From Vulcanimicrobiota bacterium (GTDB lineage Bacteria; Vulcanimicrobiota; Vulcanimicrobiia; Eremiobacterales; Eremiobacteraceae): a stretch of 64,000 bases of DNA. Of this stretch, positions 1-64,000 are shown piece by piece (the first letter of the stretch is position 1; each line of letters opens with the position of its first letter). The notes under the pieces were generated by a model. The model had not been told where the DNA came from. It did not search any database and saw nothing but the letters and a program-made list of their open reading frames with translations. The position numbers were made by a program, and so were the translations under genes. The stretch lies in assembly GCA_013290125.1 (NCBI GenBank), contig JABCYQ010000013.1, positions 1 to 64,000 on the forward strand, in the 5' to 3' direction.

Positions 1-1
1 C

Positions 2-862
2 GTCGGCGGTCAGGTGCTCCGCTACGAACAGCGCAACATGTACGTCGACCTCGGACGGGCCGAAGCGATCTTGCCGGTCTCCGAGCAAGTGGCGCGCGAG
101 GTCTTCCGCATCAACGAGCGCATTCGCGCGTACGTGATGGAAGTCCGCAAGACGAACCGCGGTCCGCAGATCATCTTGTCGCGCAGTCATCCCAATCTCG
201 TGCGGCGCCTGTTCGAGCAGGAGATCCCCGAAGTCTCGCAAGGCATCGTGGAGGTCAAAGACGTCGCGCGCGAACCTGGCTCACGCTCGAAGATCTCTGT
301 CTGGACGCAAGAAGAAGACATCGATGCGGTCGGCGCCTGTCTCGGACCGCGCTCTTCGCGCGTCAACAACATCGGCGAGGAGCTGCGCGGCGAGAAGATC
401 GACGTGATCCAGTGGTCCGCAGATCCGGCAACGTACGTCGCGAACGCGCTAGCGCCTGCGAAAGTGATCCAAGTGCATCTGAACGAGCGCGAACATCTCG
501 CCGAAGCGGTCGTTCCCGATTATCAGCTCTCGCTTGCGATCGGAAAAGAAGGCCAAAACGTGCGCTTGGCGGCGCGTCTGACCGGCTGGCGCATCGATAT
601 CCACAACGAAGAGCAGTGGGCCGAAGTCATGTCGCAGCGCGTCGACGAGGATCAGGAACGCGAGGAACTCGCCGCGATGGCGGAAGTCGCCGCGCAAGAG
701 AGCGGTGTGCAGCTGACGGCGGAGATGTTGGCCGAAGACGAAGAGCTGATCCGCAAGCTGCAGGAACTGCAGCGCATGGCTCCCGGGGAGGGTGACGAAG
801 AGTCCGCGGAAGCCGCGGCGGCTGCGGAAGAGGCGGAGGCCACCAGCGACGCCGTCGATTGA
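2..862 (+). CDS. nusA: Transcription termination/antitermination factor NusA (5' truncated by window edge)
   Basis: NusA binds RNA polymerase and nascent RNA and controls pausing, termination and antitermination. The visible part opens inside the S1 domain ([14 protein letters not shown]) and continues into the first KH domain ([18 protein letters not shown], then KISVWTQ with [11 protein letters not shown]). The second KH domain has the diagnostic [21 protein letters not shown]. The C-terminal tail of about 65 residues is rich in Glu and Ala. The reading frame is open to base 2, so the N-terminal domain lies outside the window. Unlike in most bacteria the next gene on this strand is not ylxR: about 1.6 kb with two opposite-strand genes intervenes. 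Confidence 0.97.
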
Positions 863-910
863 CGGCTGTGTGGGGCGAGACGTTTTCGGTCCGTCTAGCG
901 TCTTAGCTTG

Positions 911-1027
911 TCAGCGTAGGAAAAGCGTCTCGACAAACGGCGGATGCGGTGCGTAGACCGCATCGATCGCGCGCGTCAAGACAGCGATTGCGATTCGGGC
1001 TCCGAATCGGACGACGGTGAGCGCCAT
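911..1027 (-). CDS. Possible 38-residue small protein, unknown
   Basis: The 296-base gap between nusA and the next gene holds one short minus-strand reading frame. It begins ATG at 1027, preceded by a GAGGG-like ribosome-binding sequence about 12 bases upstream, and ends TGA at 911. The product begins MALTVVRFGARIAIAVLTRA: a basic, hydrophobic N-terminal half that could be a membrane helix or targeting peptide, then a proline-containing tail. There is no recognisable family. The case rests only on the ribosome-binding sequence and the hydrophobic character, and it could be chance. Confidence 0.25.
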   Translation of the reverse strand: MALTVVRFGARIAIAVLTRAIDAVYAPHPPFVETLFLR

Positions 1028-1158
1028 GCTTTCGTTTTCCCTCTAAAAGGTCGCGCCGGGGCGGCGTCGAGGTCCGCCACCCAGCGGTTGCTTGCTTTTT
1101 TGTAATATCGGCAGGTTGGGGCTGGTCCGCACGTCGTCGCTCACGACGAGCGTTTGAT

Positions 1159-1551
1159 CTAGAGCCGCCAGACTTCGCCGTCCGCGAAGTGGACGTACGT
1201 CACATCGCAGCGGTTGAGGACGGCGCCTTCGTAACCGAAGCCGTCGAAGACGTCAAAGCCGTGGTTGATGCTCGCATATTGCGAGAACGTTCCGGCATCC
1301 GAGATCGTCCGGTTGATGCCCCGATAATCGACATTGAAGATGACTTTATCTGCTGCCATGCGCCGCGTATTGTGGTAGATGATGTCCAGGCCGCGCGTCG
1401 CACTGCCGTCTCGGCCGACGATGCACGAATCCACTTGTATCGGACCAAAGCCGTTGACCTGAAGCGGCCGGGCCGACGCGGTCTGGCAGAGAGCGGATGT
1501 TACGATGCCGCATGCGAGTGCGGCGGCTGCGATAGTGCGGTGCAGTGTCAT
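1159..1551 (-). CDS. Secreted hypothetical protein, 130 aa
   Basis: No recognised family. The first 27 residues form a clear Sec signal peptide (MTLHRT, a hydrophobic Ala-rich core, and a TASA-R cleavage-like site). The mature part of about 100 residues has exactly two cysteines (in VDSCIVG and LNRCDV), which could form one disulfide, and alternates polar and aromatic residues as small beta-sandwich proteins do. The gene is opposite to the flanking translation cluster and heads toward nusA. It is separated from msrA by a double-hairpin repeat, so the two are probably not one operon. Function unknown. Confidence 0.7.
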   Translation of the reverse strand: MTLHRTIAAAALACGIVTSALCQTASARPLQVNGFGPIQVDSCIVGRDGSATRGLDIIYHNTRRMAADKVIFNVDYRGINRTISDAGTFSQYASINHGFDVFDGFGYEGAVLNRCDVTYVHFADGEVWRL

Positions 1552-1671
1552 GATCGGATCTCCTTCAGCGCTGAGCGACTACTTCGCTTAACGGCAGATC
1601 CCCGCACGCAATTAGCAGTTCGGAAACGGTTTCACGATCGTCTCACGGAGTCGTCATGTGCATCTCATCAA

Positions 1672-1738
1672 TGAAGGGGCCGACTTTATGTCGGCCCACA
1701 AGACGAAACCTAGGGCCGGCATAAAGTCGGCCCCTTCA
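1672..1738. repeat. Family A double-hairpin repeat, full-length copy
   Basis: Begins TGAAGGGGCCGACTTTATG and ends CGGCCCCTTCA. The outer halves are inverted copies of each other and each half also folds into its own hairpin (GGGCCGAC/GTCGGCCC and GGGCCGGC/GTCGGCCC). It lies just past the 3' end of msrA and upstream of the 130-aa secreted protein gene. The arrangement resembles the paired REP sequences (BIMEs) of enterobacteria, but the sequence itself is not one I recognise. Confidence 0.9.
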
Positions 1739-1776
1739 AAAAAATCGCCTTCGAAAAATACGCCCTCGAAAAATAC

Positions 1777-2418
1777 CTAGGATTTGACGAGCGATGGGAA
1801 TTGGTGGTGCAACGCGGCGAGCTTGGGCAAGTCATTGTACATCACATACGGATTATCGGGATTGTGCGCTACGTAGTTCTGATGGTAATCCTCGGCCGGA
1901 TAGAACGCGCGCAGCGGCACGACTTGCGTCACGATCTTTCCATCGAACGACTTCTGCGCTTCAAGCGTGCTGATGTATGATTCCGTCTCGCGCTTCTGCG
2001 CATCGGTCGTGTAGAAAACCGCCGAGCGGTATTGCGTTCCGAAGTCGGGCCCCTGACGATCGAGCTGCGTGGGATCATGCGCGACCATAAAATAGACGGA
2101 GAGCAGTTGGCCGAACGTGATCTTCGCCGGATCGTATTCGATCTGGACGGATTCTGCGTGGCCGGTCGTGCCGGTGCTGACGATGTCGTAGTGAGCCGTC
2201 TCTGCCGACCCGCCGGAATACCCGGCGACGACGCTCTTGACGCCTCGCAACTCTCCGAAGACGGCCTGCATTCCCCAGAAACATCCGCCGGCCAGGACGA
2301 CCTTCTCCGTGCTCGCAGGTTGCGTAGCGGCGTTCGCCGGCGCGAGCAGCAACAGGGGAACCGCCATCAAGATCGCGCCCAATCCGCATCTTCCGAAAAG
2401 TCGTCGCATTCTATCCAT
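1777..2418 (-). CDS. msrA: Exported peptide-methionine (S)-S-oxide reductase MsrA
   Basis: MsrA reduces the S-epimer of methionine sulfoxide in oxidised proteins. A signal peptide (residues 1-30, MRRLF then a Leu/Ala-rich core and a PANAA site) precedes a full MsrA domain. The signature GGCFWG places the nucleophilic Cys at position 46, followed by YSGG, HAESVQ, HDPTQLDRQGPDFGTQYRS and the YHQNY motif near the C-terminus. No cysteine follows Cys46, so the usual resolving cysteines are missing and the enzyme must be recycled by an external thiol donor. The signal peptide places it outside the cytoplasm. It sits between nusA and ylxR on the opposite strand, starting 66 bases from ylxR, so that short gap must hold two divergent promoters. 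Confidence 0.95.
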   Translation of the reverse strand: MDRMRRLFGRCGLGAILMAVPLLLLAPANAATQPASTEKVVLAGGCFWGMQAVFGELRGVKSVVAGYSGGSAETAHYDIVSTGTTGHAESVQIEYDPAKITFGQLLSVYFMVAHDPTQLDRQGPDFGTQYRSAVFYTTDAQKRETESYISTLEAQKSFDGKIVTQVVPLRAFYPAEDYHQNYVAHNPDNPYVMYNDLPKLAALHHQFPSLVKS

Positions 2419-2484
2419 CCCGCTCGTTCTTAGATCGCGCGCCGATGACGCACATCTCTCTATACGTAACGGCTGTCAAAGCGG

Positions 2485-2817
2485 ATGTCAAAGGCGTCAC
2501 GCCGAACAATACAGCGGGTGCATACGTCCGACTCTGCGGTCCTTCCCGCGCACGTGCCGTTTCGCCAGTGCGTCGGTTGCCGCGCCCGCTTCCCAAAGCA
2601 GTCGTTGGTACGGTTCGTCCGCCTGGAGCACGGCGGGTGGCAGGCTGACCCTGCCGCACGTCTGCCGGGCCGGGGGGCATATCTGTGCTCTACGTCGTGC
2701 CGCGACAAGGTAAGGAAGAACAAGAGATTCGCGGGTTTAGCCGAAGTGCCGTTATCGGCGCTGCCCGCTGCGGAACGCGCTGCTTCTGGTCGTCGAGACG
2801 ACAAAGGAAAAGACTAA
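2485..2817 (+). CDS. ylxR: YlxR/DUF448 RNA-binding protein
   Basis: YlxR (RnpM) is a small RNA-binding protein encoded between nusA and infB; in some bacteria it modulates RNase P. The DUF448 signature is clear: FRQCVGCRARFPKQSLVRFV, then GRGAYLC and a basic C-terminal tail. Two starts are possible, ATG at 2485 (110 aa) or GTG at 2518, which would remove an N-terminal extension not typical of the family. Neither has a strong ribosome-binding site. It ends three bases before the infB start, so they are co-transcribed. Because msrA reads the other way just upstream, this gene probably heads a new transcript. Confidence 0.92.
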   Translation: MSKASRRTIQRVHTSDSAVLPAHVPFRQCVGCRARFPKQSLVRFVRLEHGGWQADPAARLPGRGAYLCSTSCRDKVRKNKRFAGLAEVPLSALPAAERAASGRRDDKGKD

Positions 2818-2820
2818 CTC

Positions 2821-5421
2821 TTGGCAATGGTACGGGTCCACGAGCTCGCCAAAGAGCTCAACCTCTCAAGCAAAGATACGATCGCTCTTCTGAGCAAAGT
2901 TGGCATCAGAGCCAGCACGCACATGAGCGTCATCGACGAGCATCGCGCGCGCATCGTGAAGGGCGTGCTTGTCGGCGATTTGGCGCAGGCGGCGAAGTCG
3001 CATAAGCCTGTCGCAAAAAAGGCGACGGCCGGCAACGGCGCGGCCACGGCGACGGCCACGGTTGAAGCACCGCCGCCGCCCAGCGAGCCTACGCGCGACG
3101 CCACCGAGAGCAAGGCTGCAGAACCCCCCGCCAAAGCACCCGAAGCCGCTCCGGCGCCGCCGCCATCGCCCGAGGTTCATAGTCCGGTTGTCCGGCTGCG
3201 CACCGTGGCCACGTCCACGCCTCGACGCGCAACCGTGATGCGCCCCGCGCATCATCCGAAGGTCGTTCCGGCGGCGTCGGCGGATCCGACCGCGCCGATT
3301 CCGATGAACCGGCCGGTGCAGCAGATCATCCAGCAGCAGCCGCGCGTCGGCGTCGGTGTCGGCCCTCGACCCGCTGGTCCGGGTTTCGCGCCGCGTCCAG
3401 GCGGTCCAGGAATGCAAGGGCGACCCATGCCTGGGCGTCCGCTTGGCGGCCCTGGAGGGCGTCCGATTCCCGGACGGCCTGGCAGCCCGCTGCAACCCGG
3501 TACCGGAGCGCCGACGAGTGGGCCGCAACCTGGCGGACGCAAGAAGTCGCGCGAGGAGATGGAGCGCGACCGTAAAGAGCGACAACGCGAGGAACTGCTC
3601 AAGAAGACGCAGCCGCGCCACAAGTCGTCGCAGGCGCCGATGGTCGAACCCGAAGTGCTCAAGGATCTCGAGATCCCTGATCTGATCACGGTGCAGCAAC
3701 TCGCTTCCGCCATGAGCGTCCCCGCTGGTCAAGTCATCGGGCAATTGATCAAGATGGGCACGATGGCCACGATCAATCAGCACGTGCCGCCGGATGTCGC
3801 GTCGCAAGTGGCGCGCCGCTTCGGATTCAACGCGCTTGTCAAAGAGGCAGACGAAGAGACGGTCGAGATCCTCACCGAGTCGGATCCGCCGGGTTCACTC
3901 ACAACCCGTCCGCCCGTGGTCACGGTACTCGGGCACGTCGACCACGGCAAGACGTCGCTGCTCGACGCCATCCGGTCCACCAAGGTCGCCGCGGGCGAGG
4001 CTGGTGGCATCACGCAGCGCATCGGCGCCTATACCGTCGAGACCAACGACCGCAAGGTCACGTTCATCGACACGCCCGGTCACGAAGCGTTCACCGAGAT
4101 GCGCGCGCGCGGCGCGAAAGTCACCGACGTCGCGATTCTCGTCGTGGCTGCCGACGACGGCGTCATGCCGCAGACGATCGAAGCGATGAACCACGCGAAG
4201 GCGGCCGGAGTTCCGATCGTCGTCGCGGTCAACAAAGTGGACAAGCCGAACGCAAATATCGACCGCGTGAAGCAACAGCTGTCGGAATACGGCCTTACTC
4301 CCGAAGATTGGGGCGGCACGACGCAGTTCATCCCCGTGTCCGCGAAGCTGAAGACGGGCATCGACGAGCTCCTCGAGATGGTGCTGCTCAATGCCGATCT
4401 GCAGGATCTCAAGGCGAACAAGAACCGGCGCGCACAGGGTGTGATCATCGAAGCGCGGCTTGACCGGTCGCGCGGGCCGGTCGCGACCGCGTTGGTAAAA
4501 AACGGCACGCTGCGGGTCGGCGACATCGCCGTCGTCGGCTCGACATTCGGCAAAGTACGTGCGCTCTTCGACGACTCAGGCGCCGCGATCAAGCGCGCGG
4601 GACCGTCGATCGCCGCCGAGATCATGGGTCTGTCAGACGTCCCCGCGGCAGGCGACGTGCTGGAGGTCGTCTCCGACGAACGCGACGCTCGCGAGCTCGC
4701 GGCCAAACGCTCGCAGCGCAAGCGCGAACAGCGCATGGCGAGCGCGCGCCGGCCAGTCACGCTCGACGGCTTCTTGGCGCAGGCCAAAGAAGGCGGCATC
4801 AAAGACCTCAACCTCATCATCAAGGCAGATGCGCAAGGATCCGTGGAGGCGTTGCGATCGCAGCTCGACGGACTTGTCAACGAAGAAGTTCGGACGCGCG
4901 TCATCCACATGGGCGTCGGCGGCATCAACGAGTCAGACGTCATGCTTGCGAGCGCCTCAAACGCGATCATCATCGGCTTTAACATCCGCCCCGATGCCAC
5001 GATCGCGCGCAAGGCCGAGCAAGAAGGCGTGGACGTCCGTTTGTACGATGTCATCTACAACGTCATCGACGAGGTCAAAGCGGCGATGACCGGGATGCTC
5101 AAACCGCAGGAACGCGAAGTCGTGCTCGGCCAGGCCGAGGTGCGCAAGCTGTTCAAGGTCAGCAAAGTGGGCACGATCGCCGGCGCCTACGTTCGCGACG
5201 GGAAGATCACGCGCGATTCGCGCGTCCGTGTGCTGCGCGACAACGTCATCGTCTACGAGGGCAAGCTCAACTCGCTTAAGCGCTTCAAAGACGATGCTCG
5301 CGAAGTCGCGACCGGATACGAGTGCGGTCTGTCGATCGAGAACTTCAACGACCTCAAGGAGGGCGATGTGATCGAAGCCTACATGATGGAGCAGTTCGCG
5401 GCGGTTTCATCGTCGTCGTAG
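2821..5421 (+). CDS. infB: Translation initiation factor IF-2
   Basis: IF-2 is the GTPase that delivers initiator tRNA to the 30S subunit and promotes 50S joining. Residues 1-52 are an IF2N domain. Residues about 60-240 are a Pro/Ala/Gly/Arg-rich linker with PGRP-type repeats, and a second IF2N-like domain lies near 290-340. The G domain has GHVDHGKTS (371-379), DTPGHE (about 417), NKVDKP (about 471) and SAK (about 507). Domains II, III and the C-terminal fMet-tRNA-binding domain follow. Start is TTG at 2821, well placed behind AAAGGA at 2803-2808; ATG at 2827 is the alternative but is spaced too far. The length of 866 aa is within the family range. Confidence 0.97.
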   Translation: MAMVRVHELAKELNLSSKDTIALLSKVGIRASTHMSVIDEHRARIVKGVLVGDLAQAAKSHKPVAKKATAGNGAATATATVEAPPPPSEPTRDATESKAAEPPAKAPEAAPAPPPSPEVHSPVVRLRTVATSTPRRATVMRPAHHPKVVPAASADPTAPIPMNRPVQQIIQQQPRVGVGVGPRPAGPGFAPRPGGPGMQGRPMPGRPLGGPGGRPIPGRPGSPLQPGTGAPTSGPQPGGRKKSREEMERDRKERQREELLKKTQPRHKSSQAPMVEPEVLKDLEIPDLITVQQLASAMSVPAGQVIGQLIKMGTMATINQHVPPDVASQVARRFGFNALVKEADEETVEILTESDPPGSLTTRPPVVTVLGHVDHGKTSLLDAIRSTKVAAGEAGGITQRIGAYTVETNDRKVTFIDTPGHEAFTEMRARGAKVTDVAILVVAADDGVMPQTIEAMNHAKAAGVPIVVAVNKVDKPNANIDRVKQQLSEYGLTPEDWGGTTQFIPVSAKLKTGIDELLEMVLLNADLQDLKANKNRRAQGVIIEARLDRSRGPVATALVKNGTLRVGDIAVVGSTFGKVRALFDDSGAAIKRAGPSIAAEIMGLSDVPAAGDVLEVVSDERDARELAAKRSQRKREQRMASARRPVTLDGFLAQAKEGGIKDLNLIIKADAQGSVEALRSQLDGLVNEEVRTRVIHMGVGGINESDVMLASASNAIIIGFNIRPDATIARKAEQEGVDVRLYDVIYNVIDEVKAAMTGMLKPQEREVVLGQAEVRKLFKVSKVGTIAGAYVRDGKITRDSRVRVLRDNVIVYEGKLNSLKRFKDDAREVATGYECGLSIENFNDLKEGDVIEAYMMEQFAAVSSSS

Positions 5422-5442
5422 TAGGGCAAGCAACGCTTGCCC
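5422..5442. repeat. Family B palindromic repeat inside the infB-rbfA spacer
   Basis: TAGGGCAAGCAACGCTTGCCC begins one base after the infB stop codon. The arms GGGCAAGC and GCTTGCCC are perfectly complementary. It lies in the 55-base gap between two co-directional translation genes, so it would be transcribed as a hairpin in the middle of the operon. Confidence 0.85.
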
Positions 5443-5476
5443 ATTGACATCGAACACGTGTACGGTGAAATACAGC

Positions 5477-5866
5477 ATGCATGAGCCGGCCGGAGCGAAG
5501 AGCCAGCGACTCGAGCGCGTCGAGCACGAGATCATCCGCGAGTTGAGCGAACTGATCCGCGAAGAGTTGAAAGATCCGCGAGTCGGCTTTGTCACGCTCA
5601 TCCGCAGCGAGGTAAGCCCCGACTTGAGAACCGCCAAAGTTTTCGCGAGCCCGTTGGGAGACCGGCGCCAATCGTCAGCCACGATCGCGGGGTTGCAGAG
5701 CGCCGCGGGCTTCTTGAGCGTCGAGCTTGGAAAGCGGCTGCGCATGCGCCGAACGCCCACGCTCACGTTCATCCGCGACGAGTCCATCGCACAGGGCGTC
5801 CGCATGGCGCACATCATCGACGAGGTGCAGCGACGCGATGAACAACGAAATCAACACGAAGAGTAA
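5477..5866 (+). CDS. rbfA: 30S ribosome-binding factor A
   Basis: RbfA binds the 30S subunit and assists 16S rRNA 5'-end maturation. The KH-like fold is recognisable from RVEHEIIRELSELIREELKDPRVG, FVTLIRSEVSPDLRTAKVFAS and the distal LGKRLRMRRTPTLTFIRDES. Start chosen is ATG at 5477 (129 aa), eight bases after GGTGA. An in-frame TTG at 5444 would add eleven residues that do not look like the family and would abut the palindrome. The 3' end overlaps the next gene by 29 bases, implying translational coupling. Confidence 0.94.
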   Translation: MHEPAGAKSQRLERVEHEIIRELSELIREELKDPRVGFVTLIRSEVSPDLRTAKVFASPLGDRRQSSATIAGLQSAAGFLSVELGKRLRMRRTPTLTFIRDESIAQGVRMAHIIDEVQRRDEQRNQHEE

Positions 5867-6860
5867 CGGTTCCAGCGCAGAGCCCCCGGGAGCCAAGGGC
5901 GTGCTCGAGTGCTTGCGCTCAAGCCGCCAGTTCGTCATGTGCGCACACGAAAAACCCGACGGCGACGTGTTGGGCAGCGGCTTCGCGCTCGGCATGGCGC
6001 TCAAGCGGATAGGAAAGGACGTCGTCTACTTCCTGGACGACGACGTGCCGGCAAATCTGCGGTTTCTCCCGGAATCACAGCTCACGCAACGCACCTTCGA
6101 CGGCGTCGCCGACGACGCGATCTTCGTCTTCCTCGACATGAGCGATCAGTGGCGAGCCGGCAAGGCGCTGAATTGGGTGCCGCCGGAGCGCATCATCAAC
6201 ATCGATCATCACCTCGGCAACCACCGCTTCGGGCGTTGGAACCTCGTCGTTGAATCCGAGGCTGCCACCGGAAGTCTTGTCCTCGGCCTGATCGTCGCGC
6301 TCGGCGTGCCGATAACATCCGACATCGCGACCTGCCTTCTCGCAGCCATCATCTCGGATACCGGCTGCTTCATGTATTCCAACGCCGACCCACATACCAT
6401 TCGGCTCGCGGCGTCGCTCATGGAAGCGGGTGCGCAAAAAGATCGCATCAACGAACAGCTTTATCAGACGCGCACGTTCTCCGGCCAGAAAGTCTTGGGC
6501 CGCGCGCTCGACACCGCCACGCTGACCGACGACGGGATATGCTATTCGGTCGTCTCGCGGGCAATGCTGGAAGAATTCGGCGCCACGTATGAAGACCTCG
6601 AAGACGTGGTCGGCGCGCTTCGCGCGGTAGATCGCTGCGAAGTCTCGGCACTCTTGAAGGAAGCTCCCGACGGCACGTTTCGCGTGAGCATGCGTTCGCG
6701 CGGCCGGATCAACGTCATGGCGGCTGCAAAAAAACTCGGCGGCGGCGGGCACTTCCGGGCGGCCGGCGCCACTATCAACGCGACGCAAGATCAGGCGCTC
6801 TCGGCTGTCCTCACTGCCATCCGCGCCGAGATGGCCGAAGGGGCCCGTGCAGCCGGCTAA
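5838..6860 (+). CDS. nrnA: DHH-family phosphoesterase, NrnA-like (oligoribonuclease / pAp phosphatase)
   Basis: NrnA-type enzymes degrade very short RNAs (nanoRNAs) and can dephosphorylate pAp. Manganese ligand motifs are all present: HEKPDGD (His37, Asp41, Asp43), LDMSD (Asp100), NIDHH (Asp123-His125) and a downstream SDTGC. The DHHA1 substrate-binding domain ends with GGGGHFRAAGA. Start is ATG at 5838 behind GAGGTG, inside the end of rbfA. The 3' end overlaps truB by 14 bases. Position between rbfA and truB matches the arrangement in many bacteria. Length 340 aa is typical. Confidence 0.94.
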   Translation: MNNEINTKSNGSSAEPPGAKGVLECLRSSRQFVMCAHEKPDGDVLGSGFALGMALKRIGKDVVYFLDDDVPANLRFLPESQLTQRTFDGVADDAIFVFLDMSDQWRAGKALNWVPPERIINIDHHLGNHRFGRWNLVVESEAATGSLVLGLIVALGVPITSDIATCLLAAIISDTGCFMYSNADPHTIRLAASLMEAGAQKDRINEQLYQTRTFSGQKVLGRALDTATLTDDGICYSVVSRAMLEEFGATYEDLEDVVGALRAVDRCEVSALLKEAPDGTFRVSMRSRGRINVMAAAKKLGGGGHFRAAGATINATQDQALSAVLTAIRAEMAEGARAAG

Positions 6861-7728
6861 CGCCGGGTTCGGATTCATCAACGCGCGAAAGCCGCCCGGA
6901 CCAACATCCACCGCGTTCGGGTCGAGAGTGCGGCGCGCGCTCGGCGGCGTATCGCTAGGTCACTGGGGCACACTCGATCCCGGCGCCGAGGGTGTCCTCG
7001 TCCTCGCGATCGGTCATGCCACGAAGTTGCTGCCGCTGCTCGGTTCGGGTCGTAAATGCTACGAATTCGAACTCGTGCTCGGCAGCGCGACCGACACGGG
7101 CGACGCGTCGGGGGCGATAGTCGCTCAGGCTCAAGTCCCTGGAGATTGGCATGAGCGATTGCCGAACGCGCTAACGTCATTCGTCGGCGCTATTTCGCAG
7201 ATACCACCCATGTATTCCGCGGTGAAAGTCGACGGACAACCGCTGTACAAGAGCGCGCGCAAGGGTGTCTCCGTCGAACGCGCGCCGCGCGAGGTCGTCG
7301 TCCATGCCCTTGACATACTGCAGCAGTTCGATGCCGGCGTTCGGCTCAGAGTGGAATGCGACGCAGGCACATACGTGCGGACGCTGTGCGAGGACATCGG
7401 TAATCGTCTCGGGTTGCCGGCGCATATGGGAGCACTGCTGCGAACGGCCGCGGGACCGTTCACGCTCGATTCGGCCGTCGTCTCGGATGCGTTGTTCGCC
7501 GATCCGAAAGCCCACCTGATCGACCCGCTCGATGTCCTGACGCAGCCTCGCATCGAACTCAACGCGGAGCAAGAACGGCGCTTCGCGCACGGCAACGCGG
7601 TGACGTGTCCGGCCCCCGTCACATATGGTGAAGTGCTCGTGACTATCGACGGTCGTCTCGCAGGGACAGCGCTCGCGACGCAGAGCGCGGACGGTGCTAG
7701 CCTCCAGCCGACGCGCGTGTTCACATAG
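6847..7728 (+). CDS. truB: tRNA pseudouridine(55) synthase TruB
   Basis: TruB converts U55 of the tRNA T-loop to pseudouridine. The catalytic motif is GHWGTLDPGAEGVLVLAIG with Asp44 as the nucleophile. It is followed by YEFELVLG, IPPMYSAVKVDGQPLY and RVECDAGTYVRTLCEDIG, all family hallmarks. A C-terminal PUA-like region (residues about 235-290) follows. Translation starts at GTG 6847, overlapping nrnA by 14 bases. The usual HTGTLDP reads HWGTLDP. The cluster breaks here: a family A repeat and a lipoprotein gene separate truB from ribF. Confidence 0.95.
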   Translation: MQPANAGFGFINARKPPGPTSTAFGSRVRRALGGVSLGHWGTLDPGAEGVLVLAIGHATKLLPLLGSGRKCYEFELVLGSATDTGDASGAIVAQAQVPGDWHERLPNALTSFVGAISQIPPMYSAVKVDGQPLYKSARKGVSVERAPREVVVHALDILQQFDAGVRLRVECDAGTYVRTLCEDIGNRLGLPAHMGALLRTAAGPFTLDSAVVSDALFADPKAHLIDPLDVLTQPRIELNAEQERRFAHGNAVTCPAPVTYGEVLVTIDGRLAGTALATQSADGASLQPTRVFT

Positions 7729-7731
7729 GCG

Positions 7732-7799
7732 TGAAGGGGCCGACTTCATGTCGGCCCACGTTACGCTCGCCCGGGCCGACGTAAAGTCGGCCCCTTCAG
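7732..7799. repeat. Family A double-hairpin repeat, full-length copy
   Basis: Starts TGAAGGGGCCGACTTCATG four bases after the truB stop region and ends CGGCCCCTTCAG. The two hairpins flank a spacer of the type CACGTTACGCTCGCCC that recurs in other copies. It marks the 3' end of the co-transcribed ylxR-truB block and could act as a terminator-like or mRNA-stabilising structure. Confidence 0.9.
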
Positions 7800-7900
7800 A
7801 CGGGCGTTCAGTCACAAGGAATCCGCCGCCGCAATGACAATTCACGGCGGACGCGCAGGCGTTTAGGATTCGCAAAACGGCTGTCGCGCACAATTCTCAT

Positions 7901-9367
7901 ATGACTTATATGAAGAACGTCAATTCCGTTGTGGTCGCGACGTGCGTGATAGCCGCGGCATTTCTCGCCGCGTGCGGCGGTGGTGGGGGCAACGGATCTG
8001 CTCTCCCCGGTGTGCAAGCCGGGCCGTCACCACGGCCTGGGCCGAGCGCTAGCGCGACGCCGAAGCCGACGAGCAGCCCGAGCGCGAAGCCGAGCCCATC
8101 GCCCACTGTCGCTTCCCAACAGTCGCCGCCGCCCCCAAGCCGGTACATGCAAGATACGTGGTACGGTATCCATGCCATGCAGGTCTTCGACGAAGTGAAC
8201 TATGGACCGGTCCACAACATGATCACGCAAGGGCAAGCAGTTGCGGACGGCTATCGCTATGCCGTCGTTTGGGGACCCAGATCGGGGACCGCCGGCGCAT
8301 GGCACACCACCAATGCGGCTCTGGTCACGGCCTACTACCTGCCGTTCGACACCGATCTATCCGTCGGGGATTTCGGGAATCTCGGCCACGAGATCGATTG
8401 GTGGCAGACCAACCATCCTTCCTGGGTCGTCTACAATTGCCACAGAGACGGCGCGCAGACCGAGACGCCGGCCACCGCTTCAGAATTGTCAAACGTCGTT
8501 TTGGATTTTTCCAACCCGCAGGTCGTCAGGTATCAAGTGCAATTGGGCGGAGCCTATGCCGAAGCCAACGCCTACGACGCGCTGGCGTACGATATCGTGA
8601 CATTGAAGAACAACACGGTGCTTCAGAACGGCGACTACGGCTGCGGCGTCTATCGTGGTCCGGGCCTCACGAATTTCCACCGCCTTTTCAGCGGGCAGGC
8701 CGGCGATCCCGCGTGGTCGAGCGCCGTGGCTGCGTGGGCCGCGCAGTCGCACGCATATTTGCACGCACTGCCGAAACCGCTCTGGCTGATCGCGAATAAC
8801 GTACCGCAGGATATGCAATTTGGAGATCCGCGCGAGACCGCGCTGCTCGCCAACGTCGACATCGTCTTAGATGAAGCGGGATTCTCGCAATACGGCAACT
8901 ATGTCGATGATGCGGCACTGACGAATATCGCGCAATGGGCTGAGTACATCCAAAGTCAGGGCGAAGGATTTCTCGTCGTGGACAATTGGGCTGGGTCGTC
9001 GCAATCGCCGACTTCCGCTCAGGTCGGTTATTCGATGGCGACGTATCTCTTGGTGAAAGAGGCGGCCGCAGGGTTGTTCGTCGCCGCGAAAGACCCCTAT
9101 GGCGCCGAGCGTTGGCAGCAGTCGTATCAGGCGCTGATCGGTGCGCCATGTGCTCCGATGACCGTCACGGGCTCGAGCGTGTTCACGCGACGCTATTCTT
9201 CGGGTTTCGCCGCGGTGAACAACGATCCGGCATCCTCCGCTTCGATCGCGTTGCCACGTAACGAGACGTATGTGGACGTGCAGACGGGTCGCCTCGTGCC
9301 GAATCCGCTCATGGCGTTGCCCCGTCACGGATACGTACTGCAGAGCATCTTCGCAGGATGCCGCTAA
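7901..9367 (+). CDS. Lipoprotein, putative glycoside-hydrolase-like (TIM-barrel, GHL15-type)
   Basis: A lipoprotein signal peptide with lipobox LAAC (Cys near residue 25) is followed by a low-complexity linker (residues about 30-75) rich in Pro, Ser, Ala and Lys. The remaining 400 residues recall the hypothetical glycosyl hydrolase family 15 (PF14885). They contain NAYDALAYDIVT, then PKPLWLIANNVPQD, then VDIVLDEAGFS with a Asp-Glu pair, then YLLVKEAAAGLFVA, and end in a small beta domain. These placements match barrel strands carrying acidic residues, but the assignment is by resemblance only. ATG at 7901 or 7910 could start it. It stands alone between truB and ribF. Confidence 0.7.
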   Translation: MTYMKNVNSVVVATCVIAAAFLAACGGGGGNGSALPGVQAGPSPRPGPSASATPKPTSSPSAKPSPSPTVASQQSPPPPSRYMQDTWYGIHAMQVFDEVNYGPVHNMITQGQAVADGYRYAVVWGPRSGTAGAWHTTNAALVTAYYLPFDTDLSVGDFGNLGHEIDWWQTNHPSWVVYNCHRDGAQTETPATASELSNVVLDFSNPQVVRYQVQLGGAYAEANAYDALAYDIVTLKNNTVLQNGDYGCGVYRGPGLTNFHRLFSGQAGDPAWSSAVAAWAAQSHAYLHALPKPLWLIANNVPQDMQFGDPRETALLANVDIVLDEAGFSQYGNYVDDAALTNIAQWAEYIQSQGEGFLVVDNWAGSSQSPTSAQVGYSMATYLLVKEAAAGLFVAAKDPYGAERWQQSYQALIGAPCAPMTVTGSSVFTRRYSSGFAAVNNDPASSASIALPRNETYVDVQTGRLVPNPLMALPRHGYVLQSIFAGCR

Positions 9368-9415
9368 GCCGCGCAATAGGGCGCGGCCGCACGAGTCCAG
9401 AATCCCGCGCCGGGC

Positions 9416-10333
9416 ATGGTTATAGTCCGGAATATCGCAGCGCACAGCGCCGACGTCGACCTCGTTCTGACGATCGGCGTTTTCGACGGCGTGCATATCG
9501 GTCACCGCGCGGTGCTTCGCGAGCTGTTCGCGCGTCGCAAGCCGGGGGCTGCGGTAGGCGTTTTGACGTTCGACCACCATCCGCAGGAGTTCTTGCACCC
9601 GGGCCATGCACCGTGGTTGCTGACAACCGCTGAAGAGAAGATCAATCTGCTCGATGCCTGTGGGATCGATGTTCTGTTCTTGATCCCATTCGACGAGCAC
9701 GTCCAGTCGATGCCGGCGGAGATATTCTTGCGCGACGTGCTGCTGTCGCGTTTGCGCACCAAACTGCTCGTGGTCGGTGAGAATTGGCGTTTCGGGCGGA
9801 ATCGCACGGGCGACTGTGCACTTGCGCGGCGCGAATTCGAAACGGCGGGGTCCGTGTTCGAGGCGGCGCCGCTCTTAGAGGAAGACGGCGAAAAAGTCTC
9901 GAGCTCGCGCATCCGCGGGCTGATCGAACAGCGGCGCTTCGACGTTGCCGACCGTCTGCTCGGTTCGCCTTTCACGCTGCGCGGTTCGGTAAGGCTCGGC
10001 GACGGGCAAGGTCACGTGCTCGGATTTCCCACCGTCAATCTCAATATCTCATATGGAAAACTCGTGCCGCCGGCCGGCGTCTATGCAGCGACCGCGCACC
10101 ACGAGGGCAGCGACTATCGTGCGGCGGTCAGCATCGGGGACAAGCCGACGTTCGGAGGTTCCGAAAGCGTGGTCGAAGTCCACCTTTTGGATTTTGATCG
10201 TAGCATCTATGGCGACTGCGTCGCAATCCGCGACTGGCGCTTCTTGCGCGAGCAGCGCTGGTTTGCGACGAAGGTTGAACTGGCTGAGGCTATCCGCGCC
10301 GACGTAAAAGCAGTTCGCGGATCTCACTCGTAG
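9416..10333 (+). CDS. ribF: Bifunctional riboflavin kinase / FAD synthetase
   Basis: RibF phosphorylates riboflavin to FMN and adenylylates FMN to FAD. The N-terminal nucleotidyltransferase domain has GVFDGVHIGH (residues 21-30) with the HxGH ATP-binding motif, TFDHHPQEFL, VGENWRFGRNRTGD and the SSSRIR loop. The C-terminal flavokinase domain (residues about 185-305) has LRGSVRLGDGQGHVLGFPTVN, PPAGVYAA and VEVHLLDFD. Length 305 aa is typical. No strong ribosome-binding site precedes ATG 9416. It is usually the last gene of the truB cluster and here is detached from it by the lipoprotein gene. Confidence 0.96.
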   Translation: MVIVRNIAAHSADVDLVLTIGVFDGVHIGHRAVLRELFARRKPGAAVGVLTFDHHPQEFLHPGHAPWLLTTAEEKINLLDACGIDVLFLIPFDEHVQSMPAEIFLRDVLLSRLRTKLLVVGENWRFGRNRTGDCALARREFETAGSVFEAAPLLEEDGEKVSSSRIRGLIEQRRFDVADRLLGSPFTLRGSVRLGDGQGHVLGFPTVNLNISYGKLVPPAGVYAATAHHEGSDYRAAVSIGDKPTFGGSESVVEVHLLDFDRSIYGDCVAIRDWRFLREQRWFATKVELAEAIRADVKAVRGSHS

Positions 10334-10398
10334 CGGCCGGCATGCAGGCGCAGACGGCGAACGAGTGAAATCTATCGCACGAGGGGTTCAATAGCCGG

Positions 10399-11388
10399 AT
10401 GAAAATCCATAATCGCGGCGCTCGAGTCATATTCTGCGCGATTGTGATTGCAGTCGTTTTAAGGGTGCCCGCCGCTGCGCAGATCGTGACGATCCCCGTC
10501 TGGCATACGTCATTCGTCTACAACTCGACGACCTATCCGGTCGAGCTCATCGGGGCAGACCCCAGCCTCGGTGCCACGACGGTCATCGCAAACGAGATCG
10601 TACCGATGCGCTTTGTCTTCTCGGACGGAAAAGTGCTCGACGGAAGCTCGGAGACGACCGCGTTGATCTCGTCGCCCATATTCGCAAGCGCTCCGTTTGC
10701 AAGCGGCACGACCCAGTACGGTGACGCGGTGTTGCGCGCCGAGTTCTGGCAATCGGCGCAATCCTCGAGCTACCACGTCCTGCTCGCAGCACCAGTCATC
10801 GAACCCACGTACTCGCTGCAAGTCCCCGCGGCCGATGGCTCCACGAGCACGGGCCCGCGCGGACAGATCAGGGGCGTGCTGGATTTCGATTGGTTCGTCA
10901 AATCGGAAGAACCGATGATCATCTCCCAACTTGGCATTTCGCCGACGACGCTCACGATTTTTCTGACGAAGAACATCCGGCTTCAAGACGGCGGCTCATC
11001 CTTCGGCGGCGAGCACTTCTCGTTCGACGTGCGTCTGGGTGCTGAGCGCGACCGCTACACGACTGTTTGGGCAGGCGCATCGCCGGGCGTCGTGGACTCG
11101 ATGTCGCACGAGATCAACGAATGGGCGCACGATCCTTTCAACGAGAATGCGGTGCCTCCGTGGTTCACGCCCGGCACCACGGGCTGCAACAAACATCTCG
11201 AGGACGCCGATCCGCTCGTCGGTACGCTGTTCAAGATAAACGGTTATGAGCTGCAAGATGTCGCGTACGTCGATTGGTTTGCGCGCGAGGTTCCGTCCGT
11301 CGCGCTTGGCGGCAACTACGACGTGCTCGGCAGGTTCGCGGCACCCGCATCCGATTGTCAGTTCGCGCCGCGCAGACGCTACAGATGA
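10399..11388 (+). CDS. Secreted zincin-like protein with SHExxE core, unknown function
   Basis: A signal peptide (residues 1-27, ending PAAAQ) leads a 300-residue exported protein. The notable core is DSMSHEINEWAHDPFNEN followed by GCNKHLEDADPL: a His-Glu-x-x-Glu arrangement in a helix and an acidic downstream segment. I have seen the same order (SHE..EW..DPF then E..DPL) in uncharacterised secreted proteins of Acidobacteria and Chloroflexi. It could be a metallopeptidase-like fold, but with Glu rather than a second His in the motif, catalysis is unproven. A second protein with the same core is at 12658-13560. Confidence 0.65.
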   Translation: MKIHNRGARVIFCAIVIAVVLRVPAAAQIVTIPVWHTSFVYNSTTYPVELIGADPSLGATTVIANEIVPMRFVFSDGKVLDGSSETTALISSPIFASAPFASGTTQYGDAVLRAEFWQSAQSSSYHVLLAAPVIEPTYSLQVPAADGSTSTGPRGQIRGVLDFDWFVKSEEPMIISQLGISPTTLTIFLTKNIRLQDGGSSFGGEHFSFDVRLGAERDRYTTVWAGASPGVVDSMSHEINEWAHDPFNENAVPPWFTPGTTGCNKHLEDADPLVGTLFKINGYELQDVAYVDWFAREVPSVALGGNYDVLGRFAAPASDCQFAPRRRYR

Positions 11389-11399
11389 CTGAGTAGCGA

Positions 11400-11448
11400 C
11401 TGAAAGGCCGACTTTATCACTGAAGGGGCCGACTTTATGTCGGCCCAG
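11400..11448. repeat. Family A repeat, one half plus a truncated copy
   Basis: A broken half, CTGAAAGGCCGACTTTATCA, is directly followed by an intact half, CTGAAGGGGCCGACTTTATG plus TCGGCCC. The second inverted half is missing. The arrangement looks like a tandem insertion or a recombination product of two copies. It lies between the 10399 gene and the cyanophycinase-like gene. Confidence 0.8.
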
Positions 11449-11491
11449 CTATGCTCCGACAATGAAGTTCCGAGCGAGCCGAGGACGATAA

Positions 11492-12565
11492 TTGCGACTA
11501 ATATGCCTAGGTGCCGCTGTGATCCTCATGATGACGGCATCGCCGGCCTTCGGTGCGATGACGACGTGCCACGCGACATTTTATCACTCCGTTGGCACTA
11601 CCGAAACCGAAGCGATCCAACCTCACGGGCCCGGACTCGTGCTCATGGGCGGCGGTACCGACGTGGACGAGGCGTTTCGGTGGATCGCGACGACGGTCGC
11701 TGGGTCGCGGTTACGTGACGCCGGTGACCTCGTCGTCCTGCGCGCGAGCGGCGACAACGACTATGACGACTACATCCACGGGCTTGGCGCATTCCATTCC
11801 GTGCGCACGATCTTGCTGCCGCCTTGTGCTTCGGCCGTCGACATCGCTCGAGCGGCCGCCCTCGTATCTCACGTGCAATCGGTGTTCTTCGCCGGCGGCG
11901 ATCAGGCCGAGTACGTCATCTGGAAGGGAACGCCGCTCGCGGCGGCCGTCCAACGGGTCTACGATCGTGGCGGTGTCGTCGGCGGAACAAGCGCCGGCCT
12001 TGCGATCTTGGGTACGTATGTGTTCGATGCCGTTGCGGGCGATCGTACGCACGACGTCCACACACCCGATGCTGTGGCCGATCCGTTCGAGCAGGCGATC
12101 AGTTTCACCGAAGGTTTCTTCGATTTTCCGCCGCTGCGCGGCGTGATCAGCGATACGCACTTTCGCGTGCGCGATCGATTCGGCCGGCTCGCGGCGTTCA
12201 TGGCGCGCTTAGATGCGCTGCACGGAGCCGGAAACGTTCGCGCGATCGCGATGGATGCGCGGTCGGCGCTCGTCGTCGGTCGCGACGGCGTCGGAAAATT
12301 ACTATTACAAGGCACGGGCGGCCGCGCGCTCTTCGTCCGTAGTGGAAGACCGGTACGTTTGGAACGCGGGCGCCCGCTGATCGTGCGTGGTCTCGATGTG
12401 GTGTTGGTCGATCGCGCCGGCCAACGTTTCGACGTGCGACGTTGGTGCGGAGACGGTTCTGAGTATAGCGTCGATGTGGATGGCGAACGCTCGAAGATGT
12501 ACTCGCCGTCCGATCCCTACGTCGCGCCGCCCGGCGCGCATCCAGCTACCCCTTGCGCGCACTGA
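11492..12565 (+). CDS. Cyanophycinase-like serine peptidase (S51 family), exported
   Basis: S51 peptidases include cyanophycinase, which cleaves the Asp-Arg polymer cyanophycin, and dipeptidase E. Signature features are FFAGGDQAEY, then the nucleophile elbow GGTSAGLAILG, then SDTHFRVRDRFGRL carrying the conserved His. An N-terminal signal peptide (RLICLGAAVILMMTASPAFGA) indicates export. Start is TTG at 11492 with a GAGG sequence about eight bases upstream. No cyanophycin synthetase lies in the window, so the substrate may be another peptide. The C-terminal 60 residues form an extra domain of unknown role. Confidence 0.8.
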   Translation: MRLICLGAAVILMMTASPAFGAMTTCHATFYHSVGTTETEAIQPHGPGLVLMGGGTDVDEAFRWIATTVAGSRLRDAGDLVVLRASGDNDYDDYIHGLGAFHSVRTILLPPCASAVDIARAAALVSHVQSVFFAGGDQAEYVIWKGTPLAAAVQRVYDRGGVVGGTSAGLAILGTYVFDAVAGDRTHDVHTPDAVADPFEQAISFTEGFFDFPPLRGVISDTHFRVRDRFGRLAAFMARLDALHGAGNVRAIAMDARSALVVGRDGVGKLLLQGTGGRALFVRSGRPVRLERGRPLIVRGLDVVLVDRAGQRFDVRRWCGDGSEYSVDVDGERSKMYSPSDPYVAPPGAHPATPCAH

Positions 12566-12641
12566 AGGGATCGACTGGATGGGCCGACTTTATGTCGGCC
12601 CATCCAACATCGCGTGGGCCGGCATAAAGCCGGCCCCTTCA
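12562..12641. repeat. Family A double-hairpin repeat between convergent genes
   Basis: The copy contains GGATGGGCCGACTTTATG, then TCGGCCCATCC, then the inverted half GGGCCGGCATAAAGCCGGCCCC. The first arm has been altered (CTGAAGGGATCGACTGGAT) so that the first hairpin has a longer GGATGGGCCGAC/GTCGGCCCATCC stem. Compensating changes on both arms suggest the hairpin itself is maintained. It lies at the 3' ends of two converging genes. Confidence 0.85.
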
Positions 12642-12657
12642 CGAAGGTCGTTTCGGA

Positions 12658-13560
12658 TCACAGGTTTGGTTGGCAGCCGTCCAGTGCTTGCGAGAAATCC
12701 TCTTGCAAGAAGTACGGATCGCCATGGATCACCATGTTCGCTCCGGTCTGACTATAGGGCACGCCGAAGCTGAAGATGCAGATGTCGCCGATCTCGCCGC
12801 CGATGCCGTACCAAGCGTTGAGCAGCGGATCGGTGACCATCTCCATCTGCTCATGCGAAACGCTTATGATCGAGCCGTCAGCGTCGACGTCGTTGTTCGG
12901 CGTGATGCCATACGGCGGATCGCAGCCGTTTTCGAAGCCCACATATGGGGTGAACTCGTAGACGACCGGTCTGTTGCTGTTGTGCTTGTAGTTGTAGGCG
13001 CTATGATACGCGCAGTACCCAGGTGCGGGCACGGCGTTCTTGGCGGTGAAGATATGGTATTGAACACGGACGCCCGTCGGCCAGCCGTTGCTCGCGATCG
13101 CTTTTGAGATCTCCGTTTGCAGGTCGGCGTCCGTCGGACCGCCCGCCGGGTAGGGCGTCGTATCCACGATCGAAGCGACAAACGTGGAGACGTTTTGCAC
13201 CTGGCCGTTGGATCCCGAGTAGGTCGTGGCCATGCCGTAGATCGGACTGCCGCCCACGTCCTTCAGGAAGCGGTTGATGAGAGTCTTATAGCGCGGGCTC
13301 ATGAATGTTCCGGCCGGCTGCCAATAGATCGAATACGTGGCCGTGGTGGTCTGCACCGGACCGCCGTGAAACACGACGCCGAATGCGGGCAGTCCGTTCG
13401 GGCCGGCGAACAGCGGCCCATGTTGGATAAGCGGACCGTCGTAGTGGATCGGAAAGTCGCGGCCCAACTGCGCATGCTGCGATTTGAAACCGGCCGAGGC
13501 GTGGATTGGGAGCGAGACGAGCAAACACCCGGCGATGATGCCGGCGACGATGGATCTCAA
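12658..13560 (-). CDS. Secreted protein with SHExxE core, unknown function
   Basis: A signal peptide (residues 1-24, ending HASAG) precedes a 275-residue exported protein. Residues about 225-265 read SVSHEQMEMVTDPLLNAWYG then GGEIGDICIF, a pattern shared with uncharacterised extracellular proteins in which a His-Glu-x-x-Glu helix and a later Glu/Asp could bind metal. The N-terminal half has YSIYWQPAGTF, NRFLKDVGGSPIYG and a Cys-containing CAYHS. It is related in core motif, though not in overall sequence, to the product of 10399-11388. Distant resemblance to the EXORDIUM/Phi-1 family is possible but unproven. Confidence 0.65.
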   Translation of the reverse strand: MRSIVAGIIAGCLLVSLPIHASAGFKSQHAQLGRDFPIHYDGPLIQHGPLFAGPNGLPAFGVVFHGGPVQTTTATYSIYWQPAGTFMSPRYKTLINRFLKDVGGSPIYGMATTYSGSNGQVQNVSTFVASIVDTTPYPAGGPTDADLQTEISKAIASNGWPTGVRVQYHIFTAKNAVPAPGYCAYHSAYNYKHNSNRPVVYEFTPYVGFENGCDPPYGITPNNDVDADGSIISVSHEQMEMVTDPLLNAWYGIGGEIGDICIFSFGVPYSQTGANMVIHGDPYFLQEDFSQALDGCQPNL

Positions 13561-13661
13561 AGCGGATTCCCCTCATTGGCAGCGCGTTTCGCGCGTAGAT
13601 TGACTATCCGCCAATCGTCGCGAATGTCGAGGCGGCTGTCAAGAGACTCGCGTCCTGGGCC

Positions 13662-14111
13662 TCACGTCGTGCTTTGCGGACGGACCAGGTCTTCCAGGAA
13701 ATCTAAAGCGTTGAATTCCGTGCCGTACGGAGTGGCGCCGTTTTCATCCGCAGTCAGCAAAACGACGTCGTCGGATTGCAGGTGCGCCGGATTCGCCGAA
13801 AAGCGCTTGCCGAGACCGCAGCCGCTTACGGCGAAGAACTCGGAGTCCGAGCCGATGCGGATCGTGACGATAGTTTCGCCCGCGCGCAATTGCAGGCGCT
13901 CGGGAGTTTGTTCTGATGGTCTAGCGGTGCAGCGCACGGCGGAATAGCGCGGATCGGCTGCGATCGCGGACTTGAGCCGCACGTTCAACGCGGCAAGTGT
14001 ATGTCGGCGCGAGAGAAAGTCGCGCGCGGCGTTGTGGTCCGTGCTCGTCTCACCGGCTTTGCCTGCTCGCAGACGGTCGGCCATGCGGACGATGAAGTTC
14101 TTGCCGGGCAT
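13662..14111 (-). CDS. Hypothetical protein, 149 aa
   Basis: No family recognised and no signal peptide. The N-terminal third is basic (MADRLRAGKAG, RDFLSRRHTLAALNVRLKSA) and the remainder looks like a small alpha/beta cytoplasmic domain ending SDDVVLLTADENGATPYG and FLEDLVRPQ. Codon use matches its neighbours. A family B palindrome begins 15 bases upstream of the ATG, so the ribosome-binding region is squeezed between the repeat and the start. Confidence 0.6.
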   Translation of the reverse strand: MPGKNFIVRMADRLRAGKAGETSTDHNAARDFLSRRHTLAALNVRLKSAIAADPRYSAVRCTARPSEQTPERLQLRAGETIVTIRIGSDSEFFAVSGCGLGKRFSANPAHLQSDDVVLLTADENGATPYGTEFNALDFLEDLVRPQSTT

Positions 14112-14125
14112 GTGGCATCGTTACG

Positions 14126-14146
14126 GGGCAAGCGATGCTTGCCCTA
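14126..14146. repeat. Family B palindromic repeat upstream of the 149-aa gene
   Basis: GGGCAAGCGATGCTTGCCCTA with perfectly complementary 8-base arms around a GA-TG centre. It stands 15 bases before the start of the minus-strand gene at 14111 and 20 bases from a family A copy, as also happens at 33 kb. Confidence 0.88.
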
Positions 14147-14165
14147 CTCGAACTGAAGAGGCCGA

Positions 14166-14233
14166 CTGAAGGGGCCGACTTCATGTCGGCCCTGGCGAAC
14201 ATCACGTGGGCCGGCGTAAAGCCGGCCCTTCAG
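14166..14233. repeat. Family A double-hairpin repeat
   Basis: CTGAAGGGGCCGACTTCATG and TCGGCCC form the first half; GGGCCGGCGTAAAGCCGGCCC and TTCAG form the inverted second half. A partial extra copy (CTGAAGAGGCCGA) precedes it at 14154. It lies downstream of the DUF3999 gene. Confidence 0.88.
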
Positions 14234-14249
14234 AAAATCCCAGTCGGCT

Positions 14250-15479
14250 TCAGCGCATTGCGCGCAACGCGAGCCACGCCAAAACCACAACGGCGAGAAT
14301 AAGCGCAGCCCACAGTATTCCGGCATGACTTTCCGTCCACGGCCGAGCGACGATCGGCGCGATCGGATTCATCGCATTGCCCAAGCGCCCGAGCAGAGCA
14401 AGCTGCGCGTGCGCGCGCTCGCCAGCCGACGTGGATATCGAAAAGTCGTAGCTCGGAGCGATCGCGCGCACGTTGCCGAAGATAAGCCGATAGTGCACGC
14501 CCGGCTTGGCCCGAAACGAGACGTAGCGCGGGGTAGCAAGCAAGGTCGCGTGTAGCGACTGCAATGGAGCGTCATCGCGGTTGTAGACGATGAGTCGCCA
14601 ATACCTGCCCCGGGCCTCGGGAAAGCTGAACGCGAAGGACGAGCCGCCTTGCGAGTCGCGATAGATCTCATCGTCGTAGACATCGGTCCAATTCACGCCA
14701 TCAGAACTCGCGACGACCGCAACCGCGCGATGAAAGGCCGCATCGCCGACATCGAAACGAACGGCCGAGACGGGAACGCGGGCGTTTGCGAGGTCCACGG
14801 TCAATCGGGTCTGTTTCGCGGGTGCGCTCTGATCTGGCCGGATATCCGCTGCGACCGCAGTCGTCTCCGGCGTCGTGTCGACTGCTTCAGCGATGCGACA
14901 GCCGCTGATTGGAAATACCGTCGCCGGGTCGAGAACGCGGATGCGCAGCCAGCGCGAACGCGTACGCGCAAAACTCACGTCGAGCGATCCCGCGAATCCA
15001 TCGGACGTGAAGCGGAAGATGGGGGCGCGCTGACGGACGATGCGCCAAGTAGATTCGTCGTCGCTCGCGGCGACTTCCACCCAAGTCGAGAATTCGTCGG
15101 CGGTCGTTTCGATCGCGAGAAGATCGTGCATCGCCCCGCCGGCGCCAACGTCGGCGACCGCTTGCGAGTATCTTCCCGCCACAAATCCTTGCTCGCTCAA
15201 TTCGGCGTCCTGCCACGAACGCGCGGACTCCGCGACAGCTTGATCGACGGCGAACGGCTGTTGCGCGCCGCGCGAGTCGATGACGCGCAAATCCGCAAGA
15301 TCGGTCCGGCTCAGACCGTAGATGTCGTTGGGCAGCGCGAACCGGACGAGACCGGGCGCGCGAAGAGTAGGCACCTCGATGGGCCGGGCTTGGCTCCAGT
15401 CCTGCCACGGGGCCGGTTGCTGCACGATCGGCGACGGGGCCGAAATCGAGAGAAGCAGCGCCGCAGCGAGCGAGATCAT
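14250..15479 (-). CDS. DUF3999 family membrane-anchored protein
   Basis: DUF3999 proteins have no known function but are regularly encoded beside DUF2339 membrane proteins. The product (409 aa from ATG at 15479) has a signal peptide ISLAAALLLSISAPSP, then two discoidin-like beta domains (WVEVAASDDESTWRIVRQ, RWLRIRVLD; later VAVVASSDGVNWTDVYDD, GRYWRLIVYN). A single C-terminal membrane helix (GILWAALILAVVVLAWLAL) is followed by basic residues. It should sit on the periplasmic face, anchored at its C-terminus. The start overlaps the stop of the upstream DUF2339 gene as ATGA, so the two are translated together. Longer in-frame extension upstream is the other strand-frame of DUF2339 and is rejected. 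Confidence 0.85.
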   Translation of the reverse strand: MISLAAALLLSISAPSPIVQQPAPWQDWSQARPIEVPTLRAPGLVRFALPNDIYGLSRTDLADLRVIDSRGAQQPFAVDQAVAESARSWQDAELSEQGFVAGRYSQAVADVGAGGAMHDLLAIETTADEFSTWVEVAASDDESTWRIVRQRAPIFRFTSDGFAGSLDVSFARTRSRWLRIRVLDPATVFPISGCRIAEAVDTTPETTAVAADIRPDQSAPAKQTRLTVDLANARVPVSAVRFDVGDAAFHRAVAVVASSDGVNWTDVYDDEIYRDSQGGSSFAFSFPEARGRYWRLIVYNRDDAPLQSLHATLLATPRYVSFRAKPGVHYRLIFGNVRAIAPSYDFSISTSAGERAHAQLALLGRLGNAMNPIAPIVARPWTESHAGILWAALILAVVVLAWLALRAMR

Positions 15480-18142
15480 CGCGGTGCCTCCGGTGGCCGG
15501 CGCCCGAACAAGCGCCGTTGGTACAAGAACGAAGCGCCGAGCAGCATCACGCCGAGGGCGAAGAACGACGCGATCCGATAGCCGAGCGCCAACATCGAGA
15601 GATCGAACAAGAACGCCTTGAGGATCACACAGCCAAATAGCGCGAGCGCCTGCCAGCGGATCACGGCAGAATCGCGCCACGTGCCGATCGAGATGAGGAT
15701 TACCGCGTACGCGGTCCATGCTAAGGAAAGCCCAAGCTGCTGCGCCGCGCTCCACGAGACGGCCGCGCTCGCCGGCGGGCCGGCGTACGCTTGCCACACG
15801 ACAAGCGAGAGCGCCCAGACGCCGTAGACATTGAGCGCGATGTCGAGGCAGCGCAGAAAAACACGTTCGCCGCGTACTTCCTGATCTGCTCGAGTACGAC
15901 CGAGGAGCACGTTGCAAAGCAGAGCGCCGAAGACGAATGCAAAAACCGCGACGCGGACGAGCGTCAGAGCGTTGTGCGGCGCGACAGTAGAGGAGAAATC
16001 CGTGAACGGCGCTTTGAGGACGATGAGCGCGAACAGAGCCCATGCCTGCCAGCGCACGCGATTCGATCCGCGGACGTACGCGAAGACGGCCAATCCAAGC
16101 GCGTACAGCGTCCATGCGACGGTGACGGCAAGAATCTGCGGCGTCGACCATTCGGCCGTGTAGTAGACGGCCGGCACGGCGAATGCTTGTGAAGCGACGA
16201 TGGTCAGCGCCCAGACCGCATAGACGTTGATCGCCACTTCGATCCACGGGAAGATCGCTAGTTCGGCGTTCGACGCCGGCTTAGTACTGCTGCGCGCTAA
16301 GTAGAGGGCGTAAGCCATCGCCGCGGCGGCGAATAGAAAAGTCCAGAAACGCAATGCGAGCAAATCGCTCGGAGTGTGCACGTCCGTTGCGAAGTCGGCA
16401 GATGGCGCCTTGAGCAGGACGAGCGCGAATAAGATCCACGACTGCCATCGAACGAGCTTAGAATCCGCGGCCCGCGCAAATGCGGCGAGCACGAGCGCGT
16501 ACAGCACCCAGACGATCGTCAGCCCGTACTGTTGGATCGGCGCCACCTCGAACGAGCCGACCGCGTTTGGCCGAAGCGCTTGCAATGTCTCCGTGGACAG
16601 TGCGAAGACGGCGAAGAAGTTCGCCACGATGCCCATCGCGCGGTAGGCCGGCTCCTCATCATGCGGCACGGACGCATAACGGCGCGATAGATATCGGACG
16701 GCGGCGAGCGCGGCGATGACGACCACGAACGTCGCGAAACGCCCGTTCAAAAATGCGCGATCGGCGGTCAGCGGCGAGAGGAAGAGGTAGACGCTGACGA
16801 TCGTCAGCACGGCGATGCCGTTCCAGCGCAGCCACTTCGTGTCGGAGCGCAAGCCGCTCCACACGAGCAGCGCACCCTCGACGGCCCACGCCATATCGAT
16901 CCACTGCCCTTGCAGCCGGATCGGTATCGCGGCGGTGACGAACGCGAACGCGATGCTGCCGAAGACCGGCCGCGCGGGAGTTTCAGACTTGTCGGTGCCG
17001 GCCGGCACGATCGACGAGATGATGATGAAGAAGGCGCCGGTCGCGAGCACGGCAGCGGTGAGGACCCACCGGTGCGAGTCGTAGAGTAGTCTGTCGAGGA
17101 CGATGAGGTACCACGCTGCGTTGACGAGTGCCATCGCCACGCCGTCGGGCAAGAGCGTGCCGCGGCGGCGCGCCACGATCGCCGGTAGGAGCGCGAACTG
17201 CAAGAAGAAGATCGTCGCGAAGATCAGGCTCGGCACGAGCTTCGTCGCGTCGTAGAAATGGGTGTACCACGTCGCGCCGTACAGCGCGCTGAAGAGGAAC
17301 GAGAGCGAGAGCGTCCGCCAATCGCGCGCGACGACCATCCAGACGAGCGCGACATTCAGCAGCGCGAGGTACGTGAACAGCGGCACCTGCGCGTCGTGCC
17401 CGGTCGAGACGAGTAGCGGCGTGGCATAACCGCCCAGCAGCGCGAGTGCCGCGATCCGTTGTGAGTTACGGCCCAGCGAGATGGCGATGAGCAGCCCGGT
17501 CACCGCGGCAAGACCTGCGAAGGCGGCTTCCGGCGGTATTATATGGTAGAAATTCCACGCAGCGTAGAGAGATAAGAAGAGGATGCCTGCGCCCAGCGCG
17601 GTCACCCCTTCTGAAAAGTAGATCCAGCCCCGCCGCATGATCCACTGGCTCACGACAAGCACGGCGCTGCCGGCGACGAGCCCGAGAGCTACACGCCCGA
17701 CCGGGCCGATCCAATTCTCGTCGAATGCGTATTTGAGACCGAACGCGGTCGCGATGAGCACGGCGGCCAGGCCGATCACGTTCAGCCACTTGCCGCCGAC
17801 CACTGCTTCGAAATCCGGTTTCGGCGTCTGTGGTACGCGTGGCGCCGGCGCCGGAACAGGTTGTGCGAGCGGAAGAAGCGGCGGCGGCGGTTGAGGTTGC
17901 GGTTGTGACAGCGGCGGCGATTGAGTCGGCGGTGACTGAACTATCGGCGCTTGAACCGCGGGCGGCTCCGGAGCACGTTGCGCGGTAGCGTCCGAGCGAG
18001 CTTGCAAGAGAAGTGCGCGCCGGAGTTCGTTGATCTCGCGCTGCAGCGAATACGTCCTCGCAAATGCGAAGACGCCAAGAATCCAAGAAATGAGAAGAAG
18101 GCCAACGATCAATACGGCAAGGATGCCGAATGCTTCGTCCAT
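15476..18142 (-). CDS. DUF2339 polytopic membrane protein
   Basis: A very hydrophobic protein of 888 aa. The N-terminal helix (GILAVLIVGLLLISWILGVF) is followed by a short coiled segment (LQREINELRRALLLQ) and a Pro/Gln linker at residues 50-100. Some twenty membrane helices follow, opened by the family mark GKWLNVIGLAAVLIATAFGLKYAFDEN. Internal duplication is visible, with AWTLYALGLAVFAYVR, ALVLAAFARA and AYAVILISIGTWR each followed by VRWQAWALFALIVLK-type segments. Function is unknown in all relatives. It is translationally coupled to the DUF3999 gene. Confidence 0.9.
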   Translation of the reverse strand: MDEAFGILAVLIVGLLLISWILGVFAFARTYSLQREINELRRALLLQARSDATAQRAPEPPAVQAPIVQSPPTQSPPLSQPQPQPPPPLLPLAQPVPAPAPRVPQTPKPDFEAVVGGKWLNVIGLAAVLIATAFGLKYAFDENWIGPVGRVALGLVAGSAVLVVSQWIMRRGWIYFSEGVTALGAGILFLSLYAAWNFYHIIPPEAAFAGLAAVTGLLIAISLGRNSQRIAALALLGGYATPLLVSTGHDAQVPLFTYLALLNVALVWMVVARDWRTLSLSFLFSALYGATWYTHFYDATKLVPSLIFATIFFLQFALLPAIVARRRGTLLPDGVAMALVNAAWYLIVLDRLLYDSHRWVLTAAVLATGAFFIIISSIVPAGTDKSETPARPVFGSIAFAFVTAAIPIRLQGQWIDMAWAVEGALLVWSGLRSDTKWLRWNGIAVLTIVSVYLFLSPLTADRAFLNGRFATFVVVIAALAAVRYLSRRYASVPHDEEPAYRAMGIVANFFAVFALSTETLQALRPNAVGSFEVAPIQQYGLTIVWVLYALVLAAFARAADSKLVRWQSWILFALVLLKAPSADFATDVHTPSDLLALRFWTFLFAAAAMAYALYLARSSTKPASNAELAIFPWIEVAINVYAVWALTIVASQAFAVPAVYYTAEWSTPQILAVTVAWTLYALGLAVFAYVRGSNRVRWQAWALFALIVLKAPFTDFSSTVAPHNALTLVRVAVFAFVFGALLCNVLLGRTRADQEVRGERVFLRCLDIALNVYGVWALSLVVWQAYAGPPASAAVSWSAAQQLGLSLAWTAYAVILISIGTWRDSAVIRWQALALFGCVILKAFLFDLSMLALGYRIASFFALGVMLLGASFLYQRRLFGRRPPEAPR

Positions 18143-18203
18143 CGCGCTGGCATTCCAGCGCCGGCTCTACTCCGCCTCCGCAGCGAGCCTCAACCGATTA
18201 TGC

Positions 18204-18233
18204 GAAGGGGCCGACTTTATGTCGGCCCCTTCA
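18204..18233. repeat. Family A repeat, single hairpin form
   Basis: GAAGGGGCCGACTTTATG joined directly to TCGGCCCCTTC: the outer arms of the long unit have collapsed into a single near-perfect hairpin with no internal spacer. It lies between the start of the DUF2339 gene and the 3' end of the TonB receptor-like gene. Confidence 0.88.
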
Positions 18234-18250
18234 GCCTGCCCATTCAGGCA

Positions 18251-21200
18251 TTACAACTTGAACTCGATGTCCGCGTACGCGTTGAACGGCTGCGCCGAGA
18301 GCAAGTTGCCGTACGGGTAACGCACGATCGGCTGGATCGCATCTCCAGGATTGAAGATGTTGCCGACCGGCGGGATGTGGCCCGGCAAGACGTCGTAGCC
18401 GCACGTGCGGCCACCGCTCGTCCACGGCAGCGAATCACCGCCGAAGCAGCGTGCATAGACGTTGAGCAGGTTGACCTTGAGCGTCGCGCGACTGGAAAGA
18501 TCGTACGCGACCTGCACGTGTGCTGTGAGGAACGACGGTTCGCGGAATGCACCCGGCGTGTCGAAGTTGCCCGTGAATTGGTCGGGGATGAAGATCGTGT
18601 TTGTACACGTCGGAGCATCGTACGGATTGCCGGTGCCGCCGTGCGGATAACGTGGGTCGCCGGTTACCGTTCCCGAGCTGTTCAATGCCGCACACGAGCT
18701 GGGATCCACTCCAACCTGCTGCTGCGGGGCGCCGTAGCGGCTGCCGGCGATGAACTGCAGGATCGGCGCGACCGTCCAGCGGTTCTGATGTTCGCTAACC
18801 ACGAGCGAAGCGGCGATCGGAATGCCGTAGCTCGCAGACGAGAGCTGTAACCCGGTCGGCACGACGTCGTACGTCGGATACAATCCATTTGGATCGAGCA
18901 ACGGCCGGGCCCGCTCGTTGAAGTAGGGGTTCGCCACGCCGCTTGCCTCGGTCGCGACGGCGTTGGAGTTGCCGAAGATCCCGCACAGACTATTCGGATT
19001 CGTCGTCGGCGCGGCGCTGGCACAAGCGCTCGTGAACGAGTTGTATTGCTGGATCGAGCTGTTGACCGGCGACAAGAGCGTTGATCCGTTGGGCAAAGCG
19101 TCGTAGCGGATGCGGCTGTGTGTGTACGTCACCGAAAGCTGCGCCGCCACGCCGTTCGTGTTGAAGTTGCCGCTCGTCAGCGCGAACTCCGCGCCCGCGA
19201 CCGTCTGGCGCCCGGCGTTCACGCCGGAAATCGTGCCCGTCGTCGGGTCGATGAAGAACTGCTGCACCTGATCGCGCGTCACGCGGTAGAACGGCGTCAG
19301 GCTGAAGCTGACGGTGCTGTTCGGAATCTTGTGTTCCCATGCGACGTCGGCGTTGTACGACACCGCCGGCCGTACGTCGTGCTCGGGTGTCGTATAGCCC
19401 AGCTTGAAGAAGAGTCCGCCGATGAAGGCCGGCAAGTTCTGCTGGAGCGTGTTGTACTGCAGGAACTGCGTCGCTGGCGGCTGCGCGAAACCGCCCAACG
19501 AGAACCGGAAAACGTTGTCGTCGTTGAACGTGTACGTGCCGCCGAAGCGCGGTTGGAATTCGCTGTAGCTGAGAGTAGCGCCGTTCGCTGTGCTGTTCGT
19601 TATGCGCGCTTGCACCCAGCCGGGTCCGGCGAGCGAACATGGCGCACCGGCCGGCAGGCCAAGCAGAGTTTCGTCGATCGGATTGCCGCCGTTCACGCCG
19701 CGATTGGCGCACATGACCGTATTCCACGCGTTGAACCAGAACGCGCGCGTGGGGCCGCCCGCGGTCGAGGGCAAGTCGAATTCGAAGCGGTCGAAACGCA
19801 CGCCCACGTTCAGTGCGATGCGCGCAGTCGGATGCCACTCGTCTTGCATCGAGAACGAGCCGAATTTCGGTTTCACTTCGTTGACGGGTCCCGTCGCGCC
19901 ATTCTCGAGCGCAAGCCACTCAAAGCCAGCCGGCGGCGTGACGAACTGGCTCCCGTATCGCAGATATGCTGGACCCGCGCCCGGCGGCAGCGCAAATGCC
20001 GTGAGCGGTTCGCATGACGACGGCTGCGGCATGTCGGCGGGATTGAAATCCCACGAATTGCAGATGCCGCTCAATGGGCTGGCGGTATTCACAAGCGCGG
20101 CGAACAGCGATTGCGGCGCAGGCTGCGACGTGGTGGTCTGCTGATTGTCGATGCTCGCATTTTGCGAGGTCGAGTATGCGAGTTGCGCGCTGACGAGGTT
20201 GGAACCGTTGATCTCACCGGCGAGCTTCACGGCGAAGCCGGTGGTGTGCGTCGAAAGCTCACGGTCAGTCGAGTTTGCGATGAAGATCTGCGACGCGCCG
20301 TTGGGGCTTTCGACGAACCAGTTCGAATACGCGCTGTAGACATAACCGCGGATGTACGCATCGCTCGAGAAGTTGTGCTGGAACTGACCTTTGATGATGC
20401 TCTGGCCGTTGGAAGACGCGTCGCGTTGTCCGAGCGGTACCGGGCCGCCGAGATTTGCAAATGTTGTGCCCGGGAAGAGATAAGGAAGAACGGCGTTGAT
20501 CGGTCCGCCGGGCGCGCCCGAAACGGGTTGCCCGAGCGGGCCGAGATACGCAAAGCCGGGCACGAATGTCGAAAACGGCGGGCCGCCGGCTTTCAGACCG
20601 AATGCTTGCCCGTCGACGCCCTGCCAGAACGGCGAACCGCCCCAGTCAAGATAGGAAGAATACGTGTACGTGTACAGCTCCGACGTATCATAAAGCAGTT
20701 GGAAATCGTCCATGCGGCCGTTCGCGCGCGGGATGCCGAAGTGTAGATTCGCCACGTTTTCGCGATCGGCTATGTTCGAATTTTTTCCCATCGGATATGG
20801 CCCGAGGACGTAACCGCCGGGTCCGGCCGGTAAGGCTTGGAAAAACGCGTGGTTCGCGTAACATCCGGTGAACTGCGATCCGTTTGGAAGACCGCAGCCG
20901 GGCGGTCCGATTCCCAACGGACCGAGGGCCGCAAATTGCAGGTCGAACGGGTTGCCGAACTGGTTCGAGAAGGATGCGCCGTTCTGTTGATCGCGGTAGC
21001 GGAAGTCTTGGTTGATGATGCTCGTCCCGACGTAGTACGTGAAACGCTTGTCGGGTGTGGCTCCGCCAACTTCAAGACTCGCCTTGTTGTAAAGGGCGGG
21101 ATCGCCGATGCCGAGATCCAGCGTGGCGGTTCCCGGATACGTACCTTGCTTGATCACTTGATTCACGTATCCAGAGAGGGCGTTGGATTCTGCGTCCGCC

Positions 21201-21919
21201 GGCTCGCCGCCGGTGTAGACCTGCAGTTGCTGCTGGCCAAGAGTTGACAGATTTGTCGTGGGGATGTGGTCGAACGACCGATTGAGCGGAACGCCGTCGA
21301 GCTCATACCCGATCTCGGTGAAGTCGCCGCCGCGCAAGAAGATCGGTTGGTTCCAGCCCGTCTGATTCGGCGGCACGAACGCGCCGGGCACTGAGGCGAT
21401 AGCAGAATACGCGTTGTCGATCCCGCCGCCGCCGCCGAGCGATGCGACCTTTGATTGTTGTGCAGCGCTGACCGAGTAGACGTCTGCACCCGTTCCCGGC
21501 CGGACGATCTGACCCTGGACAACGCTTGAGCCCAAGAGTCCAACGCAGCCGCGTGAGCAAACCGCTTGAGAACCGTTGAGCGCGGCTGACATCGAGCGGA
21601 CATTGTCAGCGATAATATCGATGCCTTGAATCGTTTGAGTGTTGAAACCCGCCTTAGAGAAGGTAACATCGTACGTATCTGGCGCCAGTGACGCAAAGGT
21701 GACGTGTCCTTGAACATCGGTTGCGCCCTTGTCTGATTGCGATGGTGAAGTTACTGAGACCACCACGCCTTGCAGCGGGGCGCCCTTACTATCCGTAACC
21801 GTAACTACAAGGGAACCGGTCGTGCCCGCGTCCGCGCGCGGTGCGAGCAATAGGAGCGGCAATGAAAGAATAGCCGCTCCGACAATGACACGAAGCAACG
21901 ATGTGCGAGGATGCATCAT
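18251..21919 (-). CDS. TonB-dependent receptor-like outer-membrane protein with carboxypeptidase-regulatory-like domain
   Basis: A 1222-aa exported protein. The signal peptide (to about residue 31) is followed by a carboxypeptidase regulatory-like domain (GSLVVTVTDSKGAPLQGVVV, TFASLAPDTYDVTFSKAGF). A plug domain follows (VYSVSAAQQSKVASLGGGG, PIFLRGGDFTEIGYELDGVP, LSGYVNQVIKQG), then a barrel of about 950 residues with repeated aromatic-rich strands and the phrase RIALNVGVRFDRFEFDLPS. This architecture (Oar-like) is usual for large-substrate uptake or adhesion in diderms. The last residues, YADIEFKL, end in Leu rather than the usual Phe or Trp. No adjacent tonB, exbB or substrate enzyme is visible, so the ligand is unknown. 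Confidence 0.88.
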   Translation of the reverse strand: MMHPRTSLLRVIVGAAILSLPLLLLAPRADAGTTGSLVVTVTDSKGAPLQGVVVSVTSPSQSDKGATDVQGHVTFASLAPDTYDVTFSKAGFNTQTIQGIDIIADNVRSMSAALNGSQAVCSRGCVGLLGSSVVQGQIVRPGTGADVYSVSAAQQSKVASLGGGGGIDNAYSAIASVPGAFVPPNQTGWNQPIFLRGGDFTEIGYELDGVPLNRSFDHIPTTNLSTLGQQQLQVYTGGEPADAESNALSGYVNQVIKQGTYPGTATLDLGIGDPALYNKASLEVGGATPDKRFTYYVGTSIINQDFRYRDQQNGASFSNQFGNPFDLQFAALGPLGIGPPGCGLPNGSQFTGCYANHAFFQALPAGPGGYVLGPYPMGKNSNIADRENVANLHFGIPRANGRMDDFQLLYDTSELYTYTYSSYLDWGGSPFWQGVDGQAFGLKAGGPPFSTFVPGFAYLGPLGQPVSGAPGGPINAVLPYLFPGTTFANLGGPVPLGQRDASSNGQSIIKGQFQHNFSSDAYIRGYVYSAYSNWFVESPNGASQIFIANSTDRELSTHTTGFAVKLAGEINGSNLVSAQLAYSTSQNASIDNQQTTTSQPAPQSLFAALVNTASPLSGICNSWDFNPADMPQPSSCEPLTAFALPPGAGPAYLRYGSQFVTPPAGFEWLALENGATGPVNEVKPKFGSFSMQDEWHPTARIALNVGVRFDRFEFDLPSTAGGPTRAFWFNAWNTVMCANRGVNGGNPIDETLLGLPAGAPCSLAGPGWVQARITNSTANGATLSYSEFQPRFGGTYTFNDDNVFRFSLGGFAQPPATQFLQYNTLQQNLPAFIGGLFFKLGYTTPEHDVRPAVSYNADVAWEHKIPNSTVSFSLTPFYRVTRDQVQQFFIDPTTGTISGVNAGRQTVAGAEFALTSGNFNTNGVAAQLSVTYTHSRIRYDALPNGSTLLSPVNSSIQQYNSFTSACASAAPTTNPNSLCGIFGNSNAVATEASGVANPYFNERARPLLDPNGLYPTYDVVPTGLQLSSASYGIPIAASLVVSEHQNRWTVAPILQFIAGSRYGAPQQQVGVDPSSCAALNSSGTVTGDPRYPHGGTGNPYDAPTCTNTIFIPDQFTGNFDTPGAFREPSFLTAHVQVAYDLSSRATLKVNLLNVYARCFGGDSLPWTSGGRTCGYDVLPGHIPPVGNIFNPGDAIQPIVRYPYGNLLSAQPFNAYADIEFKL

Positions 21920-24361
21920 TTAACTTCCTTCCCGGACAACCGGTAGGACGTGCGGTGCGGCGACCTGGGAAACCTCCCCATTTCCGCGCCTGCTCTCGAG
22001 CAATCGAAGTGCGGCAATCGTCTCAGCGAATTGGTTGGCTTGATGCGCGAGAATGTCGGGTGCGAGCGGGAATTGGGGATGGCGGCGTTCGTCCGTAAGT
22101 GCATAGGTTTTTCCGGGATGGGCAACCGATGCTTGCCCTACTACGGGTGTCGTCGATGGCTCGAGGATTCCAAGACGAACAAGCCCGACAAACGCGGCGC
22201 GGACCATCCGGTCCGGCGCTCGCGTCAGGTCTGGATCGACAAATGCGCCGGCCGGCATCGTTTGCAAGCGCGCGTGTACTTCGCGCGTCGCGGCCTCGAT
22301 CGACATATCCGCAGGCACGTCGCATAGCCATGCGGCGATCAACTGGCTTGTCGTGATCGGTCGCGCCGCCGCCATAGATGTCGCCAGATCGTCCTCATAG
22401 GCGGGCCGCAGGATTCGGAACATCACTGAAAACCGGCGGCCGACGAATGGGTCATAGCTTACGGACGATAGATAGACCGTCGCGAGGGGCTTGAGGCGCC
22501 AGAGCGTAGTCCGAAGGCGGCTCAACCGGCCGTCGCGCGAGTAGCGCCCCTCAGGCGTCAGATAAAACGTGACCCCGCGCCTCATCGTCTGCTCGATGCG
22601 TTGCAGATCGGCTTCGAGGTCGGCGCGCGTCTGCGCGAGGATCTCTTCGCGATACGGCGAGCGGACGTCTTCGATCCTCGCTAGCACATCGCGCCCAACG
22701 GAGTACAGCGACGGATCACCGATGTCCGAAACGCGAAGCTGCGCCGCGCCATCGCCAAGCGCGACGAGCGCCGATCCCTGGAAGACGTCGCCAAGCAAAA
22801 GGTCACCGTGGCGTCGCTCGACGGCCGCCGCCAACGCGGCGATCGCCCGCGTGCGCAATTCATTTTCGATCGGCAGACAGCCGAGCGAGGAGAAGAGCCC
22901 CGACCAGTTCGTGGCACGCAGCACCTTCCGCAGCCAGTGCATGCGCGCACCCATGAAGCCCGGTTCGAACATTCGTCGCGACGACGCGGCGTAGATCGGC
23001 TCGTACCACGGCCCGTCGATGATGAGCTGCGCGATGACGGCCGTCGTATCCAAATCATGCTGGTGATTACAAAGCACGAGCGTGGCCCCGCGCTCGCGCG
23101 GAAGCCGGCCCCAATGCCTGATACGATATGCGAGCCTGAAGTACAACATAGCAAGGCTAAGCGCGAAGAACTGAAAACTGATGCCGAATCGCTTGCGTTC
23201 GCCGACCGCAAGCACGAAGAGCGAACCGAGCGCGAAGCTCGCTCCGGAGACGATGAACAGCGCCTTGTATCCGATCACGGGAACTGCGAATTGTGCAAGC
23301 AGCCAGCCGCCTGCCGCCGGCGCGATGACGGCCGGCAGGTTCGACGCGATCCCCCAGACGCCGAGATCGCGGGCGACGTCGCGCAGCTGCGGTACGGAGT
23401 CAATGGCAAGCGCCCAGCCGGTGGAGACGAACGCGCCGTAGCCGAGGCCGAACAAAAGCGCGAACGCCATGATCCATTGCACGTTCGGAAAGAGCGCAAA
23501 GCCGACCGCTGCGAGCGTCATGGGTATGCCGGCGAGCGCAACGACGTACTTGCGCTTAACGCGATCGGAGACGATGCCCATCGCCACACTCGAGACGATC
23601 GCGCCAACGAGCGCCATGCCGCCGACGATACCCGTTCCCGCCGACGGATTCGAATACTTCAGCACGTCGCGGAAGAAGTAGAGCACGAACGTCATGAGGA
23701 GCGAGAGCCCGAGTATCGTCCAACTACGCGACCAGAACGCGACGATGAAATCGTACCAATTCCCGATGCGTGCATGTTCCCCGTCGTCGGCGTGCCATCG
23801 CCCTTCCGGCGTCCATAGCACGGCTGCAACACCTAAGATCAGAACGAGCGCGGATCCGAGAAACGTCCGCGCCGGATCCGTCGTGCTTGCAAGCGCGAGA
23901 CCTGCGACTGATCCGATGAGCGACGCCGCGCCTTGGAATCCGCTCGCCAATCCCCAATCGTCGCGCGACACCACTTCGGGGATCAACGCCTGATACGCAG
24001 CTAGGCTCACGCTCTGACCGAGCACGCCGGCCAGCAGCGCGGCGGTGAACGTCTCGATAGATCCGTGCTGCATCATCCAGATGAGGGCAGCGGCATTCAA
24101 AGCCGCACCGCCGATGATGAGCGGCTTGCGCGTCGCGCCGCCGCGCCGCAGCCGATCGCTTAGTGCGCCGGCGAACGGCGGCACGATCATCGCCATGAAC
24201 GCGACCAGCGTCGCGAGCAGCGCAAGCAGCCGCGTGTGATCGCCTGGATACTGCAAGAGCGCCGCGGGCACGGCGATCGCCATGAGCGCGGTGGTCTGAA
24301 GATTGAGCGGGATCCAGTAGAAGTTGAGGACGGCCTGGCCCCCCGCGTGCCGTCCGATCAC
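21920..24361 (-). CDS. MFS permease fused to a lysophospholipid acyltransferase-like domain
   Basis: Residues 1-400 form a 12-helix major facilitator domain (ALSDRLRRGG cytoplasmic loop, MGIVSDRVKRKYVV repeat of that motif). Residues about 415-650 carry an acyltransferase-like domain: CNHQHDLDTT is the NHxxxxD catalytic motif near 432, and LTPEGRYSRDGRLSR near 602 corresponds to the substrate-binding PEG motif. The organisation recalls LplT-Aas fusions that flip and re-acylate lysophospholipids. The C-terminal 110 residues include a stretch encoded by a family B palindrome (22120-22144), translated as VVGQASVAHP. The start overlaps the RND gene stop by four bases (ATGA). Confidence 0.85.
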   Translation of the reverse strand: MIGRHAGGQAVLNFYWIPLNLQTTALMAIAVPAALLQYPGDHTRLLALLATLVAFMAMIVPPFAGALSDRLRRGGATRKPLIIGGAALNAAALIWMMQHGSIETFTAALLAGVLGQSVSLAAYQALIPEVVSRDDWGLASGFQGAASLIGSVAGLALASTTDPARTFLGSALVLILGVAAVLWTPEGRWHADDGEHARIGNWYDFIVAFWSRSWTILGLSLLMTFVLYFFRDVLKYSNPSAGTGIVGGMALVGAIVSSVAMGIVSDRVKRKYVVALAGIPMTLAAVGFALFPNVQWIMAFALLFGLGYGAFVSTGWALAIDSVPQLRDVARDLGVWGIASNLPAVIAPAAGGWLLAQFAVPVIGYKALFIVSGASFALGSLFVLAVGERKRFGISFQFFALSLAMLYFRLAYRIRHWGRLPRERGATLVLCNHQHDLDTTAVIAQLIIDGPWYEPIYAASSRRMFEPGFMGARMHWLRKVLRATNWSGLFSSLGCLPIENELRTRAIAALAAAVERRHGDLLLGDVFQGSALVALGDGAAQLRVSDIGDPSLYSVGRDVLARIEDVRSPYREEILAQTRADLEADLQRIEQTMRRGVTFYLTPEGRYSRDGRLSRLRTTLWRLKPLATVYLSSVSYDPFVGRRFSVMFRILRPAYEDDLATSMAAARPITTSQLIAAWLCDVPADMSIEAATREVHARLQTMPAGAFVDPDLTRAPDRMVRAAFVGLVRLGILEPSTTPVVGQASVAHPGKTYALTDERRHPQFPLAPDILAHQANQFAETIAALRLLESRRGNGEVSQVAAPHVLPVVREGS
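22120..22144. repeat. Family B palindromic repeat within coding sequence
   Basis: GGGCAACCGATGCTTGCCCTACTAC matches intergenic copies (including the CTACTAC flank seen at 63779) except for one arm mismatch. It is in frame within the MFS-acyltransferase gene and contributes about eight residues close to the C-terminus. Confidence 0.85.
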
Positions 24362-27300
24362 GCGCTGCGCTGCCGATCGCGCCCGAACGCCGCGTAGATG
24401 ACCGGGATGACGACAAGCGTGAGCAGCAGCGAGCTGCTCAAACCGCCGATGACGACGATGCCCAATCCGCGGCGCGACGTGACCGCGGGATCGAGTCCAA
24501 GCGCGAGCGGGAGCATGCCGAAGATCATCGCGACGGTCGTCATCACGATCGGCCGGAAGCGCGTGCGGGCGCTCTCGACGATCGCCGCGATGCGGTCCAT
24601 CCCGGCGGCGAGGCGCTGATTCGCATAGTCGACGAGCAAGATGCCGTTCTTCGTGACGAGGCCGATGAGCAGTACGGTGCCGATCAGGGAGAAAGCGTTG
24701 AGCGTCTCATGCGCGAGCGCGAGCGCGCCGATAGCGCCGACCACAGCAAGCGGAACCGCGAGCATGATGTAGAGCGGGGCGACGAAGCTGTCGTACAGCG
24801 CGACCATGAGAAGGAAGACAAGCGCCATCCCGAGCCCAAGCGCGAGCCCGAGGCCGAGCACCGTATCGGAGAGATTCTGTTGAGTGCCGACGGAGTTCGG
24901 CACGACCGTGACGTTCGACGGTAGATGCAGCGCGGCCAAATTCTGCGCAAACGTCGTCTCGACGATGGAGAGCGCGAATCCCGGCGCGGTGTTGGCGCTG
25001 ACGTGGACCACGTCGTGCCGGTCGACTCGATCGATCGTGCGCGGCGCGTTCACAAAGCGCATGTCAGCGATCGCGCCGACTGTGGTCGTCGTGCCCGCCG
25101 CAGTCCGCACCGCGACAGCCTTGAGCCGCGCAAGATCGCGCTGCTCAGTCTGCGGGTACGTCACGACGATGTCGATCGGGCCGTTCGGCGTCGGGACTTG
25201 CGCGGCGCGCAGACCGCCGAACGCAGCGCGAATGGCGCCTGCAGCCGACGCGGCAGGCACTGCGCCCGCGTTCGAGCGATCGTGCTTGAACGTCACGTCG
25301 AGCTGCGGCGACTGGCTGCCCGCGGAACTGAACACATTCGCCGCACCCGAGGTGCGCGCGAGAGCATCCGCCACGCGTGGAGCATACAGCGTCGGATCTT
25401 GATCGCCGGCAGAGACGAGGTAGTCGAGCGGTTGTGTATTGCCCGAGTGGGAATTCGTCACCGGTATGACGACCGGATGGCCGTCCGGTACCGCTTGCAG
25501 CGAAGCCGTGCGAAGAAATCCGGCCCAATAGTCCGTCGAATTGGTCCTGTTATCGCGGAGGTGGATGTCGATCTGTCCGACCGCACCATCGAAGATGCGC
25601 TCGCCCGTGGGCGATTGCGCGGTACCGGCCAGCGATACCTCAGACCGCAGATCGGAGATCTCGTTCACCGTCCGCTCGATGCGACGCACCGCGGCGATCG
25701 TGGTCGCGAGCGGCGTGCCGCCGGCGAAGCGCAGTTGGACGAAGATCTCACCGTTGTCTTGCGGCGGATCGAAATCGAAACCGACGACGCCAAGTGGGAT
25801 CAGCGCGAGCGCTCCCCCAAGCGTGACCACCGCGATGAAGACCACGAGCCAGGGATGCGCGAGCGCACCCGGCAGCGCGCGGTCGGCATACCAGTCGCGG
25901 ATGCGCTCGAACATGCGCGTGAACGCACCGATCAGGCCGCCGAATCGCGTCTTCGTCCGCAGCGCCCAGTTGCCGGCCAGCGCCGGCGTTATGGTGAAGG
26001 AGACCAAAAGCGACGACATCGTGGCGACGACGACGACGACCGCGAATTCCGTCAAGAACTTGCCGACTATGCCCGGCAGAAACGCTATCGGTAAGAAAAC
26101 GACGACGTCGACGAGCGTGATGACGATCGCGGCGAGACCGATCTCGAGCCTGCCGGTGATAGCGGCGTCGATCGGCGGCTGCCCGAGTTCGTGATGACGC
26201 TCTGTGTTCTCCAAGACGACGATCGAGTCGTCCACGAGAATTCCGGTGATGAGCGTCATGGCGAGCAGCGACACTGTGTCGAGCGTGAAGTTCATGATCC
26301 GCATGACGATCAGCGTCACGCAGAGCGAAGCGGGGATGGCGATGAGGACGGCCACCGCATTGCGCCACGTCCGCAAAAAAAAGATCATGACGATCGCGAC
26401 GAGCACGATGCCCTCGACCAGGGTCCGAGCGACGCCGGCGAGCGCGTGTGCCGTGTATGCCGAGCTATCGTCGATCACGTGCAGCGTGATACCGGGAAAT
26501 TCTTGCTCAAGTAGGGGTATGGATTGGATGACGCCGCGCGCGGCGTCCACTTCGCTCGTCCCTTCGGCTTTGGCGATGCTCAACACGAAGCTCGGCTTGC
26601 CGCCGACATAGGCGAAGATCCGCTGCGGCTGATCGGCATTGCTGACGCGCGCGACGTCGCCTATCGTCACGCCCAAGCCGGAAATGGGCAGCGCGCGGAC
26701 CGATGCCGGATCAGAGAGATCGCTGCGGATATTGATGCCGGTCTCGCGACCGGCCTCGGTGAGCGTGCCGCCGGGAGCGCTGACCGCATTCCCGGCGATG
26801 ACGTTCGTGATATCGAGCAGCGTCAGTCCCTGCTTTTCAAGTTTCGCCGGGTCGACTTCAACGCGAATCGACGGGGAGAGCAGCCCGTCGGCCTCGACTG
26901 TGCTCACGCCTGAGATCTGCTCGATCGCCGGAATGACTTTATTGGTGAGGAGCGCCGAAAGCGCGCCGGGCTTCAGCGACGCCGACGCGACCGATAGCGT
27001 TACGACCGGTGCATGACCGGGATCGAAGAGCACGACGCGCGGCTCGGGCACGTCCGCCGGCAGATTCGGCATCGCCGCTTGCAGCCGGCGCTGGACTTCG
27101 GCCAGGTCATCGTCGGCTTTGGACTTGAGACTGAACACTGCGGTGATCAACGCGACGCCTTGCTGCGCCGACGATTGGAGATGCTGGAGGCTGGGCGCCC
27201 CCGCAAGCTGATCTTCGATCGGCCGGATGATGGTATCGCGCATCTCTGCCGGGGTTGCCGCGGAGTAATAGACGATGATGGTCGCGGCCGGCAAGTCGAC

Positions 27301-27414
27301 GTTCGGCAGTTCTTGCTCGCGCAAGCCGAACGCCGCAATCGTCCCTCCGATCAACGCCAAGAACGCGACGACGGCGGCCAATGTGGGTCGCGTGACGAAC
27401 AGCCGGGTCATCAA
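24358..27414 (-). CDS. RND efflux pump, AcrB/HAE1-like inner-membrane subunit
   Basis: RND pumps use the proton gradient to expel drugs or lipids. The 1018-aa product has the two-fold arrangement: a first helix, a large periplasmic loop (residues about 30-330), six helices with the proton-relay motif [13 protein letters not shown] in helix 4, a second loop, then six more helices with the counterpart lysine in [17 protein letters not shown]. Compared with AcrB (about 1050) it is slightly short. No membrane-fusion protein or outer-membrane channel gene accompanies it. Its stop overlaps the start of the MFS-acyltransferase gene, so the two may serve one pathway such as lipid traffic; that is inference. 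It diverges from the aldo/keto reductase gene. Confidence 0.93.
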
Positions 27415-27521
27415 AGCGACGGCGCACCTCTATAACGCCGCGCGGACTGTTCGCGGACCCGACGACGCGGTCCCGCGCCCGATGCGAGGAGGACAAAGGC
27501 GGCATCGGCAAGTCCACGTGC

Positions 27522-28505
27522 ATGATGAAACGACGGACACTCGGAAAGCGCGGCTTGGTAGTCTCTGCCATCGGGCTCGGCTGCATGGGGATGTCAGAAT
27601 TCTACGGCAGTTCAAACGACGCGGAGTCCATCGCCACGATTCATCGGGCGATCGAACTCGGTTGCAATTTCTTGGACACGGCCGATATGTATGGACCGTT
27701 CACGAACGAGCGCCTCGTAGGGCGCGCGATCGCGGATCGGCGCGAGAAGGTGGTCCTCGCCACGAAGTTCGGCAACGAGCGCGGCGAAGACGGAACGTGG
27801 ATCGGCATCAATGGCAGACCGGAATACGTGCGCAAAGCATGTGAAGCGTCGCTTCAACGATTGGGCACCGACCACATCGACTTGTACTATCAACACCGTG
27901 TCGACATAAACGTGCCTATTGAGGAGACCGTAGGGGCGATGGCCGGCCTTGTAAAGGAAGGCAAAGTACGGCATCTCGGCTTGAGCGAAGCCGCGCCCGC
28001 CACGATCCGCCGCGCGCACGCCGTCCATCCGATCACGGCGCTGCAGACCGAGTACTCGCTCTTCGCGCGCGACGTTGAAGCGGAGATCCTCCCGACCGTT
28101 CGGGAACTCGGCATCGGTTTCGTCGCGTACTCGCCGTTGGGCCGCGGCTTGCTCACGGGCGCCATCAAGGATCCAAAGCAATTCGAAGATGGCGACTTCC
28201 GCGGCAATCATCCGCGCTTCCAAGACGAGAACTTCCGGCGCAACATGCGGCTCGTGGAGGCATTGGAGAAAATCGCCAAGCGCAAGAATCTCACCCCGAG
28301 CCAATTGGCGTTGAGTTGGCTCTTGCAGCGCGGCGACGACGTCGTTCCGATTCCGGGCACGAGGCGGCGCGCGCGGCTCGAGGAGAACTGCGCAGCGGCA
28401 GATGTGTCGCTGAGTCAGGCGGATCTCGCCGAAATCGAGGCGGTGGCGCCGGTCGGCGCGGGCGCCGGCGCGCGCTACGCCGACATGAGCCGCGTAAATC
28501 TCTAG
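27522..28505 (+). CDS. Aldo/keto reductase (NADPH-dependent)
   Basis: Aldo/keto reductases reduce aldehydes and ketones with NADPH. The (alpha/beta)8 barrel tetrad is complete: Asp52 and Tyr57 in LDTADMYG, Lys82 in [10 protein letters not shown], His125 in LYYQHRVD. The coenzyme-binding C-terminal segment [18 protein letters not shown] is also typical. It belongs to the YeaE/PLR-like group ([12 protein letters not shown]). Two ATGs, 27522 and 27525, are possible; no strong ribosome-binding site is seen. It is followed after four bases by a PLP decarboxylase, so they are probably co-transcribed. Confidence 0.95.
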
Positions 28506-28509
28506 CGCG

Positions 28510-29937
28510 GTGCCACCGCGGCGCAACGACGCGCAGCTTGATCTGTCGCCCGACGAGATGCACAAGCTCGGGCGCGAAGTGATCGAGTGGGCGATCTCGT
28601 ATCGCCTGAAGTTAGCGGACTTGCCCGCGCTGCAGCGCGCGAAGCACGCTGATCTAGCAGCGAAGTTCAGCGAATCGTTGCCTTCCGGACCGAGCGACCC
28701 GAACGTCGTGCTGCGCCGCGTCATCGATGACGCGCTGCCGTTCATGGGCCGCGCCGACCATCCGCGCTATTTCGCGTTCGTGCCTGGTCCCGCGAACTTC
28801 GTCGGCATCGCCGCCGACATGCTTGTGTCGGCTGCAAACGTCTTCGCCGGAACATGGCTTGAAGGTTCGGGGCCCGGTGCCATCGAGTTGCAGACGATCG
28901 CGTGGCTGGCCCAACTCGCCGGCATGCCCGCGACCGCGGGCGGCCTGTTCACGAGCGGCGGATCGATGGCGAATCTCACCGCGCTGCACGCCGCACGCGA
29001 GTGTAAACTTGCCGCGCCGGATCGACAGCGCGCCGTCGTCTATTGTTCCGATCAAACGCACTCATCGATCGGCCGCGGATTGCGCATTCTCGGATTTCTG
29101 CCCAAGCAAGTCCGCGAGATCGAGACCGGCGAGGATTTCGCGATCGATCTCGGGCAGTTCGAAGCGGGCGTTGCCGCCGATCGCGCCGCGGGGCGACTGC
29201 CATTCTGCCTGATCTCCAATGCCGGCACGACGAATACCGGCGCGGTCGACCCGCTCGAGCGCCTCGGGGACGTGTGCGATCGCGAAGGGCTCTGGCATCA
29301 TGTGGACGGCGCACTTGGCGCGGGCGCGATCTTGAGCCAACGCGGCCGCAGGCTGCTACGCGGATTGAGCCGCGCCGATTCGTTCTCGGTCGACCCGCAC
29401 AAATGGATGTTCCAGCCGTACGTCTGCGGATGCGTCGTCGTTCGCGACAAGGCGCAGTTGCAGCGAGCATTCAGCAACGTTCCGGATTACATGGAAGATG
29501 CCGATGCAGTCGGCAGTGAGACGAATTTCTGGGAGTATGGCCCGGAGCTCACTCGGCCGTTTCGCGCACTTAAGCTTTGGATGTCGTTGCAAGTGTTCGG
29601 CGCAGACGCTTTCGGCGCAGCGATCGAGCGCGGTTTCGAACTTGCCGAGGTCGCTGAACGCGCTGTGAGCAAGCTCTCCGGCTGGCGCGTGTGTTCGCGC
29701 GCGAGCATGGGCGTCGTCACGTTTCGGTATCAGCCGGCGACGATGACCGACGCCGACGCAGATCGGCGCAATCGCGTTGCTGCGCGAGCGCTGACCGAGA
29801 GCGGATATGCCGCTGTGCTGACCACTCGGCTGCGCGGGCGGATCGTGGTCCGCATGTGCACGCTCAATCCGCGCACGACAGACGCGGACATAGTCGAGAC
29901 GGTCGCGCGCCTCGACTCGCTGATCCGCGATACCTAA
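28510..29937 (+). CDS. PLP-dependent group II decarboxylase (aromatic-L-amino-acid / tyrosine decarboxylase-like)
   Basis: Group II decarboxylases remove the carboxylate of aromatic amino acids, glutamate and others. Visible marks: HPRYFAFVPGP, FTSGGSMANLTALHAAR (phosphate-binding), LISNAGTTNTGAVDPL, HVDGALGAG with Asp266 opposing the pyridine nitrogen, and SVDPHKW with the PLP-binding Lys298. The usual HVDAA reads HVDGA, and EYGPELTRPFRALKLWMSL is present near the C-terminus. Start GTG at 28510 is four bases after the aldo/keto reductase stop. Substrate cannot be read from the sequence; an amine synthase or an aldehyde synthase of the same fold are alternatives. Confidence 0.9.
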   Translation: MPPRRNDAQLDLSPDEMHKLGREVIEWAISYRLKLADLPALQRAKHADLAAKFSESLPSGPSDPNVVLRRVIDDALPFMGRADHPRYFAFVPGPANFVGIAADMLVSAANVFAGTWLEGSGPGAIELQTIAWLAQLAGMPATAGGLFTSGGSMANLTALHAARECKLAAPDRQRAVVYCSDQTHSSIGRGLRILGFLPKQVREIETGEDFAIDLGQFEAGVAADRAAGRLPFCLISNAGTTNTGAVDPLERLGDVCDREGLWHHVDGALGAGAILSQRGRRLLRGLSRADSFSVDPHKWMFQPYVCGCVVVRDKAQLQRAFSNVPDYMEDADAVGSETNFWEYGPELTRPFRALKLWMSLQVFGADAFGAAIERGFELAEVAERAVSKLSGWRVCSRASMGVVTFRYQPATMTDADADRRNRVAARALTESGYAAVLTTRLRGRIVVRMCTLNPRTTDADIVETVARLDSLIRDT

Positions 29938-29949
29938 ACCGGGACCGCC

Positions 29950-30056
29950 CTGAAGGGGCCGACTTTACGTCGGCCCACATTACGTTCGCCCGGGCCGATA
30001 TAAAATCGGCCCCTTCAAATAAGACCGGCCCCTTCAAATAAGACCGGCCCCTTCAG
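29950..30056. repeat. Family A double-hairpin repeat with tandemly amplified 3' arm
   Basis: A full unit (CTGAAGGGGCCGACTTTACG to ATCGGCCCCTTCA) is followed by two further copies of a 20-base unit, AATAAGACCGGCCCCTTCA. Three successive CCTTCA arms thus stand next to one another, the only place in the window where the arm is amplified. It occupies most of the gap between the decarboxylase and the MntR-like regulator. Confidence 0.9.
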
Positions 30057-30108
30057 AGAAATTGTAAAGGTCCGCTCTACACCAAATCACGAATTAAGAT
30101 TGGAAACC

Positions 30109-30780
30109 ATGGTTAACAAACAGACGGATCGTTCGCGCGATCGGGCGCGCGAAGATTATCTGAAGGCGATCTATCATCTCAGCGATGGTAGCGCCGTGAA
30201 GGCGGCCGTTCTCGCACGCCATCTTCGCGTTTCACGAGCCTCAGTGAGCAAGATCCGGCGAGTGTTAGAGCACGACGGTCTCATCGGCCGCGCGCGCCGC
30301 CGCGCGGACGCTCTCACGCTGACACGGCGAGGCCTCGGCCTTGCGGTGCGAGTGGTTCGCCGCCACCGGCTCGTCGAGACGTTCCTCTATCGCTCACTCG
30401 GCGTGCCGCTCGAACGCCTTCATCGCGCTGCTGAGAAACTCGAGCATTCGATCTCCGACGACGTAGCGCGGCGACTGTCTGACTTTTTGGGCAATCCAAA
30501 ACGCGATCCGCACGGCCATCCGATTCCAGGCACGGGCAGCGAGAAGCGAGAGCGACGCGAGCTGACCCTGGCCACGGTAGTGCCTGGCACGAAGATCGTC
30601 GTCGTGAGTCTCGACGACGGCGACGAAAAAGTCGTGCGCAAGCTGGACGCGCTCGGCGTCCTGCCGGGGATGCGCGCGACCGTCGTCAGCAATCGCTCGG
30701 GAATCACATTGCGCACGGCGGACCAAGACATCGTCGTTTCGCTGATCGCAGCTGGACGAGTCCGCTGCGTGGCGCGCTGA
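30109..30780 (+). CDS. MntR/DtxR-family metal-dependent repressor (manganese-type ligands)
   Basis: DtxR-family repressors bind DNA when loaded with Fe2+ or Mn2+. Residues 15-75 form a winged helix (EDYLKAIYHL, LRVSRASVSKIRRVLEHDGLI). Residues 76-140 are the dimerisation/metal domain, and residues 155-222 an SH3/FeoA-like domain. Aligned by eye with Bacillus MntR, ligands Asp16, His86, Glu109, Glu112 and His113 (motif EKLEH) are kept, while the position of Glu11 is Lys19. The DtxR-type Met and Cys are absent, so manganese sensing is favoured. ATG at 30109 is preceded by TTGGA; an in-frame TTG at 30100 would add three residues. It is two bases from the transporter gene that it presumably controls. 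Confidence 0.9.
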   Translation: MVNKQTDRSRDRAREDYLKAIYHLSDGSAVKAAVLARHLRVSRASVSKIRRVLEHDGLIGRARRRADALTLTRRGLGLAVRVVRRHRLVETFLYRSLGVPLERLHRAAEKLEHSISDDVARRLSDFLGNPKRDPHGHPIPGTGSEKRERRELTLATVVPGTKIVVVSLDDGDEKVVRKLDALGVLPGMRATVVSNRSGITLRTADQDIVVSLIAAGRVRCVAR

Positions 30781-30782
30781 TC

Positions 30783-32114
30783 GTGGCGACGGCGGCGGCG
30801 ACGGCTCGCGAAGAGGCGCTGCGCGCGCAAGATCGCCGCATCGTTCGCCTCGCCCGGGCTGCCGGTAAGCCGCTGCTCGTCCTTTTACTTCTCGTCGGGC
30901 CCGGCATCTTGGTCATGCTCGGAGAGAATGACGGACCGAGCATGCTCTCGTATGCCACGACCGGCGCGTCGTACGGGGTCGGATTCTTTGTGCCGTTCAT
31001 CTGCCTGACGTTCGTCATGGCATTCGTCGTGCAAGAAATGACCGTCCGCCTTGGCATCGCTACGCAGCGCGGACACGCCGAACTGATATTCGAGCGCTTC
31101 GGCCCCTTCTGGGGTTACTTCGCGATGTTGGACCTGTTCGTCGGCAATGCGCTCACGTTGGTGACCGAATTCATCGCGATTCGCGCCGGTGCCGCCTACT
31201 TCGGGATCTCGCCGTTTGTCGCCGTGCCGATCGGGCTTATGATCGTCATAACCGCGCTCGCCGCGAGGAGATACTTCACGTGGGAGCGCGCGGTCCTCAT
31301 TCTGAGCGCTGCGAATCTGCTCTTCATCCCTGCAGCACTGATGGCGCACCCCGACGCGAGCGCGATCGTACATGCGCTGGGGACGTGGGGTCCGCTGCCC
31401 GGCGGCGTCAACGCGGCGTTCATCGTGCTCGTGCTCGCGAACGTCGGCGCCACTGTAACGCCGTGGATGATCTTCTTTCAACAAAGCGCAGTGGTAGACA
31501 AGGGATTGACCGTCAAAGACCTGCCGCAAGGACGCGCAGACACCGCTATCGGTTCGACCCTCGCGGTGCTCGCTGCGATCGCGACGCTGATCGCGGCGAA
31601 CCCGCTTTTCACGCATCACGTGAATGTCGCGAACTATTCGGGCGGCGCGGATTTCGCCAGCGCTTTGCGGCCATATATAGGCTCAACGGGCGCCGCGCTT
31701 TTCTCGCTTGGGATCATCGAAGCCGGTCTCGTCGCTGCGATGACGATCTCGACGAGCTCGGCGTATGCGTTCGGAGAAGTGCTGCGCCGCGGACACAGCT
31801 TGAATCTTGACTTCGCCACCGGCCGGCCGTTCTATCTTTCGGCGATCATCTCAACTATGGTCGCCGCGGCGCTGGTGCTCATCCCTGGCGCGCCGCTACT
31901 TGCGATGACGCTGACCGTGAACGTTATCGCCACGCTGCTCATGGCGCCGGCGCTGTTGTTCTTGCTGCTGCTCGCGAACGACCGCGAAATCATGGGCGGG
32001 CTCGCCAACCACTGGCGAAGCAATCTCGCCGGCGGTATTATCATCGTCGTGATCGCAGCCATGGGGACGACGTACGGCCTTGTGGTCGTATTCCCAAATC
32101 TGGTGGCGAGATGA
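30783..32114 (+). CDS. Nramp-superfamily divalent metal transporter with non-canonical metal-site motifs
   Basis: An 11-helix protein of 443 aa with SLC11/Nramp organisation. Helix 1 reads GPGILVMLGENDGPSMLSY: Asp50 aligns with the metal-binding Asp of the classical DPGN, but the Asn position is Ser53 and the order is D-G-P-S. Helix 6 reads NVGATVTPWMIFFQQSA where Nramp has MPH, so the soft Met ligand is replaced by Thr226 and the His by Trp228. Such changes are reported for the Nramp-related magnesium transporter branch and would favour hard ions. The MntR-like regulator just upstream points to Mn or Fe regulation. Start GTG at 30783 is two bases from the regulator stop; the stop overlaps a small membrane ORF. 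Confidence 0.88.
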   Translation: MATAAATAREEALRAQDRRIVRLARAAGKPLLVLLLLVGPGILVMLGENDGPSMLSYATTGASYGVGFFVPFICLTFVMAFVVQEMTVRLGIATQRGHAELIFERFGPFWGYFAMLDLFVGNALTLVTEFIAIRAGAAYFGISPFVAVPIGLMIVITALAARRYFTWERAVLILSAANLLFIPAALMAHPDASAIVHALGTWGPLPGGVNAAFIVLVLANVGATVTPWMIFFQQSAVVDKGLTVKDLPQGRADTAIGSTLAVLAAIATLIAANPLFTHHVNVANYSGGADFASALRPYIGSTGAALFSLGIIEAGLVAAMTISTSSAYAFGEVLRRGHSLNLDFATGRPFYLSAIISTMVAAALVLIPGAPLLAMTLTVNVIATLLMAPALLFLLLLANDREIMGGLANHWRSNLAGGIIIVVIAAMGTTYGLVVVFPNLVAR

Positions 32115-32248
32115 TCACGACGAAACCGTATCCGCGACGGAAGCTGGGCGCGGGCACGATCATAGTGCTGTGGGTCTTACGCATTTACGTGCTCATCGCG
32201 GTGCCGCTCGTCGTCTACGCGTTTTTCAGGGCGCTGCACGCGCCATGA
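32111..32248 (+). CDS. 45-residue single-helix membrane protein coupled to the Nramp-like transporter
   Basis: The ATG at 32111 overlaps the transporter stop as ATGA. The product begins with a basic cytoplasmic segment (MITTKPYPRRKLGAG), then one hydrophobic helix (TIIVLWVLRIYVLIAVPLVV) and a short YAFFRALHAP tail. The Arg in the middle of the helix is unusual for a plain membrane anchor and may contact the transporter. The coupling, the charge distribution and the clean open frame support a real gene. It could be an accessory or regulatory subunit of the transporter, comparable in kind with known small proteins that bind metal or ion transporters; this role is inference. It ends 11 bases short of the convergent SDR gene. 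Confidence 0.75.
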   Translation: MITTKPYPRRKLGAGTIIVLWVLRIYVLIAVPLVVYAFFRALHAP

Positions 32249-32258
32249 TGCGGGGGCG

Positions 32259-33026
32259 CTAGAACAACCCGCGGATAAGCCCGCCATCGATGGCTATTGT
32301 CTGACCGGTCACATAGCTCGCCGGAACGCCGCACAGAAATGCGACAAGCGGAGCAAACTCCTCTGGCGTCGCGACGCGCCCGATCGGGACTTCAAGCTTT
32401 GCTGCGGCCGCGATCGACGCGTCGTCGCCGTTCAGGCGGCGTAACCGGTCCGTGAGCACACGCCCTGTGGCGATGGAATTGACTGTGACGCCATGGCTTG
32501 CGACTTCGGCTGACAGCGTTTTGAGCGCGGCGACCAGCGCGACGCGGAACGCGTTCGAGAGTGCGAGATTGGCGATCGGCTGTTTCACAGAACTCGACGT
32601 CAGCGCGACGATGCGTCCCCAACCGCGCGCCTTCATGGGCTCGACGCACGCGCGGACGAGCTGGAGCATGCTGCGCAGGACGAGACGATATGCCGCATCC
32701 CAGTCGTCAAGCGATAGATTTTCGACCGCCCCAGGCTTCGGGCCGCCCCCGTTTGCGATGAGGATCTCCGGCGCGCCATAGGCCTGCCGCACCGCCGCCA
32801 TAAGCGCGTCGACCGACGCTGGATCTGCGACATCAACCTCAAACGCCTTGGCGTCGGCTGCGCCTCGCGCCAACGCTTCTGCGGCCACGCGGTCGAGCAG
32901 ATCTCGCCGCCGCGCTGCGATCGCGAGGCGTACTCCCTCGGCTGCGAGCGCAAGCGCGACGGCTTCTCCCAGACCTGAACTCGCCCCGGTGACGAGCGCG
33001 ACGCGATTTCGTATTCCCAAATCCAT
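32259..33026 (-). CDS. SDR-family oxidoreductase-like protein lacking the YxxxK pair
   Basis: A Rossmann-fold short-chain dehydrogenase-like protein of 255 aa. The coenzyme loop VTGASSGLGEAVA, the DVADPAS acidic strand and C-terminal ATPEEFAPLVAFLCGVPASYVTGQTIAIDGG are standard for FabG-like SDRs. The catalytic Tyr and Lys are missing: where YxASK should be (after SSSVKQPIANLAL) the sequence is SNAFR (residues 157-161). The NNAG motif is also ANGGG. A subgroup of ketoacyl-reductase-like SDRs with incomplete tetrad is known, so this is probably a member rather than a mutated copy. Catalysis by the usual mechanism is unlikely. It converges on the small membrane protein gene. Confidence 0.88.
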   Translation of the reverse strand: MDLGIRNRVALVTGASSGLGEAVALALAAEGVRLAIAARRRDLLDRVAAEALARGAADAKAFEVDVADPASVDALMAAVRQAYGAPEILIANGGGPKPGAVENLSLDDWDAAYRLVLRSMLQLVRACVEPMKARGWGRIVALTSSSVKQPIANLALSNAFRVALVAALKTLSAEVASHGVTVNSIATGRVLTDRLRRLNGDDASIAAAAKLEVPIGRVATPEEFAPLVAFLCGVPASYVTGQTIAIDGGLIRGLF

Positions 33027-33041
33027 GTGCGCCGCCTACGC

Positions 33042-33062
33042 GGGCAAGCGATGCTTGCCCTA
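33042..33062. repeat. Family B palindromic repeat adjacent to a family A copy
   Basis: GGGCAAGCGATGCTTGCCCTA followed immediately by a family A unit. It lies 16 bases upstream of the SDR start codon, thus in the promoter/leader region of that gene. Confidence 0.88.
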
Positions 33063-33131
33063 CTGAAGGGGCCGACTTCAGGTCGGCCCACGTTGCGCTT
33101 GCTAGGGCCGATATAAAATCGGCCCCTTCAG
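33063..33131. repeat. Family A double-hairpin repeat, full-length copy
   Basis: CTGAAGGGGCCGACTTCAGG and TCGGCCC, then a CACGTTGCGCTTGCTA spacer, then GGGCCGATATAAAATCGGCCCC and TTCAG. It lies between two divergent genes, the only full-length family A copy not adjoining a 3' end. Confidence 0.88.
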
Positions 33132-33258
33132 ACTCCGAGCTGGGGTGTGATAAGCGTCACGCCTGGATTCAAGACCGGCATCTTCTCTCCACGGGACGAT
33201 AGCGGAAGTCCGAAAACAATAGAAGGCACAAAGACGGCACCGCAACGGGATTAGGCTT

Positions 33259-36200
33259 TTGGCTCAGACTGCGCGCGACACCACGAAGCAGACGTTCCAA
33301 CAAATTTTTGGCAGCGCAGGCCATGCCGTGTTCGCCTACGACATCAAGAGCGGTGCGCTCGTTGACGCCAATGACGCGGCCATCTCGCTCTTCGGTTACG
33401 CACGCCGCAAGTTGTTCAACCTCAAACTGGCTGACGTCATCGCACGCGACGAGGAAGAATTCATCCGGCAAAGCCTCCAAAAAGAAAAAGGCGCCGGCCC
33501 TCGAGTCGTGCGCTTTCGGATTGCCGATGTCGACGGGCACGTCACGCGAATCCAAGGCTTCGCGACACCGATAACGTACGCCGGCCGCCATGCGATGCTG
33601 ATCAGCGTCTCAAACGAAGATGCGCCTGCGAAAAAGCGCGCGCGCCAGGCAGCCGAAGCGGCACCGGTCCCAGCACCGGTCTTGCTCCAGCAGGTGAGGC
33701 GTCAGGAAGCGCTGATCGAATTCGCCAAGGCCGCGCTCGTCGAGCAGTCCGACGTGGAGCTAAAGCGCCTTGGAGCGCGACTGCTGCGCGACGGTCTAGC
33801 GGTCGACTTCGTCCTCGGTTACGACTATCGATACGGCGATCGCACGTTGACGTGCGTTGTGGCCGAAGGTTGGCAGGGCGCTTTCGACGAGGTTTCGTTC
33901 GACACCGAAGGCGACTCGCTCGCCGCCAGATCGTTTCGTTCGCGCGGCGTCGTTGCGGTCCCCGAGATCGATGTCACGGACAAACCGGCGGATTCCGCAT
34001 GGTTCCTCGACCGCTATTCGGTTCGAGCCGCTATCGGTATTCCGATCCGCTCCGATACGCGAGACTACGGCTCGCTGGTGGGCTACGTCAATCACCCGAA
34101 GCGTTTCGACGACGACGACGTTCGTTTCGCGTTGACGGTGGCCGGCGTTATCGCAATCGCGACAGAAGGTCTGCGCGCGCGCTCAATGGCGATCGCAACG
34201 GCGGAGCGCCTGACCGAAGTGCTCGCGAGTATCGTCGAACATTTCGTGCACATCGACCGTGCGTGGAAGATCAAATTCGTCAACGTGACCGTAGAGTCGC
34301 TCTTTTCTCGCCCCGCCGAAGATTTAGTAGGTGAACCGATCGAGAAGTGGTTTCCGTCCTTTTCGCAGGCCGAGCATCGGCAGCGCTACGAGGACGCTAT
34401 GCTTCGCGGCATCTCCTCACAGTTCGAATTCCGCTCGCTGCTCAACGGACACTGGTATGAAGCGCGCGTCCGCCCGACACCCGATGGCATCGCGGTATAC
34501 TTCCTTGATATCACGTTGCGGCACGACGCCGAAGATAAACGGCTCGATCACGAGCGACGGATCCGCCGCCTGATCAATCACATGCCGGCTATCCTGTGGG
34601 TGACGGATACGAATCTCACCCTTCAGACCTCGATCGGTGGAGCGCTGCGGCGGCTTGGCGCAGAAGACGATTCTATGGTCGGCAACAATCTGCGCACGAT
34701 GTTCGACGATCCGACGGGCCCGACGCTAAGCTCGCACGAGCAGGCGCTCGCCGGCGAATCCTGCGACTACATGGATTCCTTCGGCGATCGTACGTACGAG
34801 AGTCATGTCGAACCACTCCGTGATTCGCATGGCGCGATCATCGGCGTGGCTGGTCTTTGCATCGACGTGACCGAGCGCATCAGTCTTGAGAAGACCCTTG
34901 CCGAAGCGCAGAAGCTGGCCCGCTTCGGCACGTGGACGTTCGACCGTCAGAGCGGCGAGCGCACGATCACCGACGAACTGCTGCGCATTTTCGGGCGGAC
35001 TGCCGACGAGATTCCGGCAGACTTCACCGCTCTCGGCGATATCATCTACGCTGACGATGCGGCATTCGTGGCAGGGGCCATTGAACGCGCGATGCGGGCC
35101 GGTTCATCGTGGAGCATCGATCACCGCGTCAATCACAAGGACGGAAGCGTTCGGCACATCCAAAATGTCGGGCGATACGACGTAGATGAGAGCGGGGCCG
35201 CGACGCGCGGCTTTGGCAGCGTCTTGGATATCACGGAACGCAAAATCGCCGAGAGCGAACTCGTGCGTCTCGCCAACTTCGATGTCCTGACAAATCTACC
35301 CAATCGCATGCAGGTCGAAGTGCGGCTGTCGGAGTCGATGGGGCGAGCTCTCGAGCGCGGCAAGGTCGTCGCGTTGTGCTGCCTCGATGTCGATCGCTTC
35401 AAGACAATCAACGATACGTTGGGTCACGCCGCTGGTGACACGCTGCTGAAGGCCGTCGGAGACCGCTTGTCATCCGTCGTCCGGCGCGGCGACACCGTGG
35501 GGCGATTGGGTTCGGATGAATTCGCGATCGTGTTCGCCGACGTCGCGTCAGCGCCCGATCTGACTCTGCTCGCCGACAAGGTGACGGGCGTCTTCTCGGA
35601 GCCGTTTGTCATCGGGGGACGGGAACTGTTCGTCAACGCGAGCGCCGGATTCAGCATCTATCCGGGGGACGCGACCGACAGCGAGTCGCTCATCCGCCAA
35701 GCAGATACCGCGGTGCACACCGCAAAGGAGAGCGGCGGAAGTCAAGTGGCTTTCTTCAGCGCTGACATGCACGCCGAAGCAGACGCACGGCTCGAATTCC
35801 AGAACAATCTCTATCGTGCACTAGGCCGCGATGAATTCCGGCTGCACTTCCAACCCATCACCGACGCCGCAACTCGCGGACTCCGTGGGTTCGAAGCTTT
35901 GATCCGATGGGAACACCCGACGCTCGGCCTCGTCCAGCCCGATCGATTTATCCCGCTCGCCGAGCAGACCGGCCTTATCGTTCCGATCGGCGAATGGGTC
36001 TTGCGCCAAGCATGCGCTCAAGCGTCGGGTTGGCACAGCGGCGGCGCCGTCGATCCATGGGTTGCTGTCAACATCTCTGCGAGACAGTTCTCACATCCCG
36101 ACCTTATATCGCTCGTCGGCGACACGTTGCGCTCCTCCGGACTTCCGGCCGGCCGACTGACGCTCGAAGTGACCGAGAGCGCGGTCGTACGGGATATCCA

Positions 36201-36552
36201 GGCGGGCGCCGGCACGATACGATCGTTGCGGTCGATGGGTGTGAAGATCGCAATCGATGATTTCGGCATCGGGTATAGCTCGTTCGCCTACCTGCGTTCA
36301 TTCGCGTTCGACACCGTCAAAATAGATCGCTCGTTCACACGCGGCCTGCCGACCAAGGCAGAAGACGTCGCCATTACGCGCGGCATCATCGCGCTCAGCC
36401 AGGCGCTCGGCATGACCGTCACGGGCGAAGGCGTAGAAACCGAAGAGCAAGCCCGATTCCTGGCCGATGCGGGCTGCGACACACTGCAAGGATACTATAT
36501 CGGAAGGCCAACGCCGCGAGTTGCGCTGTTGGATTGGCCCCAGCCCGACTGA
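33259..36552 (+). CDS. PAS/GAF sensor with GGDEF and EAL domains (cyclic-di-GMP turnover)
   Basis: A 1097-aa soluble signalling protein. Order by eye: PAS (about 10-130), GAF (about 145-310), PAS (about 320-430), PAS (about 440-550), PAS/PAC (about 565-675), GGDEF (about 680-840), EAL (about 855-1095). The diguanylate cyclase signature reads GSDEF (near 751) in place of GGDEF, with an RRGD inhibitory I-site five residues before it. The EAL domain is intact: FEALIRWEHP, ETGLIVPIGEWVL-like segment, DDFGIGYSSFAYL, KIDRSF and GEGVETEEQ. Phosphodiesterase activity is therefore expected, cyclase activity less certain. Start is TTG at 33259, eight bases after GGGA. No membrane helix is present, so it senses cytoplasmic signals. 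Confidence 0.93.
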   Translation: MAQTARDTTKQTFQQIFGSAGHAVFAYDIKSGALVDANDAAISLFGYARRKLFNLKLADVIARDEEEFIRQSLQKEKGAGPRVVRFRIADVDGHVTRIQGFATPITYAGRHAMLISVSNEDAPAKKRARQAAEAAPVPAPVLLQQVRRQEALIEFAKAALVEQSDVELKRLGARLLRDGLAVDFVLGYDYRYGDRTLTCVVAEGWQGAFDEVSFDTEGDSLAARSFRSRGVVAVPEIDVTDKPADSAWFLDRYSVRAAIGIPIRSDTRDYGSLVGYVNHPKRFDDDDVRFALTVAGVIAIATEGLRARSMAIATAERLTEVLASIVEHFVHIDRAWKIKFVNVTVESLFSRPAEDLVGEPIEKWFPSFSQAEHRQRYEDAMLRGISSQFEFRSLLNGHWYEARVRPTPDGIAVYFLDITLRHDAEDKRLDHERRIRRLINHMPAILWVTDTNLTLQTSIGGALRRLGAEDDSMVGNNLRTMFDDPTGPTLSSHEQALAGESCDYMDSFGDRTYESHVEPLRDSHGAIIGVAGLCIDVTERISLEKTLAEAQKLARFGTWTFDRQSGERTITDELLRIFGRTADEIPADFTALGDIIYADDAAFVAGAIERAMRAGSSWSIDHRVNHKDGSVRHIQNVGRYDVDESGAATRGFGSVLDITERKIAESELVRLANFDVLTNLPNRMQVEVRLSESMGRALERGKVVALCCLDVDRFKTINDTLGHAAGDTLLKAVGDRLSSVVRRGDTVGRLGSDEFAIVFADVASAPDLTLLADKVTGVFSEPFVIGGRELFVNASAGFSIYPGDATDSESLIRQADTAVHTAKESGGSQVAFFSADMHAEADARLEFQNNLYRALGRDEFRLHFQPITDAATRGLRGFEALIRWEHPTLGLVQPDRFIPLAEQTGLIVPIGEWVLRQACAQASGWHSGGAVDPWVAVNISARQFSHPDLISLVGDTLRSSGLPAGRLTLEVTESAVVRDIQAGAGTIRSLRSMGVKIAIDDFGIGYSSFAYLRSFAFDTVKIDRSFTRGLPTKAEDVAITRGIIALSQALGMTVTGEGVETEEQARFLADAGCDTLQGYYIGRPTPRVALLDWPQPD

Positions 36553-36662
36553 TCCAAAATCCAGTCAGGATAAAGTCTGCGATCGGTACGCGGCGCGCCA
36601 AGGTTGAAACGCGCGCGCCATACAATTGTGCGCCGGAGAACATCGTTAACCCGCGAGGCCAC

Positions 36663-37790
36663 ATGCTAAAGCGACGAGACGTCCTCAGACTGGGAGCCAC
36701 CGGCGCGTTCGGACTGGCATTGACGAACGTCGGCAAAGCTATGGCCGGAGCGACCGGACCGAACGCTTCGTCGCCCCCCACGGCAGATGCAGAACTGGAC
36801 CGTCTCACCACGGCCGGCCTGCGCGCTTTGCCGCCGCTGCAACCCGCGGACTCAGTCAGCCGAAGCGGTCAGACGAAGCGTTTCACACTCGCGCTCGCGG
36901 CTGCGACGGTTGAACCATTGCCGAAACACCGCGTACCTGTACACGCCGTCAACGGCGCATCGCCCGGTCCGATATTGCGAGCCAGCGAGGGCGACGAACT
37001 TGAGATCACGGTCGTCAACCGCCTGCCCAAGGCCACCTCGATCCACTGGCACGGAATTCCGATACCGTTCACCATGGATGGGTCGGGCAGTTTCTCGCAG
37101 CAAGCGATTCGCCCGGATGAAACCTTTGTCTATCGTTTTGTCGCGCCCCAAGCGGGGACGTATATGTACCACAGCCATCTCCACGAGCTGGAGTTTGCGT
37201 CGGTGAGCGGCATGTTCATCGTCGATCCGCAAGTCGACGGGCGCGAACCGCGCTATGCGTCGGACATACCGATTTTCATCGGTTCGATCCCGTGGGAGAA
37301 AGCGCGGACTGCAGAAGCACAAGCTATACTCGCCGACGGCATGCTGATGACCGACATGGCCGCCAAACCGGGCGCCGATCCCTTGCCAGGAATAGGCGAC
37401 TCGATGGATCGCATGGATATGGTCGAGTACTGGTGCTTCAACGGCAAGACTTTTCCGGCGACGCAACCCATCGCAGTGCGATCAGGCGATCTCGTTCGTG
37501 TGCGTTTCGGGAATCTCACGAACATGGCGCATCCGATCCACCTTCACGGCCATTGGTTCCGAGTGATCGCGCAAGACGGCAGTCCGCTCGATCGGCCGCA
37601 GATCATGAACACCGTGCCGGTGCAGCCCGGTCAGACGATCGACATCGATTTTCTGGCGAACAATCCGGGCGTCTGGCCATTGCACTGCCACATCATCGCA
37701 CACATGGTCGACAACCATGACGTGATGAGCGGCCTGATGACCGTGGTCCAATACGACGGCTTCGGCCTACCCGCGATGATGCAGGGCTAA
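36663..37790 (+). CDS. Tat-exported two-domain multicopper oxidase
   Basis: Multicopper oxidases couple one-electron oxidation of a substrate (metal ion or phenol) to reduction of oxygen to water. The 375-aa product starts at ATG 36663, behind GAGG. It has a twin-arginine signal (KRRDVLRLGATGAFGLAL) and two cupredoxin domains. Copper ligand motifs: SIHWHG, YHSHLHE, AHPIHLHGHWF and LHCHIIAHM. The residue ten after the Cys, where laccases carry the axial Met, is His here; Met lies beside it at other positions. The end GLMTVVQYDG parallels GLITAIQYDS of the oxidase part of the 61527 fusion protein, so the two are related. It overlaps nothing and has no visible partner gene. Confidence 0.9.
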   Translation: MLKRRDVLRLGATGAFGLALTNVGKAMAGATGPNASSPPTADAELDRLTTAGLRALPPLQPADSVSRSGQTKRFTLALAAATVEPLPKHRVPVHAVNGASPGPILRASEGDELEITVVNRLPKATSIHWHGIPIPFTMDGSGSFSQQAIRPDETFVYRFVAPQAGTYMYHSHLHELEFASVSGMFIVDPQVDGREPRYASDIPIFIGSIPWEKARTAEAQAILADGMLMTDMAAKPGADPLPGIGDSMDRMDMVEYWCFNGKTFPATQPIAVRSGDLVRVRFGNLTNMAHPIHLHGHWFRVIAQDGSPLDRPQIMNTVPVQPGQTIDIDFLANNPGVWPLHCHIIAHMVDNHDVMSGLMTVVQYDGFGLPAMMQG

Positions 37791-37806
37791 ACGGCCTTGT
37801 TGCCGC

Positions 37807-39492
37807 CTACCTGCGGAACAACTTGACGAAGTTGTTGACGAGCATCGCGCCGATTCCGGACATCTGATCGTATCCCGGCCCAGCATGATACGGCGGAATG
37901 TTGCCGGCCGTGATGTCGCGGAAATTGGCGGTCGTGCCGTTGCCATAGCCATGCGTAAGCCACGTCTTGTAGAGCGTCACGTTGAAGTCGCCTGCGCGCG
38001 CGCCTTCGACCTGATTGATCTCCGTCAGGGACGCGCCGAATATCGGCGACGACATCGATGTTCCCCCGATCGGGCCTGACCAGGATCCGCCGAAGAAATA
38101 CGATCCGCCGGTGCCAGGGTCGGCGTCGAAGGCGAGATCCGGAAGGTTGCGCCCGCCCTTGATGATATGCGGCACATTCTGTTGCCATGACGGAACCACG
38201 AAGAGTTTCGAGACGCCGCCGCCCGTGCTATTCCAGCCGATCTCGCCAGTTTCGTTGCCGTTGCTGTCGACCGAAAGCGTTGTGCCGCCGATGGCTTCGC
38301 CGTGTGGAATGTCGACCGGCGTCCCCACCGCCACGCCCGAGCAGCCATCCCACGACGAACCTGTGTCGCCGGCCGACGAGTGGAACGTGATGCCGAGCGC
38401 GTTGCCTTGCTTGGCGACCGTATTGAGCGACGCTGGATAGCCTTTGTGGATCGCCGTCTCACAATAGCCGTAACTCGAGTTGAGCGTGTCGACTTTGTTG
38501 TCGCTGACGACCTGGTTGAAAATGTCGATGAAATTCGCGTTCGTCGGTTCATCGTACGTCACTTCGTAGACGTAGAGCGCTGTGCCGGGCGCGAGCGATG
38601 TGATCTGCTCGACGTCAAGCGTGGTCTCGACCGAATCGGGTCCGTCGCCCGGTGGCGGGCCGCCATCGACGAGAACGCGCGTAGTCGCGGGGCCCGTTCG
38701 ATTGATGCGGAAATATGCGAGGAACGAATTCAGATCGCTGTCGAGGAAGTCCGCGTCAGTCGCGACGCCCGACGCGTGGCCGGTGCCGGTGAATCCCTTC
38801 AGCGACGGCAAATCGTACGAGCGAGTAAAAACAAGCGGTCCGTATCCGCCGTCCGGGCCGAAGACGGGTTTGACATCCGGGCTGATCGCCGGAGCGACGA
38901 TGCGTCGACCTGTCCTCGGACCGAACGCGATGGTCGGCCGCATGCGACCGACGGCGTCCAAGCCTTGAACGCTGAAAACGAGATCGCCGATTTCTGCGGG
39001 CACGATGCCGGGGCGAATATTCGTGTACGTAAGTCTACCGTCAGCTGTGAGAACACGGTGAATATCGGTGTTGAAATATCTCGCCGCCACCGGCGCGGAC
39101 GCCAACGCGTCCACAACCGTACGGTTCGAGAAGACGTGGGTGATCGTCAGCCCGCCGCGCTGCAGCGATGCGATGACGCGCCCGTACTCCGCCGGCGTGG
39201 GCGCGAAGTAGTTCGAGAATTGCTCCGGCGTTAGGAAGTGATGAAAGAGCGGCGAGGCGGGGTCGGCTTGCGCTTGCGTCAGCGATTCGAGCTCTGCATC
39301 GCGATGATAGTTCAGGACGACCGCGACGCGCACACGCGTTCCTGCCGGAGCAGTACCGAAGTCGCGCACGCCGGTGACTGTGCCGATCTCGATCGGTGAT
39401 GTCGCCGCGGCGGCAACTGCGGTGCCGAGCGCAAACGTCAGAATTGCGGCAGCTAGAGAAAGGCGAGCAAGCATGGAGACCAACCTCATCAA
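37807..39492 (-). CDS. Secreted sedolisin-family (S53) serine-carboxyl peptidase
   Basis: Sedolisins are acid-active secreted endopeptidases. The 561-aa precursor has a signal peptide (1-29), a pro-kumamolisin activation domain (about 30-200; LTPEQFSNYFAPTPAEYGRV is typical) and the catalytic domain. Catalytic residues: Glu289 and Asp293 in SVETTLDVEQ, oxyanion Asp376 in SSAGDTGSS, nucleophile Ser479 in GGTSMSSP. The C-terminal Ca-binding site is recognisable in FRDITAGN and a following GYDQMSGIG. Complete and likely active. It is convergent with the multicopper oxidase gene, with 16 bases between them. Confidence 0.94.
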   Translation of the reverse strand: MMRLVSMLARLSLAAAILTFALGTAVAAAATSPIEIGTVTGVRDFGTAPAGTRVRVAVVLNYHRDAELESLTQAQADPASPLFHHFLTPEQFSNYFAPTPAEYGRVIASLQRGGLTITHVFSNRTVVDALASAPVAARYFNTDIHRVLTADGRLTYTNIRPGIVPAEIGDLVFSVQGLDAVGRMRPTIAFGPRTGRRIVAPAISPDVKPVFGPDGGYGPLVFTRSYDLPSLKGFTGTGHASGVATDADFLDSDLNSFLAYFRINRTGPATTRVLVDGGPPPGDGPDSVETTLDVEQITSLAPGTALYVYEVTYDEPTNANFIDIFNQVVSDNKVDTLNSSYGYCETAIHKGYPASLNTVAKQGNALGITFHSSAGDTGSSWDGCSGVAVGTPVDIPHGEAIGGTTLSVDSNGNETGEIGWNSTGGGVSKLFVVPSWQQNVPHIIKGGRNLPDLAFDADPGTGGSYFFGGSWSGPIGGTSMSSPIFGASLTEINQVEGARAGDFNVTLYKTWLTHGYGNGTTANFRDITAGNIPPYHAGPGYDQMSGIGAMLVNNFVKLFRR

Positions 39493-39535
39493 GCGGGCTA
39501 TTTTGCCAGATGTCGCTTACGTTCGCGCGCAGATA

Positions 39536-40459
39536 CTACCTTTGCTCGCCGCCTATATGGGACTTTGGGCCAGGGAATTCCAGCAGAGTCCACGATGCGA
39601 CAGAGCTTGGAGTGCCGATGTCTTTGGGTATCGCCGAAACATCGGCGAATGCAGCGCGATCAAACTCGCTCTGGACGATGCCGCCGTCTCTAATCACGAT
39701 GTCGTCATCATCAATCTTTCTACCGCCTAAGCCGCTTAGCCGAACGCGCAAGGCTATGAGGCGTGCTCGTGCGTCGAGCATCGTGACTGTTGTCGTCCCT
39801 TTGCACCATCGACACCAATCTACAAACGACTTTCGGTCGAAGTGCCACGAGCTGCCAACCCGCAGAGTAGCGGGTGGAATGCCGAACATCGGCGCAGAGT
39901 AGAATTTGCAAAACGGATCGTCGCCCAGCGGCGGCCCGTCGAGTTGGAACTCATGTCCATGCCGGATGATGATCGAAGTTCGTATCAATTGTTCATTTTG
40001 CGCCGAAAACTTTCTCTTCCTGATAGTCGCATCGTTCGATTCAGTGTACAGGCTCGGGATATGGAGAAAAATCATCCTCGACAGAATGAAATCGTTTGAT
40101 CCTCCACGTGCGACGGAGCACTTGATTGCCAGGGTTGACGGATCGTATTGGTCGACAGAACCATGTTCCGTGTTTTCCACAGACCTGTCGGAGATATGGC
40201 CCACCCACACGTAAACGTCTCGGCGGTGGATGTGAGGCGAGAGAAGAAGAGTTGAGGACGACGCGATACTTGGATTCGCCGACGTAAAATATGTCGTAGA
40301 AAGCGTCAGCGCAATCGACGCAGAGACGGTCGCGAGGAGTAAGCGATTATTACCTTCTTTGGTGATAGGGTTACCCGATCTCCAGCGACACAATTGTGTC
40401 GTTCGCAATCTTGAAGACGTGGTCGAGTTCGACTGGGCTTCCTGGAAAATTACCTTCAA
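39536..40459 (-). CDS. Hypothetical exported protein, start uncertain, possibly decaying
   Basis: Function unknown. After a poorly defined N-terminus the frame shows a signal-peptide-like run (LLLATVSASIALTLSTTYFTS), then DVYVWVGHISDRSVENTEHG and GSVDQYDPSTLAIK. Its C-terminal half reads FGIPPATLRVGSSWHFD, GTTTVTMLDARARLIALRVR, DDDIVIRDGGIVQSEF, an order I associate with secreted proteins of this type of organism. No ATG, GTG or TTG stands just before the signal-like segment; the first ATG (40459) lies 89 bases inside the SnoaL gene. The stretch 39.9-40.4 kb is visibly richer in A+T than its surroundings. Either the start is unconventional or the gene is being lost. Confidence 0.45.
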   Translation of the reverse strand: MKVIFQEAQSNSTTSSRLRTTQLCRWRSGNPITKEGNNRLLLATVSASIALTLSTTYFTSANPSIASSSTLLLSPHIHRRDVYVWVGHISDRSVENTEHGSVDQYDPSTLAIKCSVARGGSNDFILSRMIFLHIPSLYTESNDATIRKRKFSAQNEQLIRTSIIIRHGHEFQLDGPPLGDDPFCKFYSAPMFGIPPATLRVGSSWHFDRKSFVDWCRWCKGTTTVTMLDARARLIALRVRLSGLGGRKIDDDDIVIRDGGIVQSEFDRAAFADVSAIPKDIGTPSSVASWTLLEFPGPKSHIGGEQR

Positions 40460-40697
40460 GACGAGCGCGCACGATGACTATGTCTCTGTCCACAGTTGCG
40501 CTCAAAGGTTCGAGCGCATAAGTATACTTCGCGTCCGCCTCCCTCTTCCAACGCCGAATCGCATCACGGCCTCGATGATCTTCATCATCGTCATGAACCA
40601 CGCCGTCTTCAGCAAAGCAACGTGCGATCGCATCCGCATCTTTCGCCTTTTCTGCCATCAGATAGTTCTCGACGGGGTCAGGTAATTTGGGTAACAT
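40371..40697 (-). CDS. SnoaL-like / NTF2-fold small protein
   Basis: A 108-aa protein of the nuclear-transport-factor-2 superfamily, which includes ketosteroid isomerases and polyketide cyclases (SnoaL). Typical elements: PVENYLMAEKAKDADAIARCFAEDGVVHDDDEDHRGRDAIRRWK, then a sheet with DIVIVRARLEGNFPGSPVELDHVFKI and the terminal IVSLEIG. ATG at 40697 has a strong AGGAGGATC ribosome-binding site. It follows the cyclase/ATPase gene by 19 bases and is likely its operon partner. The substrate is unknown. Confidence 0.88.
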   Translation of the reverse strand: MLPKLPDPVENYLMAEKAKDADAIARCFAEDGVVHDDDEDHRGRDAIRRWKREADAKYTYALEPLSATVDRDIVIVRARLEGNFPGSPVELDHVFKIANDTIVSLEIG

Positions 40698-40716
40698 CGC
40701 GATCCTCCTCGCGCGC

Positions 40717-43503
40717 CTACATCGACGTCGCGAATTCGACTGCTCGATCATCCGTCCAAGCTGCGCCGATCGTGAGCTTTTCCATCTCCGAGTCGGTCAG
40801 GTGCTCTCGAAGCGCGACCATCAACTTCTCAAGGCACCACTTCTCGGTGTATTCGCGTTCGTAGCCTAGAGCGCGAAAACGCCCGTTGACATATCCTAGA
40901 AGTCGGGCACCGTCGTGCGCATCGCCTCGCATAGCGGCGAGGAGCGCAAAATGCTGCAATACGATCGCGATGCCGAGCACGTGTTGTTCCTGCAGCGCAC
41001 ATTTTAGGCCCTCGCGCGCGGCCGGGAGCGCTGCGTCATAGTCGCCGTTCGCGATACAGTATGCTGCAAGATTTGTGTTGTTGATAGCAAGATAGAACGT
41101 ATTGTGCGTATGCGACGCGATATCGCGAGCCTCCCGGACCATGGTCATCGCGGCGTCAAGATTTCCCCCGAAGAACTCGAACTCGCCAATATTTCCGAGG
41201 ACCACGGCCATGCCAGAAGCGTCGCCAACCGATTTGAATATCTCGAGGGCTTGGGAGAAGAAGTTGCGCGTGTCGACGGTGTTATGGCCAGGAGATCGAT
41301 AGAAAAGCCCTTGCAGATTGAGGCACACAGCGATGCCTCGCGTATTGCCGCAGTCGCGACTTGCGACTAGCGCACGTTCGCACTCGCGCTCTGCTTCGTC
41401 GGTCCGGCCCATTTGATAGAGAGCGAACGCTGAATCAAACTGTGACCACGCAGCGCGCCTGCGATCGCCCAGCTTTTCGTACAGCGCTAGCGCTCGCACC
41501 GCGCAATCATGTTTGGGCTTTGCGTGGCATATGCCGGCAAGCCCGAGCCAGAGTCGCGCCCCTTGCTCCGGATGCGTCGATTCATCAAGACGTGCCTGTG
41601 CACGGCCGATCCAATAGCGGCCTTCAGCCATCAGCCCGCCGTTGGTCCACAGGCGTTCCAAACTTCCGGCGATGATGGCGCCAAGCGGCACGTCCTTTTC
41701 GTCAGTTATTGACCACTCGAGCGCAGCGCGAAAGTTGTCCAGTTCGACTTCGAAAGGCGCAAGCGATAATGATCCGGGCACCGAGACGTGCGTCTGGTCG
41801 GCCATCTCAGCCAACCGCCTGTAGTAGTCAGCGTGGCTTGCGGCCATGCGCTCGCGGTCGCCGGCATCTTGAAGCTTCGCAAAAGCATATGCTCGCGTCG
41901 ATTCGAGCAGCCGATAGCGCTCCTCCTCACCTGAAGTGTCCGCAGCGACCAGCGATTTGTCCGTCAATGAGGACAGCAGATCCAATATCTCGATTTCATC
42001 GACGGTGTTATCGGCACAGATCGCCGCCGCGGCATTGAGGCCAAAGCCGCCCGCGAATATCGCAACGCGCGCAAGCAGCGACTGCTCTTTCGCTGTGAGC
42101 AGGTCGTAGCTCCAATCGATCAGTGCCGTAAGCGTCTTCTGACGCGGCAGAGCGGTCCGGCTCCCACCGGTGAGGATCTTGAACCGATCGTCGAGGCGCT
42201 TCGCAAGGTTGGGGATCGAAAGCACTTTGACGCGCGCGGCCGCGAGCTCGATGGCGAGCGGAATACCGTCCAAACGCCTGCAGATATCGGCGACGATCGG
42301 CACCGAGTCGTCAGTGAGTATGAAGCGCGTGTCGGCCGCGGTGGCGCGCTCGACGAAGAGCGCGATAGCACCGAACTGATGCGCTTCTGCGACGCTCACG
42401 CCGGCGCTCGCCGGAACGGCGAGCGATGGTAGACGGTGCACAACCTCCCCGTCGAGACCCAACGCCTGCCTCGACGTCGCGAGGATTCGAATATCTGGGC
42501 AACTGCGCATGATGGCGTCGGCAAGCCGTGCCACGGTCTCCACGAGATGCTCGCAATTGTCTAGAACGAGGACTATTTTTCTACGCTTTAGCCAGTCGAC
42601 TATAGCCTCGTCGACCCGCCGATCGTGCGCTTGTGACATACCAAGCGTCTGAGCGACTACGCTTGAGACAAGTTCCGGATCGCTGATCGGCGCTAAGTCG
42701 GCGAACCAAACCCCGTCCGGATAGAGATCTACGAGTTCCGCAACTGCTTGAAGCGCAAGCCTCGTTTTTCCAACGCCGCCCGAACCCAACAACGTTACCA
42801 GTCGGCGCGCAGCGATCAATGCCTTCAGTTCGTCGACGTCCTCGTCCCGTCCGATCAATCGCGTCAGCTGCACGGGCAAGTTGTTCGGCCGCGCATCGAG
42901 CGACGACAACGGCGGAAAATTCGCTTGAAGCCCAACGACGTCAAGTTGCCAGACGTGTTCCGGCTCCGTGAGATCTTTGAGCCGACGCAACCCGAGATCG
43001 ACGAGCGATGCACCGTGCGGCAACGCGCTGCCGGCAGAATCGTGCATTCTGCCGGAGAGAAGGGTCTGACCACCGTGTCCGATAGACATGAGACGCGCCG
43101 CGCGATTCACCGCTTGTCCGAAGTAGTCGCCGTCACGCTCCGATGCTTCGCCGATATGCAGCCCGACTCTGACGCGCACGCCGTCGACCGCCGCAAAGTC
43201 TGCGCTCGTCAAGTCGCGCTGAATATCGATCGCTGCGCTCACGGCATCCGATGCAGATCCGAAGGCGGCGCAAAACGCGTCGCCAACTGTCTTGAAGATG
43301 TAGCCAGCGTTAGCCTCAATGGCGTGACGCACAAGCGTATCGTGCCGCTTAACCGCTGCGTCCATTGCATCGCGGTGCTTGTCCCATCTCTGCGTAGAGC
43401 CTTCGATATCGGTGAAGAGAAATGCGACCAACCCCGAGGGCAAACGCTGCTCTCGAAGTCTAGAAGACGCGGATCGCTTCCCCTCCGCCATATCGCGCGC
43501 CAT
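40717..43503 (-). CDS. Class III adenylate cyclase domain fused to an NB-ARC-like ATPase and TPR-like repeats
   Basis: Residues 25-200 form a class III nucleotide cyclase domain: AFLFTDIEGSTQRWD with metal ligand Asp32, FKTVGDAFCAAF with Asp76, and VRVGLHIGEASERDGDYFGQAVNRAARL. An ATPase module follows with Walker A GSGGVGKTRLA (about 237-247), Walker B KIVLVLDNCEHL and ILATSRQALGLDGE, as in AfsR/SARP-type STAND proteins. Residues about 560-880 are helical repeats with TPR character (ARALALYEKLGDRRRAAWSQFDSAFALYQMGRTDEAERECERAL). No DNA-binding domain is visible. Probably a signal-integrating cyclase or adaptor. Divergent from the VOC gene, 73 bases apart. Confidence 0.9.
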   Translation of the reverse strand: MARDMAEGKRSASSRLREQRLPSGLVAFLFTDIEGSTQRWDKHRDAMDAAVKRHDTLVRHAIEANAGYIFKTVGDAFCAAFGSASDAVSAAIDIQRDLTSADFAAVDGVRVRVGLHIGEASERDGDYFGQAVNRAARLMSIGHGGQTLLSGRMHDSAGSALPHGASLVDLGLRRLKDLTEPEHVWQLDVVGLQANFPPLSSLDARPNNLPVQLTRLIGRDEDVDELKALIAARRLVTLLGSGGVGKTRLALQAVAELVDLYPDGVWFADLAPISDPELVSSVVAQTLGMSQAHDRRVDEAIVDWLKRRKIVLVLDNCEHLVETVARLADAIMRSCPDIRILATSRQALGLDGEVVHRLPSLAVPASAGVSVAEAHQFGAIALFVERATAADTRFILTDDSVPIVADICRRLDGIPLAIELAAARVKVLSIPNLAKRLDDRFKILTGGSRTALPRQKTLTALIDWSYDLLTAKEQSLLARVAIFAGGFGLNAAAAICADNTVDEIEILDLLSSLTDKSLVAADTSGEEERYRLLESTRAYAFAKLQDAGDRERMAASHADYYRRLAEMADQTHVSVPGSLSLAPFEVELDNFRAALEWSITDEKDVPLGAIIAGSLERLWTNGGLMAEGRYWIGRAQARLDESTHPEQGARLWLGLAGICHAKPKHDCAVRALALYEKLGDRRRAAWSQFDSAFALYQMGRTDEAERECERALVASRDCGNTRGIAVCLNLQGLFYRSPGHNTVDTRNFFSQALEIFKSVGDASGMAVVLGNIGEFEFFGGNLDAAMTMVREARDIASHTHNTFYLAINNTNLAAYCIANGDYDAALPAAREGLKCALQEQHVLGIAIVLQHFALLAAMRGDAHDGARLLGYVNGRFRALGYEREYTEKWCLEKLMVALREHLTDSEMEKLTIGAAWTDDRAVEFATSM

Positions 43504-43576
43504 TCGTCTCCGAGAGGAGAAAGTCCGTGCCGGACGGTACGCTGTTCAACCCCTCAGCCAGTCGTAAGGTGATGCT

Positions 43577-43954
43577 ATGGCAACTGCAAGCAAGATCGGT
43601 ATTCGCGGCGTCGACACGACGATGTATCTCGTCAAGGACGTTGACCGCGCGACGAAATTCTACAGCGACGTGTTGGGCTTTGCCCCGACGCTCAGTTTTG
43701 GCGTCGGAGCGGAGTGGACGTTTCCAACGGGTGAGACGTTCGGAATCGTCAAGCCGCCGACTGCGCCGTGGGAAAAGTCGGGTGGCGTGCACTTCGGCGT
43801 CGACGACATCAAAGCGGCGGTCGCGGCCTGCCAGTCGAGCGGTATCACGTTTGAGGACGACGCGAAGATCTACGAAACGCCCGGCTGTTTTCTCGCGTTC
43901 GCGCACGACAGCGAGGGCAACGAATTCATTCTCCATGAATTGAAGCCGCGCTAA
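43577..43954 (+). CDS. VOC-superfamily (glyoxalase-like) protein
   Basis: A single vicinal-oxygen-chelate protein of 125 aa with two beta-alpha-beta-beta-beta modules: TTMYLVKDVDRATKFYSDVLGF, later GGVHFGVDDIKAAVAACQSSG and FAHDSEGNEFILHEL. The His and Glu positions of the fold (GVHFGV and NEFILHE) are present, so metal binding is plausible. The reaction cannot be read from sequence; such proteins range from glyoxalases to resistance proteins and dioxygenase-like folds. It stands alone, divergent from the cyclase/ATPase gene. Confidence 0.9.
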   Translation: MATASKIGIRGVDTTMYLVKDVDRATKFYSDVLGFAPTLSFGVGAEWTFPTGETFGIVKPPTAPWEKSGGVHFGVDDIKAAVAACQSSGITFEDDAKIYETPGCFLAFAHDSEGNEFILHELKPR

Positions 43955-44073
43955 GACAGGACGTCATGTCCGGCGCGTCCGGATAGCGATGATTCAATAA
44001 CCGCGCTATCCGCACGCGATGTGGGTTGCGCGGATCTGCATCTAAGACCAATAGCTTCGGGAGGGTTAGTAAA

Positions 44074-45195
44074 ATGATCAGCGGTTCGCGTTATGCGGCG
44101 GTGGCCGCCTCACTGACGTTAGTCGGAGCACTGTTCTTGCACGGCGACACCTCGCGTGCGGCTCACAAGCCGACCGCGGATATCACATGTTCGAGCCCGT
44201 CGCCATGCATCCAGTACGACAACACAGGCAACGGCCCCGGCATCAAGGGAACGTCGACAGCAGGAATCGGTATCGCGGGGACTACGTTTTTCAACAGCAC
44301 GACGTTCGCCAACGGTACCTCGGGCGTCATCGGCGCCGACTCGAGTACCAGCGGAACGTTTGACAAAGGTGTGTTCGGCACGACGAAAATCGGCGCAGGT
44401 GTGAAAGGCGACGCGGTCACGGGCGTCGGCATTTGGGGCAAAGTAAGCGGAGCGGGTACGGCCGTTCGGGCGGAGACGTCGAACAACAACGCGACGCTGT
44501 TCGACGGCAAAAACGCCACAGGTACGCACGTCCTCAGAGTCGACAGCGGCGGCGACGAGTTCCTCTCCAGCACCCTCTTCGGCGGCCAGTCGTTCAATTC
44601 AGTCGAAGGTGTCGACGGCGAAGGGACGCAGATTGGTGTTGTCGGTCAAGGGCTGACAAGCAACGCCGCGGACCTCTACGGTACAGGAGTGGGTGGAGCT
44701 CTCATTCTGGACGGCGTCAACAGCGGCAACGTCCAGGTGCTCAAAGTGGACGACTCGGGAAACGAGACGATCACCGGGCAGATCTTCACTGCGGGCGTCT
44801 GCTCGACCGGCTGTGTGAATTCACATCAGCCGGGCTCGCGCGTCATCTCGTACATGCCGCGCGAAGCTGAACCGACCATGGAAGACGTGGGCGAGGGCCA
44901 ACTCGTCAACGGGCGCGGATACGTGACGATTGCGTCGGACTTCGCGAGCGTCGTCGACCGCACGCGTCAGTACTTCGTCTTCCTCACGCCGAATGGCGAC
45001 AGCCGCGGATTGTACATCAGTGACAGGTCGGCTACCGGATTCGCCGTGCGCGAAAACGGCAACGGGCGATCGACGCTCTCGTTCGACTACCGCATCGTCG
45101 CCAAACCGTACGGGGAAGCGATGCCGCGTCTGCCGCGCGCGAACTTCGCCGCGCAACCGAAGCTCATGCGTTCGATAGGACTCGGCAACCACTAG
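44074..45195 (+). CDS. Secreted glycine-patterned repeat protein, unknown function
   Basis: A 373-aa exported protein with a signal peptide (MISGSRYAAVAASLTLVGAL, then a SRAAH cleavage region). Residues about 50-215 carry a regular Gly pattern (GPGIKGTSTAGIGIAG, SGVIGADSSTSG, KGVFGTTKIGAGVKG, TGVGIWGKVSGAGTAV) with a period of about 8-12, as in beta-solenoid or stacked-strand surface proteins. Residues about 270-345 form a separate conserved-looking domain (RGYVTIASDFASVVDRTRQYFVFLTPNGDSRGLYIS). Cys pairs occur early (CSSPSPC) and in VCSTGC. Start ATG 44074 follows GGGAGGG. The stop is followed by a strong hairpin. Function unknown; cell-surface role is inferred. Confidence 0.75.
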   Translation: MISGSRYAAVAASLTLVGALFLHGDTSRAAHKPTADITCSSPSPCIQYDNTGNGPGIKGTSTAGIGIAGTTFFNSTTFANGTSGVIGADSSTSGTFDKGVFGTTKIGAGVKGDAVTGVGIWGKVSGAGTAVRAETSNNNATLFDGKNATGTHVLRVDSGGDEFLSSTLFGGQSFNSVEGVDGEGTQIGVVGQGLTSNAADLYGTGVGGALILDGVNSGNVQVLKVDDSGNETITGQIFTAGVCSTGCVNSHQPGSRVISYMPREAEPTMEDVGEGQLVNGRGYVTIASDFASVVDRTRQYFVFLTPNGDSRGLYISDRSATGFAVRENGNGRSTLSFDYRIVAKPYGEAMPRLPRANFAAQPKLMRSIGLGNH

Positions 45196-45203
45196 GAGGT
45201 GAA

Positions 45204-45233
45204 CCGGGCCGGCCGCATTCGCGGCCGGCCCGG
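45204..45233 (+). terminator. Strong 13-bp hairpin after the glycine-patterned protein gene
   Basis: CCGGGCCGGCCGC, loop ATTC, then GCGGCCGGCCCGG: a perfect 13-base-pair stem nine bases past the stop codon. No T-run follows (TATCACT), so it is not a classic intrinsic terminator but probably ends or protects the transcript. A perfect Shine-Dalgarno-like AGGAGGTGA overlaps the stop codon, with no start codon in reach. Confidence 0.7.
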
Positions 45234-45342
45234 TATCACTCGGCGAACACTTCTTGGGCGATGCGAAGTGCAGCTTGCCTCCCGCGGGGTTTCCGGTGGC
45301 GTCGCGCTGTGAGTAGCTCCGATGCGATCCATGATTGCCCGC

Positions 45343-45435
45343 CTACAGGATGAACGCGCAAGCCAAGGTCACGTCGAGTCCGCCTCGCAAACGCGAACCG
45401 TAAGCCTTCCCAAAATCCGCATATGCGATACTAGG
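45343..45435 (-). pseudogene. Possible C-terminal remnant of an outer-membrane barrel gene
   Basis: The 380-base gap between 45195 and 45577 has no confident gene. One minus-strand frame ends SIAYADFGKAYGSRLRGGLD then VTLACAFIL and stop, which resembles the last two strands of an outer-membrane beta-barrel. No start and no upstream part of such a protein is present. It may be a gene remnant or a chance resemblance. Confidence 0.2.
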
Positions 45436-45576
45436 ACGTTCGCACCCGTTCCCGACCACAGGTCCGCGCCTGGCTAAGGCGGAAGCGCCCGGTCCCCGGA
45501 GCTCACAAACCATTTGTATCGAGCCCGGACCGCGTTTTGCTATCACCTATTATTGAGTCGCAAAAGGGGTTATTCC

Positions 45577-46578
45577 ATGTCGCGATTCTCGAACAATCGG
45601 CCTGTGTTGGCCAGCGCCGCACTTGTCGCGCTCCTCGCCGCGGGTTGCGGCGATCAAACGCACCTTCTGCCATACGTCCACGGCGCACAGGGCAGCGCGC
45701 TCCACCGCGCTTCGACCGCGGTCAATAGTTGGACTAGTGGCGCTCCAGATTTGACCGCGCGGCACGGAATGGCCGCAGCTGCCGTTGGTTCCAATATCTA
45801 CGTCATCGGCGGGGAAAACCACTCCGCCGTCCTCTCTAAGAACGACATATACGACACGTCTACCAACACCTGGTCGACGGGCGCCCCGATGCCCACGCCG
45901 CGAGGCGGCGTTGCTGCCGCGGCTGTGAACGGCATCGTTTACGTCATCGGTGGCTTTCTCAAAGGCAATGCGTCGACAAACATCGTTCAAGCGTACAATC
46001 CGGTCTCGAATACCTGGACCACGATGGCACCCGAACCCGTCTCCGCATTTCAGCAAGATGCGACGGTGTTCAACGGCGACATCTATGTCGTCGGCGGCGT
46101 CAACGTAACGCGCTTGAGCGACGTGTTCGTTTACGATCCGTCGACGAACGCATGGTCGATGGCGCCTTCATTGCTGCTCGCGCGCCAATCAGCGTTCGTC
46201 GGCGCCATCGGCAGCGACCTCGTCGTCGCGGGTGGCTATACAAACAAGAACGCCGCGACGGCCGAGAGCGAAATTCTTGCGGTGGGCTCGAAGGTTTGGC
46301 ACCCGAGACACTCGATGCCGGAGAAAACGACCGCCGGATGTGGGGCTGCCATCAACGGGCTCCTCTACGCAGCGGGCGGGTTTAAGTCTAACGCCGGCCT
46401 CACGCAGACCGAGTCCTACGATCCGACGACCAACGTCTGGACCGTGCTCGCTCCGATGCCGGTAGCGCAAGTGTATCCGGCCTCGGCCACCGTGAACGGG
46501 CAACTGTATTGCTTCGACGGCCAACCGCAGAATGTTTCGAAGATGGCACTGAATATTACACAGATCTATACACCCTAG
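45577..46578 (+). CDS. Kelch-repeat lipoprotein
   Basis: A 333-aa lipoprotein with lipobox LLAAGC near residue 23. The mature part is a Kelch beta-propeller: six repeats of the type AAVGSNIYVIGG...DIYDTSTNTWSTGAPMPTPRGG, with paired Gly, a conserved Tyr and Trp about 20 residues later. Kelch lipoproteins bind carbohydrates or partner proteins, or contain sialidase-like folds, but no catalytic motif is visible. Start ATG 45577 follows AAAGGGG. It stands alone. The 260 bases downstream show no gene. Confidence 0.85.
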   Translation: MSRFSNNRPVLASAALVALLAAGCGDQTHLLPYVHGAQGSALHRASTAVNSWTSGAPDLTARHGMAAAAVGSNIYVIGGENHSAVLSKNDIYDTSTNTWSTGAPMPTPRGGVAAAAVNGIVYVIGGFLKGNASTNIVQAYNPVSNTWTTMAPEPVSAFQQDATVFNGDIYVVGGVNVTRLSDVFVYDPSTNAWSMAPSLLLARQSAFVGAIGSDLVVAGGYTNKNAATAESEILAVGSKVWHPRHSMPEKTTAGCGAAINGLLYAAGGFKSNAGLTQTESYDPTTNVWTVLAPMPVAQVYPASATVNGQLYCFDGQPQNVSKMALNITQIYTP

Positions 46579-46841
46579 CGGATTCCGGAAGATCGGCGGG
46601 GCGAAGATCACGGCGAGGCTCAAAGCCGTGGGCGCAGACATCGTCACGGCGTCGCGGCCGCGATGCGTCGCCTCAGCGCGGCAAGAATCAATGACGCAGC
46701 GCAGCCGTGCCGGCTGCAGCGACTAGAGCACGGTCGATTTGACCCACTCGCGCTACCTCGCGACGGAGTTGGCCGTGCGTTGTCGCGCGTGCGTTGGGCA
46801 CGCGGTGGGCGACTATGCCCCGATAGCCACAAATGCCAGCG

Positions 46842-48638
46842 TCACGCTGGTTGGATGTTCCCTTGCGCCAACCGCACCTCTAGTGAAGCGACCTGCCTCT
46901 TCATGGATTCGTTTTCTCGTAGCAAATCCTCGGCGTCCAGATGATCGTATGCTGCCGCGGCGCCGATCTGCAGACCGGCGAGCGCCTTGATCTCATCCGG
47001 GTCGAGGCCCTCGCCATGGAGATGCGACCCGAAGAAGACGATCGCGGTGAGTTCGCGCCGAACCATGATGGGGAGTGCCAGAACCGGGCGAGCGGGCCCC
47101 GCCGGCACGGCCTCTGTGCGCCAGCGAAGGTCGTAAAGAGAAAGGGGCCCGTGCGCCGTTTGGGCGAGCATCAGGAGCGGATCATCTTCGGCTCCAAGTC
47201 GGGAAATGTCATCGCTGCTCCATCCCTCTGACTGTTCACGAACGAATATACCGTCGCGGTTCCGGCGGAACAGAGCGGCTGAAGCCAATAGCATCGCTTG
47301 CACGGGTTCGCTGACGAGGAAGTGCGCGACTGCGTTCGTCGTCGGAGCTAGCGGTAGTGCCGCCGCGCCACGCGCGAGCTGAGCCTCGGCTTTATGGCGC
47401 TGGCGGAAGAAGGTCGCGTCGATGAAAGAATCGACGCGACGATGGAGCCCGTTGAACCATAGGCCGAAAGCGACGACCGCGCCGACTTCCGCGATCGTTC
47501 CTAGCCGAGCGAGGCGTAGATAATCTGTGAAAAACCAGTCGATGATCGAGAAGGCACCGACGAGTATCGTCGTCAGTATCCCGAACACCAGTGTCCGGCT
47601 CACGACGAAGCTCACGTCGATGATGCGGTGCCTGATGACGGCATAGGCGAATACCAGCGGGACGATCACAGTCGAGAGTTGCATCACGTGCGCGACCCAA
47701 ATTGGTTCACCTGTCCAATAGATATCGAGGTAGTTGTAGGCGAATTGAATCGCTAAGTTCACGCCGAACGCGACGACGACCCATCGGATCCGCTGCCGAT
47801 CCTGGCCGCGAGCGTGGACGTAGGTTTCGATGAACAAGTACATCACCGCGAGCAAGAGCAGTGCGGGAATGGCGACATAAACGCGGGCGAACAGCTCGCC
47901 GGGTGGCCCGCCGACCCAACCCCACAGGTAGGTGTAATAAGTTCCGTATGCGACCAACGCGGTGAACAGCCACGGCGTCGCTCGCAGCGCCGACGATCGC
48001 CACCGCTTCAAGGGATCGTTGAGAAAACAGAGCGCGAACACAAGCAAGCCTACGATGCCGGCGGAATTGAGCGCCCATTGAATCGGGTACGCGATGTAGG
48101 GCCACGGATACGGGAAGAAGAGGCCGATGCTGTAAAAGGTGAAGGGCGCGTTCGCTAAGCAATAAAGGAAAAATCCCCACGTCATCACGCTCGGCCGCAG
48201 TAGCACGAGCGCGGCGCCGAGCGCAACGTAAAGGATCGCGATGCCAAGCACGGCGACGCGATAGGCCGCGTAATAGTTCTCTGTCGCTTGCGGAGCCGAA
48301 GCAAGCGTGACGACCCGCGAGTGGCCGTCGTGCTTGAGCCCAAAGGTGATGCTTTGACCGGCTTCCAGCGTGCCGGATTCTATTGCGTAATATCGGAACT
48401 GCGGCGGCGTTGATGGCAGATCGACGGTATCGCCGACCAACATGCCGGCTCTTGCGGCGGGCGAACTGTCGGCGACGTATGTGACCACGTCATCCCCGTC
48501 CAATCGGTAACCGAAATCACCGATGGGTACCCATATCCGTCGAAAGTCTAGCCCGCCCGCGACAAGGACGATCAGCGACAACGTAACTACCGCAAGAGTT
48601 CGCAATGCAGCGCGCTTCGACGGATCAGAGAGAGACAT
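46842..48638 (-). CDS. PDZ-like, multi-helix membrane sensor with GAF-like domain, no kinase
   Basis: A 598-aa protein. After a first helix there is a PDZ-like periplasmic segment (YVADSSPAARAGMLVGDTVDLP). About eight membrane helices (residues 120-380) follow, including RHRIIDVSFVVSRTLVFGILTT, a hallmark of the membrane part of NarL-type sensor kinases such as ComP-like proteins. The C-terminal 190 residues resemble a GAF domain (FRRNRDGIFVREQSEGW, VLALPIMVRRELTAIVFFGSH, IKALAGLQIGAAAAYDHL) and end in a coiled coil (LLRENESMKRQVASLEVRLAQG). There is no histidine-kinase, HisKA or ATPase domain. It could pass a signal through its coiled coil to a partner not seen here. Confidence 0.8.
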   Translation of the reverse strand: MSLSDPSKRAALRTLAVVTLSLIVLVAGGLDFRRIWVPIGDFGYRLDGDDVVTYVADSSPAARAGMLVGDTVDLPSTPPQFRYYAIESGTLEAGQSITFGLKHDGHSRVVTLASAPQATENYYAAYRVAVLGIAILYVALGAALVLLRPSVMTWGFFLYCLANAPFTFYSIGLFFPYPWPYIAYPIQWALNSAGIVGLLVFALCFLNDPLKRWRSSALRATPWLFTALVAYGTYYTYLWGWVGGPPGELFARVYVAIPALLLLAVMYLFIETYVHARGQDRQRIRWVVVAFGVNLAIQFAYNYLDIYWTGEPIWVAHVMQLSTVIVPLVFAYAVIRHRIIDVSFVVSRTLVFGILTTILVGAFSIIDWFFTDYLRLARLGTIAEVGAVVAFGLWFNGLHRRVDSFIDATFFRQRHKAEAQLARGAAALPLAPTTNAVAHFLVSEPVQAMLLASAALFRRNRDGIFVREQSEGWSSDDISRLGAEDDPLLMLAQTAHGPLSLYDLRWRTEAVPAGPARPVLALPIMVRRELTAIVFFGSHLHGEGLDPDEIKALAGLQIGAAAAYDHLDAEDLLRENESMKRQVASLEVRLAQGNIQPA

Positions 48639-48810
48639 CGATCGCCCTACCTCTCACGACGAGATGACGGTGTGACGTATTTACCCCATAGCGATAACGC
48701 CGCGGCGTTTTACGGGGGCGCGCAGCTCGGGCTAGTTTCCCGTCGACAAAACCCAGCGCCTTCGACGTAGCGGCGGTACGACGCGGTTGGGAATAGACCA
48801 ATGGGAAATA

Positions 48811-48948
48811 CGCAGCCCCCTTAACAAAGGAGGCTGCGCCGACTACTGGTTGCGGGGGACTGCAGTTCCCGTTGGACAAGACCGGACTGGCAGTCGCCCT
48901 TAGGGTGACTTGGTAGTTGCGGAACCCTGGCAAGCCGCAGGTACCTTC
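48811..48948 (-). ncRNA. Candidate structured RNA or leader between divergent genes
   Basis: The 386-base gap 48639-49024 has no convincing gene but is dense in complementary segments. On the minus strand a 12-bp stem (CGCAGCCTCCTT / AAGGGGGCTGCG, loop TGTT, one G-U pair) at 48811-48838 is followed by a short TATTT. Upstream on that strand are CCGCAA-containing hairpins (TGCGG/CCGCA at 48918-48939), GGGA...TCCC (48856-48870) and AGTCACCC/GGGCGACT (48892-48910). TTGCGG occurs twice in parallel positions. The last stem prefers the plus strand (G-U) and the first the minus strand, so the transcribed strand is unclear. No known riboswitch consensus recognised. Confidence 0.35.
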
Positions 48949-49024
48949 GCGCCCTCGACCATCCGACGGCTGTGGCTAGAAGCACTACGGCGACACCGGA
49001 ATAATTGAGCCGAGCGTCAAATTC

Positions 49025-49537
49025 GTGGTTATGTTCCTTCTGCTTGCGATAATTGCAGTTGCACGGCTCTTCAATCATGTCAGTAGCGCCGACGTCGCGT
49101 CTCCCTCTCCGTTTTCGAATCCGAACTTTGATTCTGGCTGCCAGGCGTGGGATTATGGCTTGGACACTTGGCGCATTGTACCTGAGAGGGTCAGCGTAAA
49201 GAATGCGACCGTGGAAGTTTCATGGCATCTCGCCGATATTTACATCCCAGGAACGCCCGGGGCGGAGAACCAGGACTTTGACGGCGCCATCTCAATTCGA
49301 CTCGATGACGCGCCCGTTCTAGCGAACTCGATGTTTTCGCGGGCCCACGATTCCGAACGGCCGCGAACCCTCACGATAGCTAACGCTAAGCCCGGGCGAC
49401 ACCATTTGGTGGTGGCTGTTTGGCAAGATGGATTCGAGTTGGGCCAGTTTGTAACGTGCTTCACAACTCCCAGCCAACAACAAATCACGCACAAGCAGTG
49501 GCGTGACGTAGGCGGTGAGGCCTGGCAATCTCCTTGA
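49025..49537 (+). CDS. Secreted hypothetical protein, 170 aa
   Basis: No family recognised. The N-terminus is hydrophobic (MVMFLLLAIIAVARLFNHVSSADVAS, signal peptide or signal anchor). The mature part of about 145 residues looks like a beta-sandwich with two cysteines far apart (SGCQAWD and VTCFTTP), and phrases such as SVKNATVEVSWHLADIYI and GRHHLVVAVWQDGFELGQ that resemble an immunoglobulin-like fold. Starts at GTG 49025, or ATG 49031. It ends 20 bases before the tRNA terminator region. Function unknown. Confidence 0.6.
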   Translation: MVMFLLLAIIAVARLFNHVSSADVASPSPFSNPNFDSGCQAWDYGLDTWRIVPERVSVKNATVEVSWHLADIYIPGTPGAENQDFDGAISIRLDDAPVLANSMFSRAHDSERPRTLTIANAKPGRHHLVVAVWQDGFELGQFVTCFTTPSQQQITHKQWRDVGGEAWQSP

Positions 49538-49555
49538 CGCACGGTCGTGTCGCGA

Positions 49556-49593
49556 GACAAAAGAAGCGCAACACCAGTCAAACGGAGTTGCGC
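49556..49593 (-). terminator. Intrinsic terminator of tRNA-fMet
   Basis: Read on the minus strand: GCGCAAC, a 14-base loop, GTTGCGC, then TTCTTTTGTC. The 7-bp stem with a T-rich tail begins 12 bases after the tRNA 3' end. Confidence 0.75.
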
Positions 49594-49604
49594 CTCTCGA
49601 TTTC

Positions 49605-49678
<74 letters not shown>

Positions 49679-49720
49679 TTCGATAGGTACCACGACAAGT
49701 ACCACCGTACCTCCCGCGGC

Positions 49721-50773
49721 GTGAGCAACGCGCCGCACGTGGACGACAAAAGTCAGAGCGCCGATCTTCGTCCTTGGATCATCGGTTTACCGAAGTCCGA
49801 GCTGCATGTGCATCTCGAAGGTACGATGTCGCCGGCGCTGTATGCGCAGATCGCGCGGCGAAACGGACTGGACTTCAGCGGCGAAGCAGATGCGGCTTTC
49901 CTTTGTCATGACTTTGATTCGTTTCTCAACTCGTTTCTGCGCGTCGTTCGATCTCTGCAGAAGCCAAAAGATTTCGCGGACGTAGTCAAGGCCTATTTAG
50001 AAACGGCAACTGCCCAGGGCGTGGTGCATGCAGAAATCATGTGGTCGCCGGCAACGCAGCGCAAGTTCTTCCCCGATCTCGATCTCATCGCCACGGGGCG
50101 TGCGATCCATGCAGCCATGGCCGACGCGCGAGGCAAGACAGGCCTCTCATCATTGCTCATCCTTGACATGGTGCGCAATCTCGGCGAGTTGGAAGCCATG
50201 CTCGATATCGACCTTGCGTTGCAACTTCGAGATTACGGCGTTGTCGGCGTCGGTCTCGGCGGCGACGAGTCACGCTTTCCGGCGCGCGATTTCCAGCGTG
50301 TCTTCGAGCGCGCGAAACAAGTCGGCCTGCGACGCACCGTTCATGCGGGCGAAGCCGCAGGCGCGGAAAGCATTCTGGACGCGGTCGAATTACTGCACGC
50401 GCAGCGGATCGGTCATGGCGTCGCGGCGCGCGGATGCAAAGAGATCGTGCGATTGCTTCGCGACAACAACGTGACGATAGACGCTTGCCCGACGAGTAAC
50501 GCGATCACGCAGGCGCTGCCCAAGAACGAAAAACACCCGCTGCCCGATTGGCTTGCAGCGGGTCTCTCCGTCTCTTTGAGTTCCGATGATCCATCGTTCT
50601 TCGCGACCACGCTCGCTGACGAATACGAGCGCGCCGCCGAAATGGCCCTCGGCCGCAGTGAGCTCGCGACGATCGCTAAAAACGGCTTCGCCGCCTCGTT
50701 TGCAGGCGGCGAAGAGAAGCGGCGTTGGTTGGAAGCTGTCGACGACTACGTCGCCAGATCAACTGCCCCCTGA
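49721..50773 (+). CDS. add: Adenosine deaminase family (ADA/AMP deaminase superfamily)
   Basis: These zinc enzymes hydrolytically deaminate adenosine or adenine. Metal and catalytic residues: HVHLEG (His29, His31), RTVHAGEAAG (His208, proton-shuttle Glu211), AQRIGHGVAA (His), and LSSDDPSFF (Asp289, Asp290). The specificity segment VVGVGLGGDESRFP is present. Length 350 aa is typical. The group also includes adenine deaminases and related nucleoside deaminases, so the exact substrate is likely but not certain. Start GTG 49721 lies 43 bases beyond the divergent tRNA gene. Its 3' end overlaps a convergent lipoprotein gene by 15 bases. Confidence 0.92.
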   Translation: MSNAPHVDDKSQSADLRPWIIGLPKSELHVHLEGTMSPALYAQIARRNGLDFSGEADAAFLCHDFDSFLNSFLRVVRSLQKPKDFADVVKAYLETATAQGVVHAEIMWSPATQRKFFPDLDLIATGRAIHAAMADARGKTGLSSLLILDMVRNLGELEAMLDIDLALQLRDYGVVGVGLGGDESRFPARDFQRVFERAKQVGLRRTVHAGEAAGAESILDAVELLHAQRIGHGVAARGCKEIVRLLRDNNVTIDACPTSNAITQALPKNEKHPLPDWLAAGLSVSLSSDDPSFFATTLADEYERAAEMALGRSELATIAKNGFAASFAGGEEKRRWLEAVDDYVARSTAP

Positions 50774-51172
50774 TTGCGGTGCCACGCGAAACGCCGCGAT
50801 CTTACCGTCAGCGTCGAGCCGCACCATCACTGTCCACGTTCCCTTGGTGAACTTGGCGTCGAAGTCGTACTCCGACTTGAGCGAATCCGACGCGGTCGGC
50901 GTGAGCCCCTCATAGTCGCCGAGCGCGTGCAGCTTGTCGGAGAGATCCCCGACTTGCGCGCGCGTCACGGTTGGCACGAGCTGCGCATTCATGTCGGCTG
51001 TCAGCGCCGAGAGATCGTCGGCATACACGGCTTTCGTCGCGGCGTCCGCGAGTTTCTGAGCTCGGTCAGCGGGCGAGTTGGCGGCGCACGCGCCCATCAT
51101 CAGAACTGCCGCCGCGAGGGCAGCGACCGTCAGAGTGCGCCGCAAATTACCCGTAATCAGATCGTGCCCCAT
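50759..51172 (-). CDS. Small lipoprotein, 137 aa
   Basis: A lipoprotein signal with lipobox LMMGAC (Cys near 29) followed by a mature domain of about 105 residues. The domain starts helical (SPADRAQKLADAATKAVYADD, LTADMNAQL) and continues with sheet (FTKGTWTVMVRLDADGKIAAFRVAPQ), the order found in DUF3887-like or cystatin-like domains. Identity remains unassigned. Its start codon lies within the end of the upstream coiled-coil gene (16-base overlap), so they are coupled. Its 3' end overlaps the adenosine deaminase gene tail to tail. Confidence 0.75.
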   Translation of the reverse strand: MGHDLITGNLRRTLTVAALAAAVLMMGACAANSPADRAQKLADAATKAVYADDLSALTADMNAQLVPTVTRAQVGDLSDKLHALGDYEGLTPTASDSLKSEYDFDAKFTKGTWTVMVRLDADGKIAAFRVAPQSGGS

Positions 51173-51651
51173 CCGTACGAGACGACTGCGACAGTTCGCG
51201 CAGTTGACTTGTCCGCGACGGTGCCGTTGGTCGGAGCGGCCGCGACGCGCGCCGGAGCGCTGTATGCGGGCGCCGATAGTGTGCTCGACTTCAACATCGC
51301 GATCTTGCTGTTCTGCGTCGTGATGATGGAGTGCTGGTAGGCTACTTCCGACTTGAGCTCAGCGTTGGCAGCGGCCAAGTTTTCGTTGGCCTTCTTTTCC
51401 GATGCATAGGCTGCTTGCGCATCGTTGCGCTGGGCAGCGAGCGCGGCTTGCGTCTGCGCGTCCTGCGCGTACTTTTCGTGGACCTGGCGATTATGGTTGA
51501 TGATGATGAGCGTTCCCGCAGCCGCGCCGATGCCGAACAAGATGTTGCGCGTGCTCGCGCCGCCATCGGCGCGCACCGCTGAAGCAGGCATCGTGCCTAG
51601 GAGTAGTCCGGCAGCCAGGACGCCGGCAATGGTTCGTTTTGTTATTGACAT
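51157..51651 (-). CDS. Exported coiled-coil protein, 164 aa
   Basis: No named family. A signal peptide (MSITKRTIAGVLAAGLLLGT, cleavage near AVRA) is followed by a Gly-containing membrane-like segment (ILFGIGAAAGTLIIINH). A coiled coil of about 60 residues follows (VHEKYAQDAQTQAALAAQRN, ASEKKANENLAAANAELKSEV). The C-terminal 45 residues are Ala/Pro/Thr rich. It would stand in the periplasm as a short rod tethered to the inner membrane. Translationally coupled to the following lipoprotein gene. Confidence 0.72.
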   Translation of the reverse strand: MSITKRTIAGVLAAGLLLGTMPASAVRADGGASTRNILFGIGAAAGTLIIINHNRQVHEKYAQDAQTQAALAAQRNDAQAAYASEKKANENLAAANAELKSEVAYQHSIITTQNSKIAMLKSSTLSAPAYSAPARVAAAPTNGTVADKSTARTVAVVSYGWGTI

Positions 51652-51749
51652 GAGAAGGGTACCTCCGCACAGGGTAACGCTTTATTTCTACCCTGAGTTT
51701 CGCCAAGTCAAACGGCGCACGCTTGCTTTGTCCCGCCCCGTGACGAACG

Positions 51750-52403
51750 TCACTGCCCAGAATTGACCGCTCCGCCTTCGATCTGCACGTCGGCAGCGCT
51801 CAATCCGAACTGCGCCGAAGCTTTGCGGACGGCACCTTCATACGCGTTCGCGGAAGCCCGCGCGTCGTCCGCGGTTCTTCCAAAGCCTTGGACGAACACG
51901 CGCAAACCCGGATTCGTGACCTGATTGTATTGTTGGCTGCCGACAAACGGTGAAAAACCGACGACACTCAAGTCGGGCCCGAAGTCCACTTCGAGCATCA
52001 CGCGGTTTTGGGGACCGAACTGTGGCGGCGGCGTCTGCTGATGCACGCTCGTTATGTGACCAAGCGGAAGTCCAGTGAGCCGTGCGATCTCCGCCGCATG
52101 CAACTGCGCGTCGCGTAGCGCAGCGAGATAGGGATCTGCGCTCGCCAAAGGCGTCGGCGGAGTCATTCCGGGCGGTTCGCTCATGACATTGACGGATCCG
52201 GAGACGCCCTTTTGGTCCGAGGCCGCTGTGGCGGCTTGCGAGATCGCCGACGCAAGCTCCGGCGTCTGCGAAAATCCCGCGGGTATCTTGATCACGATCG
52301 TCTCGCTGATGCTCGCACCTCGCCGATAGGCATCCGGCGACGAACAAGCGGCCAGCGCCAATAGGACCGCCATCAAAATTGAAATCTTCGAGGTGCCACG
52401 CAC
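51750..52403 (-). CDS. Lipoprotein with permuted SIMPL-like (DUF541) segments
   Basis: A lipobox LALAAC marks a lipoprotein. The central part (DPYLAALRDAQLHAAEIARLTGLPLGHITSVHQQTPPP) matches the second half of a SIMPL/DUF541 domain, in which a helix is followed by LG-xx-SV. The last 50 residues (LRVFVQGFGRTADDARASAN, FGLSAADVQIEGGAV) match the first half. The order is therefore reversed relative to normal SIMPL proteins. Start is uncertain: GTG 52403 gives a reasonable signal (VRGTSKISILMAVLLALAAC), ATG 52373 would leave only a short one, and ATG 52460 is further upstream. It diverges from the 52523 gene. Confidence 0.65.
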   Translation of the reverse strand: MRGTSKISILMAVLLALAACSSPDAYRRGASISETIVIKIPAGFSQTPELASAISQAATAASDQKGVSGSVNVMSEPPGMTPPTPLASADPYLAALRDAQLHAAEIARLTGLPLGHITSVHQQTPPPQFGPQNRVMLEVDFGPDLSVVGFSPFVGSQQYNQVTNPGLRVFVQGFGRTADDARASANAYEGAVRKASAQFGLSAADVQIEGGAVNSGQ

Positions 52404-52522
52404 GGGACGAGGTTCGATATTTTTTGCGAGTTCTCCGTGCCGCGCAATTAGTTTCATCATTTTTTCAGCGACGGTGGATAGATGGGATTCACACTTACAA
52501 GTTCCGATTGGAGGATCCGTCC

Positions 52523-53668
52523 GTGCTGAACACTTGTTCGAAGACCGTTGCTTTGCTGCGCCGGTCCGCAACTCTCGCCGCCGCCGGCGCGCTATTATAC
52601 GCGAGCGTTGCGTCGGCGTCGCCGCTGCAGCGATCACCCGGCTTGCTTCATGGCCCGGACCTCTCCGGCGTTCGGACCATCGCATCAACCGTTCCTCCGA
52701 ATGGCGATGTCAATCCCTATGGTCTAGTGGTCGTACCTGTTTCGCACGGCTCGCTTGCCGCGGGTGATATTCTGATAAGCAACTTCAACGACGCGCAAAA
52801 TCTCCAGGGCACCGGCACGACCGTCATGGAGATATCACCGAGCGGTCGCGTGAGAGTCTTCTCGCAAATCGTCGCCGGTCAGGTGCCGGGATCATGCCCC
52901 GGCGGGATCGGCCTCACCACCGCGCTTGCGGTCTCACGCGGCGGTTTCGTCTTTGTCGGCAGCCTGCCCACCACAAACGGCATGGCCAGTACCGCACGAG
53001 CCGGCTGCATTCTCGTGATAAACAGCCTCGGCCAAGTCGTCGAGACCTTCGACGGATCTCTGCTCAACGGACCGTGGGATATGACAGAGACCGATGACGG
53101 CACGAATGTCGCGCTCTTCGTCACGACCGTGTTGAACGGAACGGTGGCGGCACACGGACACATCGTCAACGGCGGAACCGTCGTGCGCCTGAACATCTTT
53201 GCTCCGGGCGGTTCTCTTCCGTTCCTCGAATCGCTGACGGTCATCGGATCAGGATTTGCTGAGCGAACCGATCCGTCGGCGCTTGTCATCGGGCCGACTG
53301 GTGTCGGATTGAGCGCTGATGGTTCGAAGCTCTACGTCGCGGACAGTCTCAACAATCGCATCGCCGCGATTTCCGACCCGGTGACACGATCGACATCCGC
53401 CGGTATCGGCACCACGCTGACGTCGGGTTTTTCCCTCAACGATCCGCTCGGCCTGACCGTGTCCGCAAACGGCGACATCCTCACCGTGAACGGAGGCAAT
53501 GGTTTTCTCGTGCGGACGAGCGCAAACGGTTCGCAAGTAGCCAGAGCGCTGCTCGACGACACCGGCAGTCCTCCTGGGTCCGGAGCGCTCTTCGGACTTG
53601 CACCTGGCCCAAACGGCAGCGTCTACTTCGTTGACGATGCGGCGAACACGCTGAATCGCTTCCATTGA
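52523..53668 (+). CDS. Secreted NHL/SMP-30-like beta-propeller protein
   Basis: A 381-aa exported protein starting at GTG 52523, seven bases after GGAGGA. Its signal peptide has the core ATLAAAGALLYASVASA. The mature part contains propeller blades: NPYGLVVVPVSHGSLAAGDI, GLTTALAVSRGGFVFVG, GVGLSADGSKLYVADSLNNR, GLTVSANGDILTVNGGNG, GLAPGPNGSVYFVDDAANTL. No catalytic signature is clear, so a binding or structural role outside the cell is likely. It is followed by a family A hairpin and a convergent gene. Confidence 0.82.
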   Translation: MLNTCSKTVALLRRSATLAAAGALLYASVASASPLQRSPGLLHGPDLSGVRTIASTVPPNGDVNPYGLVVVPVSHGSLAAGDILISNFNDAQNLQGTGTTVMEISPSGRVRVFSQIVAGQVPGSCPGGIGLTTALAVSRGGFVFVGSLPTTNGMASTARAGCILVINSLGQVVETFDGSLLNGPWDMTETDDGTNVALFVTTVLNGTVAAHGHIVNGGTVVRLNIFAPGGSLPFLESLTVIGSGFAERTDPSALVIGPTGVGLSADGSKLYVADSLNNRIAAISDPVTRSTSAGIGTTLTSGFSLNDPLGLTVSANGDILTVNGGNGFLVRTSANGSQVARALLDDTGSPPGSGALFGLAPGPNGSVYFVDDAANTLNRFH

Positions 53669-53698
53669 TCGAGGCGTCGGTCGATAAAAAGGTCAAAC

Positions 53699-53728
53699 GA
53701 AGGGGCCGACTAGCGTCGGCCCCTTCAG
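53699..53728. repeat. Family A repeat, single hairpin form, between convergent genes
   Basis: GAAGGGGCCGAC, a TAGC loop, GTCGGCCCCTTCAG: a perfect 12-bp stem. It sits between two 3' ends, where it could serve as a bidirectional terminator. Confidence 0.85.
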
Positions 53729-53750
53729 ACATCGCCAGCTCCTGTTCGAT

Positions 53751-55850
53751 TCACGCGCCTTTTTCGGCGCCGATGTAGCGGATCCACTTGAGGAAGAGAG
53801 CGGGTTTCGTCGAGAGGCTGTTCGGGTCGCCGTACACGGCATAGAACTCGTTCTTGGAAGAAAGGAAGTGATAAGCCACGCTGATGTTCGCGGCGTCGAG
53901 CGGTGTGAAGTCGGGCGGCGCGAACGAAACGGGAAGATTGGGCCCGATCAGCCTGCGCGCTCCGATATCAAACGACGAGTTGCGGCTGAACTGCCAGTCC
54001 AGACTTGCGCGCTCGAGCCATTGCCGGCCCGAGCTCTCGCCCGGATACGAAGTCACGTATTGATTCTCATCGGTCTCGAGCGAAGCTGTGATGTCATGCA
54101 TGAACGGCTGTGTGGTGACGTACGTCCAGTTGTTCAAAGTCCCATGATAGTAAGCGCCCGCCAGATGCTGCACAAACGTCGGGGTCGTCGTCGCTACTTT
54201 GAACCCCAAATACTCGCCGTTGGTGTTGAAGGGCAAGACGAGGTTCTGCGTCGTCAGAATTCCGGCCGATCCGGTGAAGAGCTGGAGTCGGATCAAGTCT
54301 CGGAAATCGACTGTAGCGCTCTGGCTCGCGTTGACTTGTGCGAGTTCCCCGGTATGCGTGCGGAAGTTCGAAGTGAATTCGTTGATAGCAACGTCGTGGA
54401 CGGGCGCGTTCGGCGAGAAGTTCCATGTCTGGGAATAATTTGTCTCGAGACCCGCTGTGTCTGTCTGTGCGACGAATCCGTCCGCCGGCAGGTATTGCGC
54501 GCCCACCGACTGATAGGTCACGATCGCCGTGGTAGTGGCACCGGCGTAGCCCGTTCCGGCCTCGAAGTAGTCCGCATGTGCGGGGTCGGTCGTGAAGTTG
54601 CTCCGGTCCTCACCGCCGTTTGCGTACGCGAATATACCCGATTGCTTTTCGTGATAACCGGTGAAGAGCGTATCGACGCGATCGTGGAAGCCAGGCAGAT
54701 CGACGCCGACCTGCTGGATAAACGCGCCGTATGTAGAGGCGGTACTGCGTCCCACGTAGTTGAGCGCAGCTGCCTGATCAGAACGCGAGAAGCCGATGGC
54801 ATCGAATCCAGCGTACGACAACGGACCTTGCGTCCCCTCAACGGCGTAGCCGTCACGAAATGTCGGAATGGCCGGCGTGTACAGCGCGGTCGGGCAGCTG
54901 ATGCAGCCGATCGCACCATCGAAATACTGCGTGAGCTGGGTGAAAAACGGGCGCACCTCGTTGAATTGCCGTTGGAAAGCGTTGGGCGAGATCGTCTGCT
55001 GGTCAACTTCGACATTGGAGTAGTCTGGGTGAACTGTCGCGACCACCGACGTGTTTGCAGAAACCGGCAGAGAGAGGTCGGCGCCCATCCGCGATGTGTC
55101 TCCGCCTTGCGCCGCGGTCGTGAGCTCGCCAAGTCCGTAGAGCCCCAGGCGCGGCTTCGTACGAACCGGGGCTGCGGCCACGGCGGCAGGTCCGTGGATG
55201 TCCGTCATCGTTCCGAAATATGTTGTGTCATTGAGCGTGCGCTGACCCACGACGTACGACCATACGGCCTCACCGCCAGTTGCGACCGTCACGCGCGTGA
55301 ACTGCGCGCGCCAGCGTGTCGAACCGCCCGAGCGCATCACCGCGAATGGGATGCGCATGGTCACGGTGTACCCGGTCGGCGTGACCTTTGCAACTGCGTG
55401 CCACTGTGGCTCATACGCCGTGTTCTCGCTCGAAGTCTGATACCGCGCACCGCGCGGATTCGCGCTGAACGAATAGGCGAATCCGCCGGTGCCTTGCGGG
55501 TTGAGATAAACGGCGACGTTGTCTTCGCTCGCGACGCCGGGCCCGTTGGTGACCTGAGCTGCCGTGAGCGCCGACCGTTGAGTGACGACGAACGCCACGT
55601 CGATCGCGTCGCGATCTTGCGCGATATACACGGTCGTCGGTTCCGTCGCGGCGCGGCGATAGTTGAAGTCGTAACCGAGTGATATCGTGGCCGCTCCAGA
55701 CCACGTCGTGTCCACATCGCCGCCCATCGTTGGGGCCTGAGCAAGCACCGGTACGCTGATGGTCGGAAGGCCGTCCGCGGACGCGCTCGAGGCACTGAGC
55801 GCAACCATTGCGCAGCACGCGGTCGCAAATCTTAAGTAATTAGTTGTCAC
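53751..55850 (-). CDS. DUF5916-type outer-membrane barrel protein with CBM9-like N-terminal domain
   Basis: A 699-aa exported protein. After a signal peptide (1-25), residues about 30-205 form a CBM9-like beta domain (GDVDTTWSGAATISLGYDF, DNVAVYLNPQGTGGF, YTVTMRIPFAVM). A barrel region of about 490 residues follows. The DUF5916 hallmark is HPDYSNVEVDQQTISPNAFQ and FNEVRPFFTQ. The role in relatives is unknown; some are linked to sugar or oligosaccharide uptake. The C-terminus (LFLKWIRYIGAEKGA) does not end in an aromatic residue. Stands alone with a 220-base leader that holds no gene and the family A hairpin at 56036. Confidence 0.88.
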   Translation of the reverse strand: MTTNYLRFATACCAMVALSASSASADGLPTISVPVLAQAPTMGGDVDTTWSGAATISLGYDFNYRRAATEPTTVYIAQDRDAIDVAFVVTQRSALTAAQVTNGPGVASEDNVAVYLNPQGTGGFAYSFSANPRGARYQTSSENTAYEPQWHAVAKVTPTGYTVTMRIPFAVMRSGGSTRWRAQFTRVTVATGGEAVWSYVVGQRTLNDTTYFGTMTDIHGPAAVAAAPVRTKPRLGLYGLGELTTAAQGGDTSRMGADLSLPVSANTSVVATVHPDYSNVEVDQQTISPNAFQRQFNEVRPFFTQLTQYFDGAIGCISCPTALYTPAIPTFRDGYAVEGTQGPLSYAGFDAIGFSRSDQAAALNYVGRSTASTYGAFIQQVGVDLPGFHDRVDTLFTGYHEKQSGIFAYANGGEDRSNFTTDPAHADYFEAGTGYAGATTTAIVTYQSVGAQYLPADGFVAQTDTAGLETNYSQTWNFSPNAPVHDVAINEFTSNFRTHTGELAQVNASQSATVDFRDLIRLQLFTGSAGILTTQNLVLPFNTNGEYLGFKVATTTPTFVQHLAGAYYHGTLNNWTYVTTQPFMHDITASLETDENQYVTSYPGESSGRQWLERASLDWQFSRNSSFDIGARRLIGPNLPVSFAPPDFTPLDAANISVAYHFLSSKNEFYAVYGDPNSLSTKPALFLKWIRYIGAEKGA

Positions 55851-56035
55851 GTTAAACCGATATCGCTCATCGACGCCTCACTCCTGCCAATACCGCGGCG
55901 TTGTCACGAACGTGTCATCGCACGGTGGCCGCGCGGTCTACGGAATCGCACCTGTGACGTATAACAGCGTCTATTTCGTGGCGCCATGACCATCGCGCTC
56001 AGTCGCTTCCATAGACAGAAGCGCAAAAATAGAAG

Positions 56036-56063
56036 AGGGCCGACATGAAGTCGGCCCCTTCAG
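56036..56063. repeat. Family A repeat, single hairpin form
   Basis: GAGGGCCGACATGAAGTCGGCCCCTTCAG. A half unit lacking the second inverted hairpin; arms GGGCCGAC and GTCGGCCC pair. It lies between the DUF5916 gene and the 65-aa gene. Confidence 0.8.
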
Positions 56064-56080
56064 ATCATCGCCCCTTTCGT

Positions 56081-56278
56081 TCAAACGTAGAGGATAACGA
56101 GCGCTCGGCCTTGCCGGATCTGGAAATACCGATGCAGCACTTTGCTCGGTCCTACGCTACCGGCCCAGTCGATCGTATCGCCGACGTTTGGAATAGGTCC
56201 CTCATAGGCGATCTTTAGCAGTTCGTTCGGCGACGACGTGTCGGCAGGGCGGCTATTCGTGATCAGAAGTTGCATCAT
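56081..56278 (-). CDS. Small hypothetical protein, 65 aa
   Basis: No family known. The sequence (LLKIAYEGPIPNVGDTIDWA then SVGPSKVLHRYFQIRQGRAL and VILYV) reads like a small beta-barrel. Its start (ATG 56278, or 56275) is preceded by AGGTG. The first ATG overlaps the stop of a 35-residue frame just upstream, so it may be the last of a run of very small genes. Confidence 0.5.
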   Translation of the reverse strand: MMQLLITNSRPADTSSPNELLKIAYEGPIPNVGDTIDWAGSVGPSKVLHRYFQIRQGRALVILYV

Positions 56279-56382
56279 GCACCTGAGCGGCAGGAAGAGG
56301 AGACGGGGTGGCGGTCGAAGTCAATCGCGCGTTCGACATGCTCATTGATCGAGTCCACGACGTATAGTGGGGTCGCATTCAA
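56275..56382 (-). CDS. Possible 35-residue ORF overlapping the 65-aa gene
   Basis: Starts at TTG 56382 and stops at TGA 56275, which overlaps the ATG of the next gene. The product begins LNATPLYVVDSINEHVERA and ends SSCRSGA. There is no clear ribosome-binding site, so it may be only a leader stretch. Listed because it fills an otherwise empty spacer in a consistent frame. Confidence 0.2.
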   Translation of the reverse strand: MNATPLYVVDSINEHVERAIDFDRHPVSSSCRSGA

Positions 56383-56402
56383 TGCATGAAATGCGGATGG
56401 GC

Positions 56403-56534
56403 TCAATGCGGCATCTGTGGTGTGGTATCCATTGCGTGGACGCCCGAGTGGCCGATACCCGCGGGGTACGACGGCATCATGGGCCACGAAGCCAAGCCGA
56501 AGAACAGCGCGAACAGAGCGATCCATCTTGTCAT
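56403..56534 (-). CDS. Possible 43-residue secreted peptide
   Basis: ATG 56534 with GAAAGG about 12 bases upstream; stop TGA at 56403. The product begins MTRWIALFALFFGLASWPMM, a compact signal-peptide-like sequence, followed by a short His/Met-containing tail (HSGVHAMDTTPQMPH). The tail resembles small metal-binding or export peptides. Its start is 53 bases from the divergent LuxR-type gene, so the two share a promoter region. Too short to place in a family. Confidence 0.4.
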   Translation of the reverse strand: MTRWIALFALFFGLASWPMMPSYPAGIGHSGVHAMDTTPQMPH

Positions 56535-56587
56535 GGTGAGTTCTGCCTTTCCGCGGCCGCGATATGGCCGCATCGACGCCAAGCATA

Positions 56588-59359
56588 ATGCATTTGAAAG
56601 TCGCGCAAACCCGTAATCTCCACAGTCGTAAGGCAGCAGGGTCTATCGCGAAGCCGCCGCTCATCGGCCGGTCCGCTATACTCGACCGCCTGGTGGCAAG
56701 CGACGCGCGGATGTTGGTACTGGTAGGCGAGCCGGGCATCGGCAAGACGCGCCTGCTCGCCGAGCTGCACGTAGCGACCGGTTCTCGCGATGACCGCTGC
56801 GTGTCGATCAGCTGTCTGCAGGCGAACCAAGCGATTCCATTTGAACCGCTCATCGCGTTGGCGCGCGGGATATGGCGCCGCTGCCGCGTCACCGAAGCAC
56901 AACTGCGGAACTTCGTGGACTCTCGCGGCATCGATCGCCTCTGGTACTTTCGCGAGCTCATCGAGGCGGCCGTCCGTGATGCACCGTTGACGTTGCAGAT
57001 CGACGACGCGCAGTGGGCCGACGCGGAATCGATGGAAGCCATCCTCTGCACCGTCGACCGGCTAGGCGACTCTCCGCTTCAATGGCACATCGCGATGCGC
57101 AGCGGGTATTCGCAGCTGCATCGCCGCTTCGAAAAGTTGGCCTCGAGCGGAACGGCGCGCATCGAACGCTTGGAGCCGCTGACAAAGGACGAGACGACCG
57201 AGCTCGCGCGCGCGATCCTGCCCGCCGAAGTGCAGGCCCGACTCAAGCCGCAAGCGCTCTGGGCCGACAGCGGCGGCAACCCGCTTTATGTAGAGCACTG
57301 CGCGCACGCCGCGACCGCGGACCGGCGGCTTGCCCGCGGCTCGCTGCGTCAGCTATTTGAGGATAGGATCGGCGCCGTTTCGAGCGCAGCCACCGACATC
57401 TGCTCGTGGCTCGCAGTCGCCGGCCGGCCGACTCCTCCACCGACGCTCGCCGCGCTGACCGGCCTGTCAGTTTCCGGCGCAGAGCTGCTGCTCGAAGAGT
57501 TGGAAGACGCAGGTCTTGTAGCGCTCGGCGACGGCGGCGCCGAATTCAGACACGCGCTGATCCGCGAGGCGTGCTACGGTCTGCTCGACGATGCCGGACG
57601 GCGCCAGCGTCACGAAGCGCTCGTGCCGTATGCCGAGAACGATTGGCATCGCGTCAATCATCTGGACGGGTCTGGTCGCCTGACCGAGGCCGCGGTCGCA
57701 TACAATGCGCTGGGCTGGCGGCACATCGACAGTGCAGAACCCGAGCGCGCGCATGCTGCGTTCCTCAACGCGCTGCAACGTGTGTCGGCGGCCGATGCGA
57801 TCGCCGCCGAAGCCCGCGCGGGGCGCGCGGTCGCGCTCGTCTGGTTAGGTCGGACAGCGGACGCTATGCGCGCGTGGCAAGATTTCCAGCTCGCCCGGAC
57901 GTCGCCGTCCGATACGATATTCGTCACCGCCAACGTCCGACTCGCCGAAGCGGCGTGGGAGAACGGCGAAGACGTCGAAACCGCATTGCCGGTTTTGCAG
58001 ACCGCGTTGGAATCTGCAGCCGACCTCGCGCCGCACTTGCTTCCGCGGATATTGTTGCTGCTCGGTGCAATTCTTGAGCGCCGCGGCGACTTGTCAACGG
58101 CGCAGGCGTTCCTGGAACGCGGATTGTGCGCCGCTGAGTCCGTGGCGAATTCGCGCGATGCGCTGCGGTTGCGCTCGTGGTTGGCGGTCGTCAAAGCGCG
58201 TCGCGGAGATCCCGCTGGCGGAGTCGCTATGCTCGAGGGTGTCGTCGAGCGCGCGGAGGCACTACAATATCCGAATGACGTCGCGCAGGCGTGCGTGAAG
58301 CTCTGTTACCTCGCCGACATGACGGGCGACAATGAACAATACGCCGTCTGGTGCCGGCGCGGATTGCGCGACAACGGTCCTGCGTCTATTTATTTGCGCG
58401 GCCTCTTGATGACGAATCTCGCTAGTGTGGAGACCGATGTCGGGAACTTGCGCGAAGCGCTGGCATATTCAGTCGCCGCCGAGCGTCTCACGTCCGCTCT
58501 CGGAGGCAATCTCGTGATCCGCGCGCTTTGCCAGCAGGCGATGCTGCATGCGACTATGGGTTCGTTCGCAGCAGCCGACGACTGTCTGACGCGCACCAAA
58601 CAGCATCGGCAGCGTGCGTCCGAGTCGTGGCAGCGCGCGCTCAAGTATGCACGGGCGGTTGTGGACGAGTTGCGCGGCGACATCGTATCGGCGCGGGCGC
58701 TTTACGCCTCGACCCAAGTGGGTTTGGATGGCGCCGCGCGCACCGAAGTCTTCGATTTGCGATCGCTCGCGGGAATGGTGCGTACGGCCTGCCGTCTCGG
58801 TGACCTGGATGACGCGGTGTCCAGTCTCGCGCTGCTGCGCGCCGTCTGCAATCCAGGCTGGGTCATCGCGGATTCGCTGCTCGCAGAGGCCGAAGGTCAT
58901 GTCGCGATCGCGCAAGGCAACACCAACGAGGGTTGCGCGAAGCTGATGGAGGCGCGAAAGACCGCGCGTTATCGAGTCCGCGACCTCGAGCTAGCAGCGA
59001 CGGTGGCAGAAGCGCAGAAGGATCGCCGCGAGCTCGCCAAATGCATCGCGGCGCTGCAGCGGATCGAAGCGCTTGGCGTGGCGGCGGAATTTCGGACCCG
59101 CGCGCGTGCGCTAGGGATGCGACCGGGGAGCATGCGGCCGCGCGTCGGTTTGCTCACCGATCGCGAGATCGATGTGGCGCGCTACGTCGCGTGCGGTAAG
59201 TCGAACGGCGAGATCGCCCGGCTGATCAACGTGACGCGCCGGACCGTGGAGTTCCACGTCGCAAACATATTCCGTAAACTCGACCTGAATTCGCGCGTCG
59301 AATTGACCGCGCTGATGGCGACCGGAGCTGTCTCAGGCGCGCAGTTGAACGGAACGTAA
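56588..59359 (+). CDS. LuxR-type regulator with ATPase (MalT/LAL-like) and TPR-like region
   Basis: Large LuxR-family (LAL) activators use an ATPase switch to control a C-terminal DNA-binding domain. Here: Walker A GEPGIGKTRLL (about 47-56), Walker B LTLQIDDAQWADAESMEA, a winged-helix/helical region, then TPR-like repeats from about residue 370 (AAFLNALQRVSAADAIAAEA, ALESAADLAPHLLPRILLLL). The HTH is GLLTDREIDVARYVACGKSN, with TRRTVEFHVANIFRKLDLNS (about 850-915). The start could be ATG 56564 or 56588; neither has a good ribosome-binding site. 923 aa from 56588. The target genes are not evident; the small ORF 56403-56534 diverges from it. Confidence 0.88.
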   Translation: MHLKVAQTRNLHSRKAAGSIAKPPLIGRSAILDRLVASDARMLVLVGEPGIGKTRLLAELHVATGSRDDRCVSISCLQANQAIPFEPLIALARGIWRRCRVTEAQLRNFVDSRGIDRLWYFRELIEAAVRDAPLTLQIDDAQWADAESMEAILCTVDRLGDSPLQWHIAMRSGYSQLHRRFEKLASSGTARIERLEPLTKDETTELARAILPAEVQARLKPQALWADSGGNPLYVEHCAHAATADRRLARGSLRQLFEDRIGAVSSAATDICSWLAVAGRPTPPPTLAALTGLSVSGAELLLEELEDAGLVALGDGGAEFRHALIREACYGLLDDAGRRQRHEALVPYAENDWHRVNHLDGSGRLTEAAVAYNALGWRHIDSAEPERAHAAFLNALQRVSAADAIAAEARAGRAVALVWLGRTADAMRAWQDFQLARTSPSDTIFVTANVRLAEAAWENGEDVETALPVLQTALESAADLAPHLLPRILLLLGAILERRGDLSTAQAFLERGLCAAESVANSRDALRLRSWLAVVKARRGDPAGGVAMLEGVVERAEALQYPNDVAQACVKLCYLADMTGDNEQYAVWCRRGLRDNGPASIYLRGLLMTNLASVETDVGNLREALAYSVAAERLTSALGGNLVIRALCQQAMLHATMGSFAAADDCLTRTKQHRQRASESWQRALKYARAVVDELRGDIVSARALYASTQVGLDGAARTEVFDLRSLAGMVRTACRLGDLDDAVSSLALLRAVCNPGWVIADSLLAEAEGHVAIAQGNTNEGCAKLMEARKTARYRVRDLELAATVAEAQKDRRELAKCIAALQRIEALGVAAEFRTRARALGMRPGSMRPRVGLLTDREIDVARYVACGKSNGEIARLINVTRRTVEFHVANIFRKLDLNSRVELTALMATGAVSGAQLNGT

Positions 59360-59370
59360 TATCGGGTGCT

Positions 59371-60093
59371 TCAGGAGAGGTAACCGGCGAACGGATCGTC
59401 CTTGACTTCGTCGCAGAAGCTTGGAAGGCTGAAGCCCGGTACTTTGCAGTAGCCCACGTCCGCGACGAAAGAATGTGCGCAGGCAGAAGGCTTGCGCTTC
59501 GCGACCACCGCGACCGCGTCGAGAAACGCATCGATGAAGTGCGTGCGCGGTGCGGCCTGAAGCACGCTCACCACGTCGGCGCGCGCGAGGATATCGAGCG
59601 ACCCGCCAAAGTCGGCGCCGACCCCCGCGTTCACGAGCATCACCTCCGGCTGCTTGTGTCGTGCGATTCCGCCGTTATCATGCAGCGCGATCGCGTCCCA
59701 GGCGATATCCGTGCGCGCATCGGCAACCCCGTGGCTTGTTAACAACGTGCGTGCGACGTTGGCGCCGTCAACCTCGAACGGATTCGAATCGCTTATATAT
59801 TTCGCACAAAGGCCCGTGTCGTGGAGTATCGATGCGACGTAGACGAGTTCGACGTCGTGGTCGATGTGCTTCGCTGTTGCAATGAGTTCAGCGAACAGAT
59901 ACGTCCGCAGCGAATGGTTGAGGATTTCGGTGGATTCTACCGATCGTGCTAAATCCAGCGCGTCCTTAGCAAGGGACGTATCCGGGATCGCGATTCCCGC
60001 GATTCGCTTGGAGGACACGGTCACGCTAGCCTGCGCCGGGACCGCCGCGGATACCGCGGCTAACGCGCCCAAGAACGTCGATCGAGTCATCAC
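59371..60093 (-). CDS. Exported HD-domain phosphohydrolase-like protein
   Basis: A 240-aa HD-domain protein with a signal peptide (MTRSTFLGALAAVSAAVPAQA), which is unusual for this superfamily. Metal ligands can be traced: His60 in LNHSLRTYLFAELI, His91-Asp92 in ASILHDTGL, then LTSHGV (His121), IALHDNGG (His138) and a later ADVV aspartate. The best resemblance is to the YfbR/cyanamide-hydratase-like HD proteins. Substrate unknown. The gene converges on the LuxR-type regulator, 11 bases apart. Confidence 0.8.
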   Translation of the reverse strand: MMTRSTFLGALAAVSAAVPAQASVTVSSKRIAGIAIPDTSLAKDALDLARSVESTEILNHSLRTYLFAELIATAKHIDHDVELVYVASILHDTGLCAKYISDSNPFEVDGANVARTLLTSHGVADARTDIAWDAIALHDNGGIARHKQPEVMLVNAGVGADFGGSLDILARADVVSVLQAAPRTHFIDAFLDAVAVVAKRKPSACAHSFVADVGYCKVPGFSLPSFCDEVKDDPFAGYLS

Positions 60094-60139
60094 TCACCTC
60101 AGCAATAGCAGAAACGGGGTAGGTCCGAATTCGCGACGA

Positions 60140-60697
60140 ATGAACAACGTCATGCGCGAACATTCGAGCGAAAAGAACAGCGTCGCCCAACCGCATTCAA
60201 GCACCGCCCTTCTCGATTCTCCCGTCGGTCCGCTTTTCGCGCGAGTCGAAGCCGGGGAGCTCATCGAGCTTTCATTTTCGCGCCGCAATCAGCGCGAACA
60301 TTGGACCGAGAGACCCGGCGGGGACCACCCGCCCGTTATGCGCGCTCTGCAGATGCAGATGGGCGAGTACTTCGCGGGGCAGCGTCGGGCCTTTGATATT
60401 CCGATCCGGCTGATCGGTCCGACGTTTCACCTTCGCGTCTGGAATGCGCTTTTGGAAATCCCCTATGGCACTACGATGGCATATGGCGAATTGGCCAGCC
60501 GAATCGGAGACTCGGACGCGGCGCGAGCGGTCGGTGCGGCGAACGGCGCCAACCCGATCATCATCATCGTCCCCTGTCATCGCGTGATCGGCGCGAATGG
60601 AAAGCTCGTCGGCTTCGGAGGCGGCCTGGGCCGCAAGCGGTTCTTGCTCGACCTCGAATGCGGTCGCCCGGCGCTCGATTTGGGCCCCCGACTGTGA
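60140..60697 (+). CDS. ogt: Methylated-DNA--protein-cysteine S-methyltransferase (MGMT)
   Basis: This suicide enzyme repairs O6-methylguanine. Active site Cys146 lies in IIIVPCHRVIGANGKLVGFG. The DNA-recognition helix (YGTTMAYGELASRIGDSDAARAVGAANGANP) carries the Tyr and the Arg finger (ARAVG). Residues 20-90 form the alpha/beta N-terminal domain. Start ATG 60140 or 60152 (185 or 181 aa); no clear ribosome-binding site. It precedes the iron-type regulator by 96 bases, a gap that holds the operator palindromes. Single-gene transcript. Confidence 0.94.
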   Translation: MNNVMREHSSEKNSVAQPHSSTALLDSPVGPLFARVEAGELIELSFSRRNQREHWTERPGGDHPPVMRALQMQMGEYFAGQRRAFDIPIRLIGPTFHLRVWNALLEIPYGTTMAYGELASRIGDSDAARAVGAANGANPIIIIVPCHRVIGANGKLVGFGGGLGRKRFLLDLECGRPALDLGPRL

Positions 60698-60717
60698 ATA
60701 TGGGCCCGTCACCGACT

Positions 60718-60742
60718 GCAAGGTAAGTCCGTCTAACCTTGC
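60718..60742. promoter_or_regulatory. Palindrome 1 upstream of the DtxR-type regulator
   Basis: GCAAGGT, 11 bases, ACCTTGC: perfect 7-base inverted arms. It begins 20 bases beyond the ogt stop and lies 51 bases before the regulator's ATG. Together with the neighbouring palindrome it is a candidate for cooperative repressor binding. Confidence 0.65.
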
Positions 60743-60743
60743 G

Positions 60744-60761
60744 AATTAGGCAAGCCTAATT
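60744..60761. promoter_or_regulatory. Palindrome 2 (iron-box-like operator) upstream of the DtxR-type regulator
   Basis: AATTAGGC AA GCCTAATT: a perfect 8+2+8 palindrome. Half-sites TTAGG and CCTAA match those of the DtxR/IdeR iron box (TTAGGTTAGCCTAACCTAA). It ends 32 bases before the ATG at 60794, so it probably overlaps the promoter. Autoregulation by the adjacent repressor is the natural reading. Confidence 0.75.
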
Positions 60762-60793
60762 GAGCGCGTAAGTCACGCCGAATAGGACCTTGC

Positions 60794-61522
60794 ATGACGC
60801 ACTCCGCTTTGAAGTCGGCGCCGGATACGCAGCCCGACGAGAACGAAGTCAGCCCAAACGTCGAAATGTACCTGAAATCCATCGTCAGACTGCACGATGG
60901 CAGCGGCCCGGTCGCCACGTCCGCGATCGCGCACGAGCTTGCGGTCTCCGCTGCGTCCGCATCGGCGATGCTCAAGCGTCTCGACGCCGAGGGTTACGTC
61001 GTGCACGATGGCAGGCACGGCGTGCGACCGACCGCGTCGGGTGCGCGGATCGGCGCGCTCACGTTGCGCCGCCAGCGGCTTGCGGAACGACTGCTCGTCG
61101 ACCACTTCGGCGTCGCATGGGAACTTGCGAGCGCAGAGGCGTGCCGGCTCGAGCACGCGATCTCTCCCATGGTCGAACATCATCTCGCCCACTTTTTGAA
61201 AGAGCCGACGACCTGTCCGCACGGACATCCGATCCCACGCGCAGACGGATCGATGTGGCAGCACGATCGCGCGATCGACCTCATCGATCTGCCGCTCGAC
61301 GTGCCGGCCAAAGTGCTTGAAGTGAAGCACGAAGTCCCGGAGTTGCTGCACTATTTGGGTGAGATCGGGTTGCGCCCCGGCGTCGTCGTCACCTTGAAGA
61401 AACTCGAGCGCGCGATCGGGCTCATCACGATCGACGTTGCTGGCAAAAAACACACGGTCAGCGTTCCGCTTGCAAACGACGTGCTCGTGCGTGACCCAGT
61501 CAACGCGAAATCGAGGAAATGA
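60794..61522 (+). CDS. DtxR-family metal-dependent repressor (iron-type ligands)
   Basis: A 242-aa DtxR/IdeR-like regulator. Winged helix 20-85 (EMYLKSIVRLHDGSGP, VSAASASAMLKRLDAEGYVV), dimer/metal domain 86-165, SH3/FeoA-like domain from about 170. The primary metal site follows DtxR: Met25 (EMYL, equal to Met10), Cys117, Glu120 and His121 in EACRLEH. His79 of DtxR is Gln here (RRQRLAERLL), so the ancillary site is changed. The conserved PHGHPIP segment matches its paralogue at 30109. Two perfect palindromes precede it. Its stop is four bases before the oxidase-permease fusion, so both are in one transcript. Confidence 0.93.
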   Translation: MTHSALKSAPDTQPDENEVSPNVEMYLKSIVRLHDGSGPVATSAIAHELAVSAASASAMLKRLDAEGYVVHDGRHGVRPTASGARIGALTLRRQRLAERLLVDHFGVAWELASAEACRLEHAISPMVEHHLAHFLKEPTTCPHGHPIPRADGSMWQHDRAIDLIDLPLDVPAKVLEVKHEVPELLHYLGEIGLRPGVVVTLKKLERAIGLITIDVAGKKHTVSVPLANDVLVRDPVNAKSRK

Positions 61523-61526
61523 TCCG

Positions 61527-63401
61527 GTGATCGCAACGATTTGTCGCCGGGTCGCGCTCCTTACCATCGTCATCGCAGTGTCGGTTTGCGGCGTCACGAG
61601 CGCGCGAGCGGATCAGCCGCTGACCGCAAACGCGCCATCGCAAGCCACGATCGACGCGGCCGAAGAGCAGGCCTCGAAGGACTACGCATTGCTGCCGGCG
61701 CTGCCCCCGGTGGCGCCCGGAAAACTCAAAACATTTCGCATCATCGCCGAAGTGAAGCCGTGGGTCGTGGCGCCGGGCATCACCGTCTCGGCTTGGACCT
61801 ACAACGGAACCGTGCCCGGCCCGACGCTTCACGTCCGCGCAGGCGATCGCGTGCGCGTGATCTTCACCAACCACTTGCCCGAACCGACCACGATCCACTT
61901 GCACGGAATCGACGTCGCGCCCGATATGGACGGCGTGCCCGGTTTCAGCCAGGTGCCCGTCGCGCCGGGCGAGACGTTCACGTACGAGTTCACGGCGACT
62001 GATCCGGGCACGTACATCTACCACACGCATTTCGACGATTTCAACCAACTCGATCGCGGCTTGTATGGGGCCGTCGTCGTGGACGATGCCGCCAAGTCGA
62101 AGTACGAACGCGACTACCTGATGCTGCTCTCTTCGTGGCGCGTTTTCAGCGGATCCGAAAACTACTTCAGCATCAATGGCAAGAGCTATCCGCTGACCAA
62201 GCCGTACCGTGTCCACAGCGGTGACCACGTGCGCATCCGCATCATCAATATAAGCGGCACGGAATTTCACACGATGCACGTCCACGGCCACAAGTTCACG
62301 CTCGTGGACATCGACGGGCAACCGGTGCCGCTCGCGGCGCAGCAGAAGATGGTCACGGTGCTCGTCGGTCCCGGCGAGACCCGCGATATCGCGTTCACCG
62401 CAGACGCCCAACCCGGCACGTGGATGGTGCATTGTCACGTCGTCGATCACATGATGAACGCCGGCAACGGACCCGGAGGACTGATCACCGCCATTCAGTA
62501 CGACTCCGCGCCGGACAAGTTCAGTTCGCTCGCGATGGCCGACATGATGACGCCGTCGCAAGGGGGCGGGGGCGACGAAGGCAGCGCTGCGCCGGCCGGA
62601 CCTCCGCTTGCGTTCGGCACGACGCTGCTGCTCGGCACGATCGCTGGCCTCACGATCTTCTTCGGTCTGCCGTTCGCGGCGATGAAGCGCATCTCCAAAA
62701 ACGGCATGGCATTCCTGAACGCGATCGCGATCGGCGTGCTGTACTTCTTGTTGTTCGATATCTTGCGCCAGGCCGGAAGCCCCATCCAGGCCGCGCTGCA
62801 GAACATGCGGTTGGGCGCGCCCGCCGCGCCGTTCATCTCGCTTGCAGCGATCTACGTCGGCGGATTGCTCGTGGGCCTGCTTGGGCTGGTCGGGCTTTCG
62901 GCGTGGCTCTTGCGCCGAGCGCGCACGTCCGGGCCCGATGGCGCGATGAGCCCAATGGCGCTTGCGACGGCGATCGCGATCGGAATCGGTTCGCACAACT
63001 TCAGCGAAGGGCTTGCGATCGGTCAGTCGGCCGCGACGGGCGCGGTCCAGCTCGCCGTCCTGCTGATCATCGGTTTCGCGCTGCACAACATGACGGAAGG
63101 ATTCGGCATCGCGGCGCCGCTCGCGGGGACCGGCGCCGCCGGCGTCGGTGCGATAGTGCGGCTCGGATTGATCGGCGGGGCGCCGACCTTCCTGGGCACG
63201 CTCGTCGGCTATAATTTCGTCTCGCCGATACTGAGCATCGTGTTTCTGACGCTCGCCGCCGGCGCGATCATGTATGTGATCGGCGAGATGACGAAAGTCG
63301 GCGGGAGAATCGGCCATAAAGAAACCGCAGCGGCGGGTCTCTTCGTCGGCTTCGTCGCGGGATTTGCGACGGACCTCATCCTCAGCGCCGCCGGCGCCTA
63401 A
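61527..63401 (+). CDS. Multicopper oxidase fused to a ZIP-family metal permease
   Basis: One 624-aa polypeptide from GTG 61527, behind GAGGAAA. Residues 1-28 form a signal peptide. Residues 60-330 are two cupredoxin domains with type 2/3 copper ligands: IHLHG (124-127), YHTHF (166-168), HTMHVHGH (248-255) and HCHVVDH (302-308), type 1 Cys303. The position ten after the Cys, usually Met or Leu, is Gly313; Met309 and Met310 precede it. A Gly/Pro linker (340-360) leads into about eight membrane helices of the ZIP fold: helix IV HNFSEGLAIG (490-499) and helix V HNMTEGFGIA (520-529) carry the metal-site His/Glu pairs of the ZupT/GufA subgroup, with Pro replaced by Ser and Thr. The oxidase would face the periplasm and feed or guard the permease. 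Oxidation of Fe(II) or Mn(II) coupled to transport is inferred. Confidence 0.93.
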   Translation: MIATICRRVALLTIVIAVSVCGVTSARADQPLTANAPSQATIDAAEEQASKDYALLPALPPVAPGKLKTFRIIAEVKPWVVAPGITVSAWTYNGTVPGPTLHVRAGDRVRVIFTNHLPEPTTIHLHGIDVAPDMDGVPGFSQVPVAPGETFTYEFTATDPGTYIYHTHFDDFNQLDRGLYGAVVVDDAAKSKYERDYLMLLSSWRVFSGSENYFSINGKSYPLTKPYRVHSGDHVRIRIINISGTEFHTMHVHGHKFTLVDIDGQPVPLAAQQKMVTVLVGPGETRDIAFTADAQPGTWMVHCHVVDHMMNAGNGPGGLITAIQYDSAPDKFSSLAMADMMTPSQGGGGDEGSAAPAGPPLAFGTTLLLGTIAGLTIFFGLPFAAMKRISKNGMAFLNAIAIGVLYFLLFDILRQAGSPIQAALQNMRLGAPAAPFISLAAIYVGGLLVGLLGLVGLSAWLLRRARTSGPDGAMSPMALATAIAIGIGSHNFSEGLAIGQSAATGAVQLAVLLIIGFALHNMTEGFGIAAPLAGTGAAGVGAIVRLGLIGGAPTFLGTLVGYNFVSPILSIVFLTLAAGAIMYVIGEMTKVGGRIGHKETAAAGLFVGFVAGFATDLILSAAGA

Positions 63402-63440
63402 CGATTTCGCGCACCTTCGCCCGGATTCTGAACCCGGATT

Positions 63441-63466
63441 CTGAAGGGGCCGACGCTAGTCGGCCC
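63441..63466. repeat. Family A repeat, single hairpin form
   Basis: CTGAAGGGGCCGACGCTAGTCGGCCC. Arms GGGCCGAC/GTCGGCCC pair around a GCTA loop. It begins 40 bases past the oxidase-permease stop and may end that transcript. The rest of the gap 63402-63840 has no gene: a run of GAGCG-type purine-rich sequence (about 63651-63760), the imperfect pair GGGGCCTGAC/GGGGCCGTCAG and a family B copy. Confidence 0.82.
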
Positions 63467-63778
63467 ATACCATTTAGCCCCGCCATCACCGGTCTATGTC
63501 GATGACCGGGGACGCGGCGGAAAATCGGGATATTCAACTTCCGCCGCTCGACTTCGGCGGCTTTCGCCGCCTCAGACGCCCCGGCTTTTCGACATCGCCG
63601 GTGATGGCGCCATACACTGCGCGACCGACGACGACCGCAAGTCGGGCCCTAAGCGAGGCGTTGAATGAGGAGCGGAGCCATGGATGGCGAGAGCGACGAA
63701 ATGAACCGAGCGACGCAGCGAGCTGGATGCGAGCGAAGGAGCGTCCTCGCGGGGGCCTGACTTGCGGGGCCGTCAGGT

Positions 63779-63802
63779 GGGCAAGCGATGCTTGCCCTAC
63801 TA
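63779..63802. repeat. Family B palindromic repeat
   Basis: GGGCAAGCGATGCTTGCCCTACTAC: intact copy with the same CTACTAC flank as the copy embedded in coding sequence at 22120. It lies 38 bases downstream of the acs 3' end. Confidence 0.88.
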
Positions 63803-63840
63803 CGAAATCGGATATCGAAGGTCGAAGATCGACGGCCGAG

Positions 63841-64000
63841 TTATTCCTCCGGAGGGGCGGTCCGCGCCATCTCCGCGATCGTCTTCACGACGTTCGCGTC
63901 GGCGAGCGTCGTGGTGTCTCCGAGCGGCCGATTCTCCATCACGTCGCGTAGCAGACGCCGCATGATCTTTCCGGAGCGCGTCTTCGGCAGGTCAGGCGTG
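63841..64000 (-). CDS. acs: Acetyl-CoA synthetase, C-terminal end (truncated by window edge)
   Basis: Acs activates acetate to acetyl-CoA through acetyl-AMP. The 52 visible codons read [20 protein letters not shown], which contains the conserved Lys of the [11 protein letters not shown] motif that is needed for adenylation and is the usual acetylation site. They are followed by [19 protein letters not shown] and TAA at 63841. This tail is diagnostic of Acs and closely related acyl-CoA synthetases. The rest of the gene lies beyond base 64000. Confidence 0.9.

Follow-up and report, generated by a model that had tools for sequence, protein, structure and literature searches.

A conserved one-helix protein encoded behind or fused to a clade of Nramp-related transporters is a candidate accessory subunit

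Results

A 45-residue membrane peptide closes a metal-regulated transporter operon

In the window, i.e. the whole stretch of 64,000 nucleotides analysed here, a regulator gene, a transporter gene and a very short reading frame form a tight head-to-tail operon (Table 1). An earlier note, made from the sequence alone, had placed a small membrane peptide directly behind the transporter, and the frame is indeed found there, its start codon sharing an ATGA with the stop codon of the transporter. The translation reads MITTKPYPRRKLGAGTIIVLWVLRIYVLIAVPLVVYAFFRALHAP and shows the features that had been described, namely a basic N-terminus (K5, R9, R10 and K11) followed by one hydrophobic helix with an arginine, R24, embedded in it. 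Palindromic repeats of the form GGGCCGA..T.AA.TCGGCCC occur at 13 sites in the window vs 0.03 matches expected, and pairs of repeat hairpins, 36 bp apart, flank the regulator-transporter-peptide operon on both sides (29956-30012 and 33069-33125).

The transporter matches the Nramp family profile with an E-value of 4e-57 and a score of 194 bits against a gathering cut-off of 29.8, and is thus a member of this family. Its metal-site residues are DGPS in TM1 and ATVT in TM6, which correspond neither to the DxxN (TM1) and A/CxxM (TM6) of canonical MntH/Nramp proteins nor to the DxxG (TM1) and TxxA/T (TM6) of NRMT Mg transporters. The nearest solved relatives are the NRMT/NrmT proteins (EleNRMT, CabNRMT), a likeness that includes PW replacing PH in TM6.

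Table 1. Features of the operon and of the small protein in the window
Feature	Position	Strand	Remarks
DtxR/MntR-type metal-dependent regulator with C-terminal FeoA domain, first operon gene	30100..30780	+	PF01325, PF02742, PF04023
Nramp-related transporter, 443 aa, GTG start, TM1 GENDGPSM, TM6 GATVTPWM	30783..32114	+	PF01566; EleNRMT (7qia) nearest solved structure
Transporter D117 in TM3, candidate partner of R24	31131..31133	+	Invariant only in the helix-bearing clade: 60/60 vs 0/18 in the sister group
ATGA shared by the transporter stop codon and the small-ORF start codon	32111..32114	+	Same -4 offset in 24/85 loci
Small ORF, 45 aa, putative single-TM accessory protein	32111..32248	+	45 codons plus TGA, ATG start; homologues; purifying selection
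Hydrophobic helix (approximate), residues 13-39, predicted N-in/C-out	32147..32227	+	K/R bias in 82/84 homologues
LRxY signature in the helix, codons R24 to Y26	32180..32188	+	A1 alignment; kept in fused forms

The small frame is conserved and under purifying selection

Searching genome contigs with the transporter sequence yielded 80 orthologous loci at 56-76% identity which, together with six loci of the window's own family, give a set of 86 from Eremiobacterota, Acetobacteraceae, Rhizobiales, Acidobacteriota, Verrucomicrobiota and others (depositors' labels). At 85 of these 86 loci (83 of 84 distinct contigs) the transporter is immediately followed by a homologous one-helix ORF, while the sole locus without an adjacent small ORF, L110, has the small gene elsewhere in its genome. 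Over 24 close pairs of the small ORF the pooled pN is 0.109 vs a pS of 0.458, indicating purifying selection, with omega ranging from 0.03 to 0.47 per pair; between the window and its nearest relative 8/4/16 changes fall on the three codon positions. The conserved membrane ORF that the earlier note expected behind Nramp-like genes of related genomes is therefore present, and the two outcomes it named as speaking against itself, a frame that is not conserved or a neutral substitution pattern, are both decided in favour of a gene. On this comparative evidence the frame is a real gene that belongs to a conserved small protein family.

In the A1 alignment of the small proteins two residues are invariant, R24 and Y26, and both lie within the helix. 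The intramembrane arginine is found in 84 of 84 homologues, and the tyrosine is near-invariant, with a phenylalanine in the distant L195. Sequence change is faster in the small protein than in the transporter. With 45 residues the window peptide represents a short form, since most relatives comprise ~56-94 residues with an extra N-terminal motif resembling LEPDQ. Of 85 homologues, 72 carry an L[E/D]..Q-type motif, on the predicted cytoplasmic side, and the LEPDQ-like motif is absent from the window's genus. At locus L071 the peptide frame is conserved after position 4308 and no ATG, GTG or TTG precedes the LEP motif, which could reflect either a non-standard start codon or an error in the assembly.

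Searches with 46 homologues against Pfam and NCBIfam, and against the PDB, returned no small-protein family, known families such as KdpF and MgtS included. A match to MctP (one member, E 8e-4) and Pfam matches of one or two members each were discarded as hydrophobic-helix noise. The small ORF is also found in Acidithiobacillus caldus and Acidiphilium as well as on the Citrobacter plasmid pPSV. The notion that such a frame is too short for usual annotation applies to the plasmid copy, which is unannotated, but not to relatives that are annotated as hypothetical proteins (WP_014003700.1, WP_011930828.1).

The helix follows one clade of transporters

In a tree of 80 transporter sequences, all 61 helix-bearing transporters, whether split or fused, form one clade (support 0.954). 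The other group comprises EleNRMT, a Mg/Mn transporter of solved structure, and 17 paralogues, all without helix (weaker support, 0.54). As a negative control we inspected the EleNRMT-type and other paralogues, which yielded no credible helix, either as a fusion or as a small ORF downstream. Further evidence for the association comes from 200 sampled genomes of an Acidobacteriota class, in which all 23 genomes with a close transporter orthologue also have the peptide gene. In three Acidobacteria (G172, G178 and G224; loci L160, L183 and L182) both genes are kept and unlinked, the peptide gene being located on another contig or ~5 kb from the transporter on the opposite strand, which implies that the peptide acts in trans.

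We propose an LRxY accessory helix family, characterized by an Arg/Tyr signature in a single TM helix preceded by basic residues and by a gene that is beside, fused to or in the same genome as a helix-clade transporter. The window peptide shows both traits. Exceptions to the second are the genomes G266, G282 and G353, in which the peptide gene is present and a close transporter orthologue was not found in the genome; gaps in the draft assemblies may explain these three cases.

Natural fusions carry the helix behind an additional TM12

When 149 genomes of the window's phylum were searched with a profile of the LRxY helix, there were 26 matches, all of which adjoin or sit within an Nramp-family gene. 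Fourteen of them extend Nramp-related proteins, mostly ~540-600 residues long, at the C-terminus. These proteins continue from TM11 through an extra TM12 and a linker to W.MPPL..LP...L....R.WL..LR.YL..AV.LVV, in register with the peptide. The natural fusions comprise L129-L142, L159 and L196. Fused Rhodococcus and Methylobacterium proteins are annotated simply as Nramp transporters; the matches in Paraburkholderia and Streptomyces are weaker. A second and more diverged split form, HPLDD..EQK...RMT...LR.YL, is located downstream of other Acidobacteriota paralogues (L188-L193). On the tree the 15 fused relatives are monophyletic (support 1.0) and cluster together with the HPLDD split form (0.967). 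Parsimony on this one tree thus favours a separate gene as the ancestral state and a single later fusion.

We also considered whether the peptide corresponds to TM12 of 12-helix Nramps. We reject this reading, since the fused forms carry both TM12 and the LRxY helix. In Foldseek comparisons, the longer of the alignments with 12-helix structures had an rmsd of ~7-9 Å.

Predicted topology and a candidate Arg-Asp pair in the membrane

Lys/Arg residues are in excess before the helix in nearly all homologues (means of 4.6 before and 0.9 after), and the peptide is therefore predicted to be oriented N-in, C-out. As 11-helix Nramps end outside, a C-terminal fusion of an N-in helix would need one more crossing, and the TM12 of the fused forms would provide exactly this.

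On the transporter side, V44, M45, H98, W110, G111 and D117 are near-invariant where the helix is present and absent or rare where it is not. In TM3, D117 is about ten residues away from the cytoplasmic end, and R24 sits similarly deep when counted from the basic PRR end of the peptide. Based on the clade specificity of D117 and this matching membrane depth, we propose that an intramembrane Arg24-Asp117 pair probably holds the peptide to the transporter. When columns of the peptide were compared with those of the transporter for covariation (Neff 49), the signal was dominated by the split between clades and, because invariant residues cannot covary, the pair remains a prediction.

Transporter and peptide of L053 were modelled with AlphaFold2 as an in-frame concatenation in which the stop codon is read as Gly, a modelling device. 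The model has a pLDDT of 87.7 and a pTM of 0.87, with a disordered linker and values of ~71-85 over the peptide helix. For the natural fusion L137 (AlphaFold2) the corresponding scores are 89.7 and 0.90, with a pLDDT of ~89-94 across the segment that precedes the last helix and across most of that helix. The best solved match of both models is EleNRMT, over which L053 reaches a TM-score of 0.88.

Regulation favours manganese or iron as the probable cargo

The operon had been taken to be metal-regulated, and this is supported by its DtxR/MntR-type regulator and by the related ORF that adjoins the transporter upstream at 48 of the 86 loci. No riboswitch, Mg-responsive (M-box) or other, was detected in the window operon, where Rfam matches stay below the gathering score and are mostly repeat hairpins. 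Given the frequency of the DtxR/MntR-like ORF and the absence of a Mg riboswitch from the window operon, the cargo is probably Mn or Fe rather than Mg. The window transporter differs from EleNRMT, which falls in the helix-less sister group, in having DxxS-AxxT instead of DxxG-TxxA/T, a DtxR-type operon regulator and no detected M-box.

The signature DxxS-AxxT is found in 86 of 86 orthologues; other members of the helix-bearing clade read DAG[A/G] and TT[IV]A. Published signatures are DxxN-A/CxxM (Mn/Fe), DxxN-AxxT (NRAT) and DxxG-TxxA/T (NRMT) (PMC8806188), and DxxS-AxxT differs from all three. The NrmT of A. capsulatum rescues Mn transport in B. subtilis and has an MgtE_N gene upstream (PMC4072509). 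As this arrangement is also seen at the helix-less locus L014, the A. capsulatum protein probably belongs to the sister group. Proteins with MgtE_N, CBS and PRC-barrel domains adjoin Nramp-related genes of both clades (L163:4364-5608, L194:1548-2999 and L014:2833-4167).

Discussion

Coding, conservation, clade-wide association, fusion, the charge bias for orientation and the clade-specific R24 and D117 are all directly supported. We consider it likely, and hold this with good confidence, that the peptide is a constitutive one-helix accessory subunit of an Nramp-related divalent-metal transporter. It would be translated from the mRNA of the transporter, immediately after the transporter itself, and insert with its basic PRR end in the cytoplasm. 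We infer that it packs on the transporter exterior as an extra, thirteenth-like helix, where the Arg24-Asp117 contact may take the form of a salt bridge to TM3. In this position it may stabilise an 11-helix transporter that has no such helix of its own, acting on its scaffold or on its conformational cycle. In one lineage the helix would have been fused to the transporter behind the additional TM12, keeping the helix start in the cytoplasm.

Some data weigh against this assignment. EleNRMT is able to transport on its own, and for A. capsulatum Acp2977, which is functional in B. subtilis, no co-expressed small subunit is mentioned (PMC8806188, PMC4072509); EleNRMT falls in the helix-less group in our tree. 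The lower pLDDT of the helix in the concatenated split model and the faster evolution of the small protein also count against it.

The earlier note had compared the peptide with small proteins that bind and tune ion transporters. The functional link to the transporter holds, binding itself stays a matter of inference, and tuning of the MgtS/MntS type is not the best reading. MgtS, AcrZ and MntS of E. coli resemble the window peptide as small proteins tied to metal or drug transporters (MntS, PMC4361602; AcrZ, PMC7267776). A dissociable regulator of this kind would bind the same transporter, be made or removed according to metal, and alter activity or degradation. AcrZ (PMC7267776) sets a precedent for a small one-TM regulator, a metal-responsive regulator heads the operon, and the LEPDQ or HPLDD motif at the N-terminus could serve as a cytoplasmic interaction element. 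The unlinked peptide genes of some Acidobacteria also leave room for a dissociable role. However, natural fusion fixes a 1:1 stoichiometry, virtually all transporters of the clade have the peptide and are encoded together with it, and the window peptide, without the N-terminal motif, consists of little beyond the helix. We therefore regard this alternative as unlikely.

MgtS, AcrZ and MntS are regulators encoded apart from their transporters, and none of them is known to be fused to a transporter. KdpF, a very short one-TM stabilising subunit of the KdpFABC potassium pump, comes from the transporter operon, as does the window peptide, for which a similar role is proposed; KdpF belongs to a different transporter superfamily and does not have the LRxY signature, and no Kdp family is among the profile matches of the 46 homologues. 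MAP17, solved with human SGLT1/SGLT2 (7yni, 7vsi), provides an architectural precedent as the single-helix partner of a LeuT-fold transporter; the likeness is one of architecture, and its partners are eukaryotic SSS-family carriers. Near-universal retention, restriction to one clade and natural C-terminal fusions place the window peptide nearer to KdpF or MAP17, i.e. to a constitutive subunit.

A role in assembly, dimerisation or targeting, where the helix drives oligomerisation or recruits a cytoplasmic partner (a chaperone, a protease or an MgtE_N/CBS-like sensor) and transport itself is independent of it, appears improbable to us. It would fit the conserved short motifs on the variable cytoplasmic N-termini and the MgtE_N/CBS proteins encoded beside some members (L163, L194), but the conserved core is the helix with R24/Y26 rather than the N-terminus, and such neighbours also occur beside helix-less paralogues (L014). 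That the frame has no protein function and is a by-product of translation coupling or chance, as its mere 45 residues and its being open also upstream of the ATG in the window genome might suggest, is ruled out by a pN far below pS and by the fusions, with an arginine invariant across phyla and conserved unlinked copies leaving it practically no probability.

In a wider and more tentative interpretation, to which we assign somewhat less than an even chance, the whole clade, spanning Eremiobacterota, Acidobacteriota, Pseudomonadota, Verrucomicrobiota and Actinomycetota, would consist of two-part machines whose obligate helix, whether a separate protein or part of a fusion, is fixed to TM3 through the Arg-Asp pair and needed for transport, the window subclade having a new metal site, DxxS-AxxT.

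The Nramp/SLC11 proteins are among the best-studied families of metal transporters. One-helix accessory subunits are a known kind, and for the Nramp/SLC11 superfamily and its relatives none is described in the open-licence full-text literature that we searched. If our assignment is true, experiments on purified or heterologously expressed members of the clade would lack a natural component. The invariant arginine and the clade-specific aspartate offer a two-mutation test, and the natural fusions are ready-made stoichiometric constructs for structural work. Hypothetical proteins that are overlooked or left without a name by annotation pipelines would then also gain a function.
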